This document shows positions 1 through 64,000 of a DNA stretch of 64,000 nucleotides, one piece after another. Position 1 is the stretch's first letter. Each line of letters opens with the position of its first letter. A program made the position numbers and the translations under genes. The notes below the pieces were generated by a model that saw only the letters and a program-made list of their open reading frames with translations, was not told the origin of the DNA and ran no database searches. The stretch comes from a candidate division KSB1 bacterium (GTDB lineage: Bacteria; Zhuqueibacterota; Zhuqueibacteria; Residuimicrobiales; Krinioviventaceae). The stretch spans positions 2,232,001-2,296,000 of the forward strand of contig JAXHMJ010000005.1 in the NCBI GenBank assembly GCA_034521575.1, written 5' to 3'.

Positions 1-46
1 TTCGTAAGGTTGTTTGGATCAAAACAATCATTCAAAACGGTGCATT

Positions 47-973
47 ATGCTCAGAGTCGATCAGTTAACCAAGCAGTTTGGCCAACTCATGGCGGTTGAC
101 CACATTTCGTTCGAGGTGACGGCCGGAGAAATTTTTGGGTTCCTGGGACCCAACGGAGCGGGAAAAACAACAACCATACAGATGATCTGTTCATTGCTCA
201 AACCCGACCGGGGCGCCATTTACTTGAATGACCAGGAGCTTTTAGCCAACAAACGCCACCTTCGGAAAAAACTGGGTGTGGTTCCGCAGGAAATTGCCTT
301 GTACGAAGACCTGACCGCACTGGACAACCTGACGTTTTGGGGCGGACTGTATGACCTGTCCGGCAAACCGCTGCGCAAACGCATTGATGAACTATTGGAG
401 CTGTTCGGCCTGAGTGACCGGGCCAAAGATCCGGTAAAGACCTATTCCGGAGGTATGAAACGGCGGCTGAACATGGCAGCGGGTATGGTTCACGAGCCGG
501 AACTGCTTTTGCTTGACGAACCGACGGTGGGCATTGATCCCCAGGCACGCTATAATATGCTGGACACGGTTCAGCAGATCGCTCAAAAAGGCACCACGAT
601 CCTGTATACCACTCACTATCTGGATGAAGCGGACAAGCTGTGTGACCGGATTGCAATCATGGATCACGGAAAGTTGCTTGCCACCGGTACAAAGGAGGAG
701 CTCAGGAACATCGTGGGAGAAAACACTTTGATCCAATTGATGGACTCGTCGGATCCGGCGCTCCTGAAAAAGATAAAGTCAAACTATCCAACGGTGGGGG
801 TGGAAAATCTGCAAAATGAGGCCGTCATCTTTACACTGCCGTCGCAAGTGGGTGAAGGTGAATTTATCGAGGCTTTGATCAGGACCGGTTTTTCCATGAA
901 CAGCCTGCAGATCAAAGAACCCAGTCTGGATTCCGTGTTTATCAAACTCACGGGACGGGAGCTGCGCGATTGA
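47..973 (+). CDS. ABC-2 type transporter, ATP-binding subunit
   Basis: ATPase of an ABC-2 exporter (drug, lipid or polysaccharide type), working with the two permeases that follow. From the ATG at 47, Walker A GPNGAGKTT lies at about residues 34-42. The signature SGGMKRR, Walker B LLLLDEP and the switch His in TTHYLDEA follow in order. The C-terminal 80 residues form the divergent tail common to the DrrA/YhbF-like group. An in-frame TTG at 14 with AAGG before it is an alternative start, but the ATG begins exactly where family homology normally starts (LRVDQLTKQF). The stop codon overlaps the next gene's TTG start in the tetramer TTGA, which implies translational coupling. The substrate cannot be told from the sequence. 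Confidence 0.93.
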   Translation: MLRVDQLTKQFGQLMAVDHISFEVTAGEIFGFLGPNGAGKTTTIQMICSLLKPDRGAIYLNDQELLANKRHLRKKLGVVPQEIALYEDLTALDNLTFWGGLYDLSGKPLRKRIDELLELFGLSDRAKDPVKTYSGGMKRRLNMAAGMVHEPELLLLDEPTVGIDPQARYNMLDTVQQIAQKGTTILYTTHYLDEADKLCDRIAIMDHGKLLATGTKEELRNIVGENTLIQLMDSSDPALLKKIKSNYPTVGVENLQNEAVIFTLPSQVGEGEFIEALIRTGFSMNSLQIKEPSLDSVFIKLTGRELRD

Positions 974-2217
974 TCCGGAAACTGTTTTACAAAGATTTGC
1001 AGAGTCTCGGGAAAAACCCGTGGGGGTTTATTCTGCTCATCAGTATGCCGCTGGTGCTGGCGCTGCTTATGAACCTGGTATTCAACAGCGGGGACAGTCA
1101 GGACTCTGTCATGCCGCGATCCACTCTGGTCATCGCCGATCACGACAGCAGTCTGGCAAGCCGCTTCCTGAAATCCGCCTTTGCTCAGGGTGAACTAAAA
1201 AATCTGTTCGAGATCGAGCAGATCACAGAAGAAAAAGGTCGGGAGCGCGTCCGTCAGGACAAAGCCTCCGCTTTGTTGATCATCCCCAAAGGATTTGCTG
1301 ATTCCCTTTTGAATCAAAACCCCGTAGACCTGCAATTGATCAAAAATCCGGCTCAGGCCTTTGGACCCAAAATTGCAGAAGAAGCGCTCTCCATTTTAAC
1401 CCAAGGCGCGGACCGGCTGGTGCACATTGCTTCAGAACCGCTCGCCATGATCCGTGAACAAATGGATACCGATGAACCATCGGATGCGCAAATTTCAGCC
1501 ATTGCCGTGGCGATCAATCAACTGATGAAACGCGGCGGCGCCCGGATATTCAACTCTCCGATCAGCATTGACAAACAAGAGGCTCGCCCGCAAGAAGAGC
1601 GGTTTAAGGGCGCTTCTTTATTTGCGTATTTTTTAAGCGGAATATCCACAATGATGCTGCTGTTCATTTTAAATTCCGTTGCGTCCCAGCAGCTAAAAGA
1701 GCGCGAAAATAAAACCCTGCACCGCATCCTGGTTGCACCGGCATCACCGTCTCATTATTTGATCTCCAAACAACTCTATCTGTTTTTCTCCGCCCTCATC
1801 GCTTTTGGACTGGTTTGGGGAGTGGCCTTTCTGTTTTTCGGATTCCGCTGTCCGGCACATTCCATCGTGCCGTTCATTGTACTGACTCTGGTCATCGCCG
1901 CCGCATCCGCGGGACTCATCGGACTGCTGCATGCCTTTGTCACGCGGCGCAATATTGCCAATTCAGTCCTGCCCGCCGTTATCATTTTTTTCAGTGTGGT
2001 GGGCGGCGGTATGATTCCGCTGGGGAGCCTTCCGGGGTTTGTTAAATCAATCGCCGTCATTTCACCGGTCTATTGGGGCACCGATGGCATTCAGGTTCTG
2101 TTTTTCCGGGAAACCGGATTTGCCGCCATACACACTCACCTTATTGTATTGGCAGCAATTGCTGTGTTGTCCATGCTCATTGCCCTGCCGGTTCAGCGCA
2201 AAAAGGTAATGTCATGA
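970..2217 (+). CDS. ABC-2 type transporter permease (first)
   Basis: Membrane subunit of the exporter, 415 residues. One transmembrane helix near residues 17-36 is followed by a long extracytoplasmic region (about residues 40-210) and then about five helices in the C-terminal half, the ABC2_membrane_3 layout of YhhJ/YbhS-like permeases. The start is a TTG overlapping the ATPase stop. The end overlaps the second permease by ATGA. Two non-identical permeases behind one ATPase suggest a heterodimeric membrane domain. Confidence 0.9.
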   Translation: MIRKLFYKDLQSLGKNPWGFILLISMPLVLALLMNLVFNSGDSQDSVMPRSTLVIADHDSSLASRFLKSAFAQGELKNLFEIEQITEEKGRERVRQDKASALLIIPKGFADSLLNQNPVDLQLIKNPAQAFGPKIAEEALSILTQGADRLVHIASEPLAMIREQMDTDEPSDAQISAIAVAINQLMKRGGARIFNSPISIDKQEARPQEERFKGASLFAYFLSGISTMMLLFILNSVASQQLKERENKTLHRILVAPASPSHYLISKQLYLFFSALIAFGLVWGVAFLFFGFRCPAHSIVPFIVLTLVIAAASAGLIGLLHAFVTRRNIANSVLPAVIIFFSVVGGGMIPLGSLPGFVKSIAVISPVYWGTDGIQVLFFRETGFAAIHTHLIVLAAIAVLSMLIALPVQRKKVMS

Positions 2218-3356
2218 AAGTCTATGCCCTGATCATTAACACGCTTCGCCTGGTGATTCGCGACAAATCGGCGGTCATCTGGATGCTTTTAATTCCCCTG
2301 TTCTATATCCTGATCTTTGGCAATTCCTTTCGTTCAAATTCAAGCCCAAAAGACGCCAAAGCTGATCTTCAGGTTTGGAATCAGGATGACGGCCTGCTTT
2401 CCCAACGATTGCTTGAACATCTGAGCAGTGAAAATCTACAAATTCATCTACAGGATTCCTTTCCTTCCTCTATCAATGTGCGTTTTCTCACCATCCCGGA
2501 TTCGTTTTCCGCCCGGGTGCTCGCCAATAAACCGGTCGAACTGCCCTTTGTCACCAAATCGGGAACCAATCAGGAAGCAGAAGCTACGGCTGAAATGGCG
2601 CTGAGAAAAGCGACGATGCGTCTGATGGCCGATCTTGCCAGACTGGAGCTGCAAAACACCGAGCCGGCGGCAAACCAGTTCGAGCAACTGGACAGACGAG
2701 CCTCGCTGGTTTCGCTGCATTCTGAATATTCCGGCAAATACAAAATCATTCCCAGCGGATACAATCATCAGGTTCCGGCCAACATTATCATGTTCACACT
2801 GATCATTGTATTCATCTATGCCGGCGAAATTCTGATGGAAGAACGCGAAAAGGGTATGCTGAGCCGCATACGCCTGTCGCCGATCTCTGAAAATCAATTT
2901 TTCCTGGGGAAATGGACCGGAACAACGCTGATCGGATTGATACAAATGATTATCCTGATCGCTGCCGGGCGTTTCCTCTTTGACATCCATTACGGACCAT
3001 CCCTTGCCGCTGTCATTCTGTTGGCGCTGGTATTCGCGGCCTGCTGCGCGGCCATGGGATTAACCCTGGCCATGCTGGTCAAGCGGCGGGAACAGCTGAA
3101 CGGCATTGCCCTGATGACAGCTCTCGGGATGGCCGCGTTGAGTGGATGCTGGTGGCCGATCGAAATTGTTCCCGGCTGGATGGCTGTGATTGCCCGGATT
3201 CTACCGTCCGGCATTGCATTGCGGGCCTTTCATCAGCTCATCAGTTACGGTCATGGTCTGCACATGATCATCCCGCATCTGTTCTGGCTGCTGGCGTTTA
3301 ATTTGAGTTTTGCCCTCCTGTTCGCATTTCTGCTCAGACGAAATACCCAATCCTGA
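2214..3356 (+). CDS. ABC-2 type transporter permease (second)
   Basis: Second permease, 380 residues, same architecture as its neighbour: an N-terminal helix in VIWMLLIPLFYILIFG, a large soluble loop, then a block of helices from about residue 185. The frame is open further upstream, but the ATG at 2214 overlaps the previous stop in ATGA, the usual coupling for this operon type, so it is taken as the start. It is the last gene of the three-gene operon; glpK follows after its own promoter. Confidence 0.9.
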   Translation: MKVYALIINTLRLVIRDKSAVIWMLLIPLFYILIFGNSFRSNSSPKDAKADLQVWNQDDGLLSQRLLEHLSSENLQIHLQDSFPSSINVRFLTIPDSFSARVLANKPVELPFVTKSGTNQEAEATAEMALRKATMRLMADLARLELQNTEPAANQFEQLDRRASLVSLHSEYSGKYKIIPSGYNHQVPANIIMFTLIIVFIYAGEILMEEREKGMLSRIRLSPISENQFFLGKWTGTTLIGLIQMIILIAAGRFLFDIHYGPSLAAVILLALVFAACCAAMGLTLAMLVKRREQLNGIALMTALGMAALSGCWWPIEIVPGWMAVIARILPSGIALRAFHQLISYGHGLHMIIPHLFWLLAFNLSFALLFAFLLRRNTQS

Positions 3357-3390
3357 TCGTTTCATCCCGCAATTTTCTAAAATTTTCAGG

Positions 3391-3421
3391 TTGACGGTCG
3401 ATAAAATTGTTTCTATATTGG
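3391..3421 (+). promoter_or_regulatory. Predicted promoter of glpK
   Basis: TTGACG, a 17-base spacer and TATATT give a good sigma-70 type promoter. The same bases also fit the Bacteroidetes pattern, TTG-N20-TATATTGG against TTG-N19/20-TAnnTTTG. The start codon is about 30 bases further on, with GGGAGA as ribosome binding site. Confidence 0.5.
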
Positions 3422-3451
3422 AACACAAGAGAATAAATTAGGGAGAACAAT

Positions 3452-4927
3452 ATGCCGTCCTATATTTTAACCATTGACCAGGGTACCACCGGCACGACTG
3501 TTCTGCTGCTGGATCAGAGCGGCACCCTGGTAAACAGCGTTTACTCTGAATTTAAGCAGTTCTATCCCCAGAGCGGCTGGGTAGAACACGATGCACAGGA
3601 AATCTGGACGGTTACCCGCAACCTGATCAAACAAATTCTCTCAGATACCGCTACCAGCGCAAATGAGATAACCGCCATCGGGATCACCAATCAGAGGGAA
3701 ACCACGGTATTGTGGGATCGTGAAACCGGAGAACCGCTGTATCATGCTATCGTCTGGCAGTGCCGTCGTACGAGCGGCATGTGCACCCAGCTGAAAGAAC
3801 AGGGATTGGAACCGCTTTTTCGGGAACGCACCGGACTGATCCTGGACGCTTATTTCTCCGGTACAAAATTGAAATGGTTGTTTGACCATCTCCCCGGAAC
3901 ACGCGAGCGTGCGGCAAAGGGAGAAATCTGTTTCGGCACCATTGACAGCTGGCTGATCTACAAGCTGACCGGCGGAGAGCAGCATGTGACCGATATGACC
4001 AACGCATCGCGCACGCTGCTGTACAATATATACGACAAAACATGGGATAATGAACTGCTGGAAACACTGGACATTCCGCATGAATGTCTGCCGGAGGTGT
4101 TGAACTCTTCCGCCGAGTTTGGAAAATCCGAACTGCCTGAACTTTCGGATATTCCGATCACCGGTGTGGCCGGTGATCAGCAGGCCGCGCTTTACGGCCA
4201 GAACTGCTGGGAGCCCGGTTTGATCAAAAACACATACGGCACCGGATGTTTTATTGTGATGAACACCGGCGAGCAGCCCATCGAATCCGGGCATCAATTG
4301 CTCACCACCCTGGCCTGTGACGCCAAAGGAACCCCCTGTTATGCTCTGGAAGGGTCTGTGTTCATGGCGGGGGCGGTGGTTCAATGGATGCGCGATATCG
4401 CTTTGATCGAATCCGCTGCAGAAACCGGGGAACTATCAGATACTATTCAGGATACCAACGGGGTGGTCCTGGTGCCGGCCTTTGTCGGTCTCGGCGCACC
4501 GCATTGGGATTCAGACGCCCGCGGCATCATTACCGGCCTGACCCGCGGCGCAAGCCGCGAACATATTGTGCGTGCCGGACTGGAATCTATTGCATATCAG
4601 AGCTGGGACGTCATGCAGTCCATGGCAGCAGACGCGCATCTGCAAATCAAAGAGCTCCGGGTGGACGGCGGCGCCGCAGCCAATGATTTTTTAATGCAAT
4701 TCCAGGCTGATCTCTTGAATATCACCGTAGAGCGCCCGCAAATTATCGAGACCACAGCCATGGGAGCCGCTTTTCTGGCCGGACTGGGTGCAAATTTTTG
4801 GACGACATCTGATATTGAATCAATCAGAAAAGTGGAGCGTCAGTTCACACCGAACATGGCCCAGCGTCACAGACTGGCAAAGCTTAAAGCATGGAAAAAT
4901 GCAGTCGAACGTTGCAGGAGCCGTTAA
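3452..4927 (+). CDS. glpK: Glycerol kinase
   Basis: Phosphorylates glycerol to sn-glycerol-3-phosphate with ATP in the cytoplasm. It is an FGGY-family kinase of 491 residues (E. coli GlpK is about 500). The N-terminal phosphate-1 loop DQGTTGTT is near residue 8. The glycerol contacts QSGWVEHDA and ITNQRETT are present, as are the GVAGDQQAAL and FVGLGAPHWD blocks and the FGGY signature region around LRVDGGAAANDFLMQF. GGGAGA lies 6-7 bases before the ATG. It has its own promoter and no glpF or glpD neighbour in the window. Other FGGY sugar kinases are unlikely given the glycerol-binding blocks. Confidence 0.95.
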   Translation: MPSYILTIDQGTTGTTVLLLDQSGTLVNSVYSEFKQFYPQSGWVEHDAQEIWTVTRNLIKQILSDTATSANEITAIGITNQRETTVLWDRETGEPLYHAIVWQCRRTSGMCTQLKEQGLEPLFRERTGLILDAYFSGTKLKWLFDHLPGTRERAAKGEICFGTIDSWLIYKLTGGEQHVTDMTNASRTLLYNIYDKTWDNELLETLDIPHECLPEVLNSSAEFGKSELPELSDIPITGVAGDQQAALYGQNCWEPGLIKNTYGTGCFIVMNTGEQPIESGHQLLTTLACDAKGTPCYALEGSVFMAGAVVQWMRDIALIESAAETGELSDTIQDTNGVVLVPAFVGLGAPHWDSDARGIITGLTRGASREHIVRAGLESIAYQSWDVMQSMAADAHLQIKELRVDGGAAANDFLMQFQADLLNITVERPQIIETTAMGAAFLAGLGANFWTTSDIESIRKVERQFTPNMAQRHRLAKLKAWKNAVERCRSR

Positions 4928-4954
4928 TCCGGTTGATTTATTGTACGGTCTAAC

Positions 4955-5944
4955 CTATTCAATTAACTGATAATTTTCCATAGTGTCATAGAAATCAGTC
5001 ATTATCGCTTCACGGTCAAATTGTTCCCAGATCACAATTTTACGATCATTATTCGGACGCTCCTGCCACTCTCCATTTACCAGAATGGGGGCGGGAATGG
5101 TATCCGGTTGTGCCCATGCAGGATTCTTGGCGATCGCTACCGCAGCCATATCAAACAGGGCGCGGGACGGCGGTTCTCCGTGTAAATCAATGTGCTCGAA
5201 TAAATCCACCGAATAATCACCAAAACAAGTAAACTCTCCACCGTGCCGGCCTGTCACCGGCTCTGCTATTTCCGGACCTGCTCCCGGCATATTGGTTCGA
5301 ATTTCTTCCAGAGTTGCCCGCACTGCATCCGTTCCGGACGGTTCATTGTAACGCACAAGGACAATTTCAAATTCGACACGGCTCTCCAGTACGGCATTAA
5401 CAGATGGTTCATCGTTTACCTGATTATATTCTCCGGGCTTCGGATAATTTGATCCCAGCCACAATACCTTAACCTTTGGAATAATAGCAGGATCTTTCTC
5501 CAGGGCAAGCGCAATATTGGTGAGTTTGCCAACAGGAAGCAATAATAGCTTCCGGCCCTTTATTTCATGTGCTTTTTCAATGATCAGATTAACAGCATCA
5601 GCACCGTCAAAATCCGGCTGATCCAGTTGATCCCGGATTTCTGTAAATGAGCCGTCCGCACCTTTTGTGACAGAAACAACACCCTGCAAACTGCATAACC
5701 GGACCACGCGCTGAGCCTCCTGCGCCTGCTCGTGTATATCCCCTCCATTATTTGTGCGGTTTACAGTAATTCCTTCCACCTCAAATTCATCTCCATTGAA
5801 CAGCAAATAAGCGATTGCATGCTGATCGTCCAGTTCGTTATTGGCATCTGTATCCAATATAACAGGCTGTTTTTCGGAAACCGATTGGCTGGAACAGGCC
5901 CAAAAAACGACTGAAATCATCAGTGTGAGTAGATAAATTTTCAT
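4955..5944 (-). CDS. Nucleoside hydrolase-like lipoprotein
   Basis: Inosine/uridine-preferring nucleoside hydrolase family, expected to split N-glycosidic bonds. The calcium-binding motif appears as DTDANNELDDQHA near residues 30-42. VNRTNNGG and LLLPVGKLTNIALAL match the family core. The start used is the ATG at 5944, because AAAGGA sits 5-7 bases before it; the in-frame TTG at 5959 has no such site. The N-terminus MKIYLLTLMISVVFWAC has a lipobox (FWAC), so the enzyme is probably anchored in the periplasm, as in some polysaccharide-related family members. It is convergent with glpK. The exact substrate is unknown. Confidence 0.85.
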   Translation of the reverse strand: MKIYLLTLMISVVFWACSSQSVSEKQPVILDTDANNELDDQHAIAYLLFNGDEFEVEGITVNRTNNGGDIHEQAQEAQRVVRLCSLQGVVSVTKGADGSFTEIRDQLDQPDFDGADAVNLIIEKAHEIKGRKLLLLPVGKLTNIALALEKDPAIIPKVKVLWLGSNYPKPGEYNQVNDEPSVNAVLESRVEFEIVLVRYNEPSGTDAVRATLEEIRTNMPGAGPEIAEPVTGRHGGEFTCFGDYSVDLFEHIDLHGEPPSRALFDMAAVAIAKNPAWAQPDTIPAPILVNGEWQERPNNDRKIVIWEQFDREAIMTDFYDTMENYQLIE

Positions 5945-6169
5945 ATGTTTTCCTTTCAAAGGTTAAAATTAAAACAATATATAAATTTCCTTTTTAAAGC
6001 ACCAGGTTTTTCTCTACCATAAAATTCGGGTTGCGCAGCCCATTTGGACAGCTGGCTGCAAACCAGATAAATGTAATATTTTGTCATAAAAATTGTTGCG
6101 TTTTATTTTATTATTTTGTAAGTTTTCCTGTCAACTAAGGATCTCTGTCTTTCCCTTGTTTTACCACAG

Positions 6170-6189
6170 TTTGAAAAAATTTTTTCAAA
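6170..6189. repeat. Perfect 20-bp palindrome in the cold-shock gene leader
   Basis: TTTGAAAAAA followed by its exact reverse complement TTTTTTCAAA, about 95 bases before the csp start codon. The surrounding gap (5945-6282) is AT-rich and has no other gene. The palindrome could be an operator or an RNA hairpin; nothing in the sequence decides between them. Confidence 0.6.
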
Positions 6190-6282
6190 TCATGTAAAAC
6201 AAACTTCTTCGAGTATTTCGGACTTTTCTTGGGCCAAGTTCAGAGATAAAGGTTTTGTTTTTTTAAAGGAAAGGTTTGTCTA

Positions 6283-6483
6283 ATGGAAACAGGAACTGTA
6301 AAGTGGTTTAACAGCTCCAAAGGCTATGGATTCATCTCCCGTGAAGAAGGTGATGACGTGTTTGTGCATTACAAAGCTATTGAATCGGATGGCTTTAAAA
6401 CTCTGGACGAAGGCGATCAAGTCGAGTTCGAAGTTGAAGAAAGTCCCAAGGGATTACAAGCAAAAAATGTAACAAAGTTATAA
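6283..6483 (+). CDS. Cold-shock domain protein
   Basis: Small single-stranded nucleic-acid-binding protein, 66 residues, the normal CspA-family length. Both RNA-binding motifs are intact: RNP1 KGYGFIS near residue 13 and RNP2 VFVHY near residue 26. The strong site AAAGGAAAGG lies 7-10 bases before the ATG. The long AT-rich 5' region fits the leader-controlled expression known for Csp genes, and a terminator follows directly, so it is probably monocistronic. Confidence 0.95.
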
Positions 6484-6490
6484 AGCCTGG

Positions 6491-6524
6491 AAAATCCCCT
6501 GATCTGTAAGGATCAGGGGATTTT
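6491..6524 (+). terminator. Rho-independent terminator after csp
   Basis: A 14-bp perfect stem (AAAATCCCCTGATC with its complement) and a 6-base loop, ending in TTTT. It begins 8 bases after the csp stop. The A-run on the other side could let it act for the minus strand too. Confidence 0.85.
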
Positions 6525-6678
6525 CTTGTTCAGACCCTTCAGCAAGATCACTGATTGTGTTATAAACAAAGATTCTGGATTTTTGCTATTGCTCATGCCC
6601 GGATGCCACAGCATACGTATACCTTGATATTAAATCCAACCCGTTTGCAGATCACCGTATTGTATTATTTATAACACC

Positions 6679-8105
6679 TTATTTTACCAGGCTCATTTTC
6701 TCAAGCCGGTAGTTTGTGCCTGCTCTCAGCTTGAGAAGATACATACCGGAAGCCAGGGATTCCGCATTCCACACGACCGAGTGCGATCCGGCAGCAAGAT
6801 ATTCCCTTTTCAATATTGTCACCATTCGGCCCTGTATGTCATAAACAGTTAATTCAACCTCTGATGCTGCAGCCAGTGAAAACCGTATGGTGGTCCGGGA
6901 ATTGAACGGATTCGGATAATTGGGTTCCAGATAAAACTGATCCGGGCGGGACGGCGTTGAATTCACGGTCGTTAAATCCGTTAAATTCGGGCGCACATCA
7001 TTATAAAATGTTCGGTCGGCTATTTCACACAAGGCCGCCGTGACACCGGACAGCATGGAAACATCAGCACGCGGCTGCAGCGCGTTTCGTATGGACACAC
7101 GATCATAAACAACAAACGCATCATTATCAGAGGCGGAAGGAACCGGACCGCCCGTTATCTCCCGAACGTAACTGCGATCCGGATTCAACCTGACAAACCG
7201 GCCCCCGGCCGCAAGAAAGCCATTGGTCTGTACCAGTATATGCGGGTGATCCGGTGCACCCTGAACATGATCCTGATCGCCCGCTTCAACGATGAACATT
7301 AAATCCGGATTGGCCTGTACAGCGGATTGAATCCAGTTCTCTCCGTTGCGCCACAACCAGAATGATTCCGTCAATCCCGGCGCGGCTGTTTCCGGCGAAC
7401 AGGATATCCCCTTTGCCTGTGCAGCATCCCGCATTTGAACGGAATAGTACAGCTTGTTTTTGTACACATAGACCGGAACTTTAAAATCAGATGTGTTGCT
7501 GTCATACCTACCGTCTTGATCAATATCAAAATACAATCCTCCGGTATACCCCTCTGATGGTGTTAATGTATCACAATAGGCAAGCTGGGACCAGTCAAAC
7601 CCGCCGGTATCCGGATTATACGCCGGATTTAAGCAATTCTTCCGTCCCGCATCGACCGTCGGCATGCCGTCACCAACCGGAGACTCCCAATTGACAATCC
7701 AGGCCAGACCGGGCAGAGAATCCCCCCAGGCCCCGGCCGTGGTGATGGTCGCGTTGCCTCCGTTGGACCAGCCGCACAGTCCTGCGTTTGAATACAGCGG
7801 CTGCACATCCAGCATCGCATCCAGTTTATAGCCATAAGAATCCGTCTGCCTCCCCATGGCAAACTGCATCACATCCCGCAAAGCACGCATACAATGCGAA
7901 CCCCGGTCATCATACGTTCCGCCGCTGCGCTGTGCCGGAATGCCGGCGCCGGGAAAATTAAACAGCACTTCGATAAAACCATGCTTGTGAACCGCAAAAT
8001 CATTGAAATCGGTCGCTCCATTCCAGCCGCCGGACACCTGAACTACGACGGGCGCGCCGTCTCCATATCTGGGAGTTTGAGGTTTACGAATTAACGCATA
8101 GATAC
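6679..8105 (-). CDS. Secreted hydrolase A, C-terminal part: serine hydrolase domain plus type IX sorting domain
   Basis: This is the 3' part of a gene that begins at 9074; a one-base shift at about 8105-8111 splits it. Restoring one A in the coding-strand run ATAAAGG joins GEIK to GIYALIRKPQ, as in the paralogue at 19-22 kb. The part holds an alpha/beta-hydrolase-like domain with the nucleophile elbow GWSNGG and later DQDHVQGAPDHPH, probably supplying the acid and His. It ends in a sorting domain: NYPNPFNSRTTIRF, then VYDIQGRMV, then a terminal Lys. The protein should cross the outer membrane by type IX secretion. Its substrate is unknown; an ester on a polysaccharide is a guess. Confidence 0.75.
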
Positions 8106-9074
8106 CTTTATCTCCCCCGCATCCGATGGAATTCGTACGCTAAATTCCTGCGGCACGGAATCCGGCGGGGGATTGTATATGTGCGCCCTGGCATTGTATT
8201 TCGAATCCCAGATATCCACCACGTCTGTAAAGGTCACGAGCTTGATTTTTCCCTGGTCTTGTAAATTTAAAAGTGGGGTCAGGGTGGTTTGTACATAGTC
8301 TTGAGTAAAATCCGGATTTGCAGACTGGGGAGAGAAAACGGCGCAGGTGAGGATTTCATTATCCGAAACTGCGCCGCTTTGTTTGATCTGAACAAGTTCT
8401 TCAACCCCTTCAAGATCGTTTTTATATTGTCCGATACAAATAATATTTCCCTGCGGATCATCTGTCCAAAAGTTGTATTTATCCAGAGGACGCCAGACTC
8501 CGGACGGAACCGGATCACTGCTGTGCCCGGGCGTGGCGGAACCTATTAGCAGTCGCCCGTCCCACTGGGCATGCGGATACATACTTCCCTGCAGGGGGGT
8601 GCGAAACCGCTCCCAATCTGCATAATTGGCCAGGTAAGGATCCCACACATGTCCTCCGACAACATCTGTGGGAGTTACACCGAGAGAGTCGATCAGATGT
8701 GCCACATCCGCATAATTGTAACCATAATTTTCATGAGAATGCGCCTCCACCGTGATACCGCAATTTTCCGCAAGATAACGGGCCAGGTTCTTACCGTCCG
8801 TGGAATCCATGACTGCCGGTGTATCATATTTTAAAATCGCCTGCAAAAATTTAAAGTCGCTCTGCCAGCAAAAGGGCACATGGTGATGCGCCAGTGTATC
8901 TGCAAACTCGACCAATTCCCGGCGATGACGCATATAACTGGCGCGGGTTCCCGGTTGATCGAGATCCGCCAGCACGCCGTCTTCATTATGCATAAACAAC
9001 ACCACGTACACCGGTTCTGCTAAAGCAGCAGTAGAAAACCAAAACCCTATCAATAAAATCAACAATCGTATCAT
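8091..9074 (-). CDS. Secreted hydrolase A, N-terminal part (frameshifted)
   Basis: 5' part of hydrolase A. GGGAGG sits 7 bases before the ATG. Residues 1-19 are a signal peptide ending LAEP. The next roughly 270 residues are an unrecognised domain with EAHSHEN near residue 120 and alternating helix/strand character, which could be a metal-binding barrel like the polysaccharide deacetylases. That is fold-level inference only. The reading frame ends at 8091 soon after the shift point, and the hydrolase continues in the next frame. The gene is divergent from the membrane-protein gene at 9236. Confidence 0.7.
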   Translation of the reverse strand: MIRLLILLIGFWFSTAALAEPVYVVLFMHNEDGVLADLDQPGTRASYMRHRRELVEFADTLAHHHVPFCWQSDFKFLQAILKYDTPAVMDSTDGKNLARYLAENCGITVEAHSHENYGYNYADVAHLIDSLGVTPTDVVGGHVWDPYLANYADWERFRTPLQGSMYPHAQWDGRLLIGSATPGHSSDPVPSGVWRPLDKYNFWTDDPQGNIICIGQYKNDLEGVEELVQIKQSGAVSDNEILTCAVFSPQSANPDFTQDYVQTTLTPLLNLQDQGKIKLVTFTDVVDIWDSKYNARAHIYNPPPDSVPQEFSVRIPSDAGEIKVSMR

Positions 9075-9172
9075 GACAACCTCCCATCTTTATAGAACAA
9101 ACGATGATTAAATGAAAATATTGCATATAATGACTGTATTTTAATAAAAGTATTGAATCCTTTTCAGTTGAA

Positions 9173-9184
9173 TTCGTATATTAA
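9173..9184 (+). promoter_or_regulatory. Shared upstream 12-mer TTCGTATATTAA
   Basis: The identical 12-mer recurs at 17065-17076. Both copies end 50-52 bases before a start codon on the same strand. Here a TTG lies about 21 bases upstream of TATATTAA, so it may contain a -10/-7 promoter element. Confidence 0.35.
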
Positions 9185-9235
9185 AGAAGCTCTGAATGCA
9201 TACTACTATACCCTATCCTATGAGAGGAGGCTACT

Positions 9236-10186
9236 ATGTCCATAGAGTATTCAACTCCCCTGACCCGGGCCTGGAACCGAATGAAATCCATTTTGTTTCA
9301 GCCGTTCAATATTGAAGTATGGTTCAAACTTGGCTTTACCGCTTTTCTTGCCGGTTTAGTGGACAGCAGCAACGGTGGCGGAGGAGGAGGCGCCCGGGAC
9401 GGCATGGACAATTTTAAATTCAGCAATGTGGTGAACTGGCCCTATGAAGCCTGGTCCTGGCTGCAGGAGCATCCGGGCTGGTTCTTTTTTGCAATGATGA
9501 TCGCTGTACTTGCCCTTGCATTGTTTTTGGTATTTCTGTGGCTGAGCTCTCGGGGTAAATTCATGCTGCTGGATAATGTGGTGCACAACCGGGCTAACGT
9601 TTCAGCGCCCTGGAAAGAGTACAAAACCGAGGCAAATTCTTTATTTTTGTGGAGGCTGGGGTTCAGCGCCATCGTGCTGCTTGTGGTTTTGGTCTTTCTG
9701 AGACATATCTGGCAAAAAGCCGTGGTTTTCAGCGAGAATTCGTTTGCACAGCATGTGCCGATTCTGTTCATCCTGCAGACAGCCCTGTTTTTCTTTTTAA
9801 TTGTCATCTTGTTTCTTTATGTCAAAATGCTTCTGGAATCGTTTGTCATTCCTGTCATGTACAAACACCGAATTCGCGCTTCTGAAGCCTGGAACCGATT
9901 TTTAAAGATTCACTGGGATCATTTTGGATCTTTTATCCTCTATGCACTGTTTGTTCTGTTGCTGTCACTGGGCGTGGCCCTATTGATTGGAGTGGCCGGA
10001 CTGGCAACCTGCTGTCTTTTGTTTATATTGCTGGCTCTGCCGTATATCGGTTCTGTTGTTCTGTTGCCGGTTACTGTAACTTTTCGCGCATTCTCAATCG
10101 AATTTTTATCCCAATTTGGAAAAGAGTTTGATCTAGTCAGCGCCACCCGAGAAAATAAAGAATCACAAGACAGGTTACAGGAATAA
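9236..10186 (+). CDS. Polytopic membrane protein of unknown function
   Basis: A 316-residue integral membrane protein with about six hydrophobic segments, including those around residues 83-103, 140-158, 180-203 and 230-275. A glycine-rich stretch (six Gly near residues 47-52) lies in the first loop. The layout resembles uncharacterised membrane proteins with a repeated pair of helices and a central soluble loop; I do not recognise a function. GAGAGGAGG lies 6 bases before the ATG. It may share a transcript with the lipoprotein gene 46 bases downstream. Confidence 0.75.
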   Translation: MSIEYSTPLTRAWNRMKSILFQPFNIEVWFKLGFTAFLAGLVDSSNGGGGGGARDGMDNFKFSNVVNWPYEAWSWLQEHPGWFFFAMMIAVLALALFLVFLWLSSRGKFMLLDNVVHNRANVSAPWKEYKTEANSLFLWRLGFSAIVLLVVLVFLRHIWQKAVVFSENSFAQHVPILFILQTALFFFLIVILFLYVKMLLESFVIPVMYKHRIRASEAWNRFLKIHWDHFGSFILYALFVLLLSLGVALLIGVAGLATCCLLFILLALPYIGSVVLLPVTVTFRAFSIEFLSQFGKEFDLVSATRENKESQDRLQE

Positions 10187-10232
10187 TTTGAATTGAAATG
10201 GCGTTTTTTGTCTTTTTAAAAGATGGTAAACT

Positions 10233-11021
10233 ATGAAAAAAGTAATTCTGCTATTAGGTTCCATTCTGTTCATCATGTCCTGTGATATTGATCCGGGACT
10301 GGAGCCGACGCACAGCGGATTCACTGGCACGGTATATTTCAGTCATGAACCGCCATCCGGGACGGATAAGGTTATGGTTGTGGCGGTACGCAATTTTCCA
10401 CCGTCCGGCGTGACGGATCTTATCACAGGGCCCTCCCTGTCTTTGTCTTCTGATTCTGCGACCTACGAGTTTTATACTCCAGAAGGAACCTATGAAGCCG
10501 TAGGAGTGGTCTGGAAGGAGCAAGGACAGGCCTGGTCGATCTCCAACATTATCGGGATTTATTTTCCCACGTCCGATTACTTTACGCCGGGGCAGGTGCA
10601 CATCGGTTCTTCAACCACTGTGGTAGAGTCAATTGATATCAATGCCGACTTTAGCCGGGCGGCTCCGGCATCAAACAGCGGCATTCGTGGAACTTTAAAC
10701 GTCAAAGGTGAGTGGCCTCCGTCTGCTTTATCCGTGCCGCTTGCCGCCTCGCAAGGCGGTCTGCCCACAAGCCTTTTGGATATAGAATTCGGTCTGCCGA
10801 TTCAGGCCGGATTCAAATCCGCTTCTTACAGTCTGTCACTTCCACCGGGCACCTACAATCTTGTCGGCGCCCTGCTCGTTAAAAAAGATAAACCGGTCGG
10901 GCTTGAGAGCCTAGCCGGTTATTATAAGAATATACCCACCAGCGTGCTGCCGTCAGCTGTAACCATTGAAACCGATACAAGCTGGGTTGAGCCGGTCGAT
11001 ATAAACCTGTTCTTTAATTAA
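10233..11021 (+). CDS. Lipoprotein with two similar beta domains
   Basis: A 262-residue lipoprotein; the signal ends in the lipobox LFIMSC at residues 12-17. The mature part holds two related segments, each with a 'GTYxxVG' strand (PEGTYEAVGVV near residue 85 and PPGTYNLVGALL near residue 205) followed by a GYY/GIYF-type turn. This suggests two copies of a carboxypeptidase-regulatory-like beta sandwich. It lies 15 bases before the TonB-dependent receptor, so it may act as that receptor's surface partner. That role is inferred from position only. Confidence 0.75.
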   Translation: MKKVILLLGSILFIMSCDIDPGLEPTHSGFTGTVYFSHEPPSGTDKVMVVAVRNFPPSGVTDLITGPSLSLSSDSATYEFYTPEGTYEAVGVVWKEQGQAWSISNIIGIYFPTSDYFTPGQVHIGSSTTVVESIDINADFSRAAPASNSGIRGTLNVKGEWPPSALSVPLAASQGGLPTSLLDIEFGLPIQAGFKSASYSLSLPPGTYNLVGALLVKKDKPVGLESLAGYYKNIPTSVLPSAVTIETDTSWVEPVDINLFFN

Positions 11022-11036
11022 AAGTGGGCTTTTCAC

Positions 11037-12063
11037 ATGCGTTTTATACTTTTGTTGATCATTCCCGTGCTGTTAAATTCGGCTGTACCCACGGGCAAAA
11101 TCGCAGGCACAGTAAACGATGTTGAAACAGGCGAACCTTTACCGGGAGTCAATGTCACGCTATCCGGCACGGTGATGGGTGACGCCTCCGGTCGTGACGG
11201 CTCATTTCTCATAGAACGGATCCCGGCAGGCGAGTATCGTGTACGCGCAGTTATGATGGGCTATCGACAGGATACCGTGCGCGTACAGGTGCATCTTTCA
11301 CAAACCACACGCATCCGGTTTGAACTGTCTCCAGTCATTTTGGACACACCGGAACTGGAGGTCACGGCCAACAAACGTCGTCAGAGCATCCAGGACACAC
11401 CCGCCAGCATTGGACTGATGACCCGCCGGGATGTGCAGCGCTTTAACAACAATTATGCAAACGAACTGCTGCAGCATGCCTCCGGCGTTAATTTTGTCGG
11501 CACCCAAATCAATATCCGGGGATCATCCGGATTCAATTACGGCGCCGGAAGCCGGGTGCTGCTTCTGGTGGACGGCGTACCGGTCATGCCGGGGGATTCC
11601 GGCAATCTGAAATGGGATCTGGTTCCCGCCACCCAGATCGAACGGGTAGAGATTATCAAGGGAGCCGGATCGGCGTTGTACGGTTCAAGCGCCTTGGGCG
11701 GGGTGATTAATATCATTACCAAGGATATTTCGCCGCAACCCATCCTGCATACCCGTCTATCAGCCGGAGCGTACGACGAACCGCGCCATGAACTGTGGCA
11801 GTGGTCAGACCGCGTTCGCCTGTACAACAATATCGATGTGGATTACAGTCGCCAGTTGAATGACCGTCTTTCCGTTTTTGCTGCGGCCGGAAGGCATGAA
11901 TCCATGGGCTATGCCCAGAACAGCGAATACCTGCGTCACAATGCCTCTTTGAAACTGCATTCGAAATGGAGTTCAAACCAGAACGCCACCCTCTCTCTGA
12001 ACTGGGAAGGCGGTCGACGTGAAGACGGGTTAATGTGGGAGAGCCAGCGACATGCCCTGAAAA
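11037..12063 (+). CDS. TonB-dependent receptor, N-terminal part (frameshifted)
   Basis: 5' part of an outer-membrane TonB-dependent receptor. A signal peptide is followed by a carboxypeptidase D-like regulatory domain (GTVNDVETGEPLPGVNV, residues about 22-100), common in Bacteroidetes receptors. Next comes the plug domain, with DTPASIGLMTRRDVQR, NIRGSSG, VLLLVDGVP and IERVEIIKGAGSALYGSSA, and then the first barrel strands. The frame is lost at the AAAA run at about 12060-12063: with one A fewer the product reads HALKVDAEALGDYV. The shifted frame runs on to 12206 without homology. The ligand is unknown. Confidence 0.85.
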
Positions 12064-13167
12064 GTGGATGCGGAGGCGCTCGGCGATTATGTGGATTCCA
12101 ACAAACTGGGAGCCAACCTGTTTCACCGCTGGGTGCTGCGCCCCAATCTGGCATTAAAAACCCGCTTATCCTATTTTCGCAATTACTGGAAAAATGTGTT
12201 TCATGACAATCGAACCTCCTCAACCGCGCAAAAATTTGGAGCCGAAATTCAGACGGAACTGCAGATAACAGATGAGCATGCGCTTATACTGGGTACTGAA
12301 GAAAGCCTGGATCGCGTTCAATCAGGCCTGGTCGGGGATCATAATCAGTATTCATTGTCCGGGTACATTCAAAACGAACAAAATCTCCTTTCCACTGTAC
12401 AGCTCACCGTTGGCACGCGTTATGATTATCATTATGTGGATACAGGATTTGAGGATTCCAAATGGAGTCCCAAAATCGGCCTGGTCTGGCATGTTCAGCC
12501 GAGCCTGACATTGCGAACCTCTTCCGGCCGTGGCTTCAGGGCCGCTTCCATGTCGGAACGATTTTCCGATTCGGTGTATTCCGGATTGCGCATCACTCCC
12601 AATCCCGGTTTGAAATCCGAGACCTCCTGGTCGCATGATCTGGGCTTAAACTGGCAGCCCGCGGCGTTTGCTTATTTGGATGTATCCGCATTCTGGAGTG
12701 ATTACTGGGATCTGATCGAACCGGAACCGAATGCCAATCAGGTTATTCAGTTTATCAACGTCACCCGTGCCCGTATCACCGGTATTGAATCCATGCTTAA
12801 ATTCTTTGCGCATCGCAATATTATGGTCGAACTCTCGTATACATTAATGCATCCCCGGGACCTGGATTTGAACGATGTACTGGCTTACAGACCGCGTCAC
12901 ATAGCCAAAGCCGCCGTGAATTGGCGTTATCATGACGTTGAAGTGGGTGCGAACTACCGGTATATATCACGCTTTGAAAAGGTCAAAGTCTATCCATTGG
13001 ATAACCGGGTCGCACAAAAAGTTATGAACGCACGTGTTTCCTGGCATTTAGACCCGATCACCCTTTCTGTTGATGTAAACAATCTATTCAATTACAATTA
13101 TGTTCAAATGGAACGCAATCTTGAACCCATTCGTCATTACACATTGACCCTCTCGGGCACGTTTTAA
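12064..13167 (+). CDS. TonB-dependent receptor, C-terminal barrel part
   Basis: Continuation of the receptor in the next frame: alternating amphipathic strands of the beta barrel. It ends with the TonB box-distal signature: NARVSWHLDPITLSVDVNNLFNYNY, in short 'V.NLFNYNY' near the end, and a last strand finishing in Phe (LTLSGTF), as needed for Bam-mediated insertion. Joined to the preceding part the receptor would be about 710 residues, a normal family size. The GTG at 12064 is only where the frame opens, not a real start. Confidence 0.85.
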   Translation: MDAEALGDYVDSNKLGANLFHRWVLRPNLALKTRLSYFRNYWKNVFHDNRTSSTAQKFGAEIQTELQITDEHALILGTEESLDRVQSGLVGDHNQYSLSGYIQNEQNLLSTVQLTVGTRYDYHYVDTGFEDSKWSPKIGLVWHVQPSLTLRTSSGRGFRAASMSERFSDSVYSGLRITPNPGLKSETSWSHDLGLNWQPAAFAYLDVSAFWSDYWDLIEPEPNANQVIQFINVTRARITGIESMLKFFAHRNIMVELSYTLMHPRDLDLNDVLAYRPRHIAKAAVNWRYHDVEVGANYRYISRFEKVKVYPLDNRVAQKVMNARVSWHLDPITLSVDVNNLFNYNYVQMERNLEPIRHYTLTLSGTF

Positions 13168-13243
13168 TACTTTCTGAGGCAGTGTCCGTGAAACATGCAT
13201 GTCATGTCTGCGTATTAAGATAGGACCTTAAGGAGGAATTATC

Positions 13244-13891
13244 ATGAGACGAATTGTTCTGCTGCTTTGTATTGTCGTGCCAGGCCTGTCAGGATTTGTC
13301 CTGGCCGATAATCACGTAAACGTAACCTTTGATGATCTCAAACTAAAATTAGAGATCGAAAACGAACTTTATATCTTTTTCCGGGCAAGTGAGTTATTTA
13401 TTGAAAACGAAAAAGAAAAGGATGAACTGGTCATTACCCAGGATTTCAAACTCTATCACGGCAAAACTCCCATTCATCTAAATGAAAAACAAACCGAACT
13501 GACCCAAGAATACTATGAGCTTGCCGACTGTTCTTTTGAAATGCTGCATGACATCAAAGATCAGGGCATAGAAATCGGTCTGGATGGCGCTGCCCTGGGT
13601 TTGAAAGCAATCGGCCGTGTATTCAGACTGCTTTCACCGCATTACGATGCAGAGGATCTGGAGCGGGACATGGAATCAGAAGGCGAATCCCTGGAAAAAC
13701 GGGGAGAAGAGCTGGAAAAAGCGGCGGATCGATTTGAGGAAACCCTCGATCATCTGGGAGATGTTTATGAAGAAATGCTGCAAAGCATTCCGGAATTACA
13801 GAACATCGACTGGCTGCCGTCAGAATGGAATCATGATTATGATTATGAAATAAATTCGGAACCCGAATCTGAAAACACAGAGGACTATTGA
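13244..13891 (+). CDS. Secreted acidic helical protein, unknown function
   Basis: A 215-residue exported protein: signal peptide to about residue 21 (FVLA-DNH), then a short beta part (residues 25-85) and a long charged helical part (about residues 90-185) rich in Glu, with ESEGESLEKRGEELEK as probable coiled coil. The C-terminus is acidic (SEPESENTEDY). AAGGAGG lies 8 bases before the ATG. The layout faintly recalls the DUF2884/YggN family, without clear motifs. The gene ends in TGATG, one base into the following peptidase fragment, so the two were once coupled. Confidence 0.7.
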   Translation: MRRIVLLLCIVVPGLSGFVLADNHVNVTFDDLKLKLEIENELYIFFRASELFIENEKEKDELVITQDFKLYHGKTPIHLNEKQTELTQEYYELADCSFEMLHDIKDQGIEIGLDGAALGLKAIGRVFRLLSPHYDAEDLERDMESEGESLEKRGEELEKAADRFEETLDHLGDVYEEMLQSIPELQNIDWLPSEWNHDYDYEINSEPESENTEDY

Positions 13892-14049
13892 TGAAATCGC
13901 AAAGAAACCGGATTGGAGCCTTTTTAATGCTCTTTGTAACAATTGCAGCCGCAGAGTTGCCCAACCCCCTAAACCCGGTCAACATGGACACCTCCGTGTC
14001 ACCCGGAGAAAACTTTTTTCTTTATGCAGGAATTTTATCAGGCGTTTGA
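13891..14049 (+). pseudogene. N-terminal remnant of an M13 (neprilysin/PepO-type) peptidase
   Basis: 52 codons: a signal peptide (AFLMLFVTIAAAE) followed by NPVNMDTSVSPGENFFLYA, the conserved beginning of secreted M13 zinc peptidases ('NMDTSVxPGDDFYxY'). The frame then ends at TGA, and no HExxH or other peptidase sequence follows before the terminator at 14111. The rest, about 600 residues, is missing, so this is a 3'-truncated remnant. The start overlaps the upstream stop (TGATG). Confidence 0.65.
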
Positions 14050-14110
14050 TATTAAATCAGAAATGTCGATGTATTTTCCCCTGGAAAATCGATCAAGAAT
14101 ATGGTAATAA

Positions 14111-14134
14111 TAAAGCCCCGAAAACGGGGCTTTA
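14111..14134. terminator. Bidirectional terminator between the M13 remnant and hsp20
   Basis: TAAAGCCCCG, loop AAAA, CGGGGCTTTA: a perfect 10-bp stem with A- and T-rich flanks on either side. It lies just past the end of the minus-strand hsp20 gene and after the plus-strand fragment, so it can serve both. Confidence 0.85.
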
Positions 14135-14142
14135 TTTATCTC

Positions 14143-14561
14143 TTACTGAATTTCAATTTGTCTTGTTTTGGCTTCCTCGGCTTTCGGTAGAATTAACTGC
14201 AGCACACCGTCTTTGTATTCCGCTTTGACTTTGCTGTCATCAACCTTGTTGGGAAGTCTCAGTGAACGCTGAAAGGCACCAAAGCTTCGTTCCTCGCAGT
14301 AGCAGTTTCCTCTTCCTGCTTTTCCTGGCTTTTCCGCTCTCCTTTGATGGTCAACACATTTTCATCAATGGAAATATTGATATCTTTTTTGCTCATACCG
14401 GGTAGATCGGCCATGATTTTGTAAGCATCTTTATTTTCTTTGACATCAACACGGGGCGCCCAGGTTACAGAGTCTTCTTCATAATCTCCATACGTTTCAT
14501 TGAGGAAACGATCAACAAAACGGCTGAAATCAGTTGTTGGGTTACGTCGAATGAGATACAT
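14143..14561 (-). CDS. Small heat-shock protein Hsp20 (frameshifted)
   Basis: ATP-independent chaperone with an alpha-crystallin domain. The first part, from the ATG at 14561 (AGGAGG upstream), reads VDVKENKDAYKIMADLPGM and ISIDENVLTIKGERK. The frame breaks at the TTT run at 14306-14308. With one more coding-strand A it continues as CYCEERSFGAFQRSLRLP, then VKAEYKDGVLQLILPKAEE, ending at 14143. The repaired protein is about 139 residues, the normal size, and contains the conserved GVLxLxLPK strand. As read, the product would stop at 14259 without that strand and be non-functional. A sequencing indel is the simplest explanation. Confidence 0.88.
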
Positions 14562-14865
14562 AGTATACCTCCTTTATTGATTAAATCATTGTCTTTATTT
14601 CCACATATTCACTCTATACATATACAATTTGCATGCCAAAGCCTTAAATTTTTTTAACCCACTGTTTTTTCAACAATAACATAACTATGCCATGCAGATA
14701 TATCAATACGTCATTTTGTCACGCTTGTGCCACTTGTTGTGTGTTGCCGTCATTTTGGCAGACAGTGTGCCACACACAGATTTTTACAATAATTTTATGA
14801 ATAAAGCAGATGGTAATTGTGTTATAATAGTAAAGAAGCTGCTCATTAAATCGGGAGAAATGCTT

Positions 14866-15231
14866 ATGTATCAAGTGGTACATGAAACGGACGGACACAT
14901 TGAATTATCATTATGGAGTACGGTGACTGAGGAAGAATTCAAACAGGTCATTCATCAGTTGGAATCCCTGTGCACCAGTCATCAGAAAATCCATGTACTT
15001 TTGGACGCAGCCAGGATGGAAAAATATGATTTTAATATCTATATTGAAGAATTTGATTTTTACAAAAAATACAAAGAACATCTTGGCCGTGTGGCGCTGG
15101 TGTCTGACAAAGCATTTGAAAAATTTATGACAGGCGTGTTCTCCAAATTCAGCCAGATAGAATTCAAATCATTTGGAGATGCTGAAATTGAAAAGGCGCG
15201 CGAATTTATATTCCCGTCTCGTTTACCGTAA
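14866..15231 (+). CDS. SpoIIAA/STAS-like protein
   Basis: A 121-residue cytoplasmic protein resembling the SpoIIAA-like (DUF3478) family, a STAS fold seen in single-domain proteins of unknown role. HVLLDAARMEKYDF forms the central strand and loop. DFYKKYKEHLGRVALVSDKAFEKFM and the C-terminal FGDAEIEKAREFI match the family pattern (quoted in short pieces here). The frame is open from 14692, but GGGAGA at 14853-14858 favours the ATG at 14866; the ATG at 14860 is too close to it. Confidence 0.8.
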   Translation: MYQVVHETDGHIELSLWSTVTEEEFKQVIHQLESLCTSHQKIHVLLDAARMEKYDFNIYIEEFDFYKKYKEHLGRVALVSDKAFEKFMTGVFSKFSQIEFKSFGDAEIEKAREFIFPSRLP

Positions 15232-15245
15232 ATTGCCTATCAAAA

Positions 15246-15274
15246 AACCCTCTGTTTAAAATGCACAGGGGGTT
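15246..15274 (-). terminator. Terminator of the histidine kinase-response regulator operon
   Basis: A 10-bp stem with one G-U pair (AACCCCCTGT on the minus strand) and a 9-base loop, followed on the minus strand by TTTTTTG. It lies 48 bases past the response regulator stop. Confidence 0.6.
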
Positions 15275-15321
15275 CTTAAAAATAGCAGGGGATCTTGAAT
15301 GCGATTAAAAAAAGCAGTCCT

Positions 15322-16023
15322 TTATTGCTTCTGAAACATATATCCGGCGCTGCGGATACTTTTAAAAAATACCGGCCGTGAAGGATTGGGCTCAAAATAT
15401 TTACGCAACCGCATAATAAAAATATCAACGGTTCGTGTTTCTATCTCCGGATTGGTATGCCAAACATTTTCAAGCAGCTCGCGTCTGGAAACAACTTTTC
15501 CTTCATGTTCCACCAAATAACGCAGCACCATGGCTTCGTGCTGGGTCAGCTGAACCGAGGTATCCCCCGTCACAGCAGTCAAATTATTAAAATCGACTTT
15601 ATTTTCACCAAAGCGCACCAGCGGTTGAGAGGCGGACATATCCTGGTACCACTGTTTGCGTTTCAGCATACCTTTTACGCGCAGCAAGAGTTCTTTAAGA
15701 TGAAACGGCTTGGTTAAATAATCATCCGCACCGCTTTCCAGCCCCTGAATGCGATCGTCCAGACTGGTGCGTGCAGTCAGCATGAGAATGGGGATTTGTG
15801 GTTGCCTCTTGCGCACAATAGCAGCAATTTCAAAACCGTCATAATAGGGCAGCATAATATCAAGAATGATCAGATCATATTGATTATCCTGAAATAAACG
15901 GATCGCCTCCCTGCCGTCGGCGGCCCGTGTTACAGAATAGCCTTCTTCCTTCAAGTTGAACATCAATCCCTGAGCCAGACTGTCCTCATCTTCCACAAGC
16001 AGAATATGTTGTTGATCGCTCAT
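15322..16023 (-). CDS. OmpR/PhoB-family response regulator
   Basis: DNA-binding response regulator, 233 residues. The receiver domain (residues 1-120) has the acidic pair in VEDEDS, the phospho-acceptor Asp in LIILDIMLPYYDG, Thr in LTARTS and Lys in YLTKPF. The C-terminal winged helix (about 135-230) has LTQHEAMVLRYLVEH and the recognition-helix region VDIFIMRLRKYF. It begins one base after the stop of the histidine kinase, so they form one operon. The target genes are unknown. Confidence 0.95.
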   Translation of the reverse strand: MSDQQHILLVEDEDSLAQGLMFNLKEEGYSVTRAADGREAIRLFQDNQYDLIILDIMLPYYDGFEIAAIVRKRQPQIPILMLTARTSLDDRIQGLESGADDYLTKPFHLKELLLRVKGMLKRKQWYQDMSASQPLVRFGENKVDFNNLTAVTGDTSVQLTQHEAMVLRYLVEHEGKVVSRRELLENVWHTNPEIETRTVDIFIMRLRKYFEPNPSRPVFFKSIRSAGYMFQKQ

Positions 16024-16024
16024 A

Positions 16025-17014
16025 CTATCCCTTGCTCATCTGTTTTAGTTTTTTCAACGTGCGGCGGCTTACATTGGGATGCACCGGCAGTTGGATGGTG
16101 AATACAGTTCCCTGCCCCGGTCCTTTGCTTGAAACCGTAATGCGTCCGCGATGGTAACGAATAATTTCGCGAACCCAATACAAACCCAGTCCGGTTCCTT
16201 TTACATTGGGACTGTTTTTATCATGAATGCGATGGAATTTTTGAAACACCTTTTTCTGCTTACGAGGCGGCAGACCGATGCCGTGATCCCGAAAGCACAG
16301 AATTACATATTTTAGATTCTGTGATATATGAATATCAATCTGAACCGGAGATTGTGAATATTTAATTGCATTGTCAAACAAATTATTCATCACAATTTGC
16401 ATGGCGTTCTGATCTGCAATGATGGTGCTATCGGTTTTCCCAATGACTCGCACTTGATCCGGGACAAGCTTGAATTGTCTCCGGGCTTCTTCAATCAATT
16501 GCTCAAAAAAGTCCTGCGCAGATACCGCATGAAAATCATGTGCTATCTTTTTTTGTTCCATGCGCGCAATATTCAGGATCGAACTGATTAACTGATTCAA
16601 TCGTTCGGTATCCTGCTGCATCATATTAATAAACTCAATTTGCTGTTCGCGTGACACTTCCCGCGCCTGCATGGTCTCCAGATACAATTGAATTGATGAC
16701 AGGGGAGATTTGAGTTCATGCGTGACATTGGCGATAAAATTATCGTACATGCGGCGGATGTTGATTTGCAGATTCAAATTTCTGAATATAATGGATAATG
16801 CTACAGATAATGCCACCAGCATCAACAGGCCGCCGACAAACGGTAGCCAGCTGACCGGGCGCGACAAATCGTCCGAGGCCACCCACCCTTGAATGCGGTT
16901 GAATACCACATGATTGGAAACATACCAGTAAATCCACAATCCTACCAGTGATAACCAAACCACTTGTGCGATGACAAACAGAATAATATGACGAACCACG
17001 GAATTTTTTTTCAC
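16025..17014 (-). CDS. Sensor histidine kinase
   Basis: Membrane sensor kinase partnered with the downstream regulator. Two helices (about residues 8-30 and 55-75 from the chosen start) enclose a short periplasmic loop. The phospho-acceptor H-box is NVTHELKSPLSS. The ATPase domain has NNLFDNAIKYS (N box), DHGIGLP (G1), FQKFHR (F) and GTGLGLYWV (G2). The frame is open to 17095, but the extra N-terminus there is basic and overlaps the divergent gene's promoter. The GTG at 17014 (VKKNSVVRHI) is therefore used, with weak ribosome-site support. The loop is short, so the signal may be sensed in the membrane. Confidence 0.9.
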   Translation of the reverse strand: MKKNSVVRHIILFVIAQVVWLSLVGLWIYWYVSNHVVFNRIQGWVASDDLSRPVSWLPFVGGLLMLVALSVALSIIFRNLNLQINIRRMYDNFIANVTHELKSPLSSIQLYLETMQAREVSREQQIEFINMMQQDTERLNQLISSILNIARMEQKKIAHDFHAVSAQDFFEQLIEEARRQFKLVPDQVRVIGKTDSTIIADQNAMQIVMNNLFDNAIKYSQSPVQIDIHISQNLKYVILCFRDHGIGLPPRKQKKVFQKFHRIHDKNSPNVKGTGLGLYWVREIIRYHRGRITVSSKGPGQGTVFTIQLPVHPNVSRRTLKKLKQMSKG

Positions 17015-17064
17015 ATCAAGGTTTCTTCTATTTACATTACTTTTACAAACCAGGGGTTTTTTAT

Positions 17065-17076
17065 TTCGTATATTAA
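17065..17076 (+). promoter_or_regulatory. Second copy of the upstream 12-mer TTCGTATATTAA
   Basis: Exact match to 9173-9184, again about 50 bases before a start codon (radical SAM gene at 17126). It lies in the gap shared with the divergent histidine kinase. Confidence 0.35.
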
Positions 17077-17125
17077 GATACAGTTTGAAAATCAAAGAAC
17101 AAACAAAAAAACAGTGAGGACCCTC

Positions 17126-18604
17126 ATGAACATATTATTCATCAATCCGGAAACTCCATCGACATTCTGGAGTTTCAAAAATGCTCTGTCTTTTGTTTCC
17201 AAGAGCGCCTCGGATATCCCACTGGGACTCGTCACCGTAGCAGCCATGCTGCCCGCTCACTGGGAAAAAAAATTAATTGATATGAATGTGGATCGGCTGC
17301 ACGACAAAGACATTCGCAATGCCGATTACATATTTCTCGGCGGCATGAATGTACAGATCAAATCTTTCAAACAAGTGATCAAACGCTGCAATGAACTGGA
17401 TACACCGGTTGTGGCCGGCGGCCCTTTGGTCACCACAGACTATCAGGAATTTTTGGGGGTAGATCATTTCATTCTGAACGAAGCCGAGATTACCTTGCCG
17501 CAATTTTTAAAAGATCTGGAAAACGGGACGCCAAAGCACATATATCAGACAGACCGCTTCCCGGATATTGACAACACACCCCGCCCCATGTGGGAACTCT
17601 TGAATATGAAAAAATATGCCAGTATGAATCTTCAATATTCCCGCGGTTGTCCGTTTGACTGTGAATTCTGCAGCATCACCATGCTCAATGGACGCAAACC
17701 GCGCACCAAGGGCCGAGATCAACTATTGAAAGAACTGGATTCATTGTACAATCAGGGGTGGCGTGGCGCTGTATTTATTGTAGATGATAACTTTATCGGA
17801 AAAAAGACAAAACTAAAACAAGACATTTTGCCAGCCCTCAGGGATTGGCAAGAACGGCATGATTATGCATTTCATTTCACCACTGAAGTGTCTTTGAATC
17901 TTGCCGATGATGACGAATTGCTCAAACTCATGGTTGAGGCCGGATTTCAGCACACGTTCATCGGAATCGAAACACCCAATGACGACAGCTTGATCGAGTG
18001 CGGTAAAATTCAAAACCAGAAACGCGACATGGTACAGTCGGTCAAAAAACTGCAAAATTACGGCCTCATAGTGTCCGGCGGATTTATTGTGGGGTTTGAT
18101 CAGGATCCGCCATCGATTTTTGAACAACAAATCCGGTTTATCCAGAGCAGCGGTATTGTGACAGCCATGGTGGGATTGCTGAACGCACCCTCCGGCACAA
18201 AATTGTTCAAGCGAATGCAGAACGAAAACCGATTGATCCATATTATGAGCGGAGATAATATGGACGGCTCGATCAACTTTGTTCCCAAAATGGAATACAA
18301 ACGCCTGATGCGCGGCTATAAACAGATTTTGACCGGAATCTATTCTCAAAAAGCCTATTACGAACGGCTAAAAACTTTTTTAAAGGAATATCAACTTCCG
18401 TTATCCGGCAAACGCAACATTACCTTGTCCGAATTAAAGGCGTTCTTCCGCTCAATCTGGAGACTGGGTGTACAGGAAAAAGGGCGGCGGTATTATTGGA
18501 AACTCATCCTGCATTGCCTGCGTCATTATCCCCACAAACTTTCCACTGCGATTACCATGGCGGTTTACGGATTTCATTTTCGCAGAGTAGTGGAGACTGT
18601 TTAA
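17126..18604 (+). CDS. B12-binding-domain radical SAM protein (DUF4070 type)
   Basis: A 492-residue enzyme. The N-terminal cobalamin-binding-like Rossmann domain (residues 1-150) has MNILFINPETP and VVAGGPLVTT. The radical SAM barrel has the cluster motif CPFDCEFC (Cys-x3-Cys-x2-Cys) near residue 172 and FVDDN-like VDDNFIG. The C-terminal part (from about residue 350, MVGLLNAPSGTKL) matches the DUF4070 region of this class, which includes methyltransferases and hopanoid- or lipid-modifying enzymes. The ATG at 17126 has GAGGA before it; the upstream open frame lies within the promoter region. The substrate cannot be stated. Confidence 0.88.
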   Translation: MNILFINPETPSTFWSFKNALSFVSKSASDIPLGLVTVAAMLPAHWEKKLIDMNVDRLHDKDIRNADYIFLGGMNVQIKSFKQVIKRCNELDTPVVAGGPLVTTDYQEFLGVDHFILNEAEITLPQFLKDLENGTPKHIYQTDRFPDIDNTPRPMWELLNMKKYASMNLQYSRGCPFDCEFCSITMLNGRKPRTKGRDQLLKELDSLYNQGWRGAVFIVDDNFIGKKTKLKQDILPALRDWQERHDYAFHFTTEVSLNLADDDELLKLMVEAGFQHTFIGIETPNDDSLIECGKIQNQKRDMVQSVKKLQNYGLIVSGGFIVGFDQDPPSIFEQQIRFIQSSGIVTAMVGLLNAPSGTKLFKRMQNENRLIHIMSGDNMDGSINFVPKMEYKRLMRGYKQILTGIYSQKAYYERLKTFLKEYQLPLSGKRNITLSELKAFFRSIWRLGVQEKGRRYYWKLILHCLRHYPHKLSTAITMAVYGFHFRRVVETV

Positions 18605-18634
18605 CTTTTGTCCAATCTGTCATAATGACATTTT

Positions 18635-18685
18635 ACAGAGCATCATCGATACCATGCAACACAAATCAATGATGCTCTGTTTTTA
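18635..18685 (+). terminator. Terminator after the radical SAM gene
   Basis: A 12-bp perfect stem, ACAGAGCATCAT at 18635-18646 with ATGATGCTCTGT at 18669-18680, a 22-base loop, then TTTTT. It begins about 30 bases past the stop. Confidence 0.7.
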
Positions 18686-19067
18686 CAAGAACTTTACCGT
18701 TCTGACGTGGACATTACATTTTCGTTCTTTGCTTCTGCATTACAGCGATCCAGTTGTTAATCAGATCTCCACCGCTGTACAAAGCGTCATAGGCATCACA
18801 AAATCACATATCTTACCAACTTTTAGATCAAGCCAGTCTTTGCACTATTCCTGGCGGCTGTAAGCGGGCATTTCTGGACGGATGTGGTCTGGCATGTTTT
18901 GTGGGGAGCGGTTGTCTGAACGTTATATTAAAAGTATTTGATTTTGCAGGTTCAAGACATATTTAATACAATATTTGCATGACAATCCCGTTTATTTATA
19001 TAAATAAACTGTTTATAACAAGTACCCCATCAGTAATAACTCTATATAATTTGTGCGGGAGGCAGCA
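18686..19067. other. Intergenic region without recognisable genes
   Basis: About 380 bases. Short frames exist on both strands but none has a ribosome site or recognisable product. The last 100 bases are AT-rich and probably hold the promoter of the gene at 19068. Confidence 0.5.
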
Positions 19068-19925
19068 ATGAAAATTTTTACAGACGAGTGTTTTCAAGCG
19101 ACTACTATCGGGATATTGTTGTTTTTAATGACCATCCCCCTTTACACACAAACACCCAACCCGCTGCGCGCTATGGTCAGCTCGGACCTTGAAGAACCCT
19201 ATAATATTTACGAGGACGGCGGATTCGAGACCGGAGAACATGACATCCGTACCGTATCCCCCTTTATTGATCCGGCACCCTCTGCACCGACTCTGGAACG
19301 GATTAATGAAAACGCCTATTCGGGCAACTGGTGCTACAGAATCACAAATAGCAGTACAGACACGCTAGAGTTTTCAGTGTGGGTCAATCCGGACAAAGCA
19401 GAGACTGTTACATTCAGCTGTCATGTGAAATGCGAGTCGGCGGGGAACTGTACGTTGAAGCCGTTTATTGATTTTATCAGCAATGACATCACCCACCGAT
19501 TGTCTTCCGGTTCTTTTATAGAGATAGACAATTCCTGGACACCGATTTATTACCAGACGAGTCAGAACAATGGATTCCGCTATGCGCGGGCGGGGATTAG
19601 TGTGCCACCAAATTGCACACTATATATTGACAATGTCAGTGTGGAGGTGCCGGTCTGGAAGGAACCGACGGCAACGGGTACAACCGTGGGAGGTGTGAAC
19701 GTACCGCCAGAGCCCGCGGCGCCGGTTCGCATCCGTTTCAGCATCCATATCGAAGACCCGCAAAACCTGGTCACCCGGGAGGATGTCTTTCAAAAGAAAA
19801 CAGCAGTCTTTGAGGAGCTGGCGCGATTGTTTCATGAACACGGCGGGTTTCTTAATATTCAGCCTGAATTAGAGTGGGCATTTGGGAGCGGAACAATTCG
19901 TCTCCGTCAACATTGCAGAACCTAA
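19068..19925 (+). CDS. Secreted hydrolase B, N-terminal part with carbohydrate-binding-like domain (frameshifted)
   Basis: First third of a paralogue of hydrolase A. GGGAGG lies 5 bases before the ATG at 19068, preferred to the GTG at 19053. A signal peptide is followed by a jelly-roll-like segment (about residues 45-200: EDGGFETGEHD, NAYSGNWCYRI, and LYIDNVSVEVP near the end) typical of CBM4/9-like carbohydrate-binding modules. This segment is absent from hydrolase A. The start of the shared N-terminal domain follows (RFSIHIEDPQN). The frame is lost between 19874 and 19915 and the protein continues in the next reading frame. Confidence 0.72.
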   Translation: MKIFTDECFQATTIGILLFLMTIPLYTQTPNPLRAMVSSDLEEPYNIYEDGGFETGEHDIRTVSPFIDPAPSAPTLERINENAYSGNWCYRITNSSTDTLEFSVWVNPDKAETVTFSCHVKCESAGNCTLKPFIDFISNDITHRLSSGSFIEIDNSWTPIYYQTSQNNGFRYARAGISVPPNCTLYIDNVSVEVPVWKEPTATGTTVGGVNVPPEPAAPVRIRFSIHIEDPQNLVTREDVFQKKTAVFEELARLFHEHGGFLNIQPELEWAFGSGTIRLRQHCRT

Positions 19926-21490
19926 CTGACCATTACAATGTCACTTATTCCACTCACACGCACGGCCCGGTGTGTAAAGTGGACGGGACTCCCTATGGTT
20001 CAGCGTATTGCAACGCCAATCATCACAGCCCAGGCGATCATGACACCCACATAACCCAGCAGGATATTGTCAATTATGTGGATATACGCCGTTCAAAATT
20101 TTCAAGCCTCTCGGACACTGAAATCACCGATCACAACGGCAATTTTGACATGATTAATCAAAACTTACTGTTTGATATCGGCATGCACACACTGTCAGCT
20201 TTTAAAAACAAAAACACTCAAAAATCTTATGATTATTTATTCACCAATCCCTGGCGGCCCTCAGTGGGCAATGCACTTGCAGATATTTCAACATTCACAC
20301 AGCATGATCCGGATGGAAAGCTGATCTATCTTCCCGGAGTGGGATCGAACCTGACCAAACGTCACGAGCGGGTACCTCTCAAAGTTCAGCGATTTGTCGG
20401 TCAGTTTATCAAACATGCAGATCCGGAGCGTGTCAATGTCATGAATCTGGTGCTGCATGTAGACGCGTTTGAGGCGGAGAATCCGGCGGACGATTCAAAC
20501 TACATTCATGTGAAACCGGATGGAAGCATGACCCATTCAGAAGAATTCGAACAACATCTTGAATATTGGGATGATATGCTCACAACTGTCATTGATCCGC
20601 TGGTACAAACGGGATATTTGCAATGGAACACCGGCAGCGAGATCGCTGATGCGTTTATCGCCTGGGAAAGCCGATACTCAGCAGGCCGGGACAGCATCTT
20701 TACATACATTCCGTCTGAAACCGCCGGTGAACGGGGTATCGCAACGCTGATCCGTCTACCACAGCAGGGCAGATTCGGTGCCGCGGCTCCTGTGGTTATA
20801 TATGTGGCCGGCGGGTTCAGCGGTGAAGGTCTTTCCACCCGGGGCTGCGATTTAACCGAGCAGGGCTTTATCGAATTATATTTCAACTTTCCGGGCAGCG
20901 GCCGGCCCGGCACACGCAGTGGCGGGATCTATGATACGCGCGGCACACAATCGATAAACGCCTTGAAAGATGTGGTTCAATTCGCACTGGGGCAAACAAC
21001 CGACAGCAGCGGCAGTACGCTTGCAGACTATTGTGAAACAATCAGCCCGCTACAAAGTAATGTCGGTCTTGTGGGCTGGTCTAATGGCGGCAATGCCACG
21101 CTGGCAGCAGCCGGTTGTCATGCCCAGACCCTCTCTGATCTGGCCTGGATTGTGAACTGGGAATCACCCGTGGGAGACGGTATGCCCACCGCGGAAGCCG
21201 GCGCCAAAGGCGGCGAGAGCAACGGCAATCCCGAAACCAATCCCGCTTATGATCCGGATATAGGTACCTGGGACATGTCTACGCTGAAATACGATGCAAC
21301 CGTTAATATCAATCAGCACCATGCCGGTCAGGAAACGGATGCTGTATTCGGTGGTTTTTATTTTGACATCAATGATAACGGAATGATTGACGAGAACACA
21401 GATTTTATCCCTTTTCCCATCGTCATATCGATAAACGACAGTTTGAAAGCATTCTATTCGCAGCGCATTACCCAATATGCGTGGTCTCAG
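19874..21490 (+). CDS. Secreted hydrolase B, middle part: HxH domain and serine hydrolase domain
   Basis: Continuation of hydrolase B. It contains STHTHGP, the counterpart of EAHSHEN in hydrolase A, then about 250 residues of the unrecognised domain. From FTYIPSETAGERG it enters the alpha/beta hydrolase domain, with VVIYVAGGFSGEG, FNFPGSGRPGTRSGG and the nucleophile elbow GWSNGG near 21080. WIVNWESPVGDGMPT is nearly identical in both paralogues. At about 21480-21495 the frame shifts again; the nominal frame continues to 21724 but reads as nonsense. The apparent ATG at 19874 is only where the frame opens. Confidence 0.72.
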
Positions 21491-22254
21491 CATCTGCTGC
21501 CGGGCTCTTTGCCAGCCCATTTGACCACCCCGCGGCCTGCGAACAATTCTGGCAGGTGCGTAACGGTGAAAACTGGTTTGATGAGATTGGGGTGCAGCTA
21601 CCGGACCTGCAGTTTATTGTTGTCGCGTCGGAAGAAGATCATGTCCAAACCGCAGCGGATCATCCGCACATCCTCTTACAGAACAATGGACTTTTGGGAA
21701 ATGATATGGCACTGGTACGTGTGAATCCAGATCGCGCCTATGTGGAACATATCATTGGCAATCATCTGCCGGAATGTGTGGATAATACCGCCAATACAGC
21801 CTTTGGTCACAGCAGCATACGCTCAGCAGTTCAGCCAATTGGAATCGCCGGTGTGACTATGAACAATACCGTTGCAGCCGCCTGCTGTGAACTTGCGGAC
21901 CGGTCGCAATACCACGTTTTGGACGACCAGCTGGATGCCATCATTACCGGTCAGACGCAGGTTCATGACCAAAACCAGGTTCCGGATGCATTTGACCTTT
22001 ACAACTATCCCAACCCGTTCAATCCAAGCACCGAGATAGAATTCAGTCTGCCGCAAGCCGGGCCTGTTTACGTTCAAGTGTTTGATGTAAAGGGACGGGT
22101 GATCGGATCTTTGTTAGACGAATATGTACCAGCGGGAATGCATTCCCTGATATGGCAACCGTCCGGACCAGCGGCTATGAGTTCAGGTGTATATTTTATC
22201 AGATTGACGACAAATAACCACAACAAGACAATAAAAGCGGTTTATGTGAAATAA
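21481..22254 (+). CDS. Secreted hydrolase B, C-terminal part with type IX sorting domain
   Basis: End of hydrolase B. EQFWQVRNGENW and ASEEDHVQTAADHPH correspond to FWLWRNGENW and GDQDHVQGAPDHPH in hydrolase A and carry the likely catalytic acid and His. The last 90 residues are a sorting domain (NYPNPFNPSTEIEFSL, VFDVKGRVIG, SGVYFIRL), predicting export by type IX secretion and surface attachment. About 130 noncoding bases follow, then the hairpin at 22463. Confidence 0.75.
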   Translation: MVSASAAGLFASPFDHPAACEQFWQVRNGENWFDEIGVQLPDLQFIVVASEEDHVQTAADHPHILLQNNGLLGNDMALVRVNPDRAYVEHIIGNHLPECVDNTANTAFGHSSIRSAVQPIGIAGVTMNNTVAAACCELADRSQYHVLDDQLDAIITGQTQVHDQNQVPDAFDLYNYPNPFNPSTEIEFSLPQAGPVYVQVFDVKGRVIGSLLDEYVPAGMHSLIWQPSGPAAMSSGVYFIRLTTNNHNKTIKAVYVK

Positions 22255-22462
22255 TTGATCGGAACAATCAAAAACAGAACAAAAGCAAAAAAATATTAAA
22301 CCTGACAAATCCAAAAGATATCAAAACAAGAATCCTGCAGCCCCTGTCTCTTACAGACAAAATAGAATAAGAAAGGAGCGAGAGCGGTCAAGTGATCATG
22401 TCACTATGCGCGAATCCAGACTCCCGCCCCTCAGCTATCGAATGAAATCTCGTAATCTTTTC

Positions 22463-22497
22463 AAAAATTATATTTCTGTGATATAATTTTTGCTTTT
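22463..22497 (+). terminator. AT-rich hairpin followed by a T-run
   Basis: AAAAATTATAT, a 7-base loop and ATATAATTTTT (perfect 11-bp stem), then GCTTTTTT. It lies about 210 bases after hydrolase B, in the otherwise empty gap 22255-22717. The weak AT stem makes it a doubtful terminator. Confidence 0.45.
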
Positions 22498-22717
22498 TTA
22501 AAGCTTGTTTGACTTTTACAGAAAAACCAACGAAATGCACCCCGGACAAGCCGTGTCTGGTTCGTGTCACCGGTCCCCCACGCACCTCGCACCCCGGACC
22601 TCTATCGGAATCTCTTTTTCTATATATTCTACAACTGCAGGATGATGCTTTTTCTCTTGCATTTATGTGAAATATCCTTAAATTGATGTATGTTTTAAAA
22701 TCAAAATGGAGGGTGAA

Positions 22718-23203
22718 ATGCCTGCTTTGATTGTAGAAAAACCACTGCGTGAAAAATTGGGCGAAGACGCATCGGAAAGTTTGCTTCGTCTTGTGAATCA
22801 AAGTGTTGAACAGCGGAAACACGAGATGTTGGAGTTTGTGGAAGAAAAATTTGAACGGCGGTTGAGTGAAGAACATGGCCAAATCAATGCGGCCATAAAA
22901 GAAACAGAACAACGTCTTGATAACCGAATCACAGTGGAAATATCCAAGGTCAACGAACGTATCACCACAGAAAGTTCCAAATTCAATGAGCGCATGACAG
23001 AAGAAATCGGCAAAGTCAATGAGCGCATGACAGAAGAGATTGGCAAAGTTAATGAGCGCATGACGGAAGAAACTGGCAAAGTTAATGAGCGAATTACTGC
23101 GGAAAATAGCAAGACCCGCGCCGACCTTATCAAATGGATGTTTATTTTCTGGATCGGTCAGGTGGGGGCATTATTGGGGATTTTGTTTGCGTTTTTCAAA
23201 TAA
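22718..23203 (+). CDS. Coiled-coil protein with C-terminal membrane anchor (DUF1640-like)
   Basis: A 161-residue protein. The N-terminal motif (MPALIVEKPLREKLGEDAS) resembles small bacterial proteins of the DUF1640/CCDC90-like type. Next comes a long coiled coil with five 11-residue repeats, and a single C-terminal helix (WMFIFWIGQVGALLGILFAFF). The ATG at 22718 is preferred to that at 22706 because GGAGGG sits between them at the right distance. The topology, cytoplasmic coiled coil anchored by the tail, is inferred. A partial second copy lies at 27524. The function is unknown. Confidence 0.82.
   Translation: MPALIVEKPLREKLGEDASESLLRLVNQSVEQRKHEMLEFVEEKFERRLSEEHGQINAAIKETEQRLDNRITVEISKVNERITTESSKFNERMTEEIGKVNERMTEEIGKVNERMTEETGKVNERITAENSKTRADLIKWMFIFWIGQVGALLGILFAFFK
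22934..23098 (+). repeat. Five tandem 33-bp (11-residue) repeats in the coiled-coil gene
   Basis: Consensus peptide EEIGKVNERMT. The first two units are diverged (VEISKVNERIT, TESSKFNERMT). The third and fourth are identical as protein. An 11-residue period fits a hendecad coiled coil. Confidence 0.85.
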
Positions 23204-23528
23204 ATTTGTTTGTAAATGGCCAACAACGTGTAACATATTAAAAAATAAGCTAATAAGGTAGTTGATGCGATGTCTTGCGGCACCTGAGGTTGCAAAGACA
23301 AACACAAGTTAAACATCCGGACAGGGGATAAAAAAATGCAAAGCTACAAAATGTCGTTCCCGGATCAACATCTGCCGCTGCCACTCGTCGCACAATTTGG
23401 AATTGTACGACGAGGTTGATATATGGCACCCAGCATCCGCGATGCTGCTGTGCAGAATCTGTAGTCAGCGGTATAAGTTTATGGACTGCTCCTCCGGTTT
23501 TTATCACGTAGGTTGTAAATTGGATAAC
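23204..23528. other. Intergenic region with nothing recognisable
   Basis: About 325 bases between the coiled-coil gene and the end of the protease remnant on the other strand. No hairpin-plus-T-run terminator or conserved frame was found. Confidence 0.4.
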
Positions 23529-25157
23529 TCACCTCATGAGCAGCATTTTGCGTGTAATAGCGTGATCTTGGTACCAAATCCGGTAAAAATACATTCCGGA
23601 TGCTACCGGATTTCCAAACGCATCAAGACCCTGCCAGATCACCGAATGCCGGCCGGGCTCGACTGTGCGGTTGAACAAGGTAGATACGTTGCGTCCCTGA
23701 ATATCAAAAATATCAATAACCACCTGCTCTGTCTCCGGAACATCATAGCTGATGTGGGTCTCGGGATTAAAGGGATTGGGATAATTGCAATAGACTGTAA
23801 ATTTCTCCGGCAGAGAGTTTTTGGCGATTTCAGGCGCCTTTTCCTGTTTCAGTTTGAATAAGTGGCGGACATGCTCCGCGGCTCCGGTTTCAGCATATTG
23901 GTTTACAATCGCATTTAAATCCTGCTGCAATCATTGTTGTTGGAAAACTGGCAAGAATGAATTTGAAAATCGGTGACTGTTGCCGTGGTATTGTCGATTC
24001 GCAGTCCAATGTCGTTGTTCAGAAATTTGACCAGCGCAATATCAGGCATATTTGCGCTGGAACAGTTTTCAATCGCAAGTCCGGTGGCGGCATTGGATAT
24101 TTCAACGGTATTGAAAGAACAATAATTGGATGGATTATCTATGGTAATTCCGCCTGTGTTGGAGGTGAAATTAAACGCTACATCCTCACATTGAATCGCG
24201 GCCTCGTCGATGATCAGACAAGAATTGGCGCCAAAATCCAAAGATACGCTCGGTTCAATTGTCAAGTTCGCTCCGTCAGTGATCGTTAATGACAAGTTAT
24301 CATCAAAAGTACAGCTCCCTTCTACAATCACATCACCGTTTGAGAAAACGTTCACTCCAATTTGTGTATCGCCTCTAATGGTAAGATTTCCACCATTTCC
24401 AATGACAAGTTGAGATCCATTACTTGTTTGTAAATAAACATTATCAAGAACCAAGGATAAATTATCCGTAATCTCTAAATTTTCGATAAGCGACTGATTA
24501 TCATTGATGTAAACCGTTTCTCCTGTATTGGCGGAATCAATTACTTCTGACAAAGTTGGATAAAGAGAAGTAATTAGAGCATAGGAAGATGGAACTGATA
24601 CCCGAGCTGTAACAGCCCGATAAGAATCGATTCCACACTCACCGTAAGCAATTCTAAAATATCCATTTTCACCCCAATCTGTTCCCCATGAATTCTTACA
24701 TATCCAACATTCATTAGTATCATTGTATGATACAATTACTACCCCATGATTATCAACAAATTGTCCCGAAGTTTGCTCATAAATTCCAGATGTATAATCA
24801 CTAAAATTTCTATATACAGGGCTTGATAATAGTTTATTTTTTATTTCGGAAATATTAATATCCCAATCCACATCAAAAGAATCTATAGAGTAATATGCTT
24901 CATCGTAATTAGGAAAAGCATTTAAACCTTGCTCACACTGTACTCTATTATCCCTTATAAAACTAAATGAACATTGAGGCGGCCCCCCACTACATGATCC
25001 TCCACAGGTATTTTCATTTGTTATCTGCATCTCATCCAAATCAATCCCGATGTTAGTTCCATACAACTCGTGTAATAATCCTTAAACTACACCAGTTGCT
25101 GCATGGGACTCCCTTTATTTCTGATTACATTCATCTATGGTACCTTGATTTTTCTTT
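23529..25157 (-). pseudogene. Decayed papain-like (C1) protease with type IX sorting domain
   Basis: Reading the minus strand, the best frame starts just after the next gene's stop and reads KKNQG, later HAATGVV-stop-GLLHELYG, where papain-like enzymes carry the catalytic Cys. It has two in-frame stops and no propeptide or signal. From 25066 the frame is open: CGGSCSGG, then DNHGVVIVSYN with the catalytic His, then CKNSWGTDWGENGYFRI with the catalytic Asn. A beta-helix-like repeat region follows (NLTIRGDT, ITDGANLTIEP). At about 23915-23930 one more shift leads into a sorting domain, NYPNPFNPETHISYD to the terminal Arg. The N-terminus is missing and the active-site Cys is not seen. Confidence 0.72.
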
Positions 25158-26262
25158 AAAAATTAAATAATGGATTCCATTGTGCATTTTTTCCATCACC
25201 TATTTGAATCATGACTTTCGTATCCATATTTATGATATATACCTTACTTTTAAAAGAAGCAGTGGTATTTGAAGAAATAAATTCATATTGTTCAAAACAG
25301 ATATAATTATCCCCTGGACTGAACGAGGGATTGTTCCAATCCACAAGAGCTTTCTTCAAGACTCTACTCACCCCGTCTTTATAAATATATAATGTATGTG
25401 ATGCAAGGTCATTCTGACTCTTTGAATATGCTATTTTTGAAAAATCGTGATTAAAAAGAGGATTGTGCAGAAATGACCCTGACTGGCTTTGGGGGATAAA
25501 TGCTACTGTATCAATGCTGGAATTATTCAAATTGTAAAGCAGGATCGAGTCGAAAATCCCGGTCCAACTCAAACTCGTTCGAGCATACAAAATCCGCTTA
25601 TTGAACGGGTCAAAATCAAATACATATATCAGATGACCTCCCAACCTGTTTTCAGTCACAAGTGTATCCGTAAAAGTATGGTCTATATTGGTTTTGTATA
25701 CATTTCCTTTATGTGTAAATATAAAATGATAACTATCCGGGCAAAAGCCAATCAATCTTTGTGGCTCGTGACCTATTTGACTATCCAGAATAAATTGTTT
25801 GTTTGCACCATCCTTATTCATTATCTCGTAGTCCGTCTGTTCACCGAGTGTTTTATGACGATATATCAGTTTTTCACCGTCAGGTGTCCACATGACTGGA
25901 CTCGCGCTTTCATTCAAACCAAGATCAGGAGTTATACTGAAAGATGTATCACGACTGATAACATATAAATGAATATCGGTTCCCCCTATGCCCATATCAT
26001 ACCGGAAGGCAATGTATTCACCTGTTGGAGACCATACAGGATTGTATGCATCGTTAGAAGGATTTTTTGAAATATTCAATGGATTTTGACTCAGCCCCTG
26101 CATTAACACGATTTGCCAATATTTTTCCATACCTTTTTGATAACAAAGACTATTTTTTCCTAATTTAGAATCTTTGTATGAACTTTTTAGAGGACTTTTG
26201 TCAATATCACAAGCCATTAAAATCTGAATAAATAAAATCAAAATTATTATTTTTTTATACAT
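25156..26262 (-). CDS. TolB-like beta-propeller lipoprotein
   Basis: A 368-residue lipoprotein (lipobox QILMAC near residue 16) followed by WD40-like PD40/TolB repeats: YNPVWSPTGEYIAFR, SPVMWTPDGEKLIYR, NPLFNHDFSKIAYSK, NPSFSPGDNYICFEQ, NAQWNPLF. The ATG at 26262 has AGGA at the right distance; the GTG at 26280 does not. The gene is unbroken but clearly more AT-rich than most of the window, with many AAA, ATT and TTT codons, which suggests transfer from another genome. Propeller lipoproteins of this kind usually bind other proteins; its role is unknown. Confidence 0.8.
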   Translation of the reverse strand: MYKKIIILILFIQILMACDIDKSPLKSSYKDSKLGKNSLCYQKGMEKYWQIVLMQGLSQNPLNISKNPSNDAYNPVWSPTGEYIAFRYDMGIGGTDIHLYVISRDTSFSITPDLGLNESASPVMWTPDGEKLIYRHKTLGEQTDYEIMNKDGANKQFILDSQIGHEPQRLIGFCPDSYHFIFTHKGNVYKTNIDHTFTDTLVTENRLGGHLIYVFDFDPFNKRILYARTSLSWTGIFDSILLYNLNNSSIDTVAFIPQSQSGSFLHNPLFNHDFSKIAYSKSQNDLASHTLYIYKDGVSRVLKKALVDWNNPSFSPGDNYICFEQYEFISSNTTASFKSKVYIINMDTKVMIQIGDGKNAQWNPLFNF

Positions 26263-27523
26263 ACAATCCTCATAAATCACTAATACTATTGAATTCTAAT
26301 TTCAATTTATTATTTTTACTTATTATATGCTAACTCCACATCATGTCAAAGTCAAAATGCATCATTTTTTATACCTTTGCGCATCTCAAAAGATTTCAAT
26401 TATCACCTATCCGATTAAACAAAAGGAAAACTCTGCATCCGAAAGCTGTTCTGTGCCGTGAATTTCGCGGTTCCGTGGTATTTCCTTTTCCACTCTGACA
26501 CCGCCCCGTAACGCTGCGCGAATCCATTGATGCATTCGGCGTCAGATGCTTCTCCCTGCCCTCAATACCACCGATCCCTTTGCAACTTTACAACCTAAAC
26601 TATTAATAGTCAAGCATTATTTTGATTGAATTGATCTGTTTGGCTTTTTGTGCTGAAAGAAAAGTTCGAACAACAAGAGTCGGTGTGTATGAAATGATGC
26701 CCGTGAACAGCAAAAACAAAGCATCGTTGCAAAACATGCAACTACCGGACCAGAAAAATTGCATTGTTTTTAATTGATTGACCGGAAACCCGATCTCGGA
26801 CCCTGAGAAGATTATTCGCAGCCGGTGAATGATTTTCGCGGGGAGCGTTTTGCAGTGTAGGATGTATACTGGAAGTTAGGTTGTCCGTCACAATAGGTGC
26901 CCGCCATAAACAAATTTCTACTGAAAGGCTGCTCCCTGAAATATCAATGGATATTTCACTCCGAATAAAACTCCGCCGAGGGGATCCGTTCCGGATCGTA
27001 CGGGGGTTCTACCCCCGTCACGCTATATAGCAGAGGGTTCTACCCTCTGATACTATCTACGAGTTTCAGGAGGTAGAACCTCCGGCTAACCTGCATAATG
27101 GAGTGGAACCCCGACGCGATTCCGATACGAAACAAAGTTTCGTGAGCAATGACGTGCCAAAATGATTTTTTTGGCCCGAGAGGGTGTAGAGATGATGCCC
27201 GGACAGGATTAACCGGATCAACAGGATCGATATTAAAATAAAGGATCATATCAAAAGAATCCTGTGAATTCCGAATATGCTGTGATCCGGTTCGATGAGA
27301 GATTGCGGGGCAGGAAACAAAAGTATGGTATAGTGAAGAATGCCGGCACATTATGAAAACAGAAGGGGGGCGGAAGACAGGCAGCCGAGCGGCCGGCCTG
27401 CGTTTTTCAGCAGGACGATAAACCGGGGTGCGGGAATATGAGGATTGAAAATCATTGCATTTGCCGGATGACCGCACCGTACACCTCTTGTTATACCGGT
27501 TTAGCGAGGCGGTGCCTGACCCC
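26263..27523. other. Gene-poor region of about 1.2 kb
   Basis: No frame on either strand has a credible start and product. The first 150 bases, upstream of the propeller gene, are AT-rich and probably hold its promoter. From about 26440 on the stretch is mixed in composition, like decayed coding DNA. It contains the hairpin row at 26983-27143 and a short 'caggat' repetition near 27205-27280. Confidence 0.6.
26983..27143. repeat. Row of five short hairpins with three-base loops
   Basis: Five perfect inverted repeats, each with a 3-base centre: GATCCG-TTC-CGGATC (26983-26997), ACGGGGGT-TCT-ACCCCCGT (27000-27018), CAGAGGGT-TCT-ACCCTCTG (27031-27049), GGAGGT-AGA-ACCTCC (27069-27083) and ACGAAAC-AAA-GTTTCGT (27127-27143). 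Numbers two to four share the core GGT-TCT-ACC, or its complement. They are not direct copies outside the core, so this is not a CRISPR array. Confidence 0.75.
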
Positions 27524-27667
27524 ATGACGGCGGAATTATCCAAGGTTAATGAGCGCATCACTTTAGAAAACAGCAAAACCCGCGCCGATCTCATCAAGTG
27601 GATGTTTATTTTCTGGATCGGTCAGGTGGGGGCGTTGTTGGGGATTTTGTTTGCATTTTTTAAATAA
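27524..27667 (+). pseudogene. Partial copy of the coiled-coil membrane-anchor gene
   Basis: 47 codons (MTAELSKVNERITLENS and the anchor WMFIFWIGQVGALLG) matching the last repeat and tail of the protein at 22718-23203. Most nucleotide differences are synonymous, so it probably derives from a full-length paralogue that was once under selection, not from a fresh local duplication. The N-terminal two thirds are absent and no ribosome site precedes the ATG. Confidence 0.7.
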
Positions 27668-27993
27668 ACTTGACTGAAAAAGTTTAACTTTTATACAATA
27701 GGAACCGGAACTTTGGGATTTACAATTGTGTGCTCTGAGGGATGTGGGTGGGATATAGACCTCCTACAGGGATCAGATGTATTATACTGTTTTATCGACA
27801 ATAATGAAATACCTGCGGTGTTTTCAAACGGTCAGAATTTTGCATGATTCTGCATGTGCGAATCCTGCTAGAGCGAGGTTTTGTCGAAATAAAGGAACTT
27901 TCACTCTATATTGAACCGATTATTCTCTTGTTTTTTAACACACAAACCCCTAAACTCTTGAAAAATGTTTAAAACTTTAGAAAGAAACCTGTC

Positions 27994-28521
27994 TTGAAAA
28001 TTTATTGTCTGTTGTTTTTGCTGATGTGTCCTTTTTTGCTGTATGCCGAATTTTCGCCCGGTCTTCGATTGCAGAAAACCCATCAATTGTATTGGGAGAA
28101 CGGGATCACGCTGGATTACACGCATGACTGTCTGCTTGATCAGCATCTGCATGTGGGATTGAGTTTTATTTCCTCCCGGTTCGGTACGGCTCTGAACTCG
28201 AATGCTCTGAAACAGGATCACTATATGCTTTACGGCGCCTGGGTGTTTCGTCCGGACGAGTCCCTGCAGCCTGTGGTTCGGCTGAACACCGGTTATTTTA
28301 TTGCGGATTACGAGTCGGATCTATTCAATGATCTCGACAACACCTCACTGTTGCTCTCGGCCGAAACCGGATTTATCGTGAATGCTTACAAACAGCTCGA
28401 TCTTTTATTGATGCTGGGGTATAATTTCATCACCGGAGATGGGACAAGCGGCGCCGGCACCTTGTTTCCGCTTTTTTATTATCTCTCAGTCAGCTGGACC
28501 CTGAAAGGAGGTGCGCGATGA
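27994..28521 (+). CDS. Outer-membrane beta-barrel-like protein
   Basis: A 175-residue exported protein (signal MKIYCLLFLLMCPFLLYA). Alternating hydrophobic strands, such as LHVGLSFISSRFG, YMLYGAWVFRP and LDLLLMLGYNFITGDG, and a final strand rich in aromatics (FYYLSVSWTL) suggest a small 8-strand barrel. The start is a TTG; AAAGAAA about 10 bases before it is a weak ribosome site. The end overlaps the next gene by ATGA, so the two are translated together. Confidence 0.7.
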   Translation: MKIYCLLFLLMCPFLLYAEFSPGLRLQKTHQLYWENGITLDYTHDCLLDQHLHVGLSFISSRFGTALNSNALKQDHYMLYGAWVFRPDESLQPVVRLNTGYFIADYESDLFNDLDNTSLLLSAETGFIVNAYKQLDLLLMLGYNFITGDGTSGAGTLFPLFYYLSVSWTLKGGAR

Positions 28522-29441
28522 AACAAATCTGTATGTTTCTTTTCTCGCTCAGCCTCGTGTTTCTTGCATGCGACTCCCCGTCGATCAATGACAGCAGCAT
28601 GCTGGACGGAGATTTTATGTATGACGTGTCTCTGTATGAACCGGAAAACTATCTGGTGTCCGCTGCCATTTCGGAACCGACGCCGGAACAATTGCAGATG
28701 CCGGTGGTCATTGCTTCGCACGGATATAGCGCCACCACGTTTGAATGGGACGAGTTTCATGCCTGGACCAGGGATCAGGGCGGCATGCTTGTTTCACGGG
28801 TGCTTTTGGGAGGACATGGCCGCGATTATCAGACCTTTAAACATTCAACCTGGCAGGATTGGCTGCGTCCCATTCAGAATGAATATGAACGTCTGGTCGA
28901 GCTGGGATATCAGCATATCTCTTTTCTGGCATCTTCTACATCCTGCGCACTGCTTCTGGAACTCCTCAACGACGGCTACTTTCAGGGAATGGATTATCCT
29001 GAACATTTTCTGTTTGTGGATCCCATCATTATTTCTTCAGACAAATTGCTGTCTCTGATTGGTATTGTCGGTCCTATGCTGGGATATATTGAAACAGAAC
29101 CCACAGACGAGGAACGCCGACACTGGTACACCTTTCGGCCCCAGGAAACCCTGCAGGAACTGCAAACGCTGTTGACGACTGTGCGCAAGGATTTACAGTC
29201 CGGCATCAACCTGGAATCACATTTAAAAGTATACAAATCAAAAAAAGACGAATCTGCAGATCCTGTTTCTGCGGTATTGATTTACAAGGGTGTAAAGGGG
29301 AACATCGAGGTGGAAATGGTCGATTCGGATCTGCATGTGTTTACACGCCTGGCCGGACGCGGCGCGGTTTCACAGCGGGATGTGACAAATCAGATGCAGG
29401 CGTTTCAGGATATCCGGCGTATTGTTTTAAACAGTCAATAA
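28518..29441 (+). CDS. Alpha/beta-hydrolase-like lipoprotein
   Basis: A 307-residue lipoprotein (lipobox VFLACD near residue 17) with an alpha/beta hydrolase core resembling carboxylesterases and monoglyceride lipases. PVVIASHGYSATTFEW forms the oxyanion strand with HGY. The expected nucleophile-elbow region reads FLASSTSCALLL. The usual G-x-S-x-G is therefore replaced by A-S-S-T-S, and whether Ser at this point still acts is uncertain. A possible acid/His pair is VDSDLHVFTR near the end. It is coupled to the barrel-like protein upstream (ATGA) and followed directly by a terminator. Confidence 0.75.
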   Translation: MKQICMFLFSLSLVFLACDSPSINDSSMLDGDFMYDVSLYEPENYLVSAAISEPTPEQLQMPVVIASHGYSATTFEWDEFHAWTRDQGGMLVSRVLLGGHGRDYQTFKHSTWQDWLRPIQNEYERLVELGYQHISFLASSTSCALLLELLNDGYFQGMDYPEHFLFVDPIIISSDKLLSLIGIVGPMLGYIETEPTDEERRHWYTFRPQETLQELQTLLTTVRKDLQSGINLESHLKVYKSKKDESADPVSAVLIYKGVKGNIEVEMVDSDLHVFTRLAGRGAVSQRDVTNQMQAFQDIRRIVLNSQ

Positions 29442-29474
29442 AAAAAGCCTCAAATGGACATTTGAGGCTTTTTT
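29441..29474 (+). terminator. Terminator of the barrel-lipoprotein operon
   Basis: A 14-bp stem (AAAAAAGCCTCAAA with its exact complement), a 6-base loop and a TTTTTT end. It begins at the stop codon. Confidence 0.88.
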
Positions 29475-29540
29475 GTGTGAGAGAATATGGTTCTGATGTC
29501 ATGTTGAATGGATATATGTAAAAGTTACGCGTTTTATCAT

Positions 29541-29571
29541 CCCGATTCCCTGATGAGAGCAGGGAATCGGG
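29541..29571. repeat. 12-bp inverted repeat in the 29.5-kb gap
   Basis: CCCGATTCCCTG, a 7-base loop, CAGGGAATCGGG. There is no T-run on either side, so it is not a standard terminator; it lies between the two convergent genes. Confidence 0.5.
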
Positions 29572-29602
29572 TTTCAACAAGGAGCTGAGAGAAAATGAGA
29601 AT

Positions 29603-30010
29603 TTATCGTACTGCTAAATACTGATTGTTAATAGCGTTATACAGTTCTTTAAAGAAAGAATCTGCGTTTTCAAATGATTCCAGTTTCACTTTTTCCTGAA
29701 GATCAGCATTATTCAAATAGATGTAGATCAGCTCGGCATTCACACGAATATAGTCCAGATCTTCTTTTTCTGACATTTTGGCGAGTTTGCCGAATACCTC
29801 ACGTACATCTGCAGACGGCGCTGTGCTTTTCACCTGTGCCAGGCCCAAAAGAGCAGATCTGCGGACACCCGCGTTTTCAGAATCCAGTGATAGTTTGTAT
29901 GCTTTGATTGCTTTTTCAATACGATTGTCGTCAGTTACTCTTGCTTCCACAGTTACAGTCGAACCGGCCAGCAGTGCAAAAGCAGATACAACGAGGATTA
30001 TTTTTTTCAT
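29603..30010 (-). CDS. Small secreted HEAT-repeat-like protein
   Basis: A 135-residue exported protein: signal MKKIILVVSAFALLAGSTVTVEA, then helical pairs typical of HEAT repeats (AIKAYKLSLDSENAGVRRSALLGLAQ, in short 'ENAGVRRSALLGLAQ', and REVFGKLAKMSEKED). Two ATGs are adjacent (30013 and 30010). GGAGG is only 2 bases from the first and 5 from the second, so 30010 is used. It is probably a periplasmic protein-binding protein; the partner is unknown. Confidence 0.78.
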   Translation of the reverse strand: MKKIILVVSAFALLAGSTVTVEARVTDDNRIEKAIKAYKLSLDSENAGVRRSALLGLAQVKSTAPSADVREVFGKLAKMSEKEDLDYIRVNAELIYIYLNNADLQEKVKLESFENADSFFKELYNAINNQYLAVR

Positions 30011-30365
30011 CATATCCTCCTTTTTTATATAATGAATGATCAGTATCAACCAATTTCACCCTAAACTATATCAAAGACAATGCCAAACTTTTAGCGGATC
30101 GTACAAGTCTATTAAAAACAGTTATAAAGATGTGGATTGTGCCAAGGCAGCGGGTCAGCAGGGGGGAGCCACAATATGTACCATTTTTCTGCCCCAGGAT
30201 AAATACCGCCGGGGTGTGAATGGATTATACTCTGTTAGTCAATAAAAAACAGTTTTAAACGGCTTGTAAAAGTGTTGAGCGATCAGTGGAATTTATAAAA
30301 CACAAATTGTGAACATATGTGGCGTTGTGAAGAAATGTGGCGCCCGTTCAATAAAAATAAATCTC

Positions 30366-30396
30366 TTGCAAAAAATATGATCAACCCTTATCTTTG
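30366..30396 (+). promoter_or_regulatory. Predicted Bacteroidetes-type promoter of the hydrogenase operon
   Basis: TTG, a 20-base spacer, TATCTTTG. This matches the Bacteroidetes -33/-7 pattern (TTTG ... TAnnTTTG) without mismatch in the TAnnTTTG part. It lies about 120 bases before the first hydrogenase gene. The remaining gap from 30011 to 30365 holds nothing recognisable. Confidence 0.55.
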
Positions 30397-30516
30397 TAGA
30401 GAGGCATTATATAACCGGAATGAGTGCGACATTTAATCGAAACAGCGGGTGATAAATCCAGATAAAATATGGTGCGGCGATTTGTCTCCCGGCGCTTGAT
30501 ATAAAAGAGGATAAAT

Positions 30517-32691
30517 ATGGGTAATGCACAAAAATTTTACCGCGCTCTGGAACAGTATATGGAAGAGCAGCGCGACCAGAGCGGTATTGACGACAAGATA
30601 CTGATTCAGGTGGGTTCGGCAACCTGTGAAAATGCCGCCGGATCGGAGGCGGTCTGGAAAGAACTGGACAAGCTGATCCGGGTGAGCGGCCGTGAGGATA
30701 TTATTTTGAAACAAACCGGCTGTACCGGCCGCTGTGCACGTGAACCGATTGTCGGTGTGTTTGTACCCGGACAAATTCCTATCAAATACGAGACGGTAGA
30801 TCCAGACAAGGTACACCGGATATTCAGTAAACATGTGATGGGCGGAGAAACCATTCCGGGGCTGATTCTGGACAAAGAGACGGAACAACGCTATTCGCAT
30901 GTGATTACGGTATGCAATTCATCTCGCTGCAACGGCTCGGGCAAAGACCCGGCCGAAGAGATCAGAGCCGCGCTCAAGGAAGCCAATATAGAGGACAATG
31001 TGCGTATTTTCAAGGGCGGCTGTTTTGGGTTGTGTTCTGACGCACAGGTGGGCAAGCGCGGTGTGATGATGATCTTTCCGGCACGTGTGCTTTATGCCTA
31101 TAAGAATAAAGAAGAACTGAAACAGATTCTGGATACGCATATTAACCAGGGAAAACTGGCCGAGTCTTTCAAGACGCAAACCGATTTTATCACCGAACAA
31201 TTTTTTTCCCGTTACGGAGATGTTGCGTTTTTCAATAAACAAACACGCCTGACGCTGCGCAACAGCGGCCTGATTGATCCTGAAAGCCTGCAGGATTATG
31301 TACATCACAAAGGATTTGCCGCCCTGGCCAAAGCACTGGACCAGGGGTCGCCCAAATCCATTGTGGACGAGATTGCCAAATCCGGATTGCGCGGCCGCGG
31401 CGGCGGCGGTTATCCCACGGGCACCAAATGGAAGTTCGGGGCTCAGGCAAAAGACACGGAAAAATATGTGGTCTGCAACGCGGATGAAGGGGATCCCGGT
31501 GCGTTTATGGACCGAAGCGCGCTGGAAGGTGATCCCTTTATCATCATTGAGGGTATGACCATCGGCGGTTTGGCGATTGGCGCGCAAAAAGGGTATATTT
31601 ATGTACGCGCCGAGTACCCGCTGGCCATCGAGCGGCTGCAGAACGCCATCCAGGTGGCGCGCGACAACAAGCTGCTGGGCAAAAATATTATGAATTCCGG
31701 ATTCAATTTTGATATCGAAATCCGGCTGGGCGCCGGCGCCTTTGTTTGCGGAGAAGAGACGGCACTGATGCTGTCTGTCGAAGGAAAACGCGGACAGCCG
31801 CGTATCCGTCCACCTTACCCCACGGATTACGGACTCTGGGGGCATCCCACGGTGATCAACAATGTGGAAACCTGGGCCAATATCCCCACAATCATGCTTT
31901 ACGGCGCGGACTGGTTTTCCCATATCGGCACCAAGACCAGCCGCGGTACCAAGGTTTTTGCGCTGGCCGGTAAGGTCAGTAACACCGGACTGGTTGAAGT
32001 GCCGATGGGTACGACTTTGAGAGAAATTATTTATGATATCGGCGGCGGTATACCGGACGGCAAAACACTCAAAGCTGTTCAGACCGGCGGACCCTCCGGC
32101 GGCTGCATTCCCGCTTCCCAAATTGATACTCCGGTTGATTATGACCGTCTGGCAGAACTCGGATCGATTATGGGGTCGGGAGGCATGATTATCCTGGACG
32201 AGGATGACTGTATGGTGGCGACCGCCAAGTTTTTTCTCGAATTCACCAAATCGGAATCGTGCGGCAAGTGTGTACCCTGCCGAGAAGGCACCGTACGCAT
32301 GCTGGAAATTCTGGAATGCATCACCCAGGGTGACGGCAAACCGGATGATCTGGTCAAGCTGGAGCGGCTTGGCAAGCTCATACAAAGCACCTCCCTGTGC
32401 GGTCTGGGAACTACGGCACCCAATCCCGTGCTCAGTGCTTTGGAAAATTTTCGGGAAGAATTTGAACTGCACGCCAATGAAAAGACATGTCCTGCACATT
32501 CCTGTCGACAGTTGATCCGTTACGAAATCAATCCGGATAAATGTACCGGCTGTACCCTGTGCGCCCGGCGCTGTCCGGTTTCCTGTATTTCCGGTGAACG
32601 CAAAAAAGTTCACGTGATTGACCAGGAAGCATGTATCAAATGCGGTGAGTGTTACAATGTCTGCAAGTTTGACGCGGTAGACCGACTATAA
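30517..32691 (+). CDS. hydB: [FeFe]-hydrogenase flavoprotein subunit (HydB/NuoF type)
   Basis: NADH- and FMN-binding subunit of a soluble electron-bifurcating hydrogenase, 724 residues. In order: two thioredoxin-like [2Fe-2S] domains in tandem (Cys37, 69, 73, then Cys133, 138, 169, 173); the NuoF core with GLRGRGGGGYPTG and CNADEGDPGAFMDRS (NADH/FMN); an SLBB-like part; the [4Fe-4S] motif SCGKCVPCREG; and at the end two ferredoxin clusters, CTGCTLCARRCP and CIKCGECYNVC. Thermotoga HydB has one N-terminal [2Fe-2S] domain and about 630 residues. The extra domain here lacks one of the four usual Cys. The gene is first in the operon B-A-C. Confidence 0.93.
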   Translation: MGNAQKFYRALEQYMEEQRDQSGIDDKILIQVGSATCENAAGSEAVWKELDKLIRVSGREDIILKQTGCTGRCAREPIVGVFVPGQIPIKYETVDPDKVHRIFSKHVMGGETIPGLILDKETEQRYSHVITVCNSSRCNGSGKDPAEEIRAALKEANIEDNVRIFKGGCFGLCSDAQVGKRGVMMIFPARVLYAYKNKEELKQILDTHINQGKLAESFKTQTDFITEQFFSRYGDVAFFNKQTRLTLRNSGLIDPESLQDYVHHKGFAALAKALDQGSPKSIVDEIAKSGLRGRGGGGYPTGTKWKFGAQAKDTEKYVVCNADEGDPGAFMDRSALEGDPFIIIEGMTIGGLAIGAQKGYIYVRAEYPLAIERLQNAIQVARDNKLLGKNIMNSGFNFDIEIRLGAGAFVCGEETALMLSVEGKRGQPRIRPPYPTDYGLWGHPTVINNVETWANIPTIMLYGADWFSHIGTKTSRGTKVFALAGKVSNTGLVEVPMGTTLREIIYDIGGGIPDGKTLKAVQTGGPSGGCIPASQIDTPVDYDRLAELGSIMGSGGMIILDEDDCMVATAKFFLEFTKSESCGKCVPCREGTVRMLEILECITQGDGKPDDLVKLERLGKLIQSTSLCGLGTTAPNPVLSALENFREEFELHANEKTCPAHSCRQLIRYEINPDKCTGCTLCARRCPVSCISGERKKVHVIDQEACIKCGECYNVCKFDAVDRL

Positions 32692-32724
32692 AGATTTTTA
32701 ATCAAAGTGAAACAGGATAGGTTT

Positions 32725-33132
32725 ATGAAAACAATAAATTTAAAAATAGATGGTACAGATGTAGCGGTGCCGCAAAACACCACAATCATGCAGGCGGCGG
32801 AAGAGCTGGGTATTAAAATTCCGCGTTTGTGCTACCATCCTCAGCTTTCGATCGAAGGCGCCTGCAGGATTTGTATCGTCCAGGTCAAGGGTTATAACAA
32901 ATTTGTCACGTCGTGTGCCAATACGGTCAGCGAAGGCATGGAGGTGGTCACCAACTCTCCGGAAATCCGGGAAGCGCGCCGCGATCTGGTTGAATTGATT
33001 CTCGATAACCATCCGCGTGAGTGCCAGATCTGTGAACGCGACGGCAATTGTGAGCTGCAGAACCTTGCTTATCGTCTGGGTGTTCGCGAACGCCTGTTTG
33101 AAGGCAAACGCAAACGCCATGACATTGAAAAA
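32725..33132 (+). CDS. hydA: [FeFe]-hydrogenase catalytic subunit, N-terminal part (frameshifted)
   Basis: 5' part of HydA: a plant-type [2Fe-2S] ferredoxin domain (LCYHPQLSIEGACRIC, with VTSC further on) and the His-Cys3 cluster motif HPRECQICERDGNC, as in NuoG. The start is the ATG at 32725 with AGGATAGG before it; the frame is open from a GTG at 32707. The frame breaks at the AAAAA run near 33128-33132: the nominal frame ends at 33249, while NPARPVIRDAEKCILC continues in the next frame. The break lies between two cofactor domains of an otherwise perfect protein. Confidence 0.88.
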
Positions 33133-34480
33133 TCCAGCCCGTCCGGTGATCCGCGATGCGGAAAAGTGTATCCTCTGCCGACGCTGTGTGCGTGTGTGTT
33201 CGGAAATACAGGGGATTCACAATCTCAGTCAGTTGTACCGCGGAACTGATACGGTCGTGGCTCCGGCGCATGAAGCGCCCATGGCGGAATCGGTGTGTAT
33301 CACCTGCGGCCAGTGCATTAATGTCTGTCCGGTAGCCGCCTTTCTGGAAAACCCGTCAACGGACGATGTGTGGGCCGCATTGTCCGATCCGAATAAACAT
33401 GTGGTGGCGCATACGGCGCCTGCGATCCGGGCGGCGATCGGAGAGGGGTTCAATTTTCCCATTGGCACGCCTTCCACCGGCAAAATGATCACGGCCCTGC
33501 GGCGTCTGGGATTCGATGGTGTGTTTGATACCAATTTCGGAGCCGATCTTACGATTGTGGAAGAAGCCAATGAACTGCTGCACCGGCTTGAATCCGATGA
33601 AAATCTGCCGCTGCTGACTTCGTGTTCACCCGGATGGATCAAGTTTATGGAACATTTTTATCCCGATATGATTCCTTTTGCGTCAACATGCAAATCACCC
33701 ATGATGATGCTGTCTACATTGTTGAAAACCTATTATGCGGAACAGAATGATCTGGACCCCAAAGATATTTATGTGGTCGGAATTATGCCGTGCGTGGCGA
33801 AGAAATTTGAATCGGAGCGTCCCGAACACCGCAACGCCGACGGCATGCCGTATACCGATGCCGTATTGACCACCCGCGAACTGATCTGGATGATCAAAGC
33901 CTATGGTATTGATTTCGCCAATCTGCCGGATGACGAATTTGACAACCCCCTCGGCTTTTCCACCGGGGCCGGCGATCTTTTCGGAACCACCGGCGGGGTG
34001 ATGGAAGCGGCGCTGCGAACTGCAGCCGAAAAATTGACGGGCACGAGTCTAACTGAACTGGATTATAAAGAGGTGCGAGAAGCGGAAGGACTTAAAGAAG
34101 CAAGCATCGAAATCGCCGGCAAGACTCTGAATGTCGCGGTTGCGAATGGACTGACCAATGCCAAAATCATCCTGGACAAGGTCAAAGAAGGGGTGAAAAC
34201 CTATCATCTTGTTGAATTGATGGCGTGTCCCGGCGGCTGTATCGGTGGCGGCGGACAACCGTATCCGACGCAAGGTTATTACGTTCTGGACAAGGCAGTC
34301 CTGAAAAAACGCGCCAAAGCCCTGTATTCGATTGACAGTGACAAGAAAATACGAAAATCACATGAAAATCCCTATATACAGGAGCTGTATAAACAATATT
34401 TGGAAGAACCGGGCAGCAAAAAAGCCCATGAGCTTTTGCATACCACCTATTCACCAAAAGAACCAAAAGGGATTAGCTAA
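33128..34480 (+). CDS. hydA: [FeFe]-hydrogenase catalytic subunit, H-cluster part
   Basis: Rest of HydA. Two [4Fe-4S] motifs (CILCRRCVRVC and CITCGQCINVC) are followed by the H-cluster domain with all three signatures: L1 TSCSPGWIKF, L2 MPCVAKKFE and L3 ELMACPGGCIGGGGQP. The four Cys that bind the H-cluster are present. The C-terminal ENPYIQELYKQYLEEP is the usual tail of this group. Joined to the first part, the enzyme has about 585 residues and the modular layout of bifurcating (group A) hydrogenases. HydE, HydF and HydG, which build the H-cluster, are not in this window. The stop overlaps the next start (TAATG). Confidence 0.93.
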   Translation, partial: KNPARPVIRDAEKCILCRRCVRVCSEIQGIHNLSQLYRGTDTVVAPAHEAPMAESVCITCGQCINVCPVAAFLENPSTDDVWAALSDPNKHVVAHTAPAIRAAIGEGFNFPIGTPSTGKMITALRRLGFDGVFDTNFGADLTIVEEANELLHRLESDENLPLLTSCSPGWIKFMEHFYPDMIPFASTCKSPMMMLSTLLKTYYAEQNDLDPKDIYVVGIMPCVAKKFESERPEHRNADGMPYTDAVLTTRELIWMIKAYGIDFANLPDDEFDNPLGFSTGAGDLFGTTGGVMEAALRTAAEKLTGTSLTELDYKEVREAEGLKEASIEIAGKTLNVAVANGLTNAKIILDKVKEGVKTYHLVELMACPGGCIGGGGQPYPTQGYYVLDKAVLKKRAKALYSIDSDKKIRKSHENPYIQELYKQYLEEPGSKKAHELLHTTYSPKEPKGIS

Positions 34481-34968
34481 TGTCAGAGACCAGTACGTTG
34501 TTGGATAAAGATATACTAGAGTTTATTGACGAGTGTCGGGAAAAACCCTATTCTGACAGTTATCTCATTGCTGTCCTGCATCGGGTTCAAAAACGATACG
34601 GCTATTTGTCAGAAGAACATATGGATGAGGTGGCTCAGCGGCTTCAGGTTCCCACTTCAACCGTGAGTGGAGTAGCTACGTTTTATCATTTTTTCCGGCT
34701 GCAGCCCAAAGGCAGGTTTTCTATTTCCGTTTGTCTGGGGACCGCCTGCTTTGTCCGGGGAGCCGACCGGGTTCTGGAAGCGTTTCGCGATGAATTGGGC
34801 ATTGAAGTGGGAGAGACCACTCAGGATCAGTTGTTTTCACTGGAAACCACCCGATGTCTGGGAGTTTGCGCCCTGGCGCCTGTGGTCACGATCAATGACA
34901 AGGTGTACAGTAAGGTGAGCGGCGCTCAGGTTCCCGACCTGCTGAACCGGGTGAAAAACGGCGAATAG
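34480..34968 (+). CDS. hydC: [FeFe]-hydrogenase NuoE-like subunit
   Basis: Thioredoxin-like [2Fe-2S] subunit of the hydrogenase, 162 residues. An N-terminal helical bundle (LIAVLHRVQKRYGYLSEEH, VSGVATFYHFF) is followed by the cluster Cys in CLGTACFVRG and TTRCLGVCALAP, the NuoE/HydC pattern C-x4-C ... C-x3-C. Translation is coupled to HydA (TAATG). It completes the BAC trimer that couples ferredoxin and NADH oxidation to hydrogen formation. Confidence 0.92.
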   Translation: MSETSTLLDKDILEFIDECREKPYSDSYLIAVLHRVQKRYGYLSEEHMDEVAQRLQVPTSTVSGVATFYHFFRLQPKGRFSISVCLGTACFVRGADRVLEAFRDELGIEVGETTQDQLFSLETTRCLGVCALAPVVTINDKVYSKVSGAQVPDLLNRVKNGE

Positions 34969-34989
34969 GAGGTCCTGTTCGCCGCTTTT
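34960..34989 (+). terminator. Terminator of the hydrogenase operon
   Basis: CGGCGAA, an 11-base loop (with inner AGGA/TCCT pairing), TTCGCCG, then CTTTTTG. It overlaps the last codons of hydC. Confidence 0.75.
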
Positions 34990-34992
34990 TGA

Positions 34993-35403
34993 CTAGTCTT
35001 CAATGATAATTTCATAATCGATGGTCGCCGCTTTTTTTAACATAGCGCTCACACCGCAGTATTTTTCCTGACTCAGTTGCACGGCCTTTTCCGCTTTGTC
35101 GCGTGTGATGTCCCCTCCTTTGAACCGGTAAATCACTTTGATCGTTGTGTAGACTTTGGGGTGTTCGTCCGAGGTTTCAGCTTCCACATTGATACTGAAC
35201 GTTTCCGGTTCGGCGCGCATCTTGCGCAGAATGCTGATGACATCCATGCCGGTACAGCCGGCCAGAGACACGAGTGTGAGTCCCTTGGGCTTGACACCCT
35301 TTCCTTGTCCGCCGACTGATTCTCCGGCATCCATTGAAATCTCAAACCCGTCCAGTTTTGCGGTAAAATGCATGTTTTCGTTCAATGAAACAGAGGTTTT
35401 CAT
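34993..35403 (-). CDS. OsmC/Ohr-family peroxidase-like protein
   Basis: A 136-residue OsmC-family protein; members reduce organic peroxides with two Cys. The first Cys lies in LVSLAGCTGMDVISIL and the second in KYCGVSAML, both at the expected places. The N-terminal beta part includes DGFEISMDAGESVGGQGKG. It belongs to the YhfA-like subgroup by length and the GKGVKPKGL segment. It is convergent with hydC and may protect the oxygen-sensitive hydrogenase; that link rests on position only. Confidence 0.92.
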   Translation of the reverse strand: MKTSVSLNENMHFTAKLDGFEISMDAGESVGGQGKGVKPKGLTLVSLAGCTGMDVISILRKMRAEPETFSINVEAETSDEHPKVYTTIKVIYRFKGGDITRDKAEKAVQLSQEKYCGVSAMLKKAATIDYEIIIED

Positions 35404-35495
35404 GAGTGTCCTTCCCGGTCAATGGTTGGTTGCTTGGTTCCTACAAAACAACAAAAAAAACAAAGCGATTCATCCCCGATGAACGCTAACTCTGA

Positions 35496-36368
35496 TCACG
35501 GGCTGATCTGACGGAGCCAGGCCATCGGCCAGCGCCATTCTTTACCGTCTTGTGTACGAATAATGATTCGCACTGAATTTTTGCGCATGATTCGGACAAT
35601 GCTGACGGTTTGATGCTCATACATGCGGTTGGGATCAAACGTGACATAAAGTTCGTCGCCGGGAGATAGCGATCTCAAGTGATTAAAATGCTCAAGTTTG
35701 TCGGCTATATATTTTTTTTGCGCTGCAGGTGACAGCATCAGGTGTGCGCGTTTCAGGGCACCGTTCAGGGTGCCGGGCAGCGCCGAGGCATCGAAATCCG
35801 CCGGATTGAACACGGCTGCCAGGGAAACCGGTCTTTGAGACTGGCGTTTCTGTTTTTTACGCTGCAGTTTTTCGCTCCGGATCGAATATCCAAGCGCTGT
35901 CACATGATCATGCGCCCACTGATTGGCGCTGTGTTCACCTTTATGCGGATGAAGACCCAAATGATGGCGCTGGTAATGGTGCAATTCATGGGCAAAGAGG
36001 TGCGCCAGATGGTCATAAAATCCGTTATATGTATGTCTCCATAGGTATCCGTCCATTTCGGTGCGCGGATATTCGCACAGACGTGGAGACAGCATCATCC
36101 GGATCAGTTTGAACTGTTGCGGAAGATCACCCGGAATCTCTGCGCGGGAAAACTCACTCATATGTCCGCCTTTGGGATGCAGCCGATTGGCTCGTATCCA
36201 TTGACGCACATAGGCGCGGCCGCCCATACGTTTGCTGCGTACAGACAGGTACAGTGTCACCACCAGGTCACGGCAGTCCGTATTCCCGGCCACATGTTTC
36301 AACGTCTCGCGGATTTTGGTCTCGCTGGCAACATTCGCTGGAATGAATCCGTAAATATAAAGCTTCAT
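35496..36368 (-). CDS. Zinc-metallopeptidase-like protein (HELHH)
   Basis: A 290-residue protein with a clear HExxH motif (FAHELHHYQRHH near residue 125), followed by GEHSANQWAHDH where a third metal ligand would lie. This resembles SprT-like or other minimal gluzincin folds. The C-terminal 60 residues (DELYVTFDPNRMYEHQ, VRIIIRTQDGKEWRWP) look like a small beta-barrel nucleic-acid or substrate-binding domain, which also fits SprT-like proteins. No signal peptide, so cytoplasmic. The start at 36368 (MKLYIYGF) avoids overlap with the upstream gene. Function unproven. Confidence 0.65.
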   Translation of the reverse strand: MKLYIYGFIPANVASETKIRETLKHVAGNTDCRDLVVTLYLSVRSKRMGGRAYVRQWIRANRLHPKGGHMSEFSRAEIPGDLPQQFKLIRMMLSPRLCEYPRTEMDGYLWRHTYNGFYDHLAHLFAHELHHYQRHHLGLHPHKGEHSANQWAHDHVTALGYSIRSEKLQRKKQKRQSQRPVSLAAVFNPADFDASALPGTLNGALKRAHLMLSPAAQKKYIADKLEHFNHLRSLSPGDELYVTFDPNRMYEHQTVSIVRIMRKNSVRIIIRTQDGKEWRWPMAWLRQISP

Positions 36369-36394
36369 AAAAGATCGTTGTGTCAAATAATAGA

Positions 36395-37264
36395 TTACTC
36401 TGATGGTACACGGGATCGATAATTCTGACTCGCATTTTGCAGCCAAATGTCGCGATCCGCGTAATTGATTACCCCGTCGCCGGAAATATCATGCCGATTG
36501 TATGCCGGGTCCGCCGTATGCTTTGCATTGTAGAATTGCACATAATCCAGACTGTTCAAGAGTCCATCCTGGTTAAAGTCACCGCCGATGCTCGCCCAGG
36601 TCTGATTGAACATCTGTTTCATGGCGTTGCTGCCGTATGCCGAATTTTCACTGCTGCTAAAATCAAACGTAGAGACCGGAGAGTTGACTATGGCTGTGCT
36701 GTTGGCGCTCATGAATGTGAGGTGCGCATTGTGGCGGATGACCGCATAATAGTCTCCGGGCACAAGTTCCGGCAGCCGGATCGGCTGTGATTCCCGTATC
36801 GGATCCACGACGTGCCCGTCTGTGTTGAGCAGATATGAACGCTGCCAGACATCCGGGCCGTCTGCTGCAGTGCGCAGCGACACACTGACCCAGTCGACAA
36901 TATCCGCTGAAACAGACACAGCAAGACGCTGATCTGCATAGGGAGAAATTTGCGGCAGATTGTCGTTGACGGCCCATACTGACTGCATTTGTTCCGCCTG
37001 CACGGTGAGTCCCTCTAAAAACAGACGAAGATTCAATCGCGGCAGAGACTCTTCGAACACGGCGTACAGACCGGGTTGATCGAGATCGATGACCAGCTTA
37101 TTGTCCGAGCTGGTCGCTGCGCCGCCGACATACTGCCAGGTCATGTTTTGATAGCGGAAAAACGCCAGGCGGGATTCGTCCAGTCCGTTTACGTCGTCAT
37201 CCGTATAATGCAGAGTCAGACGGCATTTCAATCCTGCAGCGGCTCCTGAAATCGGATGCGCCAC
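36395..37264 (-). CDS. Dockerin-tailed secreted protein, C-terminal part
   Basis: 3' part of the gene that starts at 38784; the frame shifts at about 37245-37262. It begins with a beta-sandwich segment (LTLHYTDDDVNGLDESRLAFFRY) common near the ends of surface proteins. Next is an Ig-like region, and it ends in two EF-hand-like calcium loops, DFNQDGLLNSLDYVQFYN and DISGDGVINYADRDIW, forming a type I dockerin. Dockerins normally bind cohesins; no cohesin is seen in the window. Unlike neighbouring secreted proteins it has no type IX sorting domain. Confidence 0.7.
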   Translation of the reverse strand: MAHPISGAAAGLKCRLTLHYTDDDVNGLDESRLAFFRYQNMTWQYVGGAATSSDNKLVIDLDQPGLYAVFEESLPRLNLRLFLEGLTVQAEQMQSVWAVNDNLPQISPYADQRLAVSVSADIVDWVSVSLRTAADGPDVWQRSYLLNTDGHVVDPIRESQPIRLPELVPGDYYAVIRHNAHLTFMSANSTAIVNSPVSTFDFSSSENSAYGSNAMKQMFNQTWASIGGDFNQDGLLNSLDYVQFYNAKHTADPAYNRHDISGDGVINYADRDIWLQNASQNYRSRVPSE

Positions 37265-38784
37265 TGTGTATTCATATAGCTGTCTGTGACCGGATCAGCC
37301 GGCGGCCGCTGGATTTCATCGACTCTCAATATCCCGTTTCCCTGACGATCGGCAACATTCGCCTCCAGTTGATGACCGGTGTAAGCACCGGCAGTCGGTT
37401 GCAGGCTATAAAGAGTATTCTCCGCGATCAGAACCTCATCGACCAGATGGTCTTCGCGGTAGCCGGTTTCAAACCAGTACAAATCACCAATCTGATTGAT
37501 GTAATTGCTGCGGAATACGATTTTGCTGCCCTGACGGTTCACGTTAATGTCGGGTGTATAATATTTACTGATACGGTCGCCATTGTCCCGGGCCCGGTGA
37601 TGTACCAGTCTGCGGGTGGCGCCGGACCCGTCGGTCGGCACCTGTATGATTTCGCCCCAGAACGGGTACCACTGTCCCAGGCTCTCGACCCGGTCCTGAT
37701 AGGATACGTACATGTATTCCCGGCTTCTGATGCTGTTATTGGCGGAAAAGACAAGATGCGCCCATTTGGGAATTGATTCTAATTGTCGCATTTCCCCGGT
37801 CTCGATATTGATGGAAATCAGATCACTGGGTGAAATGCCATAGGGATCGTATATTTCCTGAAAATCATACCCCGCGGCCGTATAGATGACCTGGTGCCCG
37901 AGATGGTCGATTCCCGTTTCCCAGTGCACGATACCCGGATATATTTGATGAACATAGTTCCAGTTCTTATCATACACTTCAATCCCATGGAACTGCTGGT
38001 TCAGTGCGGGTTCAGTACCCCAGCTGACAATGACATAATCGCCATTCGGCGAAATTGTTGCATAATCCACGCCTACACCGCCGCGGCATCCCAGAACACC
38101 GATATCAAAAGTGGTTGCGGGATATTTAATGTCTTCAATCAGATCGTAGACAAACAACTCTTCATCGTCGCCGCTCAGCACCCAATAACGCCCGTCATCG
38201 GATACATCACCTTCTCCGCCGGCGTTGTCGATCTCGGTGTATTCGTCAAATGTACGCAGCACGACCGGATTATCAATGTCGCGCATGTCGTACAGCAGTA
38301 CCTGGTTGCCGGAATAGGCATAAAAATGATATTTCGGATCAAATGTAACGGCTTGTCCATTGTCCGAGTATTGGCCGGTGATGCTCCAGCGGATCCACCA
38401 GTTTCGAATTTCTCCTCGACCGAGATAGTCGAGACGTTCTCCGGTTTCCCCGTCATATATAAACGTGCTGATCAGGTGATCACCGTTGTAGGAATCGACC
38501 GTATCGTTTTCCTGAGCCAGAAAATACGAGCCGTCGATGTTCCAGTAACACATTTCACTGTTGGCAAAATATCCGCCCAGATAATCCCCCGCCAGTGTAT
38601 CGCATTTTGTCATGCGTGTGACCGGTGTGCTGAATACCGGATCGGTATAAGACTCGCCCGGAAATTCCGGCGGCGCCAGTGTGTCGTAATCCGGAGGGGG
38701 CAATGGATCATCGCTGATCAAACCGTATTGACCATAAAGAGACAGGCTCCAGAGAACGATTAAAAGTATAAAATGTTTTTTCAT
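37228..38784 (-). CDS. Dockerin-tailed secreted protein, N-terminal propeller part (frameshifted)
   Basis: A 518-residue first part: signal peptide (HFILLIVLWSLSLYG), then a WD40/PD40-like beta-propeller (VSDDGRYWVLSGDDEE, ATISPNGDYVIVSWG, HLVFSANNSIRSREY, NVNRQGSKIVFRSNY). The propeller ends at about residue 480, where NGILRVDEIQRPPADP leads to the frameshift. Two ATGs are possible (38793 and 38784); GGA 5 bases before the second favours it slightly. Secreted propellers with dockerins are often polysaccharide-related, but no catalytic residues can be assigned here. Confidence 0.7.
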   Translation of the reverse strand: MKKHFILLIVLWSLSLYGQYGLISDDPLPPPDYDTLAPPEFPGESYTDPVFSTPVTRMTKCDTLAGDYLGGYFANSEMCYWNIDGSYFLAQENDTVDSYNGDHLISTFIYDGETGERLDYLGRGEIRNWWIRWSITGQYSDNGQAVTFDPKYHFYAYSGNQVLLYDMRDIDNPVVLRTFDEYTEIDNAGGEGDVSDDGRYWVLSGDDEELFVYDLIEDIKYPATTFDIGVLGCRGGVGVDYATISPNGDYVIVSWGTEPALNQQFHGIEVYDKNWNYVHQIYPGIVHWETGIDHLGHQVIYTAAGYDFQEIYDPYGISPSDLISINIETGEMRQLESIPKWAHLVFSANNSIRSREYMYVSYQDRVESLGQWYPFWGEIIQVPTDGSGATRRLVHHRARDNGDRISKYYTPDINVNRQGSKIVFRSNYINQIGDLYWFETGYREDHLVDEVLIAENTLYSLQPTAGAYTGHQLEANVADRQGNGILRVDEIQRPPADPVTDSYMNTQWRIRFQEPLQD

Positions 38785-38874
38785 CGCGTCCATATGATTA
38801 ACATCAAACTACTTATTTAAAAGTAACAAAATCTGTGCCTAAAACAAAAAAGTTTTTCGACTGCTAAAGTAATG

Positions 38875-38905
38875 TTGCAAAAGATATATTATTATTGTAT
38901 TTTTA
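38875..38905 (+). promoter_or_regulatory. Possible promoter of the lipase-like gene
   Basis: TTG-N20-TATTTTTA, one mismatch from TAnnTTTG, 34 bases before the chosen start codon. Confidence 0.3.
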
Positions 38906-38938
38906 GGTTTGTATTGTATTATTATAAAAGGCGATTTT

Positions 38939-39778
38939 ATGGCATCCTGCACCCGTAAAGAAGCATTCATGAACAACTCCAGAGGTCATCATCTGCACTA
39001 TCGGCAATGGGTCCCCGATACCGTCAAAGCCGGTATTTTATTTGCTCACGGCATCGGTGAACATTCCGGCCGCTATGACCAGGTCGCCCGCTATTTCTGT
39101 GAGCGCGATATCGCGTTTCACGCCCTGGATCATCAGGGACACGGACAATCGGAGGGCAAACGCGGTCATATCCCGGATTTTAAAAACTATGTTAAAGATC
39201 TGGAGGCCTTTCGCGAGCAGGTGCAGCCGATCCTTGGCAGTGCCCCGTTGTTTTTAATGGGCCATAGTATGGGGGGATTGATTGCCTTCCGTTATCTGAT
39301 CGAACATCAGGAACTTATCGCGGGCGCTGTATTTTCCGCACCTTCCCTGAAAATTAAAATGCAAATCCCGGCATGGAAAAATATGATGGCTTTGGCCCTG
39401 GCGCGGGTTGTGCCTTCCTTGACGGTGAAGAACGGTATCAACGCTGATCTGTTGACTCATGATGAAATGATTGTAGACCTGTATCGAAGCGATCCGTTGG
39501 TGCATCCTTTTATCAGTCTTTCTTTATATTTTGACATGATCAACACCGGAGAGTACTGTCTGCAGCAGGCGCACCGCATTAGGCGTCCTGTCCTGTTTAT
39601 GTTTGGCGGCAATGATGAGATTACCGATATGGATGCCAGCCGCAAGGCGTTCAATCAGATCAATACAACTGACAAGCAGTTTCATGTGTTAGATGGAGAA
39701 TATCACGAGATTTTGAATGAGCTGAACAAAACGGATATTTTTGCCACTATTTTTAACTGGATTGAAGACCGCTTGTAA
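38939..39778 (+). CDS. Monoacylglycerol lipase-like alpha/beta hydrolase
   Basis: A 279-residue serine hydrolase of the lysophospholipase/monoglyceride lipase group. The oxyanion strand is LFAHGIGEHSGRY, LDHQGHGQSEGKRG is the group's signature loop, the nucleophile is in FLMGHSMGGLIA, the acid Asp in FGGNDEITD and the His in DGEYHEILNE. No signal peptide. The ATG at 38939 has AAAGG 7-8 bases upstream; MNNSRG at 38969 is an alternative. It lies 15 bases before the carbamoyltransferase gene, with which it probably shares an mRNA. It may deacylate lipids or glycerides. Confidence 0.9.
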   Translation: MASCTRKEAFMNNSRGHHLHYRQWVPDTVKAGILFAHGIGEHSGRYDQVARYFCERDIAFHALDHQGHGQSEGKRGHIPDFKNYVKDLEAFREQVQPILGSAPLFLMGHSMGGLIAFRYLIEHQELIAGAVFSAPSLKIKMQIPAWKNMMALALARVVPSLTVKNGINADLLTHDEMIVDLYRSDPLVHPFISLSLYFDMINTGEYCLQQAHRIRRPVLFMFGGNDEITDMDASRKAFNQINTTDKQFHVLDGEYHEILNELNKTDIFATIFNWIEDRL

Positions 39779-39793
39779 TTTTTAGTGTTTTAG

Positions 39794-41530
39794 ATGAATA
39801 TTTTAGGACTAGGCGATGTTACCGGCAATCACAGTCACAGCAGTATAGCGATTGTCCGGGATGGTTCACTGCTTTTTGCATTATCGCGGGAACGTCAAAG
39901 CCGACTCAGAAATGATTCGCAATTTCCGGCTGAAAGCATTCAGGCAGGTTTAAATTATCTCGGTCTCTCCCTGTCTGATATTGATGCTGTTGTCTGTGCC
40001 TATCCGCCGCCGCGCTATTATGCGGGGCTGCTGTTTCACGGCTGGGGCGATGCAGTCCGAAGTATGGGGACATTGCTTTTGCGGGCGCCGCATCAGCTGC
40101 TGCGCTACCTGCTGCCGAATTTGAAAAAAGCTTTGTTCGATCCGCGAGGAAACCATGTTCTAAGAATGGGGATTCCGCCGTCAAAATTTCAATTTGTTGA
40201 TCATCATCTTGCACATGTCACGGCTGCTTATTGCGCCAGTCCATATGACCGCGCCCTGGCCATCAGTTACGGCGGGTTTGCGCCGCATGCGGATGGAACC
40301 AACCGCGCAGGTGCGGTTTATTTGTGCGAAGGAAATTCCATACAATGGCAGCAGGACATTCCCATGTGCGCCACCGGCTGCTGGTTTTCCGGTGTTACAG
40401 TGGCTCTGGGTTATCGCTATATGCAGCAGGAAAGCAAAACCATGGGCCTGGCCGGTCTGGGAAAACCGGATGCCGCGTATAAAGCGTGTTCCGGTTTGGC
40501 GACGCGCTATGAAAACGGCCGCTGGCAGCGCTATCCCTATTGGCTCGATACACTTTTGTCTCCGCGGTCCGCTGCATTTTTGAATACCCGCACCGGCAGG
40601 CGACTGAAACGGTTGCTGCGTTCTGCTGCTCCTCAGGATCTGGCCGCCGCCGCTCAGCAAATCTGGCAGGAGAATATCACGGCGTTTGTCCGCAATCTGC
40701 TTCAGCAGCATAAAGTTCGGAATTTGGTTTTGAGCGGCGGAACCTTTCAGAATATCCAAATCAACAGCGAATTGGCGCAGCTGCCGGATATTGACGGTGT
40801 GTACCTGCACCCGCATCCCGGAGACGGTTCGACACCGATTGGTGCGGCACTGCATCTCTGGCAGCAGCATGCCGGTAAATTGCCGCGTCATTCCCTTCCG
40901 GATGCCGGTTTGGGATGCGAATTCAGTGATGCAGCTGTAAAAGATGCACTGGCGCGATATAAAGACCGGGTGCTAATCAAAAACATTGAAAATGCCAGTA
41001 TTTATGGCGCCGGTCTTTTAAGTCAAAACCGCATTATCGGCTGGTTTCAGGGGCGGGAAGAGTACGGCAACCGTTCTCTGGGTCACCGGTGTATTCTGGC
41101 GTTTCCTGCCGGAGAGCATCGGCTGAGTATCAACCGCATCAAGGGGAGGGAAGACTGGATTCCTGTCGGCGTCAGTTGTCTTGCCGAACACGCTGCCTCT
41201 CTCTTTGAATCGTTTATGCCCAGCCCTTACGCGTCGTTCCGGTTCCGCTTCAATCCGCGATATCAGGACACCCATAAATTCCTGCTGCATTGCGACGGAA
41301 CGATTCGGGTGCAGTCGGTGGATGAACATGCGTATCCGGAATTCCGCAGTCTTTTGCAGGTTTTTTATGAACGAACCGGACAGGCGTTAATTTTTAATTC
41401 CAGTTTGAACCGCCATGCAGAGCCTATTGTGCACACACCTGCTCAGGCTATAGATCTGCTTTTGAACACCTCCCTGGATGCGTTAATTATTGGTTCATTT
41501 TGTGTGACGGCCCGCAGGGACAATGTTTGA
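39794..41530 (+). CDS. NodU/CmcH-family carbamoyltransferase
   Basis: O-carbamoyltransferase, 578 residues. The N-terminal two thirds are a Kae1/HSP70-like ATPase fold: MNILGLGDVTGNHSHSSIAIV, a HHLAHVTAAY segment whose His ligands make the carbamoyl-adenylate site, and LVLSGGTFQNIQIN. The C-terminal domain has EEYGNRSLGHRCILA and IFNSSLNRHAEPIVHTP, as in NodU and antibiotic carbamoyltransferases. Family members use carbamoyl phosphate and ATP to carbamoylate a sugar or alcohol hydroxyl. The neighbouring sugar-type kinase suggests a sugar substrate, by position only. Confidence 0.92.
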   Translation: MNILGLGDVTGNHSHSSIAIVRDGSLLFALSRERQSRLRNDSQFPAESIQAGLNYLGLSLSDIDAVVCAYPPPRYYAGLLFHGWGDAVRSMGTLLLRAPHQLLRYLLPNLKKALFDPRGNHVLRMGIPPSKFQFVDHHLAHVTAAYCASPYDRALAISYGGFAPHADGTNRAGAVYLCEGNSIQWQQDIPMCATGCWFSGVTVALGYRYMQQESKTMGLAGLGKPDAAYKACSGLATRYENGRWQRYPYWLDTLLSPRSAAFLNTRTGRRLKRLLRSAAPQDLAAAAQQIWQENITAFVRNLLQQHKVRNLVLSGGTFQNIQINSELAQLPDIDGVYLHPHPGDGSTPIGAALHLWQQHAGKLPRHSLPDAGLGCEFSDAAVKDALARYKDRVLIKNIENASIYGAGLLSQNRIIGWFQGREEYGNRSLGHRCILAFPAGEHRLSINRIKGREDWIPVGVSCLAEHAASLFESFMPSPYASFRFRFNPRYQDTHKFLLHCDGTIRVQSVDEHAYPEFRSLLQVFYERTGQALIFNSSLNRHAEPIVHTPAQAIDLLLNTSLDALIIGSFCVTARRDNV

Positions 41531-41556
41531 TTTTGTGCTAAAAAATTGTATATTTG
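41526..41556 (+). promoter_or_regulatory. Predicted Bacteroidetes-type promoter of the GHMP kinase gene
   Basis: TTTG, a 19-base spacer, TATATTTG: an exact match to the Bacteroidetes -33/-7 consensus. It overlaps the end of the carbamoyltransferase gene and lies 43 bases before the kinase start. Confidence 0.6.
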
Positions 41557-41599
41557 CATATTTAATGCAGGCATTTGATTATTTTATGAAAGAGTCGAT

Positions 41600-42592
41600 A
41601 TGATCATTCACACCAAAGCTTATTCCCGCGCCGGACTGGCCGGCAATCCTTCGGACGGCTATTTCGGCAAGACCCTGTCCGTAACCCTGAAAAATTATTA
41701 TGCCTCTATTACCATGTACGAGACGCCGGATTTGGAGATTTTGCCGAATGAACGCGATCATTCCTATTTTCCCAATCTGGAATCTCTGGTCAATGATGTG
41801 AATTTGCAGGGATATTACGGCGGTATTCGTCTGATCAAGGCCGCAGCCAAGCGGTTTTACGACTATTGTCTGCAGCGCGGTATTCACCTGGATGACCGCA
41901 ATTTTACCGTACGCTATACCACCAGTATTCCGGTTCAGGTCGGACTGGCCGGTTCCAGCGCTATTGTCACGGCCACCATCAATGCGCTGATGAGTTTTTA
42001 CGGCGTCGAAATTCCCAAGCCGTTGATTCCCAATCTCATCCTGAGCGTAGAGATTGAAGAACTGGGGATTTCCGCCGGGCTGCAGGACCGGGTGACCCAG
42101 GTTTATGAAGGTCTGGTGTATATGGATTTTGATAAAGAGTTGATGGAAAAGCAGGGCTATGGTCATTATGAGAATATGAATCCCAAACTGCTTCCGCCCT
42201 TGTATCTGGCTTATCTATCGGATTTGAGTGAAATTTCCGGGATTGCGCACGGTAAACTGCGCGGCCGCTATGAAGCCGGTGAAGATAAAGTGGTCAATGC
42301 CATGCAGTATTTTGCCGAATGTGCGGAGCGAGCGCGCGATTGTCTGTTGAACAAACAGTGTGATCAGCTCGGTCAGATCATGAACGACAATTTTGACAAA
42401 CGACGGGAAATCTTTCCGATCAGTGACATGAACCTGAAAATGATCGAAATCGCCCGTTCCGTCGGCGCCAGCGCCAAATTCCCCGGGTCCGGCGGCGCCA
42501 TGATCGGTACGTATGAGGATGAAAACATGTTTTTAAAGCTAAAAGAAAAACTGGCAGAGATCGGGGTGGAAGTGGTAAAGCCCCAGCTGTAA
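41600..42592 (+). CDS. GHMP kinase, glucuronokinase-like
   Basis: A 330-residue sugar-1-kinase of the GHMP superfamily. The N-terminal motif AYSRAGLAGNPSDGYFGKTL, with the substrate-binding GNPSD, the ATP loop VGLAGSSAIVTA (P-x3-GLxSS variant) and the C-terminal KFPGSGGAMIG match plant glucuronokinases and related bacterial kinases. It probably makes a sugar 1-phosphate for nucleotide-sugar synthesis; D-glucuronate is the best guess, but L-arabinose or galactose-type substrates cannot be excluded. It follows the carbamoyltransferase by 69 bases with its own promoter and ends at a strong terminator. Confidence 0.88.
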   Translation: MIIHTKAYSRAGLAGNPSDGYFGKTLSVTLKNYYASITMYETPDLEILPNERDHSYFPNLESLVNDVNLQGYYGGIRLIKAAAKRFYDYCLQRGIHLDDRNFTVRYTTSIPVQVGLAGSSAIVTATINALMSFYGVEIPKPLIPNLILSVEIEELGISAGLQDRVTQVYEGLVYMDFDKELMEKQGYGHYENMNPKLLPPLYLAYLSDLSEISGIAHGKLRGRYEAGEDKVVNAMQYFAECAERARDCLLNKQCDQLGQIMNDNFDKRREIFPISDMNLKMIEIARSVGASAKFPGSGGAMIGTYEDENMFLKLKEKLAEIGVEVVKPQL

Positions 42593-42628
42593 TTGACAGC
42601 CCGAAAGTATCCCCCGGGGCGAGAGGAT

Positions 42629-42655
42629 ACCCGGCCGGAAACGGCCGGGTTTTTT
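42629..42655. terminator. Bidirectional terminator with GAAA tetraloop
   Basis: ACCCGGCCG, loop GAAA, CGGCCGGGT, then TTTTTTA. A 9-bp GC stem with a stable tetraloop; it ends the GHMP kinase transcript and overlaps the end of the converging giant gene. Confidence 0.9.
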
Positions 42656-45600
42656 ATTTCAACAGCAGCAATTTTCGGATACGGGTGTATTCATCGCACT
42701 CTATTTTATAAAAATACACGCCGGAGGGTACCCGTCCGCCGTTGTCGTTCCTGGCCTGCCAGGTCACAGTGTGACGACCGGCAGAATAGCTTGTATTGGC
42801 CAGCGTCCGCACCAATTGTCCGTTTTGGTTAAAGATCTGCAAGTTCACATGCGTGGATCGGGGCAGCTGGAATGCAATACGGGTGGTGGGATTGAACGGA
42901 TTTGGAATGTTCTGTTCCAGAACAAACTGCTCCGGTGCAGCCACAGTAATCTCTGCGGGATCAAAAATTCTTTGCTCACCGGTGAACGAGACCTCTCGCA
43001 GCCAGTAAAAATACGTTCCAGGCCTATCCAGGGGATCAATCACAGAAAATTCTCTGTTTTTCAGAGGACTGTCAAAGCTCAGGGTTTTTACAGGCTGCTG
43101 AGGGCCTTCTCTGCGCTCGCTGCGCAACACGCTGAACGAACGGGGCTGGTGACCGGAGCCGATGCTCCAGCTGATGGTTACACCCGAGCCGGGGTTGTAC
43201 GCCGCTTCAAACGACTCGAGTTCCACAAAAACGGGACTCACCGACAAATGCCATGCAATAAACAGAGTGTCCCGTTGATCCGTAACCCGGCAGCGTACAG
43301 TCAGAGAGTTTGGAAAGGACTGTCCCAGATACAATTCAAAAGCCGACAGGCTGCTCAGCGGATTGCCGTTCAATAACCAGGTGTATGAAATCGAATCCTG
43401 ATCCGCATCCCAAACCGAGTCAATCGAGAACGCATAACGCTGTCCGTACAGGGCATCCAGTAGCGTATCCTGGGGTGTGAACGATATAATTTGCGGCCGA
43501 TGATTGCTGTTTTGCGCGGTGAGACTGAACAAAGTGAGCAGGCCGTCACAACTCGCTCTGAACACATATTCACCCGGCTGCTCATTGACATGTACCCGGC
43601 ATGCAACGCGTCCCAGTGAATCCGACTGCACCGGCTGTCCGGTCAGCACCCGGCCGCCGTCCACGGCTTCAAAATGTACGGCTTTGTCAGCAACCGGATT
43701 GTTGTATTTGTCCTTGACGGCAACCACGAGCGGCTCAGGGGCATCGCTCATGGTGCGCACAGTCTGGTGGTTGCCGGATAACTTGATCAGCTGGTGCGGT
43801 GCTCCGGGCAGCACTGTTACCTCAAAATAAAGGGTGGTCGACAGCAAATCCGATACGGCTGAAATGCGCACCCGGCCGGTTTGAACACCCAGGGTCACAG
43901 GAACCGAGGCAATCCCGGAGGAATCAGTTTTCACGCTGTACTGTTCCCGACCGTTCAGCAGCGCATGTCCCTGTTCCAGGGTAAAGACCACGTTTTGGTT
44001 AAACAGAGGCTGATCTCCCGAATTTAAAGCCACTTGAAGAGGTCCCACAGTGTCACCTACATGACCGCTTAATTGGCTCGGCGACAGGGTTGTAAACTGC
44101 AACGCTCCGAAGGAGAATACAACAGTGGCTCTGTCATTCAATGCCAGATTTTCAGGCAGAATATAAGCGACAATGATCCGTTCACCGGAAGTGGTTGCGG
44201 AGAGCCTGGCATGTATTTCTCCCCGGGCATCGCTCACGGAATCCTGCTGAATCAGAACAGTTTGAGAGCCGCTGGCCTGGATGTGCACGCCAACACCGGA
44301 GAGGGGCTCTCCGTGCTGATCGCGAATAGTGACGGTGATCTGTGATTGTGAGAGTCCATCTGGCACAACCGGCGATGTGGCTGTGATCGTGGACTTTTTT
44401 AGGTCCGGTTCACGCGGCGCCAGAACGTTGATAGAAAAGATAACCTTGACGGGCCCGATTGAAGCCTGAACCCGGTGTGGTCCGATCTCTTGTCCCAGGG
44501 TCAGCTTGATCTGTCCATAACCGCTGGAATCCGTACGCACGGTTTCCGTTTCCTGACCGTTAAAATGACTATCGCCTTCACGTACGGAAAATTCCACGCT
44601 GAAATCTGATATAGCATTGCCATACACATCGGCAACTTTGACCACAAGAGACTGCGGCAATTCCGTTCCGGCGGTACCGGATTGGTCATTTCCGTTGATG
44701 ATCGTCAGCAGGGCGGCGTCTCCGGGCCGGGCCTGCAGTTCAAACTCCACCGGAGATCCGGCGATACTATCGCCGCGCGCTTCGACGCGCACCATGCCGG
44801 CCTGCCGCCCCATCTTTACACTTGTGCTGGCGAGACCGTTGGCATCGGTACGGGACTGTCGGGATGAGCTGCCCGAAAATTCCGCGTCTCCGTACGTAAT
44901 GGAAAATGTGATCGGAAAATTCGGTACTGGCTGGCCGTATTGATCCAGAACCCGAACCACCAACGGCTGGGGAACCGGTGATGCGACACGCACCTGCTGG
45001 CTGTCGCCGGACACATAGACAAGTTGTTCGGCGATTTGCTGAGTGCTCATAAACACCACGGTTGCCGGATTCAAGCTCAGATTGGCGCCGGGAATGGCGG
45101 CGCGTACGATTTTTTCTCCTTCTGCAATACTGGTAAGAACCGCCTGAATACGTCCGTTGCTGTCGGTAATTGAATCACTGACCGTCAAGGTGCAGCCTGC
45201 TCCCTCAACGGAAAGTTCAACCTTGACGCCCGGAACCGGAACACCGCTGCTGTTTCTCAGGTTGACCGTGATTTGCGATTCTGTTTTGCCGTCTGCCAGG
45301 ACCGGGGATGTGGCTTCAATACCCGAGCGGCCCGGATCAATGCCCACACCGCTGTAACTCCACACCACCGGAGAACCGGTGATATCGCTTCCGTTATTAA
45401 AAGAACGGGCGTGCAGACTATTGTCCGATGTTTTAAAAGGCCCGGCGATCCATGTTACCGATGCTTTGCCCGCGCTGTCGGTGTTTATGGTTTGACTGCT
45501 GACGCCATTGCTCAAATATCCCTGACCTTTAATGACGCTGAATTCCACCGGCTGGCCGGAGACCGGATTAGCGTATGCATCCGTGACTTTGACCTCAAAC

Positions 45601-48063
45601 GGATCGTTAAAGGCCAGCCCCGGAGAAATTGTCTGCCCGTCTCCGCCGAGTTTAATTAGCTGATCGGGATCACCGGCTACGGCTGTGGCGCTGAAATCCA
45701 CCCGGAAGCCGCTGTATACGGCTTTTAAACCCTGTTGACCCAATGCTGGGCCCATCTGCCAGTTCACCTGGGCTCTGCCTTGTCCGTCAGTGAGCACGGT
45801 CACAGACGTTTCCCCGTTCATTCGGCCGCCCCCGGATGTGACGGTAAATTCAACCTGTTCGCCGACCAGCGGCTGTCCGTTTGATTGTTGGGCGGTTACC
45901 ACAATCGGGTGGGCCAGCGCTTTTCCGGCCTGCCCGGTTTGATTGTCGCCGCTGGTTTTTTCAAGAATAATCTGCGGACGCTCGGCAAAAGCGGTAAAGG
46001 TAACCGGTGAATTGCGTGCTCCGTCTACCCGCGCTTCTACTTTAATCGTGCCTTCGGCGCTGCCCAGTGTCAAAAGAGTCGAGGCATTTCCGCTGATATC
46101 GGTGAGTGCGGATGGTGTTTGCACTGTTGCGTTCCCGGACACCACGGCAAATTGTACTTGCATTCCGGTAACCGGCTCCCCGTTTTGATCTTTCAGATGA
46201 ACAACAAGAGGGGCGTTCAGGGTCTGATTCAGATAACCGGACTGATTATCCCCGGATACGTACGACAGCTCATTGTACTCGGGAGCTTCAAATCCGATCT
46301 GAATGCGCTGATTGGCTGCGACGCGCGGTTCTTCGATGATACTTCCGTCTGTACGCGTGACCCGTACGTCACAAAAACTGCGCGAACCCAGTCCGAAATG
46401 CTGCAGAACACCGCTTCCGGACAAGTAGCCGTCCGCGGTTGTGACTTCCCGGTGACCCAGCAGATAAGCGGATTGTCCCATATGTCCGTCTTCATAGACG
46501 TCGATTTTGCTGCCCACACCGCCGTAATCACCGGCTGGTCCACTGGTCAGAATCTGTAGATAGTTTTCCGTGGCCGGTGTTTCATTTTCCATGTAAATAT
46601 TTTCAAACAATTTGGTGGTGATGTACATATCCAGGTCGCCGTCCTGATCAAAATCATAGGGAACCGCACCACGGGCGTCCGCCATGGTCATCACCAGTCC
46701 CATATAATCAGCAGAGTCGTAATTGCCGTTGCCGTCATTCAGATCCAGAATTGAACAGGCGAGGCCGCTGTATGATGTGTTGCGCAGCCGGAAAAAATCC
46801 AAATCCGCATCATTGTCTGCATCGAACAATTGAATGGTGAATCCTTCCATGGACATGTTCATTTCCTGTGAAATGTCTGTAAAATAACCGCTGCCGTCGT
46901 TGCGAAAGGCGTACATTTTCATACTGCCTTCATAGTTCGGTTCACGGCTGTTGGCCACAAACAGATCCATATCCCCGTCATTGTCATAATCGGCAAAGGT
47001 GGCGCCTTCGCTGCGGTCGGGAACAGCAATATTACGCTGCGCTGCCTGTTCGGTAAACTGTCCGTTCTGGTTGATATACAGTTCGTTTGCTTTTCCGCGT
47101 TTGCTGATATAAATATCATAATCGCCGTCATTGTCAATGTCTGATACTGTAACACCCTGTGTTCCAATGATTTCCGGGTCTTCGACCTTGCCTTCAGCGC
47201 CGCGGTATTCGCGCTGAAAATTTCCCGTTCCGTCATTAATATACATTTCGTTTTTCATGCCCCAGTTGACCGCAAAAATATCCTGCCAGCCGTCATTGTT
47301 TATGTCAAAAACCACACATCCGCGCGTTTCGCCGTCGATGGCCTCGATGCCGCGGACAAAACTCTCTTCGGAAAAATAACCGTTGCCGTCATTGATATAC
47401 AACTGATTGGGTTCCCAGGTGTTGGCATTGAACAGGTCCAGATCGCCGTCATTATCCGCATCGAAAAAGATCACGCCATGAGAAGTGCATTCATCTACCA
47501 CGCCGCGTTCAAATGTTTCATCCCGGAATGTGCCATCCGGCTGTTGTATATAAAGTATGTCACGGCGGCAGCCTCCCTGGAACGCGTTGCCCACGTATAT
47601 ATCCGGCAAACCGTCATTGTTGACATCTCCGACTGTTATACCATGTCCACTGTACTCTTCGGCGCCCAGTCCGATCAGGTTTTTGGTATGGCTTTTGTCT
47701 GTAAAGCGGATTTCACTGTCCGTGGTATACACTTTGAGATCCGAATATTCCGGCCCCACGAGACTGCGGTACAAGGGGTCTCCGCTCAAAAATAAATATT
47801 TAAACCGCTGCTGCTGCCCTTCAAAATCATTGGACTCGATCAACTTTCCGTTTATATAAAACCTGATATCAAATATATCATATTCGACCCGAAAGGTATA
47901 GGATGTGTTTTTGTCCCATTTTTTACCCAGCAGGATATGTGGCTGAAAGCGTGTATCCACTCCATTTGAACCGGTGTCATACCGAAACGAACAGGAGCCG
48001 TCGCTACGTTTGTAAGAGGTGCCGGTGCGCAGATAAAGCCAGGAACCGCCCTTGTAAATCTTT
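42654..48063 (-). CDS. Giant secreted FG-GAP, Big-1 repeat protein with type IX sorting domain
   Basis: About 1,800 residues after a frameshift at 48061. A lectin-like segment ends near GQQQRFKYLFLSG. Seven FG-GAP/VCBS calcium repeats follow, forming a propeller (pattern DxNNDGxxDIYVGN). Next is an ASPIC/UnbV-like domain (VTTADGYLSGSGVLQHFGLG). Then come about nine Ig-like Big-1 (invasin-type) domains, each beginning like SGDNQSG or SATSPVxxDG and ending in a GxxRVxA strand. One further Ig domain and a fibronectin-like one follow, and last the sorting domain (NIPNPFNPTTRIAFQL to terminal Lys). It is probably a surface adhesin. About 5.3 kb of this frame is unbroken. Confidence 0.85.
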
Positions 48064-48406
48064 GACTGTCATCCGGGGCTGATGTGAGCAGCGCCACGTG
48101 CTGTCTGTTCTCATCGGTTTGGTGATAAGGATCAAAATTTTTGACGGTCCACTCTACAGCGCCGGTCTGCGGCAGCCGATTCTTGAATGTGATCAAAAGT
48201 TTACTGCCGGTGTCTGATCCGTATGATGTCGATTTCCAGCCGTCTGATATAAATTGGCCGTTGATATTTTCAATGTCGACATACTCGTTGGCATTGTCGT
48301 TTGAAAGGCTGTGCTGAAAGATCAGCCGCGGGCTTTCAACAGAAAATACGCGGGACAGCAACAGTATGAAAAAAAACAGAACAAAAAAACGCAATCTTAA
48401 TTTCAT
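48061..48406 (-). CDS. Giant secreted protein, N-terminal part (frameshifted)
   Basis: The first 115 codons of the giant protein: signal peptide (FFVLFFFILLLSRVFS) and the beginning of a concanavalin/LamG-like segment (LIFQHSLSNDN ... NRLPQTGAVEWTVKNFDPYHQ). In-frame reading then diverges at the TTT run (48061-48063). Adding one coding-strand A turns DDSQRF into DDSQKIYKGGSWLYLRTG, which joins the downstream frame. Upstream of the ATG, 48407-48622 is an AT-rich divergent promoter region shared with the endonuclease gene. Confidence 0.75.
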
Positions 48407-48622
48407 TAACCTGGTTTCCTTTTACTCTAAAATGAATACATGTTTTCCAGTCGAATCAATCAGGTGCCGGATAAAACAGACAACACTAATCAAATAGCGA
48501 AAAAACGTGAAATTGCGGTAGATTAAATGTGTGTTTAAACAACAATATAAACAGGTTTGCCCTTTGATTTCAAGAAAATAATTGATAATTTGGGAAAATG
48601 ATTAAATAAAACGGAGCAGATA

Positions 48623-49300
48623 TTGACAGACGATATCACGATCCGCACAAACGTGGTCAGGGCCATCGATGCATTGGAAACACAGTTCGGCGTTCCAAAA
48701 TACAAAGGGCGCGGCAATCCTCTGGACAGCCTGATCAAGACGATACTTTCGCAAAGCACCAACGACCGTAACCGGGATACGGCCTATGATCGTTTGAAAC
48801 AGCGGTTCCCGGCGTGGAAGGATGTGATGAATGCGCCGCGATCCGAGGTGGTTGATGCCATTCGGCCGGCTGGACTGAGCAATCAAAAAAGTGAGCGCAT
48901 ACAGGATGTATTGAAATGGATAGAGGGCAAGTACGGCTCTTTAAATATAGATGTGATCTGTGATCAAAATCCGGATGAGGTCATCGAGACCCTGCTGCCC
49001 CTCAAAGGTATCGGAATTAAAACGATCAGTGTGGTGCTCATGTTTACCTGCGGTGTGGATATTTTTCCGGTTGATACGCATGTGCACCGTCTTTGCCGAC
49101 GCCTCGAATTTGTGCCGCCCAGGGCGTCAGCGGAAAAAACCTATTACCAGATGCAGCCGTTGGTGCCGGAGGGGCGCTCTTACTCGTTTCATATGAATTT
49201 GCTCAAACTGGGCCGTAGCATCTGCCGGGCACGCCGGCCAAGATGTGCCGAGTGTCCGCTGCAGGCGTTTTGTCCTTCAGCGTTTTCTTTTGAATCCTGA
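48623..49300 (+). CDS. Endonuclease III-like DNA glycosylase
   Basis: HhH-GPD base-excision repair glycosylase/AP lyase, 225 residues, close to Nth. The helix-hairpin-helix is LLPLKGIGIKTISVVL with the catalytic Lys (GIK), and the catalytic Asp is in FPVDTHVHR. The [4Fe-4S] cluster pattern CRARRPRCAECPLQAFC (Cys-x6/7-Cys-x2-Cys-x5-Cys) is near the end. The start is TTG with GGAG 7 bases before it. The N-terminal PLDSLIKTILSQST matches the family's intercalating region. It ends next to the converging gene at 49302. It could be either an Nth- or a UVDE-unrelated 'Nth-like' variant; the lesion range is unknown. Confidence 0.9.
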   Translation: MTDDITIRTNVVRAIDALETQFGVPKYKGRGNPLDSLIKTILSQSTNDRNRDTAYDRLKQRFPAWKDVMNAPRSEVVDAIRPAGLSNQKSERIQDVLKWIEGKYGSLNIDVICDQNPDEVIETLLPLKGIGIKTISVVLMFTCGVDIFPVDTHVHRLCRRLEFVPPRASAEKTYYQMQPLVPEGRSYSFHMNLLKLGRSICRARRPRCAECPLQAFCPSAFSFES

Positions 49301-49301
49301 A

Positions 49302-49740
49302 TCAGGGGCTGACCGGATTGATTTGTTCCCGTCTGCCGGCGCGCAGCAGAATATATGCAGTTTGCTCTGCAGTGAATCCCACTACTTTTGCGCAATTCGA
49401 ATTGGAATAACCGGACAGACAAGGTGCCGCAGCGTGTTGTCTGGAATTGATTGAGAAAACTCCGGCGCAGTTCAGAACAAGCTTGCTTGATGTGTTCCCG
49501 GCTGGCTGTCGGCCCCATCACAAAACCGATTGCCAGTATTCCGCCGGTCAATGCTCCGCAGACGTCGTCATGACTGCTGCCGATACCGCCGCCAAAACCA
49601 GTTGCTGCATTTGGCAAACACTCCGGAAGCTCACCCCGAAACGCCCGGATAATTGCCGCTGACACAGATTCGGCGCAATTATACTCGCCCGCGAATAGCT
49701 GCTCAGCTTCCTGTACAATGCTTTCTACTGAAATTTTCAT
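49302..49740 (-). CDS. C_GCAxxG_C_C-family redox-type protein (frameshifted)
   Basis: Small Cys-rich protein family named after its motif. YNCAESVSAAIIRAF carries the first Cys, FGGGIGSSHDDVCGALTGGILAIGF the C-GCAxxG motif (C-GALTGG here), and QACSE and TTRC the following Cys. The frame is lost at about 49411-49430: the nominal frame runs into the endonuclease gene until 49189, whereas the next frame gives GYSNSNCAKVVGFTAEQTAYILLRAG and stops at 49302, just clear of that gene. This restores the family's C-terminal Cys and length (about 145 residues). Its function, probably a metal-bound redox role, is unproven. Confidence 0.8.
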
Positions 49741-49756
49741 TATTCATTTTCTCTAT

Positions 49757-50461
49757 TCAAAGTTGGGGGCGCAAATCCATCGGCAGTTCACGTTCAAGGG
49801 TGATGGCCGTGCCGGTGATTGCGGCTTCAGCAGCGATGACCTCCACACCGGCCTCGATTGCTGTGTTCAGAGTTTTTGTGTAAACCGGATCTATGAAAAA
49901 AGCGGGAGAAAAACGTTCTGCATCGTTGCGCTGTACGGTATAGACCATGACAGCGCGGTGTCCCTGTTGAACCTGACCGATCAGTTCATTCAGGTGTTTG
50001 GTGCCGCGGCTGGTCACTGCATCCGGGAAAAAAGCGGTTTTATTCTCAACCAGCGTCACGTTCTTGACCTCCACATAACACAAGCGCGGTCCTGTTTTTA
50101 ACAGCAGATCAATCCGGCTGTTGAAACCGGTTTTGACTTCACTGCGTATCTGTTCATAATCCGTAAGCGAAGGAAACAAGCCTGATTCGATGGCCTCGCG
50201 CACCAACAGGTTGGCTCTGCCCGTGTTGACGCCGACCCAGGTGCTGCCGGACTGAACCAGTTCGAGCGTGTAGGGATATTTTCGCCTGGGATTGTCGCTT
50301 TTGGACAACCGCACCCGACTGCCCGGCTCGCTGCATCCTTTCATACTTCCGGTATTGGGGGTGAAAGCGGTAATCCGCTCTTTTCCGTCCAGCTCTATAT
50401 CGGCAAGAAAGCGTTTATAACGACGGATCAGGGTGCCGGATGTAAGGGGCGGCAGCTGCAT
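49757..50461 (-). CDS. sfsA: DNA/RNA nuclease SfsA (sugar fermentation stimulation protein)
   Basis: A 234-residue SfsA homologue, with an N-terminal OB-like part and a PD-(D/E)XK-like domain. RYKRFLADIELDGKERITAFTPNTG and MKGCSEPGSRV are the family's opening blocks. YVEVKNVTLVE carries the E-x-K residues, and GQVQQGHRAVMVYTVQR is conserved. Adjacent ATGs at 50464 and 50461: homology begins MQLPP, so 50461 is used. The start overlaps the nitroreductase stop, so the genes are coupled. Confidence 0.93.
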   Translation of the reverse strand: MQLPPLTSGTLIRRYKRFLADIELDGKERITAFTPNTGSMKGCSEPGSRVRLSKSDNPRRKYPYTLELVQSGSTWVGVNTGRANLLVREAIESGLFPSLTDYEQIRSEVKTGFNSRIDLLLKTGPRLCYVEVKNVTLVENKTAFFPDAVTSRGTKHLNELIGQVQQGHRAVMVYTVQRNDAERFSPAFFIDPVYTKTLNTAIEAGVEVIAAEAAITGTAITLERELPMDLRPQL

Positions 50462-51006
50462 CATTCCACTCTGTTAAAATAGCAAATCTCATCCATACTC
50501 CGTTTTTCCCGGGGACGCGGTTGTGAATCGGCTGGATATCCCATCGCCAGAATCGCGGTCGGCCGCCAGGAACGCGGTAATTTCAGTGCTTTGGCTGCGC
50601 CTCGGGAGCTGAACCAGCCGATCCAGCAGGAACCCAGGCCCAGTTCTTCCGCCTGCAGCACCACATGTTCACCGCTGATCCCTATATCGATCAAATAATA
50701 AGAAATTCCGGTGATTTGCTTGCCGAGCCGATTGGCAATGATGTCCAGTTTGCCGCAAACAACGATCAGCACCGGGGCTTTGGCCGCCCAGCGTGTTGGA
50801 CGATAGACTCCGGAAAAGGCTTTTGATACCAGTCGGGATTTGACCTCGGTGTCATCAACAACAATATAACGCCATGGCTGCACATTTTCTGCAGAGGGGG
50901 CCAGACGACCGGCGTTGATGCATTGACGCAGGATATCGCGGTCCACCGGTTGATCTGTAAAATGTCTGACTGTATGGCGCTGTTGAAGGGTCTCACGAAC
51001 GGACAT
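50461..51006 (-). CDS. Nitroreductase-family flavoprotein
   Basis: An FMN-dependent NAD(P)H oxidoreductase of 181 residues. QRHTVRHFTDQPVDRD gives the FMN-phosphate Arg residues. APSAENVQPWRYIVV is the family's second block (APSAxNxQPW), and GLGSCWIGWFS with AILAMGYPA completes the FMN site. It is followed directly by sfsA. Family members reduce nitro compounds, quinones or enones; the natural substrate is unknown. Confidence 0.9.
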   Translation of the reverse strand: MSVRETLQQRHTVRHFTDQPVDRDILRQCINAGRLAPSAENVQPWRYIVVDDTEVKSRLVSKAFSGVYRPTRWAAKAPVLIVVCGKLDIIANRLGKQITGISYYLIDIGISGEHVVLQAEELGLGSCWIGWFSSRGAAKALKLPRSWRPTAILAMGYPADSQPRPREKRSMDEICYFNRVE

Positions 51007-51060
51007 GTTGCCTCTTTTTCGGTAAATATGCGAATAAATGTTTAAAAAATCAATGCCGGT

Positions 51061-52079
51061 TTACATGTAGAATCGCAGGATCAAGAAACCGCTGATATAG
51101 AGCAGTAGCATCAAAACGCTTTCAAATCCGATATTGCCCGGACCGCGTTTCTGCCGATACAGCATACCCAGCAGAAGAATACTGTTTAACTTAACAGAAT
51201 GGCGATGCCGGTCAGGAAAATTTCCCGGTGGCCAACCACAGATGCGTGAAAGAGGGAACCCCTGCTGTAAGCAATGTCAGCTGCACAAACGAAAAGTACA
51301 TCGAACATGTTGCCTCCGACAATATCCCCTGCGGCCAGAGTCAAGGCGCGCCGGCGCACAGCGGCTACGGTGGTCACCAGTTCCGGAAGGTAGGTCGCGA
51401 TTCCGACAAACAGACCCCCGGCAATGGTTTCGCTCAGGCCGGTTTTTTATGTGATATTTCCTGCGGTATGCGCCACCAGGGCGCCGGCGGCGGTTACCAG
51501 AATGGCGATAGCGATGAATCCCAATACCAGTTTAAGCAGGCTGGCTGATATGTTTTGGGTGTCCGGCGTGTCCTCGACCGTAAATGTGGTCATCCGCGGA
51601 TTCCACATGGGTTCCTGGCTGGCGCGGTACACCAGTGCGAATCCGCCTCCTGCCGATAATATGAGCAGTGGTGTCATGGGATGCACAGAAGCTACAGATG
51701 TTTCAGGATTGGCCAGTCCGGTCAAAACCAGGGTCAGGAGAATGATTAATATAATGGTCTGAATCATATTTGCCACAGACGCGGCTGCGTGTTCCAAATT
51801 GGCCTTTGTATAAGTAATATCCGCCAGAGCGAGAAAAACCGTCTGTATGGCAATCCCGCCGATAGCGCTGCTGATGGCGAGCGCCGGATGCCCCTGCAGG
51901 GCCGCTGTGACCAGTCCCGGCAACGCTGTAACAAATCCCAGAAACACGGTCCCTGTCACCGCCTCTCCCAACCCGGTGCGGTCAGCCAGAAGGTCGGCAT
52001 ACATCGCCAGTTTGGCGCCAAACCAGGCAATGAGTCCGGATGCGGCGAAAAATAAAAGAATATCCAGTGTCAGTGTCAT
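51061..52079 (-). pseudogene. Broken sodium/calcium exchanger-type cation antiporter
   Basis: CaCA-superfamily membrane antiporter. The first alpha repeat is GFVTALPGLVTAALQGHPALAI; after a hydrophilic linker the second reads [35 protein letters not shown]. The two halves are in the same frame but separated by a TAA at 51447-51449 (in the sequence after AGNIT). A frameshift at about 51185-51195 then follows, and the last helix (NSILLLGMLYRQK to FLILRFYM) is read to 51061. A nonsense codon plus a shift argues for real decay more than a sequencing slip. It would be about 340 residues if repaired. Confidence 0.78.
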
Positions 52080-52150
52080 AAGGACGAGAGCTCGAACGGA
52101 TTAAAAATGGTTTTACGGATGAAACAATGACCGGGAAGAATAAAGTGTGC

Positions 52151-52224
52151 GTCTTGAACATACAAGACGGCATGAAAAATAAACGGTGCGGGAATCCCCC
52201 CGTCATTTCTTCATGCCGTTTTTC
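52151..52224. repeat. Two nested hairpins between fbaB and the exchanger gene
   Basis: CGTCTTG-AACATA-CAAGACG (52150-52169) overlaps the start of a 10-bp stem, ACGGCATGAA (52167-52176) with TTCATGCCGT (52210-52219), followed by TTTTTC on the plus strand. It lies downstream of fbaB, but the T-run faces the other way, so terminator function is unsure. Confidence 0.45.
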
Positions 52225-52239
52225 TTGACCCCACTCCGA

Positions 52240-53292
52240 TCAGGCAAGGTCAATGTCTTGGTCCAGATAAACATCCTGGATTTTGTTCAGCAGTTCAACG
52301 CCTTCTTTCATGGGACGCTGAAAGGATTTACGACCGGAAATAAGTCCCGTACCTCCGGCGCGTTTGTTGATGACCGCCGTTCGAACCGCGTCTGCCAGAT
52401 CACTGGCTCCGGAAGAGGCGCCGCCGGAATTTATCAGCCCGATTCGTCCCATATAACAATTGATTACCTGATAACGGGTGAGGTCAATGGGATGATCGGA
52501 AGCCAGGTCGGTGTACATTTTTTCATCCCATTTGCCGAATTTGATCGCTTTGTAACCGCCGTTGTTGGTCGGTTGTTTCTGTTTGACAATATCCGCTTCG
52601 ATCGTCGCGCTCAAATGGTTGGCCTGTCCGGTCAGATCCGCTGACGTGTGATAATCCGTCTTTTCGGTTTTGAATGCAGAATTGCGCAAATACGCCCAGA
52701 GTATGGTACCCATTCCGAGCTCATGCGCGAACTGAAAGGCCTCGGAAACTTCCTGGATCTGACTGTTCGATTCTTCCGAGCCGAAATAGATCGTGGCGCC
52801 AATTGCCGCTGCGCCCATATCAAAGGCTTGTTGTACACCGGCGAACTGGATCTGATCGTATTTGTTCGGGTAGGTCAGCAGTTCGTTGTGGTTGATTTTA
52901 ACGATAAACGGGATTTTATGCGCATAACGCCGGGATACAGAACCCAACACGCCCAGTGTAGACGCCACAGCATTGCAGCCGCCCTCAATGGCCAGTTTGA
53001 TAATGTTTTCCGGGTCGAAATAAATCGGGTTCGGCGCAAACGAGGCTCCGCCGCTGTGTTCGATTCCCTGATCCACGGGTAATATGGACAAATAGCCGGT
53101 GCCGGCAAGACGTCCGTTATCGAACAAGCTCTGCAGATTGCGGAGAACTCGCGGACTGCGATCGGATTGCATAAAGATTTTATCTACAAAGTCGGGTGAC
53201 GGCGTATGCAATTGATCCTTGGGAAATACACATTTGTGATTCAGCAGCGATTCCGCGTCTTTTCCGAGTAATTCTTTAATGTTATTACTCAT
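52240..53292 (-). CDS. fbaB: Fructose-bisphosphate aldolase, class I (DhnA type)
   Basis: Archaeal-type class I aldolase: converts fructose-1,6-bisphosphate to dihydroxyacetone-3-phosphate and glyceraldehyde-3-phosphate through a Schiff-base Lys. 350 residues, the same length as E. coli Fba[40 protein letters not shown] and [14 protein letters not shown] match; the Lys in the last block is the probable Schiff-base residue, and [16 protein letters not shown] binds phosphate. AGGAG precedes the ATG. It is the only glycolytic enzyme in the window. Confidence 0.94.
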
Positions 53293-53502
53293 AGCATACT
53301 CTCCTTTTTATGATTGATACAGTAAAGATGGTTTACAGATTTTTCTCTGATACAAATTGACACATTGCATTTACAGCTCCTGTTCAGAGTGTTTCAATAT
53401 GTAAAACACATCTGCGGGATGAAAATTTCAATCTTTTTTTAGATAATAGGCCGTCGGAGATTTTGAAAAGGGAGCAATGATAGATAGGTGCAGGCCTGAT
53501 GG

Positions 53503-53720
53503 TTAATTTTCATAGTCCGGATAATGCTTTTCCCGGCAGGCAGGGCAGATGCTGTGATTGAATTCCGCATCGGTGTATTTGGAAATGTAGGATTCGACCT
53601 GGTTCCAGTATCCCTCATCATCCCGAACCTGCTTGCAGAATGAGCATATCGGGACGATGCCGCGCAGTGTTTCGATGCGCTTTTGATAACGCTGGAGGGC
53701 CCGGTTGATCAGAAATAATA
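53503..53720 (-). pseudogene. C-terminal end of a sensor gene interrupted by an IS1380 element
   Basis: The minus strand reads FLINRALQRYQKRIETLRGIVPICSFCK, then VRDDEGYWNQVE and HSICPACREKHYPDYEN-stop. This Cys-x2-Cys ... Cys-x2-Cys tail is common at the ends of PAS, GAF or Cache sensor proteins. It starts exactly at the IS left end. Removing the IS and one TAATA copy joins it in frame to the sequence right of the IS (FIL-FLINRA), proving that the two pieces were one gene. Confidence 0.85.
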
Positions 53721-55446
53721 CCTAAATTGAGCGGTTTTTAAAAAAATAAAAAACCTTTTGGGTTTATAATAGTTTGTTATTATTTTAGTTGTGTAACCAA
53801 TAAAAAGAATAACAACAAAACCCAAAAGGTAGCCATAATATGCAGAAAAAAACCGATACAACGCAACCTAAAATATCAAAAATTGAGATCACAAAAGATA
53901 AAATTAGCGGTCGTGGTGGTCTGTTGTTTTTTCTTAGATATATTGACCAAATTCGATTCTATTCTCTATTTGAAAACGTTTTTAGCTTTTTAAAAGGCTC
54001 TTCTAAAGGACTGGGATACCGTCAGTTTGTCAAACAGCTTTTTGCTTGGTTTATTGATGGTACGGATATGTCAATCTGTTCTTTTGATCGTCGAAAAAAC
54101 GATGAAGCCTATGCTGCCGTGCTCGAAAATCGCCCGGAACAAATGGCAACATCCCATCAAATCAAAAGGATGTTTCGCAAGTTCAGTTTTGTTGGGCAAA
54201 TGATATTTCGGTCTCTTTTGTTGGAGATGTTTATTTGGCGACTTATTATTGAACAACCCAAAGAAGTTATTCTTTTTGGTGACAGCGTAGTTTTCGACAA
54301 TGACGGCGCTAAAAAGCGTGAAGGCTCAAATGTGACCTATAAAAATAAAAAAGGATTCCAGCCTATGCAAATTAGTTGGGGGCCTTATGTTGTTGATGCG
54401 CTGTTCCGAGCCGGAGATGTTCATTGTAATCATGGCAGCGACTTTATAAAGTCAGTGGGGCGTCTGGTCAAAGCTATTCGACGTCGCTATAAAGATGTTC
54501 CAATCATTCTGCTAACAGACAGTGGTTTTATGGATGACCAGAACTTTCGGTTCTTTGAACAACGCCTTGGTATTCATTATGTTTGTGCCGGGAAAATATA
54601 TAACGATATTAAACAATATGTTAACAATCTTAGTTATGATGCTTTTCGTTCTTATAGACAGACATGGACTTTTGTCGAATTTGCTAATCGCCTCAAATCA
54701 TGGAAGACATTTCGCCGTTGTATTTTTACCTCTCAGAAAGCTGAGGAAAATGGTCAACTCTTATTTGATTTTGCACAACCGGATTCAGTAATCTATACCA
54801 ATATAGGCCGAAACAGTGAGCTGGATGAAAAACTAATCAATGCTGGTAGTGGCAATTATCTCAAGGCCGAAAAGATTATCGAGTTAAACCACAGTCGAGG
54901 TAGAGCTGAATTAGTACACCGATCACAGAAAGAATTTGCTGGAAGAGAACAGTTACCATTTAAGCGTTTCGGTATGAATAGAGTTTTTTACTATTTGATG
55001 ATCATCAGCCATTTTCTTTTTGAAGCATATAAAAGGGACATCCCCTGTGAAGCAGTACCAGTTACCGCTTACCCCAATACCTTTCGTCGGATCATGATTG
55101 ATTTTGCAGCCAAAATTGTGACAACAGGCGGAAAAATTATACTAAGGGTAACACAGACAGTCTATGATTCCCTGAAGATTTTAAAATTATGGTCATTCAT
55201 TGAGGAGTATGAACCCGCATTTGTGACGTAAAACATAATAAAAATTAATCGTATTAAAGAGCTAAACAATGGGAGAAGTATGCCGTTACACTGATAATTC
55301 TCTGACTTTAATGAAAAATCAGTTCAAAAAGCAAGGTTGATTGCGTAATAAGAAGTTATTTCAGATGAAAACAAATAGAAAAAGACGGCACCGGCAACAT
55401 TTTGCGCCGGTTTTATTTGGTGCCCTTATAAATCGATCAATTTAGG
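53721..55446 (+). mobile_element. IS1380-family insertion sequence with 5-bp target duplication
   Basis: 1,726 bp. The left end reads CCTAAATTGAGCGGTTTT and the right end, as complement, CCTAAATTGATCGATTTA: imperfect terminal inverted repeats starting with CC as in IS1380. The target TAATA is duplicated on both sides (53716-53720 and 55447-55451). One transposase gene fills most of the element. Perfect ends and an unbroken transposase mean the insertion is recent and possibly still active. Confidence 0.9.
53840..55231 (+). CDS. IS1380-family transposase
   Basis: DDE transposase, 463 residues. The first catalytic Asp is in FGDSVVFDNDGAKKREG. The Y-K-x-K-K-G-F-Q-P block (TYKNKKGFQPMQ) is typical of IS1380. 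The second Asp is in LLTDSGFMDD, and the Glu is probably in the C-terminal part (SRGRAELVHRSQKEFAGREQLPF). The N-terminal region (FYSLFENVF, FVKQLFAWFIDGTD) matches the DNA-binding part of the family. The ATG is 119 bases inside the left end with AAGGTAG before it. Confidence 0.92.
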   Translation: MQKKTDTTQPKISKIEITKDKISGRGGLLFFLRYIDQIRFYSLFENVFSFLKGSSKGLGYRQFVKQLFAWFIDGTDMSICSFDRRKNDEAYAAVLENRPEQMATSHQIKRMFRKFSFVGQMIFRSLLLEMFIWRLIIEQPKEVILFGDSVVFDNDGAKKREGSNVTYKNKKGFQPMQISWGPYVVDALFRAGDVHCNHGSDFIKSVGRLVKAIRRRYKDVPIILLTDSGFMDDQNFRFFEQRLGIHYVCAGKIYNDIKQYVNNLSYDAFRSYRQTWTFVEFANRLKSWKTFRRCIFTSQKAEENGQLLFDFAQPDSVIYTNIGRNSELDEKLINAGSGNYLKAEKIIELNHSRGRAELVHRSQKEFAGREQLPFKRFGMNRVFYYLMIISHFLFEAYKRDIPCEAVPVTAYPNTFRRIMIDFAAKIVTTGGKIILRVTQTVYDSLKILKLWSFIEEYEPAFVT

Positions 55447-55711
55447 TAATATAAATGCCGTGATCACCCGGCAGATTGCAAGATTTATAATTAATGTCGC
55501 AAATATCTCTGTGACCGCACTCACGGTCAGGCCGAGGCCGGCGGCGCTGATATATTTATGATCATAGTCGTATACCCGGTGGTTGATGAAAATAGTCATA
55601 GCGTCCTGGTTGGCCATGTCCACATCCACATTAAAATTGTTGTTTTTTTGATGCCGGACTGCTATGTTATAGCTGATAACAGGATACGGGATTAGTTTGA
55701 GGAAAAAATCA
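55447..55711 (-). pseudogene. Upstream part of the interrupted sensor gene (Cache-like)
   Basis: The minus strand reads YNIAVRHQKNNNFNVDVDM, then DAMTIFINHRVYDYDHKYISAAGLG and a membrane helix (VTEIFATLIINLAICRVITAFIL) up to the TAATA repeat. The N-x-F-x-V and FINHRVYDY segments look like a Cache sensor domain, followed by a helix and, beyond the IS, the Cys-rich tail. The open frame runs past 55711 antisense into the cardiolipin synthase start with no recognisable start codon, so the sensor gene lacks its 5' end. It was therefore already truncated, or this is a rearrangement point. Confidence 0.72.
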
Positions 55712-55712
55712 T

Positions 55713-57248
55713 ATGATGAAAAAATCCATCTCCTTGCTGACTGTCGGACTGGTGGGTCTGGTGGTTGCCGCTATTTTTGAATACGGCTATAATTTTGCGG
55801 AACAGGTTGTTGCTCAAGTCAATATTATCTCAATTTTTCTGCGTATTCTGGTCACGCTTGTGGTTCTGGTGGTGTTTTTCTGGATTATTCTAAAAAGCGA
55901 AAACCCGTATGTGAAAATTCCCTGGCTGCTGGCTCTGGCTATCAATCCCCTGTTTGGCGCGTTTTTGTTTTTAAGCTTTGCCCGTGATTTTAAATCCAGT
56001 TCGCGTTACCGCAAACGCAAGTTAATGCACGATTATGGCTATCTGGTTCACGAACCGGAAACGGATTTGTCGGCAGCGGAGTACCAGTCTCTGGACAAGG
56101 ATCATTTACAGATTTTCCAAACCTCCTTTGGTTTGGGAAAACATCATATTTTTGCCAATGATTCAAAAGTGCATGTGCTGACCAATGGTGATGAAAAGTT
56201 CCCGGCATTGAAACGTGAATTGCTCAAAGCCAAGGATTATATTTTTATGCAGTATTATATTTTGAAAACAGATGAAACGGCGCGCGAGGTTCTGGAAATT
56301 CTAAAAGCCAAAGTAAAACAGGGGGTGGAAGTCCGGCTGTTGTATGACGCATTCGGCGCCTATTACGCGGACACAACTTTTATCAAAAGTTTAAAAAAAG
56401 CCGGGATCCAGGTCGAGATAATTGACCGGGTGTGGAATCCGGTCCTGAACACCCGCATTAATTACCGCAACCACCGTAAGGTCACCGTCATTGACGGTCA
56501 GGTCGGCTTTACCGGCGGACTGAATCTCGGTGATGAATATATTCACAAAAATCCTTATTTCGGATTCTGGCGTGACACGCATCTAACGCTTACCGGCCGT
56601 GTCGTCAATTCCCTGCTGGCGGTGTTTGTCAAGGACTGGTACTATGCCACAGGTGAATTTTTGGATGATCCCCGATATTACTGCGCCCGGCCTGTGAATG
56701 CGTCGGGGTATGTGCAGGTACTGCAGTCGGGGCCGGATTCCACGCAGCCGGTTATCCGCAACACGTATCTGAAAATGATCGCCCAGGCCACCTATTCAGT
56801 AAAAATCATGAGCCCTTATCTGATACCGGATCAGGAAATCATGTCGGCGCTGAAAACCGCAGCCGCATCAGGGGTGCGTGTGCAGATCATTGTGCCCGGA
56901 AAACCTGATAAAAAAATAGTATATACCGTAACCGAATCCTACTTTGCCCCGTTAATTAAAGCCGGGGTGCAGCTTTATTATTATCCGGATGTGTTTACAC
57001 ATGCCAAGGTCTTGATTATCGATGACGAGATTGCATCCTGCGGAACCGTAAATATGGATGTGCGCAGCTTTCAGCTTAATTTTGAGGATACAGTGCTGTT
57101 CAAGTCCGATGCAGTCGATAAATTGGTTGCGGATTTTGAGCATGATCTCGCTCAATGCGTTGAGATCACCCTCGAATCCTGGCGACACCGCTCCGCCTTG
57201 CGTAAAATCACCGAAGGGGTGTTGAGCATTGCGGCGCCGTTGATGTAA
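55713..57248 (+). CDS. cls: Cardiolipin synthase (phospholipase D family)
   Basis: Joins two phosphatidylglycerol molecules into cardiolipin at the membrane. 511 residues. Two N-terminal helices (residues 6-25 and 38-62) and a third near 70-90 are followed by two HKD motifs, NHRKVTVIDGQVGFTGG (His-x-Lys-x4-Asp) near residue 250 and HAKVLIIDDEIASCGTVN near residue 430. The first motif has Arg between His and Lys (H-R-K), as in many Cls. Two ATGs are adjacent at 55713 and 55716; GAGG is about 10 bases from the first. It lies directly beside the truncated sensor remnant. Confidence 0.92.
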   Translation: MMKKSISLLTVGLVGLVVAAIFEYGYNFAEQVVAQVNIISIFLRILVTLVVLVVFFWIILKSENPYVKIPWLLALAINPLFGAFLFLSFARDFKSSSRYRKRKLMHDYGYLVHEPETDLSAAEYQSLDKDHLQIFQTSFGLGKHHIFANDSKVHVLTNGDEKFPALKRELLKAKDYIFMQYYILKTDETAREVLEILKAKVKQGVEVRLLYDAFGAYYADTTFIKSLKKAGIQVEIIDRVWNPVLNTRINYRNHRKVTVIDGQVGFTGGLNLGDEYIHKNPYFGFWRDTHLTLTGRVVNSLLAVFVKDWYYATGEFLDDPRYYCARPVNASGYVQVLQSGPDSTQPVIRNTYLKMIAQATYSVKIMSPYLIPDQEIMSALKTAAASGVRVQIIVPGKPDKKIVYTVTESYFAPLIKAGVQLYYYPDVFTHAKVLIIDDEIASCGTVNMDVRSFQLNFEDTVLFKSDAVDKLVADFEHDLAQCVEITLESWRHRSALRKITEGVLSIAAPLM

Positions 57249-57363
57249 ACGGGTCAAGTCGATTGTACAATTTCCGGAATAAAAGCCGCAGATCCGGTTG
57301 TGAATCACCAGCCTGAATCTGAAATCAGTTGGACGCTTTAAAGTTTAAAAATGAGGCGAAACC

Positions 57364-57771
57364 ATGCAAACTCGAGACCCCAAAGTGCAGGAAATTAAGG
57401 AGCTGGTCGACTTTTTACCATGCCTTTACAACGATATCCAGCCGATTTCAGAATGGGGTGGCGGTAAAGACGAAACAACCGGGATGATTCAGATGCCATG
57501 GCCGAAATATGATGACCGGGTCGCAGCCTTTTTCAAGGCTGTCTCGCGCGAATGCTGGTGTGATTACGAATATGTCGATAAACATGCGGAGAAAATGCTC
57601 CGCGATCATGAGCTGATCCGCAGTGCCACAATAGATCAGATCAAAACCATGCTCACATACTGCACGCGTGGTGAGCGGTTCTGCAGCGGACATTGGGCGG
57701 CCATGATCGAACAAGGGCATATCCGCCGGCTGCTCGAACGGCTGCAGGTGATTCTGCTTGTGCAGGAATAA
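57364..57771 (+). CDS. DUF6508-like small protein
   Basis: A 135-residue soluble protein resembling the DUF6508 family: LVDFLPCLYNDIQPISEW, YDDRVAAFFKAVSRECW with DYEYVD, and near the end YCTRGERFCSGHWAAMIEQGHI, the family's most conserved piece. ATGAGGCGA before the ATG gives a fair ribosome site. Family members are found next to many different genes and their function is unknown. It has no signal peptide. Confidence 0.8.
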   Translation: MQTRDPKVQEIKELVDFLPCLYNDIQPISEWGGGKDETTGMIQMPWPKYDDRVAAFFKAVSRECWCDYEYVDKHAEKMLRDHELIRSATIDQIKTMLTYCTRGERFCSGHWAAMIEQGHIRRLLERLQVILLVQE

Positions 57772-57825
57772 TGTCTTTTCTAATCAGGTTATTATAGTGA
57801 ACGATTCTAAAAAAAGGAGGACAGT

Positions 57826-58146
57826 ATGAGAATCAAAAGCTTTGTATTTTTGATGGCAGGTCTGTTGATCGTCAACCTGTTCGTTCACTGCGGATCGGGT
57901 ACCGATGTGGTCGATTCCGGTGAATATACCGGTATCATCAAAAAGGTGGTTGCGGATGAACAAGAGATTTATGTCACAACAGAAGAGGGACAGACCCTCG
58001 AGTTATACTTTACTGAAGAAACCCAACTAACTCGACAGGGACAACCCGTCGATTTTTCACAGCTAAAAAAAGATCAAAATGTCAGTGTTACTCTGATCCG
58101 GGTGGGAAACCGTCTGGATCCGGATTCTGTGGCCATTCTGGAATAA
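57826..58146 (+). CDS. Small lipoprotein
   Basis: A 106-residue lipoprotein (lipobox VNLFVHC at residue 22). The mature part is a small beta protein with YTGIIKKVVADEQEIYVTTEEG and LKKDQNVSVTLIRVGNRL, resembling single OB-like domains that repeat in some surface proteins. AAAAGGAGGAC precedes the ATG. It lies 4 bases before the DUF2231 gene, so the two are likely co-transcribed and may work together at the membrane. Confidence 0.8.
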   Translation: MRIKSFVFLMAGLLIVNLFVHCGSGTDVVDSGEYTGIIKKVVADEQEIYVTTEEGQTLELYFTEETQLTRQGQPVDFSQLKKDQNVSVTLIRVGNRLDPDSVAILE

Positions 58147-58150
58147 TGCC

Positions 58151-58636
58151 ATGAACGAACCCCCGGAATTTTTACGAACCGAAGTCTGGCATCCCATGAC
58201 GGTACACTTTCCTATCGTGTTGCTGATTGTGGCGACGCTGTTTAAAGGTATCGCCGTAACTTTCCGAAAGCAAACCTTTGCAATCTCCGGCAGTGTGCTG
58301 CTGTATCTGGGAGTGATTGGAGCCTGGCTTGCCGTTTACACCGGTACCCTGGCAGACGCTGTGGTTTCGCGCGATATATGTGATCCGACGGTCCTGTCAA
58401 CCCATGAGAACAACGCATGGCTGGCGACCTGGCTGTTCACAGGCGCCATGGGTGTGGATTTACTCTATAGCCTGGTTCGTCGTTTCAGAACACGCGCCGT
58501 TCAGGCGCTGCTGCTGGTTGTTCTGGTGATTGGCAGCGGTGTTTTGGCCTATGTCGGACACTTGGGCGCTCAGTTGGTGTATCAACAGGCTGCGGGCGTC
58601 TATGTTCCCTCTGAGGACTGTAGTGAATTTCGCTGA
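58151..58636 (+). CDS. DUF2231-type membrane protein
   Basis: A 161-residue protein with four transmembrane helices. WHPMTVHFPIVLLIVATLF is the opening of the DUF2231 family; its His residues may bind haem in relatives. A further His in STHENNAW precedes helix three, and the end has YVGHLGAQLVYQQAAGV, another conserved His (family pattern GGxLVYxxGVGV). It is convergent with the SecA-like gene. Its function, possibly redox sensing or haem binding, is unproven. Confidence 0.85.
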   Translation: MNEPPEFLRTEVWHPMTVHFPIVLLIVATLFKGIAVTFRKQTFAISGSVLLYLGVIGAWLAVYTGTLADAVVSRDICDPTVLSTHENNAWLATWLFTGAMGVDLLYSLVRRFRTRAVQALLLVVLVIGSGVLAYVGHLGAQLVYQQAAGVYVPSEDCSEFR

Positions 58637-58642
58637 TCACTT

Positions 58643-61099
58643 TTACCCGTTCAGGGGGGTGTTTCCCTTTGTATTTAATTTGTGATCAACGGCCTGCCGG
58701 GATGAGGAATCCGCTTTTTTTCTTTTCCGAAACAGCCACTGCAGCGCCACCAGCGGTCCCAGAATGCCGGCCGAGACCTGCATGCCCATATTGCCCAGTA
58801 AATCCAGTCCCAGCTGATTGCCGAATGAATTGTCGTTGATGAGATACGTCCAGGTGGCGGTCGGTACCTGGATACCCAGAGATTCCGGATCAAAATCGTT
58901 GGCTGAATTCAGGGATTCAAACCTCTCAATCATATCTGCATGCAGCTGCTGTAGCTGTTCCTCAAACATGTTTACAGACAGTTTTTGAAATTCAAAATAA
59001 GGATTTTTCCCGCCGAGACGGTTGAGATGAATACCTTCCCGGATATCGGCAATATCCGCCAGAAAAGCCGTCCAGGTTTTATCGATACTGTACAGCATCA
59101 GCCGGGTACAGAGGTTTTGCAGAGTTTCAGGGGGTGTTGTACGCAAGAGAGTTTCATACTGTTTCGGCGATTCGGTTTTGAAATATTCAGGTGCAGCTAG
59201 TTCATGCAGCGCTCCCTGACGCCAATTAAACAGAACGGACCGCTGTTTTTCCAGTAAATCTGAATAGTGGGCCAGTGTTTTTTTGATCTCCAGATTTTGT
59301 CCGTCACAAATGCGCTGAATGCGTGCAACTTCGCGCCTTACAATCGGATGATCAACCTCTTTGTCATCTGAGTTCCGCAACATGTCAGGCGGCAGCAATT
59401 CATCCAGTCGATATTTTTGCATCAAATTATCTTTTAAACTGACAAAAAACTTTGATGATCCCGGGTCGCCCTGGCGGCCGGCGCGGCCGCGCAGCTGCCG
59501 GTCGATGCGTTCGGTCTCGTGCTTGTTGGTTCCGATCACCAAAAGTCCGCCGAGCTCGAGCACCCGTTGCTTTTCCTGCTCACTGGAGCCGCCGAGTTTG
59601 ATATCCGTACCGCGTCCGGCCATATTGGTGGAAATGGTTACAGCGCACGGACGCCCCGCTTCGGCAATCATCTCCGCTTCATAGTCATCATATTTTGCGT
59701 TCAAAATTTGACAATTCACGTCCCGGTCGACAAGCGCAGTTGCCAGTTTTTCCGATTCCTGAACACTTGAGGTGCCGACCAGTACAGGACGCTGGCTTGC
59801 GTTGACCCTTACAATTTCCTCAATAATGGCGCGATTCTTTTCCGATTGGTTTCGGAACACAGTATCCGGCGAATCCCGGCGAATACAGGCTGCATTCGGT
59901 GGAATGACAGCGATATTTAGATTGTAAAAGGCTTTGAATTCCTCTTCACTGGACAGGGCTGTGGCCGTCATACCGCACAGTCTCGGATAAAAGCGGATAA
60001 AGTGCTGCAGACTAATCTGATTCAGAATATTACCTTTGGACCGGATATTTATGTGCTCTTTGGCTTCCAGGGCAGACTGAAGGCCGTCCGGCCAGCGGCG
60101 TTGATCAGCCACGCGGCCGGTGAATTCGTCCACCAATTCGATAGCTCCGCCGCGTACGATATAGTCCACGTCCCGCTTCAACAGATGTTCGGCATGCAGC
60201 GCGTTGTGCAGGCGGGTAAGCGAGTCCAGGTTTTCTGCCGCATAAAGGTTGCTGCATTTGAACAGAGTTTCGGCGCTGCGCTGACCCTGATCGGTGAGAT
60301 AAATGTTGCGCGCATATTCATCAAACTCAAAATCAACGCCTGATTCCATCCGGCCGGCCACTTGAGCTGCAAAATATGAATCTGTCAGTATATCTTCCGC
60401 AGATCCGGCAATGACCAGGGGAATACGCGCCTCATCGAGAAGAATGGAATCGGCTTCATCAACGATAGCGGCGTAAAATGGCCGCTGCACGACGACTTTT
60501 TTGTCGTAACACAGGCTGTCGCGCAGATAATCGAATCCGGCTTGTTTTGCAGTCACATAGGTAATGTCACAGTCATAGGCCGCCTGGCGTTTATCCGTTT
60601 CCATGCTTTCCTGCACAAATCCGACCGACAATCCGATAAACTCATAGATCGGCCGCATCCATTGTGCGTCGCGCCGGGCCAGATAATCATTAAAGGTCAG
60701 AATATGCACCCCGTTTGCAAACAGCGCGTGCCAGGCGGCGGGAAACACAGCAGCCAGCGTTTTGCCCTCGCCGGTCTGCATCTCTGCCAGTCTGCCGTCC
60801 TGCATGGCCAATGCGCCCAGAATCTGTACATCAAAAGGACGCATACCGACAGTGCGTCGCGCTGCGTCGCGTACGAGAGCGTAAAAACGCACAATCAGGC
60901 GGGTATCCGTCGGGTATTTTATGATCTGTGTTTGCAGCATCGCCGCCTGCTGTTTGAGGTCGGCATCCGATGACTGCTGCATTTCGGGTTCAAGTGCATT
61001 GATTTTCTGTAAATGGCTGCGGCTGGACGCAAGGGAATAGTCAATTGTACTGCCCTGCATACGCCGCAGCGTACGGGTCCATCGATCACGTAATGTCAT
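58643..61099 (-). CDS. SecA-like preprotein translocase ATPase with hydrophobic C-terminal tail
   Basis: An 818-residue SecA homologue, probably an accessory SecA2. In order: DEAD motor 1 with MQTGEGKTLAA (Walker A) and IVDEADSILLDEARIP; the preprotein-binding insertion; motor 2 with TNMAGRGTDIKLGG and RQLRGRAGRQGDPGSS; and the scaffold helices. The usual Cys-rich zinc-binding end is absent. Instead the last 60 residues contain the hydrophobic stretch GMQVSAGILGPLVALQWLF and a basic end (RKRKK), which could anchor it in the membrane. The ATG at 61099 has GAGGAT before it; the frame is open to 61162. Confidence 0.9.
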   Translation of the reverse strand: MTLRDRWTRTLRRMQGSTIDYSLASSRSHLQKINALEPEMQQSSDADLKQQAAMLQTQIIKYPTDTRLIVRFYALVRDAARRTVGMRPFDVQILGALAMQDGRLAEMQTGEGKTLAAVFPAAWHALFANGVHILTFNDYLARRDAQWMRPIYEFIGLSVGFVQESMETDKRQAAYDCDITYVTAKQAGFDYLRDSLCYDKKVVVQRPFYAAIVDEADSILLDEARIPLVIAGSAEDILTDSYFAAQVAGRMESGVDFEFDEYARNIYLTDQGQRSAETLFKCSNLYAAENLDSLTRLHNALHAEHLLKRDVDYIVRGGAIELVDEFTGRVADQRRWPDGLQSALEAKEHINIRSKGNILNQISLQHFIRFYPRLCGMTATALSSEEEFKAFYNLNIAVIPPNAACIRRDSPDTVFRNQSEKNRAIIEEIVRVNASQRPVLVGTSSVQESEKLATALVDRDVNCQILNAKYDDYEAEMIAEAGRPCAVTISTNMAGRGTDIKLGGSSEQEKQRVLELGGLLVIGTNKHETERIDRQLRGRAGRQGDPGSSKFFVSLKDNLMQKYRLDELLPPDMLRNSDDKEVDHPIVRREVARIQRICDGQNLEIKKTLAHYSDLLEKQRSVLFNWRQGALHELAAPEYFKTESPKQYETLLRTTPPETLQNLCTRLMLYSIDKTWTAFLADIADIREGIHLNRLGGKNPYFEFQKLSVNMFEEQLQQLHADMIERFESLNSANDFDPESLGIQVPTATWTYLINDNSFGNQLGLDLLGNMGMQVSAGILGPLVALQWLFRKRKKADSSSRQAVDHKLNTKGNTPLNG

Positions 61100-61151
61100 G
61101 GTTAGATCCTCAGTTTTGTAATATGGTTTTTTTATACTGCTGACCGGCTGA

Positions 61152-61520
61152 TCAGACAGCAAAGGGGTGAGGATCGTCGGATGGTAGAGAAAAACAGCAA
61201 AGTAACTGCAGATTCAATACTGCCTTGCGATGAGGGTAGGGGAGAAACAGGTAGGGCGGCGGCAGCACGGCGGTTTTTTTATTTTTCAAAATACCCGGAT
61301 GAACGCTACGAGGCAACGACAGGCAGGTAATATCGAAAACGGTAATGTTTTTCTGAGGCGTGAGACTGAAGTCGGGCAAATCTGTGGAATCGATACATTG
61401 TGATACGTAAATATTGTCCGCTGATAAGTTTGCCTCTGACCCGGAGTACCAGTTACTATCCTGCCAAAATGCCAGAACCAATAGAACAAGCAAGATTTTT
61501 TTTAAAATAGTGGAACACAT
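61152..61520 (-). CDS. Hypothetical small exported protein
   Basis: A 122-residue frame starting MCSTILKKILLVLLVLAFW, a credible signal peptide. The rest has three Cys and a Pro-rich end (PPPYLFLPYPHRK) with no family match. It lies upstream of the SecA-like gene and its end overlaps that gene's possible leader. The longer frame to 61574 adds no homology. It may be a remnant or a true small periplasmic protein. Confidence 0.35.
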   Translation of the reverse strand: MCSTILKKILLVLLVLAFWQDSNWYSGSEANLSADNIYVSQCIDSTDLPDFSLTPQKNITVFDITCLSLPRSVHPGILKNKKTAVLPPPYLFLPYPHRKAVLNLQLLCCFSLPSDDPHPFAV

Positions 61521-61611
61521 ATCTAAACATACGAATTCTGTTAATGAGTTGCAACCAAAGTATGTCGTCATCAATAAAAATATTAGCGTCTGTGCTGCTG
61601 GCCAAAGATTA

Positions 61612-61965
61612 TCATTTCATATAAACACCATAGGATCCGGTAGACGGAAAAGCCCGGAGTGCATTGTACCTGTAGCTTGTTATCATACGACACCCAATCG
61701 TGCCGCCCCGATCAGTAATAAAAAAAATGGTTGATTGATTTGCCAAAAATAAACCGACTGCAATGCCAAGGTATAGTCCAATCGCACCTCCTGAGCTTGA
61801 TCCCAGAGCGATACCTTTGTCTATGTTGTCGAAAAAAATCAAATGGTGATGTCCGTGCTTGTCCCCAAAGCTGCACCGAGTGCTATCTTTTGAGAATTTT
61901 TATTGTGCTGTTGCTGTTTCCGATGCACCAAACCGGAATCTGTCAGGAATCCACCTGAAAAATGA
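61612..61965 (-). pseudogene. Small glycine-zipper membrane protein, frameshifted
   Basis: One frame reads NSQKIALGAALGTST, the next IFFDNIDKGIALGSSSGG and AIGLYLGIAVGLFLAN, i.e. glycine-zipper membrane helices of a family that pairs two such helices. The two pieces are joined by a one-base shift near 61840-61860. The product would be a two-helix inner-membrane protein. The start is not clear. Confidence 0.4.
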
Positions 61966-61996
61966 CAGCGCCGCGTATGCGGCCGGGCAGAATGGG

Positions 61997-62907
61997 TTAC
62001 AACGACCATTTGACACCGCTCATATCTTCCGACTCGCGCCACAGCCGCGCGGCAGTGTCCCGGTCATAGGCCAGCGCTTTCGCCTCTACCAGTGTCGGAT
62101 GACCGCGCGCCTGCATCCAGCCATCCGGTCCGATAAACTCGCCGCCGCGCAGCTCGCCGGCTACGGCCGCGTATTCTGCAGGCCAGGCGCCGTGTTCCTG
62201 ATTTTGACCGACCAGCGGATTTAGCAGAGCGGCCAGCGAGACGTGACGCTGCAGGTTGGTGGCAGTCCAGCCCGGATGACTGGCCACCGAGATGCTGTTC
62301 GCACCGGACGCGTGCAGTTTACGCTGCAGTTCAAACGCAAAATACAGATTGGCCAGTTTGCTGTCGCCATAGGCCCGGACTTTATTGTATTTGCGCTGTT
62401 CCCAGTTCAGATCCCGAAATCCAGATCACCGGTGGTGTGCGCGTAACTGCTCACCGTCACCACCCGGGTTTCTCCGGGCGTATTCACCAACAGATCGATG
62501 AGCAGACCGTCTAAAGCAAAATGGCCCAGATGATTGACTCCGAACTGCAGCTCAAAACCGTCCCGGGTTTTTGAATACGGCGGCATCATCACGCCGGCGT
62601 TGTTGATAAGAATATTCAGGTCTTTATAATGACTTCTGAACTCATCGGCGAAGCGGAAAACGCTTTCCAGTTCGGCCAGATCCAGATGCATGGGATGCGC
62701 ATCCGCATTCGGATGTTCGGATATTATGGATTCGGCGGCGGCCGGACATTTGGCCCGATCCCGACAAGCCAAGATCAGCCGGGCGCCTTTACCGGCCAAA
62801 GCCTTGGCCGCTTCAAATCCGATACCGCTGTTGGCGCCGGTGACGATCACAGTCTTTCCCGATTGATCCGGGATGTCATGATGGGTCCATTTATGGGATT
62901 TGCTCAT
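61997..62907 (-). CDS. Short-chain dehydrogenase/reductase (frameshifted)
   Basis: NAD(P)-dependent oxidoreductase of the retinol-dehydrogenase-like SDR group. From the ATG at 62907 (AAGGAGA before it): cofactor loop TGANSGIG, LILACRDRAKC, NNAGVM and the catalytic Ser in VTVSSYAHTTGD. At about 62410 the frame breaks; with one more G/C in TTCGGG it continues RDLNWEQRKYNKVRAYGDSKLANLYF, carrying the catalytic Tyr and Lys (YGDSK). It ends at 61997. The repaired length is about 303 residues. The substrate is unknown; relatives reduce lipophilic aldehydes and ketones. Confidence 0.88.
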
Positions 62908-63090
62908 AAATCTCCTTTTCATACGATAAGATTCCCGAAACCGCTGATTTTTTCAGAAGCTTTTTTTAATGATATGATCATCCATGATGATTCGTATACT
63001 GCAAAAACAGTTGCAGTTTTTTAATTCATCCCGTAAATTACATTGTTAAAATCAACACTGCATGGCAGCGAACCCTTTTCTGAGGGATGT

Positions 63091-63279
63091 ATGAAACCAA
63101 CACGACGGGTGTTTATGAAACAATGCGCAGCCGGTTGTCTGGCTTGCGCGGCAGGCGTATCCGCGGATGCGGCTGACAGTACATCGGCTGGGTCGCTGCA
63201 GCCAAACGTGCTGAAACCCGAGATCGCAGAATTCGGGAAGCCATTGCTCTGCTGCAGCAGGGCCGTAAATTGGGGATGA
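63091..63279 (+). CDS. Small exported protein with Tat-like signal, possibly truncated
   Basis: A 62-codon frame: MKPTRRVFMKQCAAGCLACAAG is a twin-Arg type signal (T-R-R-V-F-M). After about residue 40 the sequence (LLCCSRAVNWG) looks off-frame; another frame gives REAIALLQQGRKLGMK with a stop near 63281. GAGGGA precedes the ATG. It is probably a short exported protein whose end is shifted, or the start of a larger lost gene. Confidence 0.4.
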   Translation: MKPTRRVFMKQCAAGCLACAAGVSADAADSTSAGSLQPNVLKPEIAEFGKPLLCCSRAVNWG

Positions 63280-63303
63280 AATAAAAGCGAGGGAAGTAAC
63301 ATA

Positions 63304-63525
63304 TTGCAGCATCTGAAAAAAGAACTCCGGCATTTGAAAATCGAAGCGTATGAACGCGAACTTGCCGGATATATGCAGGAATTGTACAAAAAATTTCAGT
63401 CCTGGAAGAACGGCAATATGAGCGCCGGCGAATTGTCGCATCATATTCATGAATATGACAGCGGGCCGTCGCGGCAGCTGTTTCACTATTACAACAGCGG
63501 CGCATTTTTTAACCCGTCATGCTGA
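63304..63525 (+). CDS. Small conserved helical protein
   Basis: A 73-residue helical protein (KKELRHLKIEAYERELAGYMQELYKKFQSW, here cited as ELAGYMQELYKKF, and SHHIHEYDSGPSRQLFHYYN). The last piece resembles a small family with IHEFHxGPARELxxxY. The start is TTG with GAGGGAAG before it. It lies 24 bases after the Tat-signal gene. Function unknown. Confidence 0.55.
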   Translation: MQHLKKELRHLKIEAYERELAGYMQELYKKFQSWKNGNMSAGELSHHIHEYDSGPSRQLFHYYNSGAFFNPSC

Positions 63526-63755
63526 TGCGTTTCCTGAACGTGTTATCCCCCAGACCGCTTTGCCGTTCTGGCGGTGAAGGTGCATCATGTCTTCTATGAG
63601 CAGTCCATACCCACTGGCAAACGCATTGAACAGATACTGAGAGCTCTTTCTTTTGATACATGACTGCTCCGAATAGTCAGATTAGGCAGACTTTGTTTCA
63701 TAGCCCCACCCTATAGCTCGGGGAAGATGGGAGAGCACTCTATCCCCGTTGACAT

Positions 63756-64000
63756 TTACATATCTTTAAAAATCTGGTACTCACCGTCAACCAGGATGGT
63801 CTCACTGGATTTCAGATACAGCAGCTCGATACGTTTCAACCGGACAGCGGGCTGGGTTTCCGGAATATAGATACGGTCGATATGAACCACAGCTGACGGT
63901 GATGTAAAATCCGAGGGTCCGACAGCACCGCCGAAATGATCGCTGCGTCCGAATGCCACATGAAAGCCCAGTTTTTCATCCAACAGCACGGCGCCGATGG
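63756..64000 (-). CDS. Aminopeptidase-like protein, C-terminal end (cut by window edge)
   Basis: The last 81 codons of a gene continuing beyond 64000. AVLLDEKLGFHVAFGRSDHFGG and VVHIDRIYIPETQ resemble the C-terminal active-site region of M29-type metal aminopeptidases, where the H-x-A-x-G and H-x-D residues bind metal. Because only the end is visible this is a family-level guess. The stop is TAA at 63756. Nothing recognisable lies between 63526 and 63755. Confidence 0.6.
   Translation of the reverse strand, partial: IGAVLLDEKLGFHVAFGRSDHFGGAVGPSDFTSPSAVVHIDRIYIPETQPAVRLKRIELLYLKSSETILVDGEYQIFKDM

Follow-up and report, generated by a model that had tools for sequence, protein, structure and literature searches.

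What is a compact row of hairpins doing in a gene-poor region of a candidate division KSB1 genome? The window, by which we mean the whole 64,000-nucleotide stretch of DNA that was analyzed, was reported in a first-pass annotation to hold five perfect inverted hairpins with three-base loops within 160 bases, and a direct check of the sequence located all five at 26983-27143. Three of them, one on the opposite strand, have the core GGT-TCT-ACC in common, as had been claimed. No other 161-bp stretch of the window is as rich in loop-3 hairpins, the next independent best having 2, and first-order Markov sequences of local composition (n = 20,000) yielded a mean of 0.05 hairpins per 161 bp and a maximum of 2, in keeping with the earlier statement that chance would not give such a cluster. 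The window matched nothing in Rfam, tRNA, or tmRNA searches. The single mechanical open reading frame across the block (27040-27597, minus strand) looks spurious. The block also lacks the direct repeats with spacers of a CRISPR array, which the annotation had already set aside.

Five hairpins, two repeat families

A covariance model, R1, was built from aligned half-units of the repeat that we call family A. The features at the locus are as follows.

26320-27426: larger segment also found on contig C3, at 85-89% identity in pieces (L001/L002)
26983-26997: hairpin no. 1, GATCCG-TTC-CGGATC, overlapping the left GATC foot and spanning the left boundary of the element
26994-27121: family-A element, a REPIN-like doublet of two inverted half-units with a variable centre, both halves found by R1
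26994-27052, plus strand: left half-unit with GATC foot, hairpin 1, and hairpin 2 (R1 75.9 bits, E = 3.1e-20; covariation)
27000-27018, plus strand: hairpin no. 2, which is hairpin 1 of the left half-unit, ACGGGGGT-TCT-ACCCCCGT
27031-27049, plus strand: hairpin no. 3, which is hairpin 2 of the left half-unit, CAGAGGGT-TCT-ACCCTCTG
27064-27121, minus strand: right half-unit, partly decayed (R1 59.3 bits, E = 1.9e-15)
27069-27083, minus strand: hairpin no. 4, which is hairpin 2' of the right half-unit, GGAGGT-AGA-ACCTCC
27093-27118, minus strand: hairpin 1' of the right half-unit, decayed, with mismatched pairs in the R1 alignment
27115-27212: 98-bp segment with a 97%-identical copy in an unrelated setting at C5:1279116 (L001/L005)
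27122-27180, plus strand: family-B half-unit with hairpins at 27127-27143 and 27157-27174, aligning with units that flank a RAYT gene at G000:C3:62964-63461
27127-27143: hairpin no. 5, ACGAAAC-AAA-GTTTCGT, in the family-B half-unit

The five hairpins are not one object. Nos. 2-4 and a decayed fourth hairpin belong to a single element, and no. 5 belongs to a second repeat family; the hairpins of the first-pass annotation are thus real, but they form two families and a boundary hairpin as opposed to a single row of equals. The family-A element is an imperfect inverted repeat of ~128 bp in which two half-units stand head-to-head, each comprising a pair of hairpins and ending in GATC, in the order hairpin 1, hairpin 2, spacer, hairpin 2', hairpin 1'. 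Each half-unit spans ~58 nt and consists of a GATC foot, present in nearly all family-A half-units aligned, and of a longer and a shorter hairpin that share one tip. In the left half-unit, the stem modeled by R1 for hairpin 1 reaches outward to about 26997-27022.

The left and right ends of the element are reverse complements of each other, though imperfect ones. Intact ends (GATCGTGCGGGGG... and ...CCCCTGCGCGATC) are seen in copies L003 and L004, and the right half-unit in the window ends in AATCGCGT where GATCGCGC is expected. Hairpin 1' is intact in copies L003, L064, and L007 and worn in the window copy, which is why it was missing from the earlier list. Beyond the two family-A halves, an R1 scan of the window found nothing convincing. 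Hairpin no. 1 is probably the scar of a lost neighboring half-unit, formed at a junction of GATC ends, because another half-unit stands just outside the element in the C3 duplicate (C3:292490-292548).

Adjoining the element, positions 27200-27300 carry GATTAACCGGATCAACAGGAT-type sequence with the inverted repeat AACCGGATCA/TGATCCGGTT, which looks like another dispersed intergenic repeat. The C-terminus of a coiled-coil protein encoded at 22706-23203, which ends in RADLIKWMFIFWIGQVGALLGILFAFFK, recurs in truncated form beside the hairpin block at 27455-27667.

Copies within the genome

The 171-bp block has eight matches in its own genome counting itself, four of them substantial. R1 places the number of half-units at ~23 (23 matches at E < 0.001). 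There are four further two-half copies, two of which (L003 and L004) have intact ends and unrelated flanks; a full copy is present at C3:553217-553355. Close pairs of half-units are mostly in +/- orientation with their GATC ends outward; a few are tandem or reversed. In a rough comparison, open reading frames of at least 150 aa are overlapped by 4 of the 23 copies, as compared to 11 of 23 at a control position. Family A is dispersed, multi-copy, and mainly extragenic, as REPINs are.

Several of the copies are segmental duplicates as opposed to independent insertions (also L004/L063). The window copy and the copy at C3:292313 both lie inside a longer duplicated segment, and because 26320-27426 also occurs, in pieces, on contig C3, the C3 copy is a duplicate and does not represent an insertion of its own. 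Since, in addition, the C4:21151 and C3:553217 copies each follow paralogous WD40-like genes, copies outnumber insertion events.

Stem covariation and folding

Twelve aligned half-units share stems of 11 bp and 8 bp, in which 91.7% of cells are paired, a percentage biased upward by the presence of paralogues among the rows and by the drawing of the structure from the same sequences. Double-change cells number 23, as compared to 9.2 in shuffles, a control that leaves the relatedness among half-units in place, and the covariation score exceeds that of every shuffle and every slid version. When folded as single-stranded DNA, the element favors four hairpins (z -3.9); as RNA, the whole element becomes one long hairpin (z -6.1).

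Family A in relatives lies beside RAYT genes

R1 half-units occur in 21 of 82 genomes of the phylum, candidate division KSB1 MAGs among them, and G004, which belongs to the same family as the host, has 42 matches at E < 0.001. A blastn search with an intact copy gave no match in the other nine genomes of the family, whereas the covariance model did match. The first-pass annotation had offered remnants of small palindromic elements as one reading, which is borne out by these copies at home and in relatives and by the compensatory stem changes; the lack of copies and of conservation that it named as counting against the proposal is not what was found.

In several relatives, these half-units have RAYT transposase genes as neighbors. 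In G019, two inverted half-units enclose an open reading frame of ~190 codons that NCBIfam calls a REP-associated tyrosine transposase (NF047646). Inverted half-units lie on either side of the transposase frame in G019, G024, G022, and G018, within about 60 bp in several relatives, and in G004 one half-unit stands on each side in direct orientation with an inverted one downstream. The flanks of L164 and L167 hold units of the same layout as family A; those of L132 were read by eye and by R1. The RAYT proteins tested exceed the NCBIfam REP_Tyr_transpos cut-off and have the HUH and tyrosine motifs, and the RAYT profile matches the E. coli TnpA_REP structure 4ER8 (E = 7.5e-07). In a tree whose deep nodes are weak, which has L154 on a long branch and is read here without the mis-framed rows L141, L145, L155, and L170, five family-A RAYTs group together with support (95/96); L139, from the host genome, falls in another clade (98/94). 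Because half-units of relatives enclose RAYT genes, the 128-bp element can be read as the ends of a RAYT element minus the gene.

In the host genome itself, no RAYT gene is flanked by family A. A PF01797 search found seven Y1_Tnp loci there, none with convincing family-A units, and several of the seven adjoin other repeated hairpin families. Family A is probably an orphan in this genome.

A second family and further RAYT systems

A protein search found one RAYT of this group in the host genome, L139, at C3:62964-63461. It is flanked by two direct copies of the family-B two-hairpin unit, to which the half-unit at 27122-27180 aligns with scores of 59 and 64 (shuffles: mean 29, maximum 44). Four other good family-B copies are present in the genome. 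By these alignments, the fifth hairpin sits in a half-copy from a second, similarly designed family, and the RAYT of that family resides on contig C3. A RAYT gene between the same units is therefore found in relatives for family A and in the host genome for family B.

Other host Y1_Tnp genes (L066, L067, L068, L070, and L072) lie amid their own families of short G+C-rich hairpins, such as CCCCGGGC/GCCCGGGG spaced ~190 bp at L068 and GGTCGACCA at L072, so the genome has several REP/RAYT-like systems. At G000:C5:27458-30691 (L069), an HsdR gene of the type I restriction kind, open over 1248 aa, holds an in-frame IS200-like Y1_Tnp (RAYT-type) domain at 28958-29191. The domain separates the helicase part from T1R_D3, and repeated sequence that encodes hairpins lies at its edges.

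Interpretation of the element

We favor, with a probability of roughly 0.86, the explanation that the block is the worn remnant of one copy of a miniature REPIN/TIR-type repeat, itself non-autonomous and mobilized in trans by a RAYT, an HUH enzyme resembling group 5/subclass 2.6. The family would accordingly be a mobile one, and, by analogy with other families of the phylum, a RAYT would have been the mover of family A in this genome. Such a protein would act on DNA in single-stranded form, as on the lagging strand of a replication fork, where it would bind the hairpin tips of the folded half-units and its tyrosine would cut near the GATC foot; the cut piece would then pass to new intergenic sites, gene-less copies being served in trans. 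TnpA_REP processes folded, single-stranded REPs according to its published descriptions (PMC8266576, PMC6006769), and given that biochemistry, mobilization in trans at single-stranded DNA is the natural reading, which for the present group we infer. One intergenic region measures about 0.1 kb in G003 versus 1.9 kb in G004, where it holds three half-units, and a search of G003 for empty sites corresponding to two G004 regions found intergenic expansion only and no clean empty site.

Compensatory changes, the RNA fold of the whole element, and the position of most copies off long open reading frames would also be expected of a conserved regulatory or terminator RNA, kept for its fold and not mobile. 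Such an RNA is quite unlikely, however, since the inverted repeat puts the pattern on both strands, the copies sit in unrelated settings with no constant neighboring gene, the same units bracket transposase genes, and Rfam holds no match; a secondary effect of the element at the RNA level, as known for REPs, is possible. A 128-bp inverted repeat in dispersed copies likewise recalls a MITE whose terminal inverted repeats are served by a DDE transposase or by a tyrosine recombinase (integron attC-like sites included). A Y1/HUH RAYT, however, is the sole gene found between such ends, and neither L003 nor L004 shows an evident target duplication, which makes this origin very unlikely. While hairpin no. 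1 alone could have arisen by chance, a chance cluster is refuted for the block as a whole by the Markov counts and by covarying copies in many genomes, and its probability is negligible.

Same-tip hairpins around other RAYT genes

The flanks of 78 related RAYT loci from many phyla contain 4.5 hairpins per kb (stems of at least 8), as compared to 0.11 about 1.1 kb away. Of 96 pairs of neighboring hairpins, 46 agree in their 4-base tip, where permutation predicts 15 and reaches at most 26. The pairs are non-independent in that some enter once in each direction and tips are common to related loci. Tip sharing is therefore a strong hint, to which no probability can be attached. Around RAYTs of other phyla (flanks of L170, L172, L175, L181, L207, and L226), common repeats such as CGTTCCCAAGC-TCCA-GCTTGGGAACG were observed, accompanied by another hairpin that is shorter and has an identical tip. 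As a tentative proposal that we regard as somewhat doubtful, group-5-like RAYTs in many phyla might read paired hairpins of unequal length and identical tip with a GATC or other non-GTAG foot, the tip being specific to each RAYT, in a code distinct from that of GTAG REPs.

Comparison with known systems

The odd hairpin cluster is hereby explained, and little-studied KSB1-type bacteria are shown to have several RAYT/repeat systems. The locus had been put forward as the best local candidate for an undescribed element, a claim that is not supported, as the block behaves like repeats already known, the REP/REPIN or TIR type that goes with RAYT-type HUH transposases. To class it as a canonical REP would nevertheless be wrong, because the foot is GATC in nearly all half-units where GT[AG]G is the rule, and because each half-unit has two hairpins over ~58 nt in place of a single 20-40 bp palindrome. 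Integron attC sites were rejected by inspection, their core GTTRRRY mismatching GTTCTAC.

REPINs (Bertels and Rainey 2011, PMC3116915) are similar in that two inverted REP-like units around a variable spacer, an arrangement found in the window, C1, C4, and C3:553217 copies, are dispersed extragenically and tied to a RAYT; they differ in that their unit is one GTAG-tagged hairpin as opposed to two hairpins and a GATC foot. TIRtrons/TIRYTs (Di Nocera et al. 2013, PMC3733652) place a tyrosine transposase between inverted, partly self-complementary 'double palindromic TIRs', and there too the repeats also occur elsewhere as dimers and the GTAG tag is absent. In Quentin et al. (2018, PMC6006769), 20 of 26 TIRYTs belong to subclass 2.1, where the proteins have HTH tails and the repeats contain GGGGWSAS; the present family, unlike that majority type, has a GATC-foot consensus and proteins of ~180 aa without an HTH match (Pfam, L131 and L139).

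Closest is TnpA_Y1 subclass 2.6, or Bertels group 5, for which the same text gives as markers NH[LIV]H, WQ, YIH[QN]NP, an SS tail, and a length of ~179 aa. L139 has NHLH, WQ, YIHRNP, SS, and 179 aa, and the family-A proteins, at ~180 aa with an NHLH-like HUH motif, Y-I-H-x-N-P, and an SS tail, come close but not exactly, the HUH motif often being THLH and the W being followed by K, S, or Q; the placement as group-5/2.6-like is thus a candidate one, made by motifs. That text describes subclass 2.6 RAYTs as mostly from Bacteroidetes and places 'atypical secondary structures' on their flanks. These lack GTAG and recur at other sites of the genome, and the present design can be compared with them by description only. 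For structures called only 'atypical' there, family A provides a concrete description, namely two same-tip hairpins, a GATC foot, and inverted doublets, and the two-hairpin, same-tip design suggests how this group of RAYTs may recognize its repeats. What is new is the family-A repeat itself; the REP/REPIN-type class to which it belongs is already known, if thinly described.
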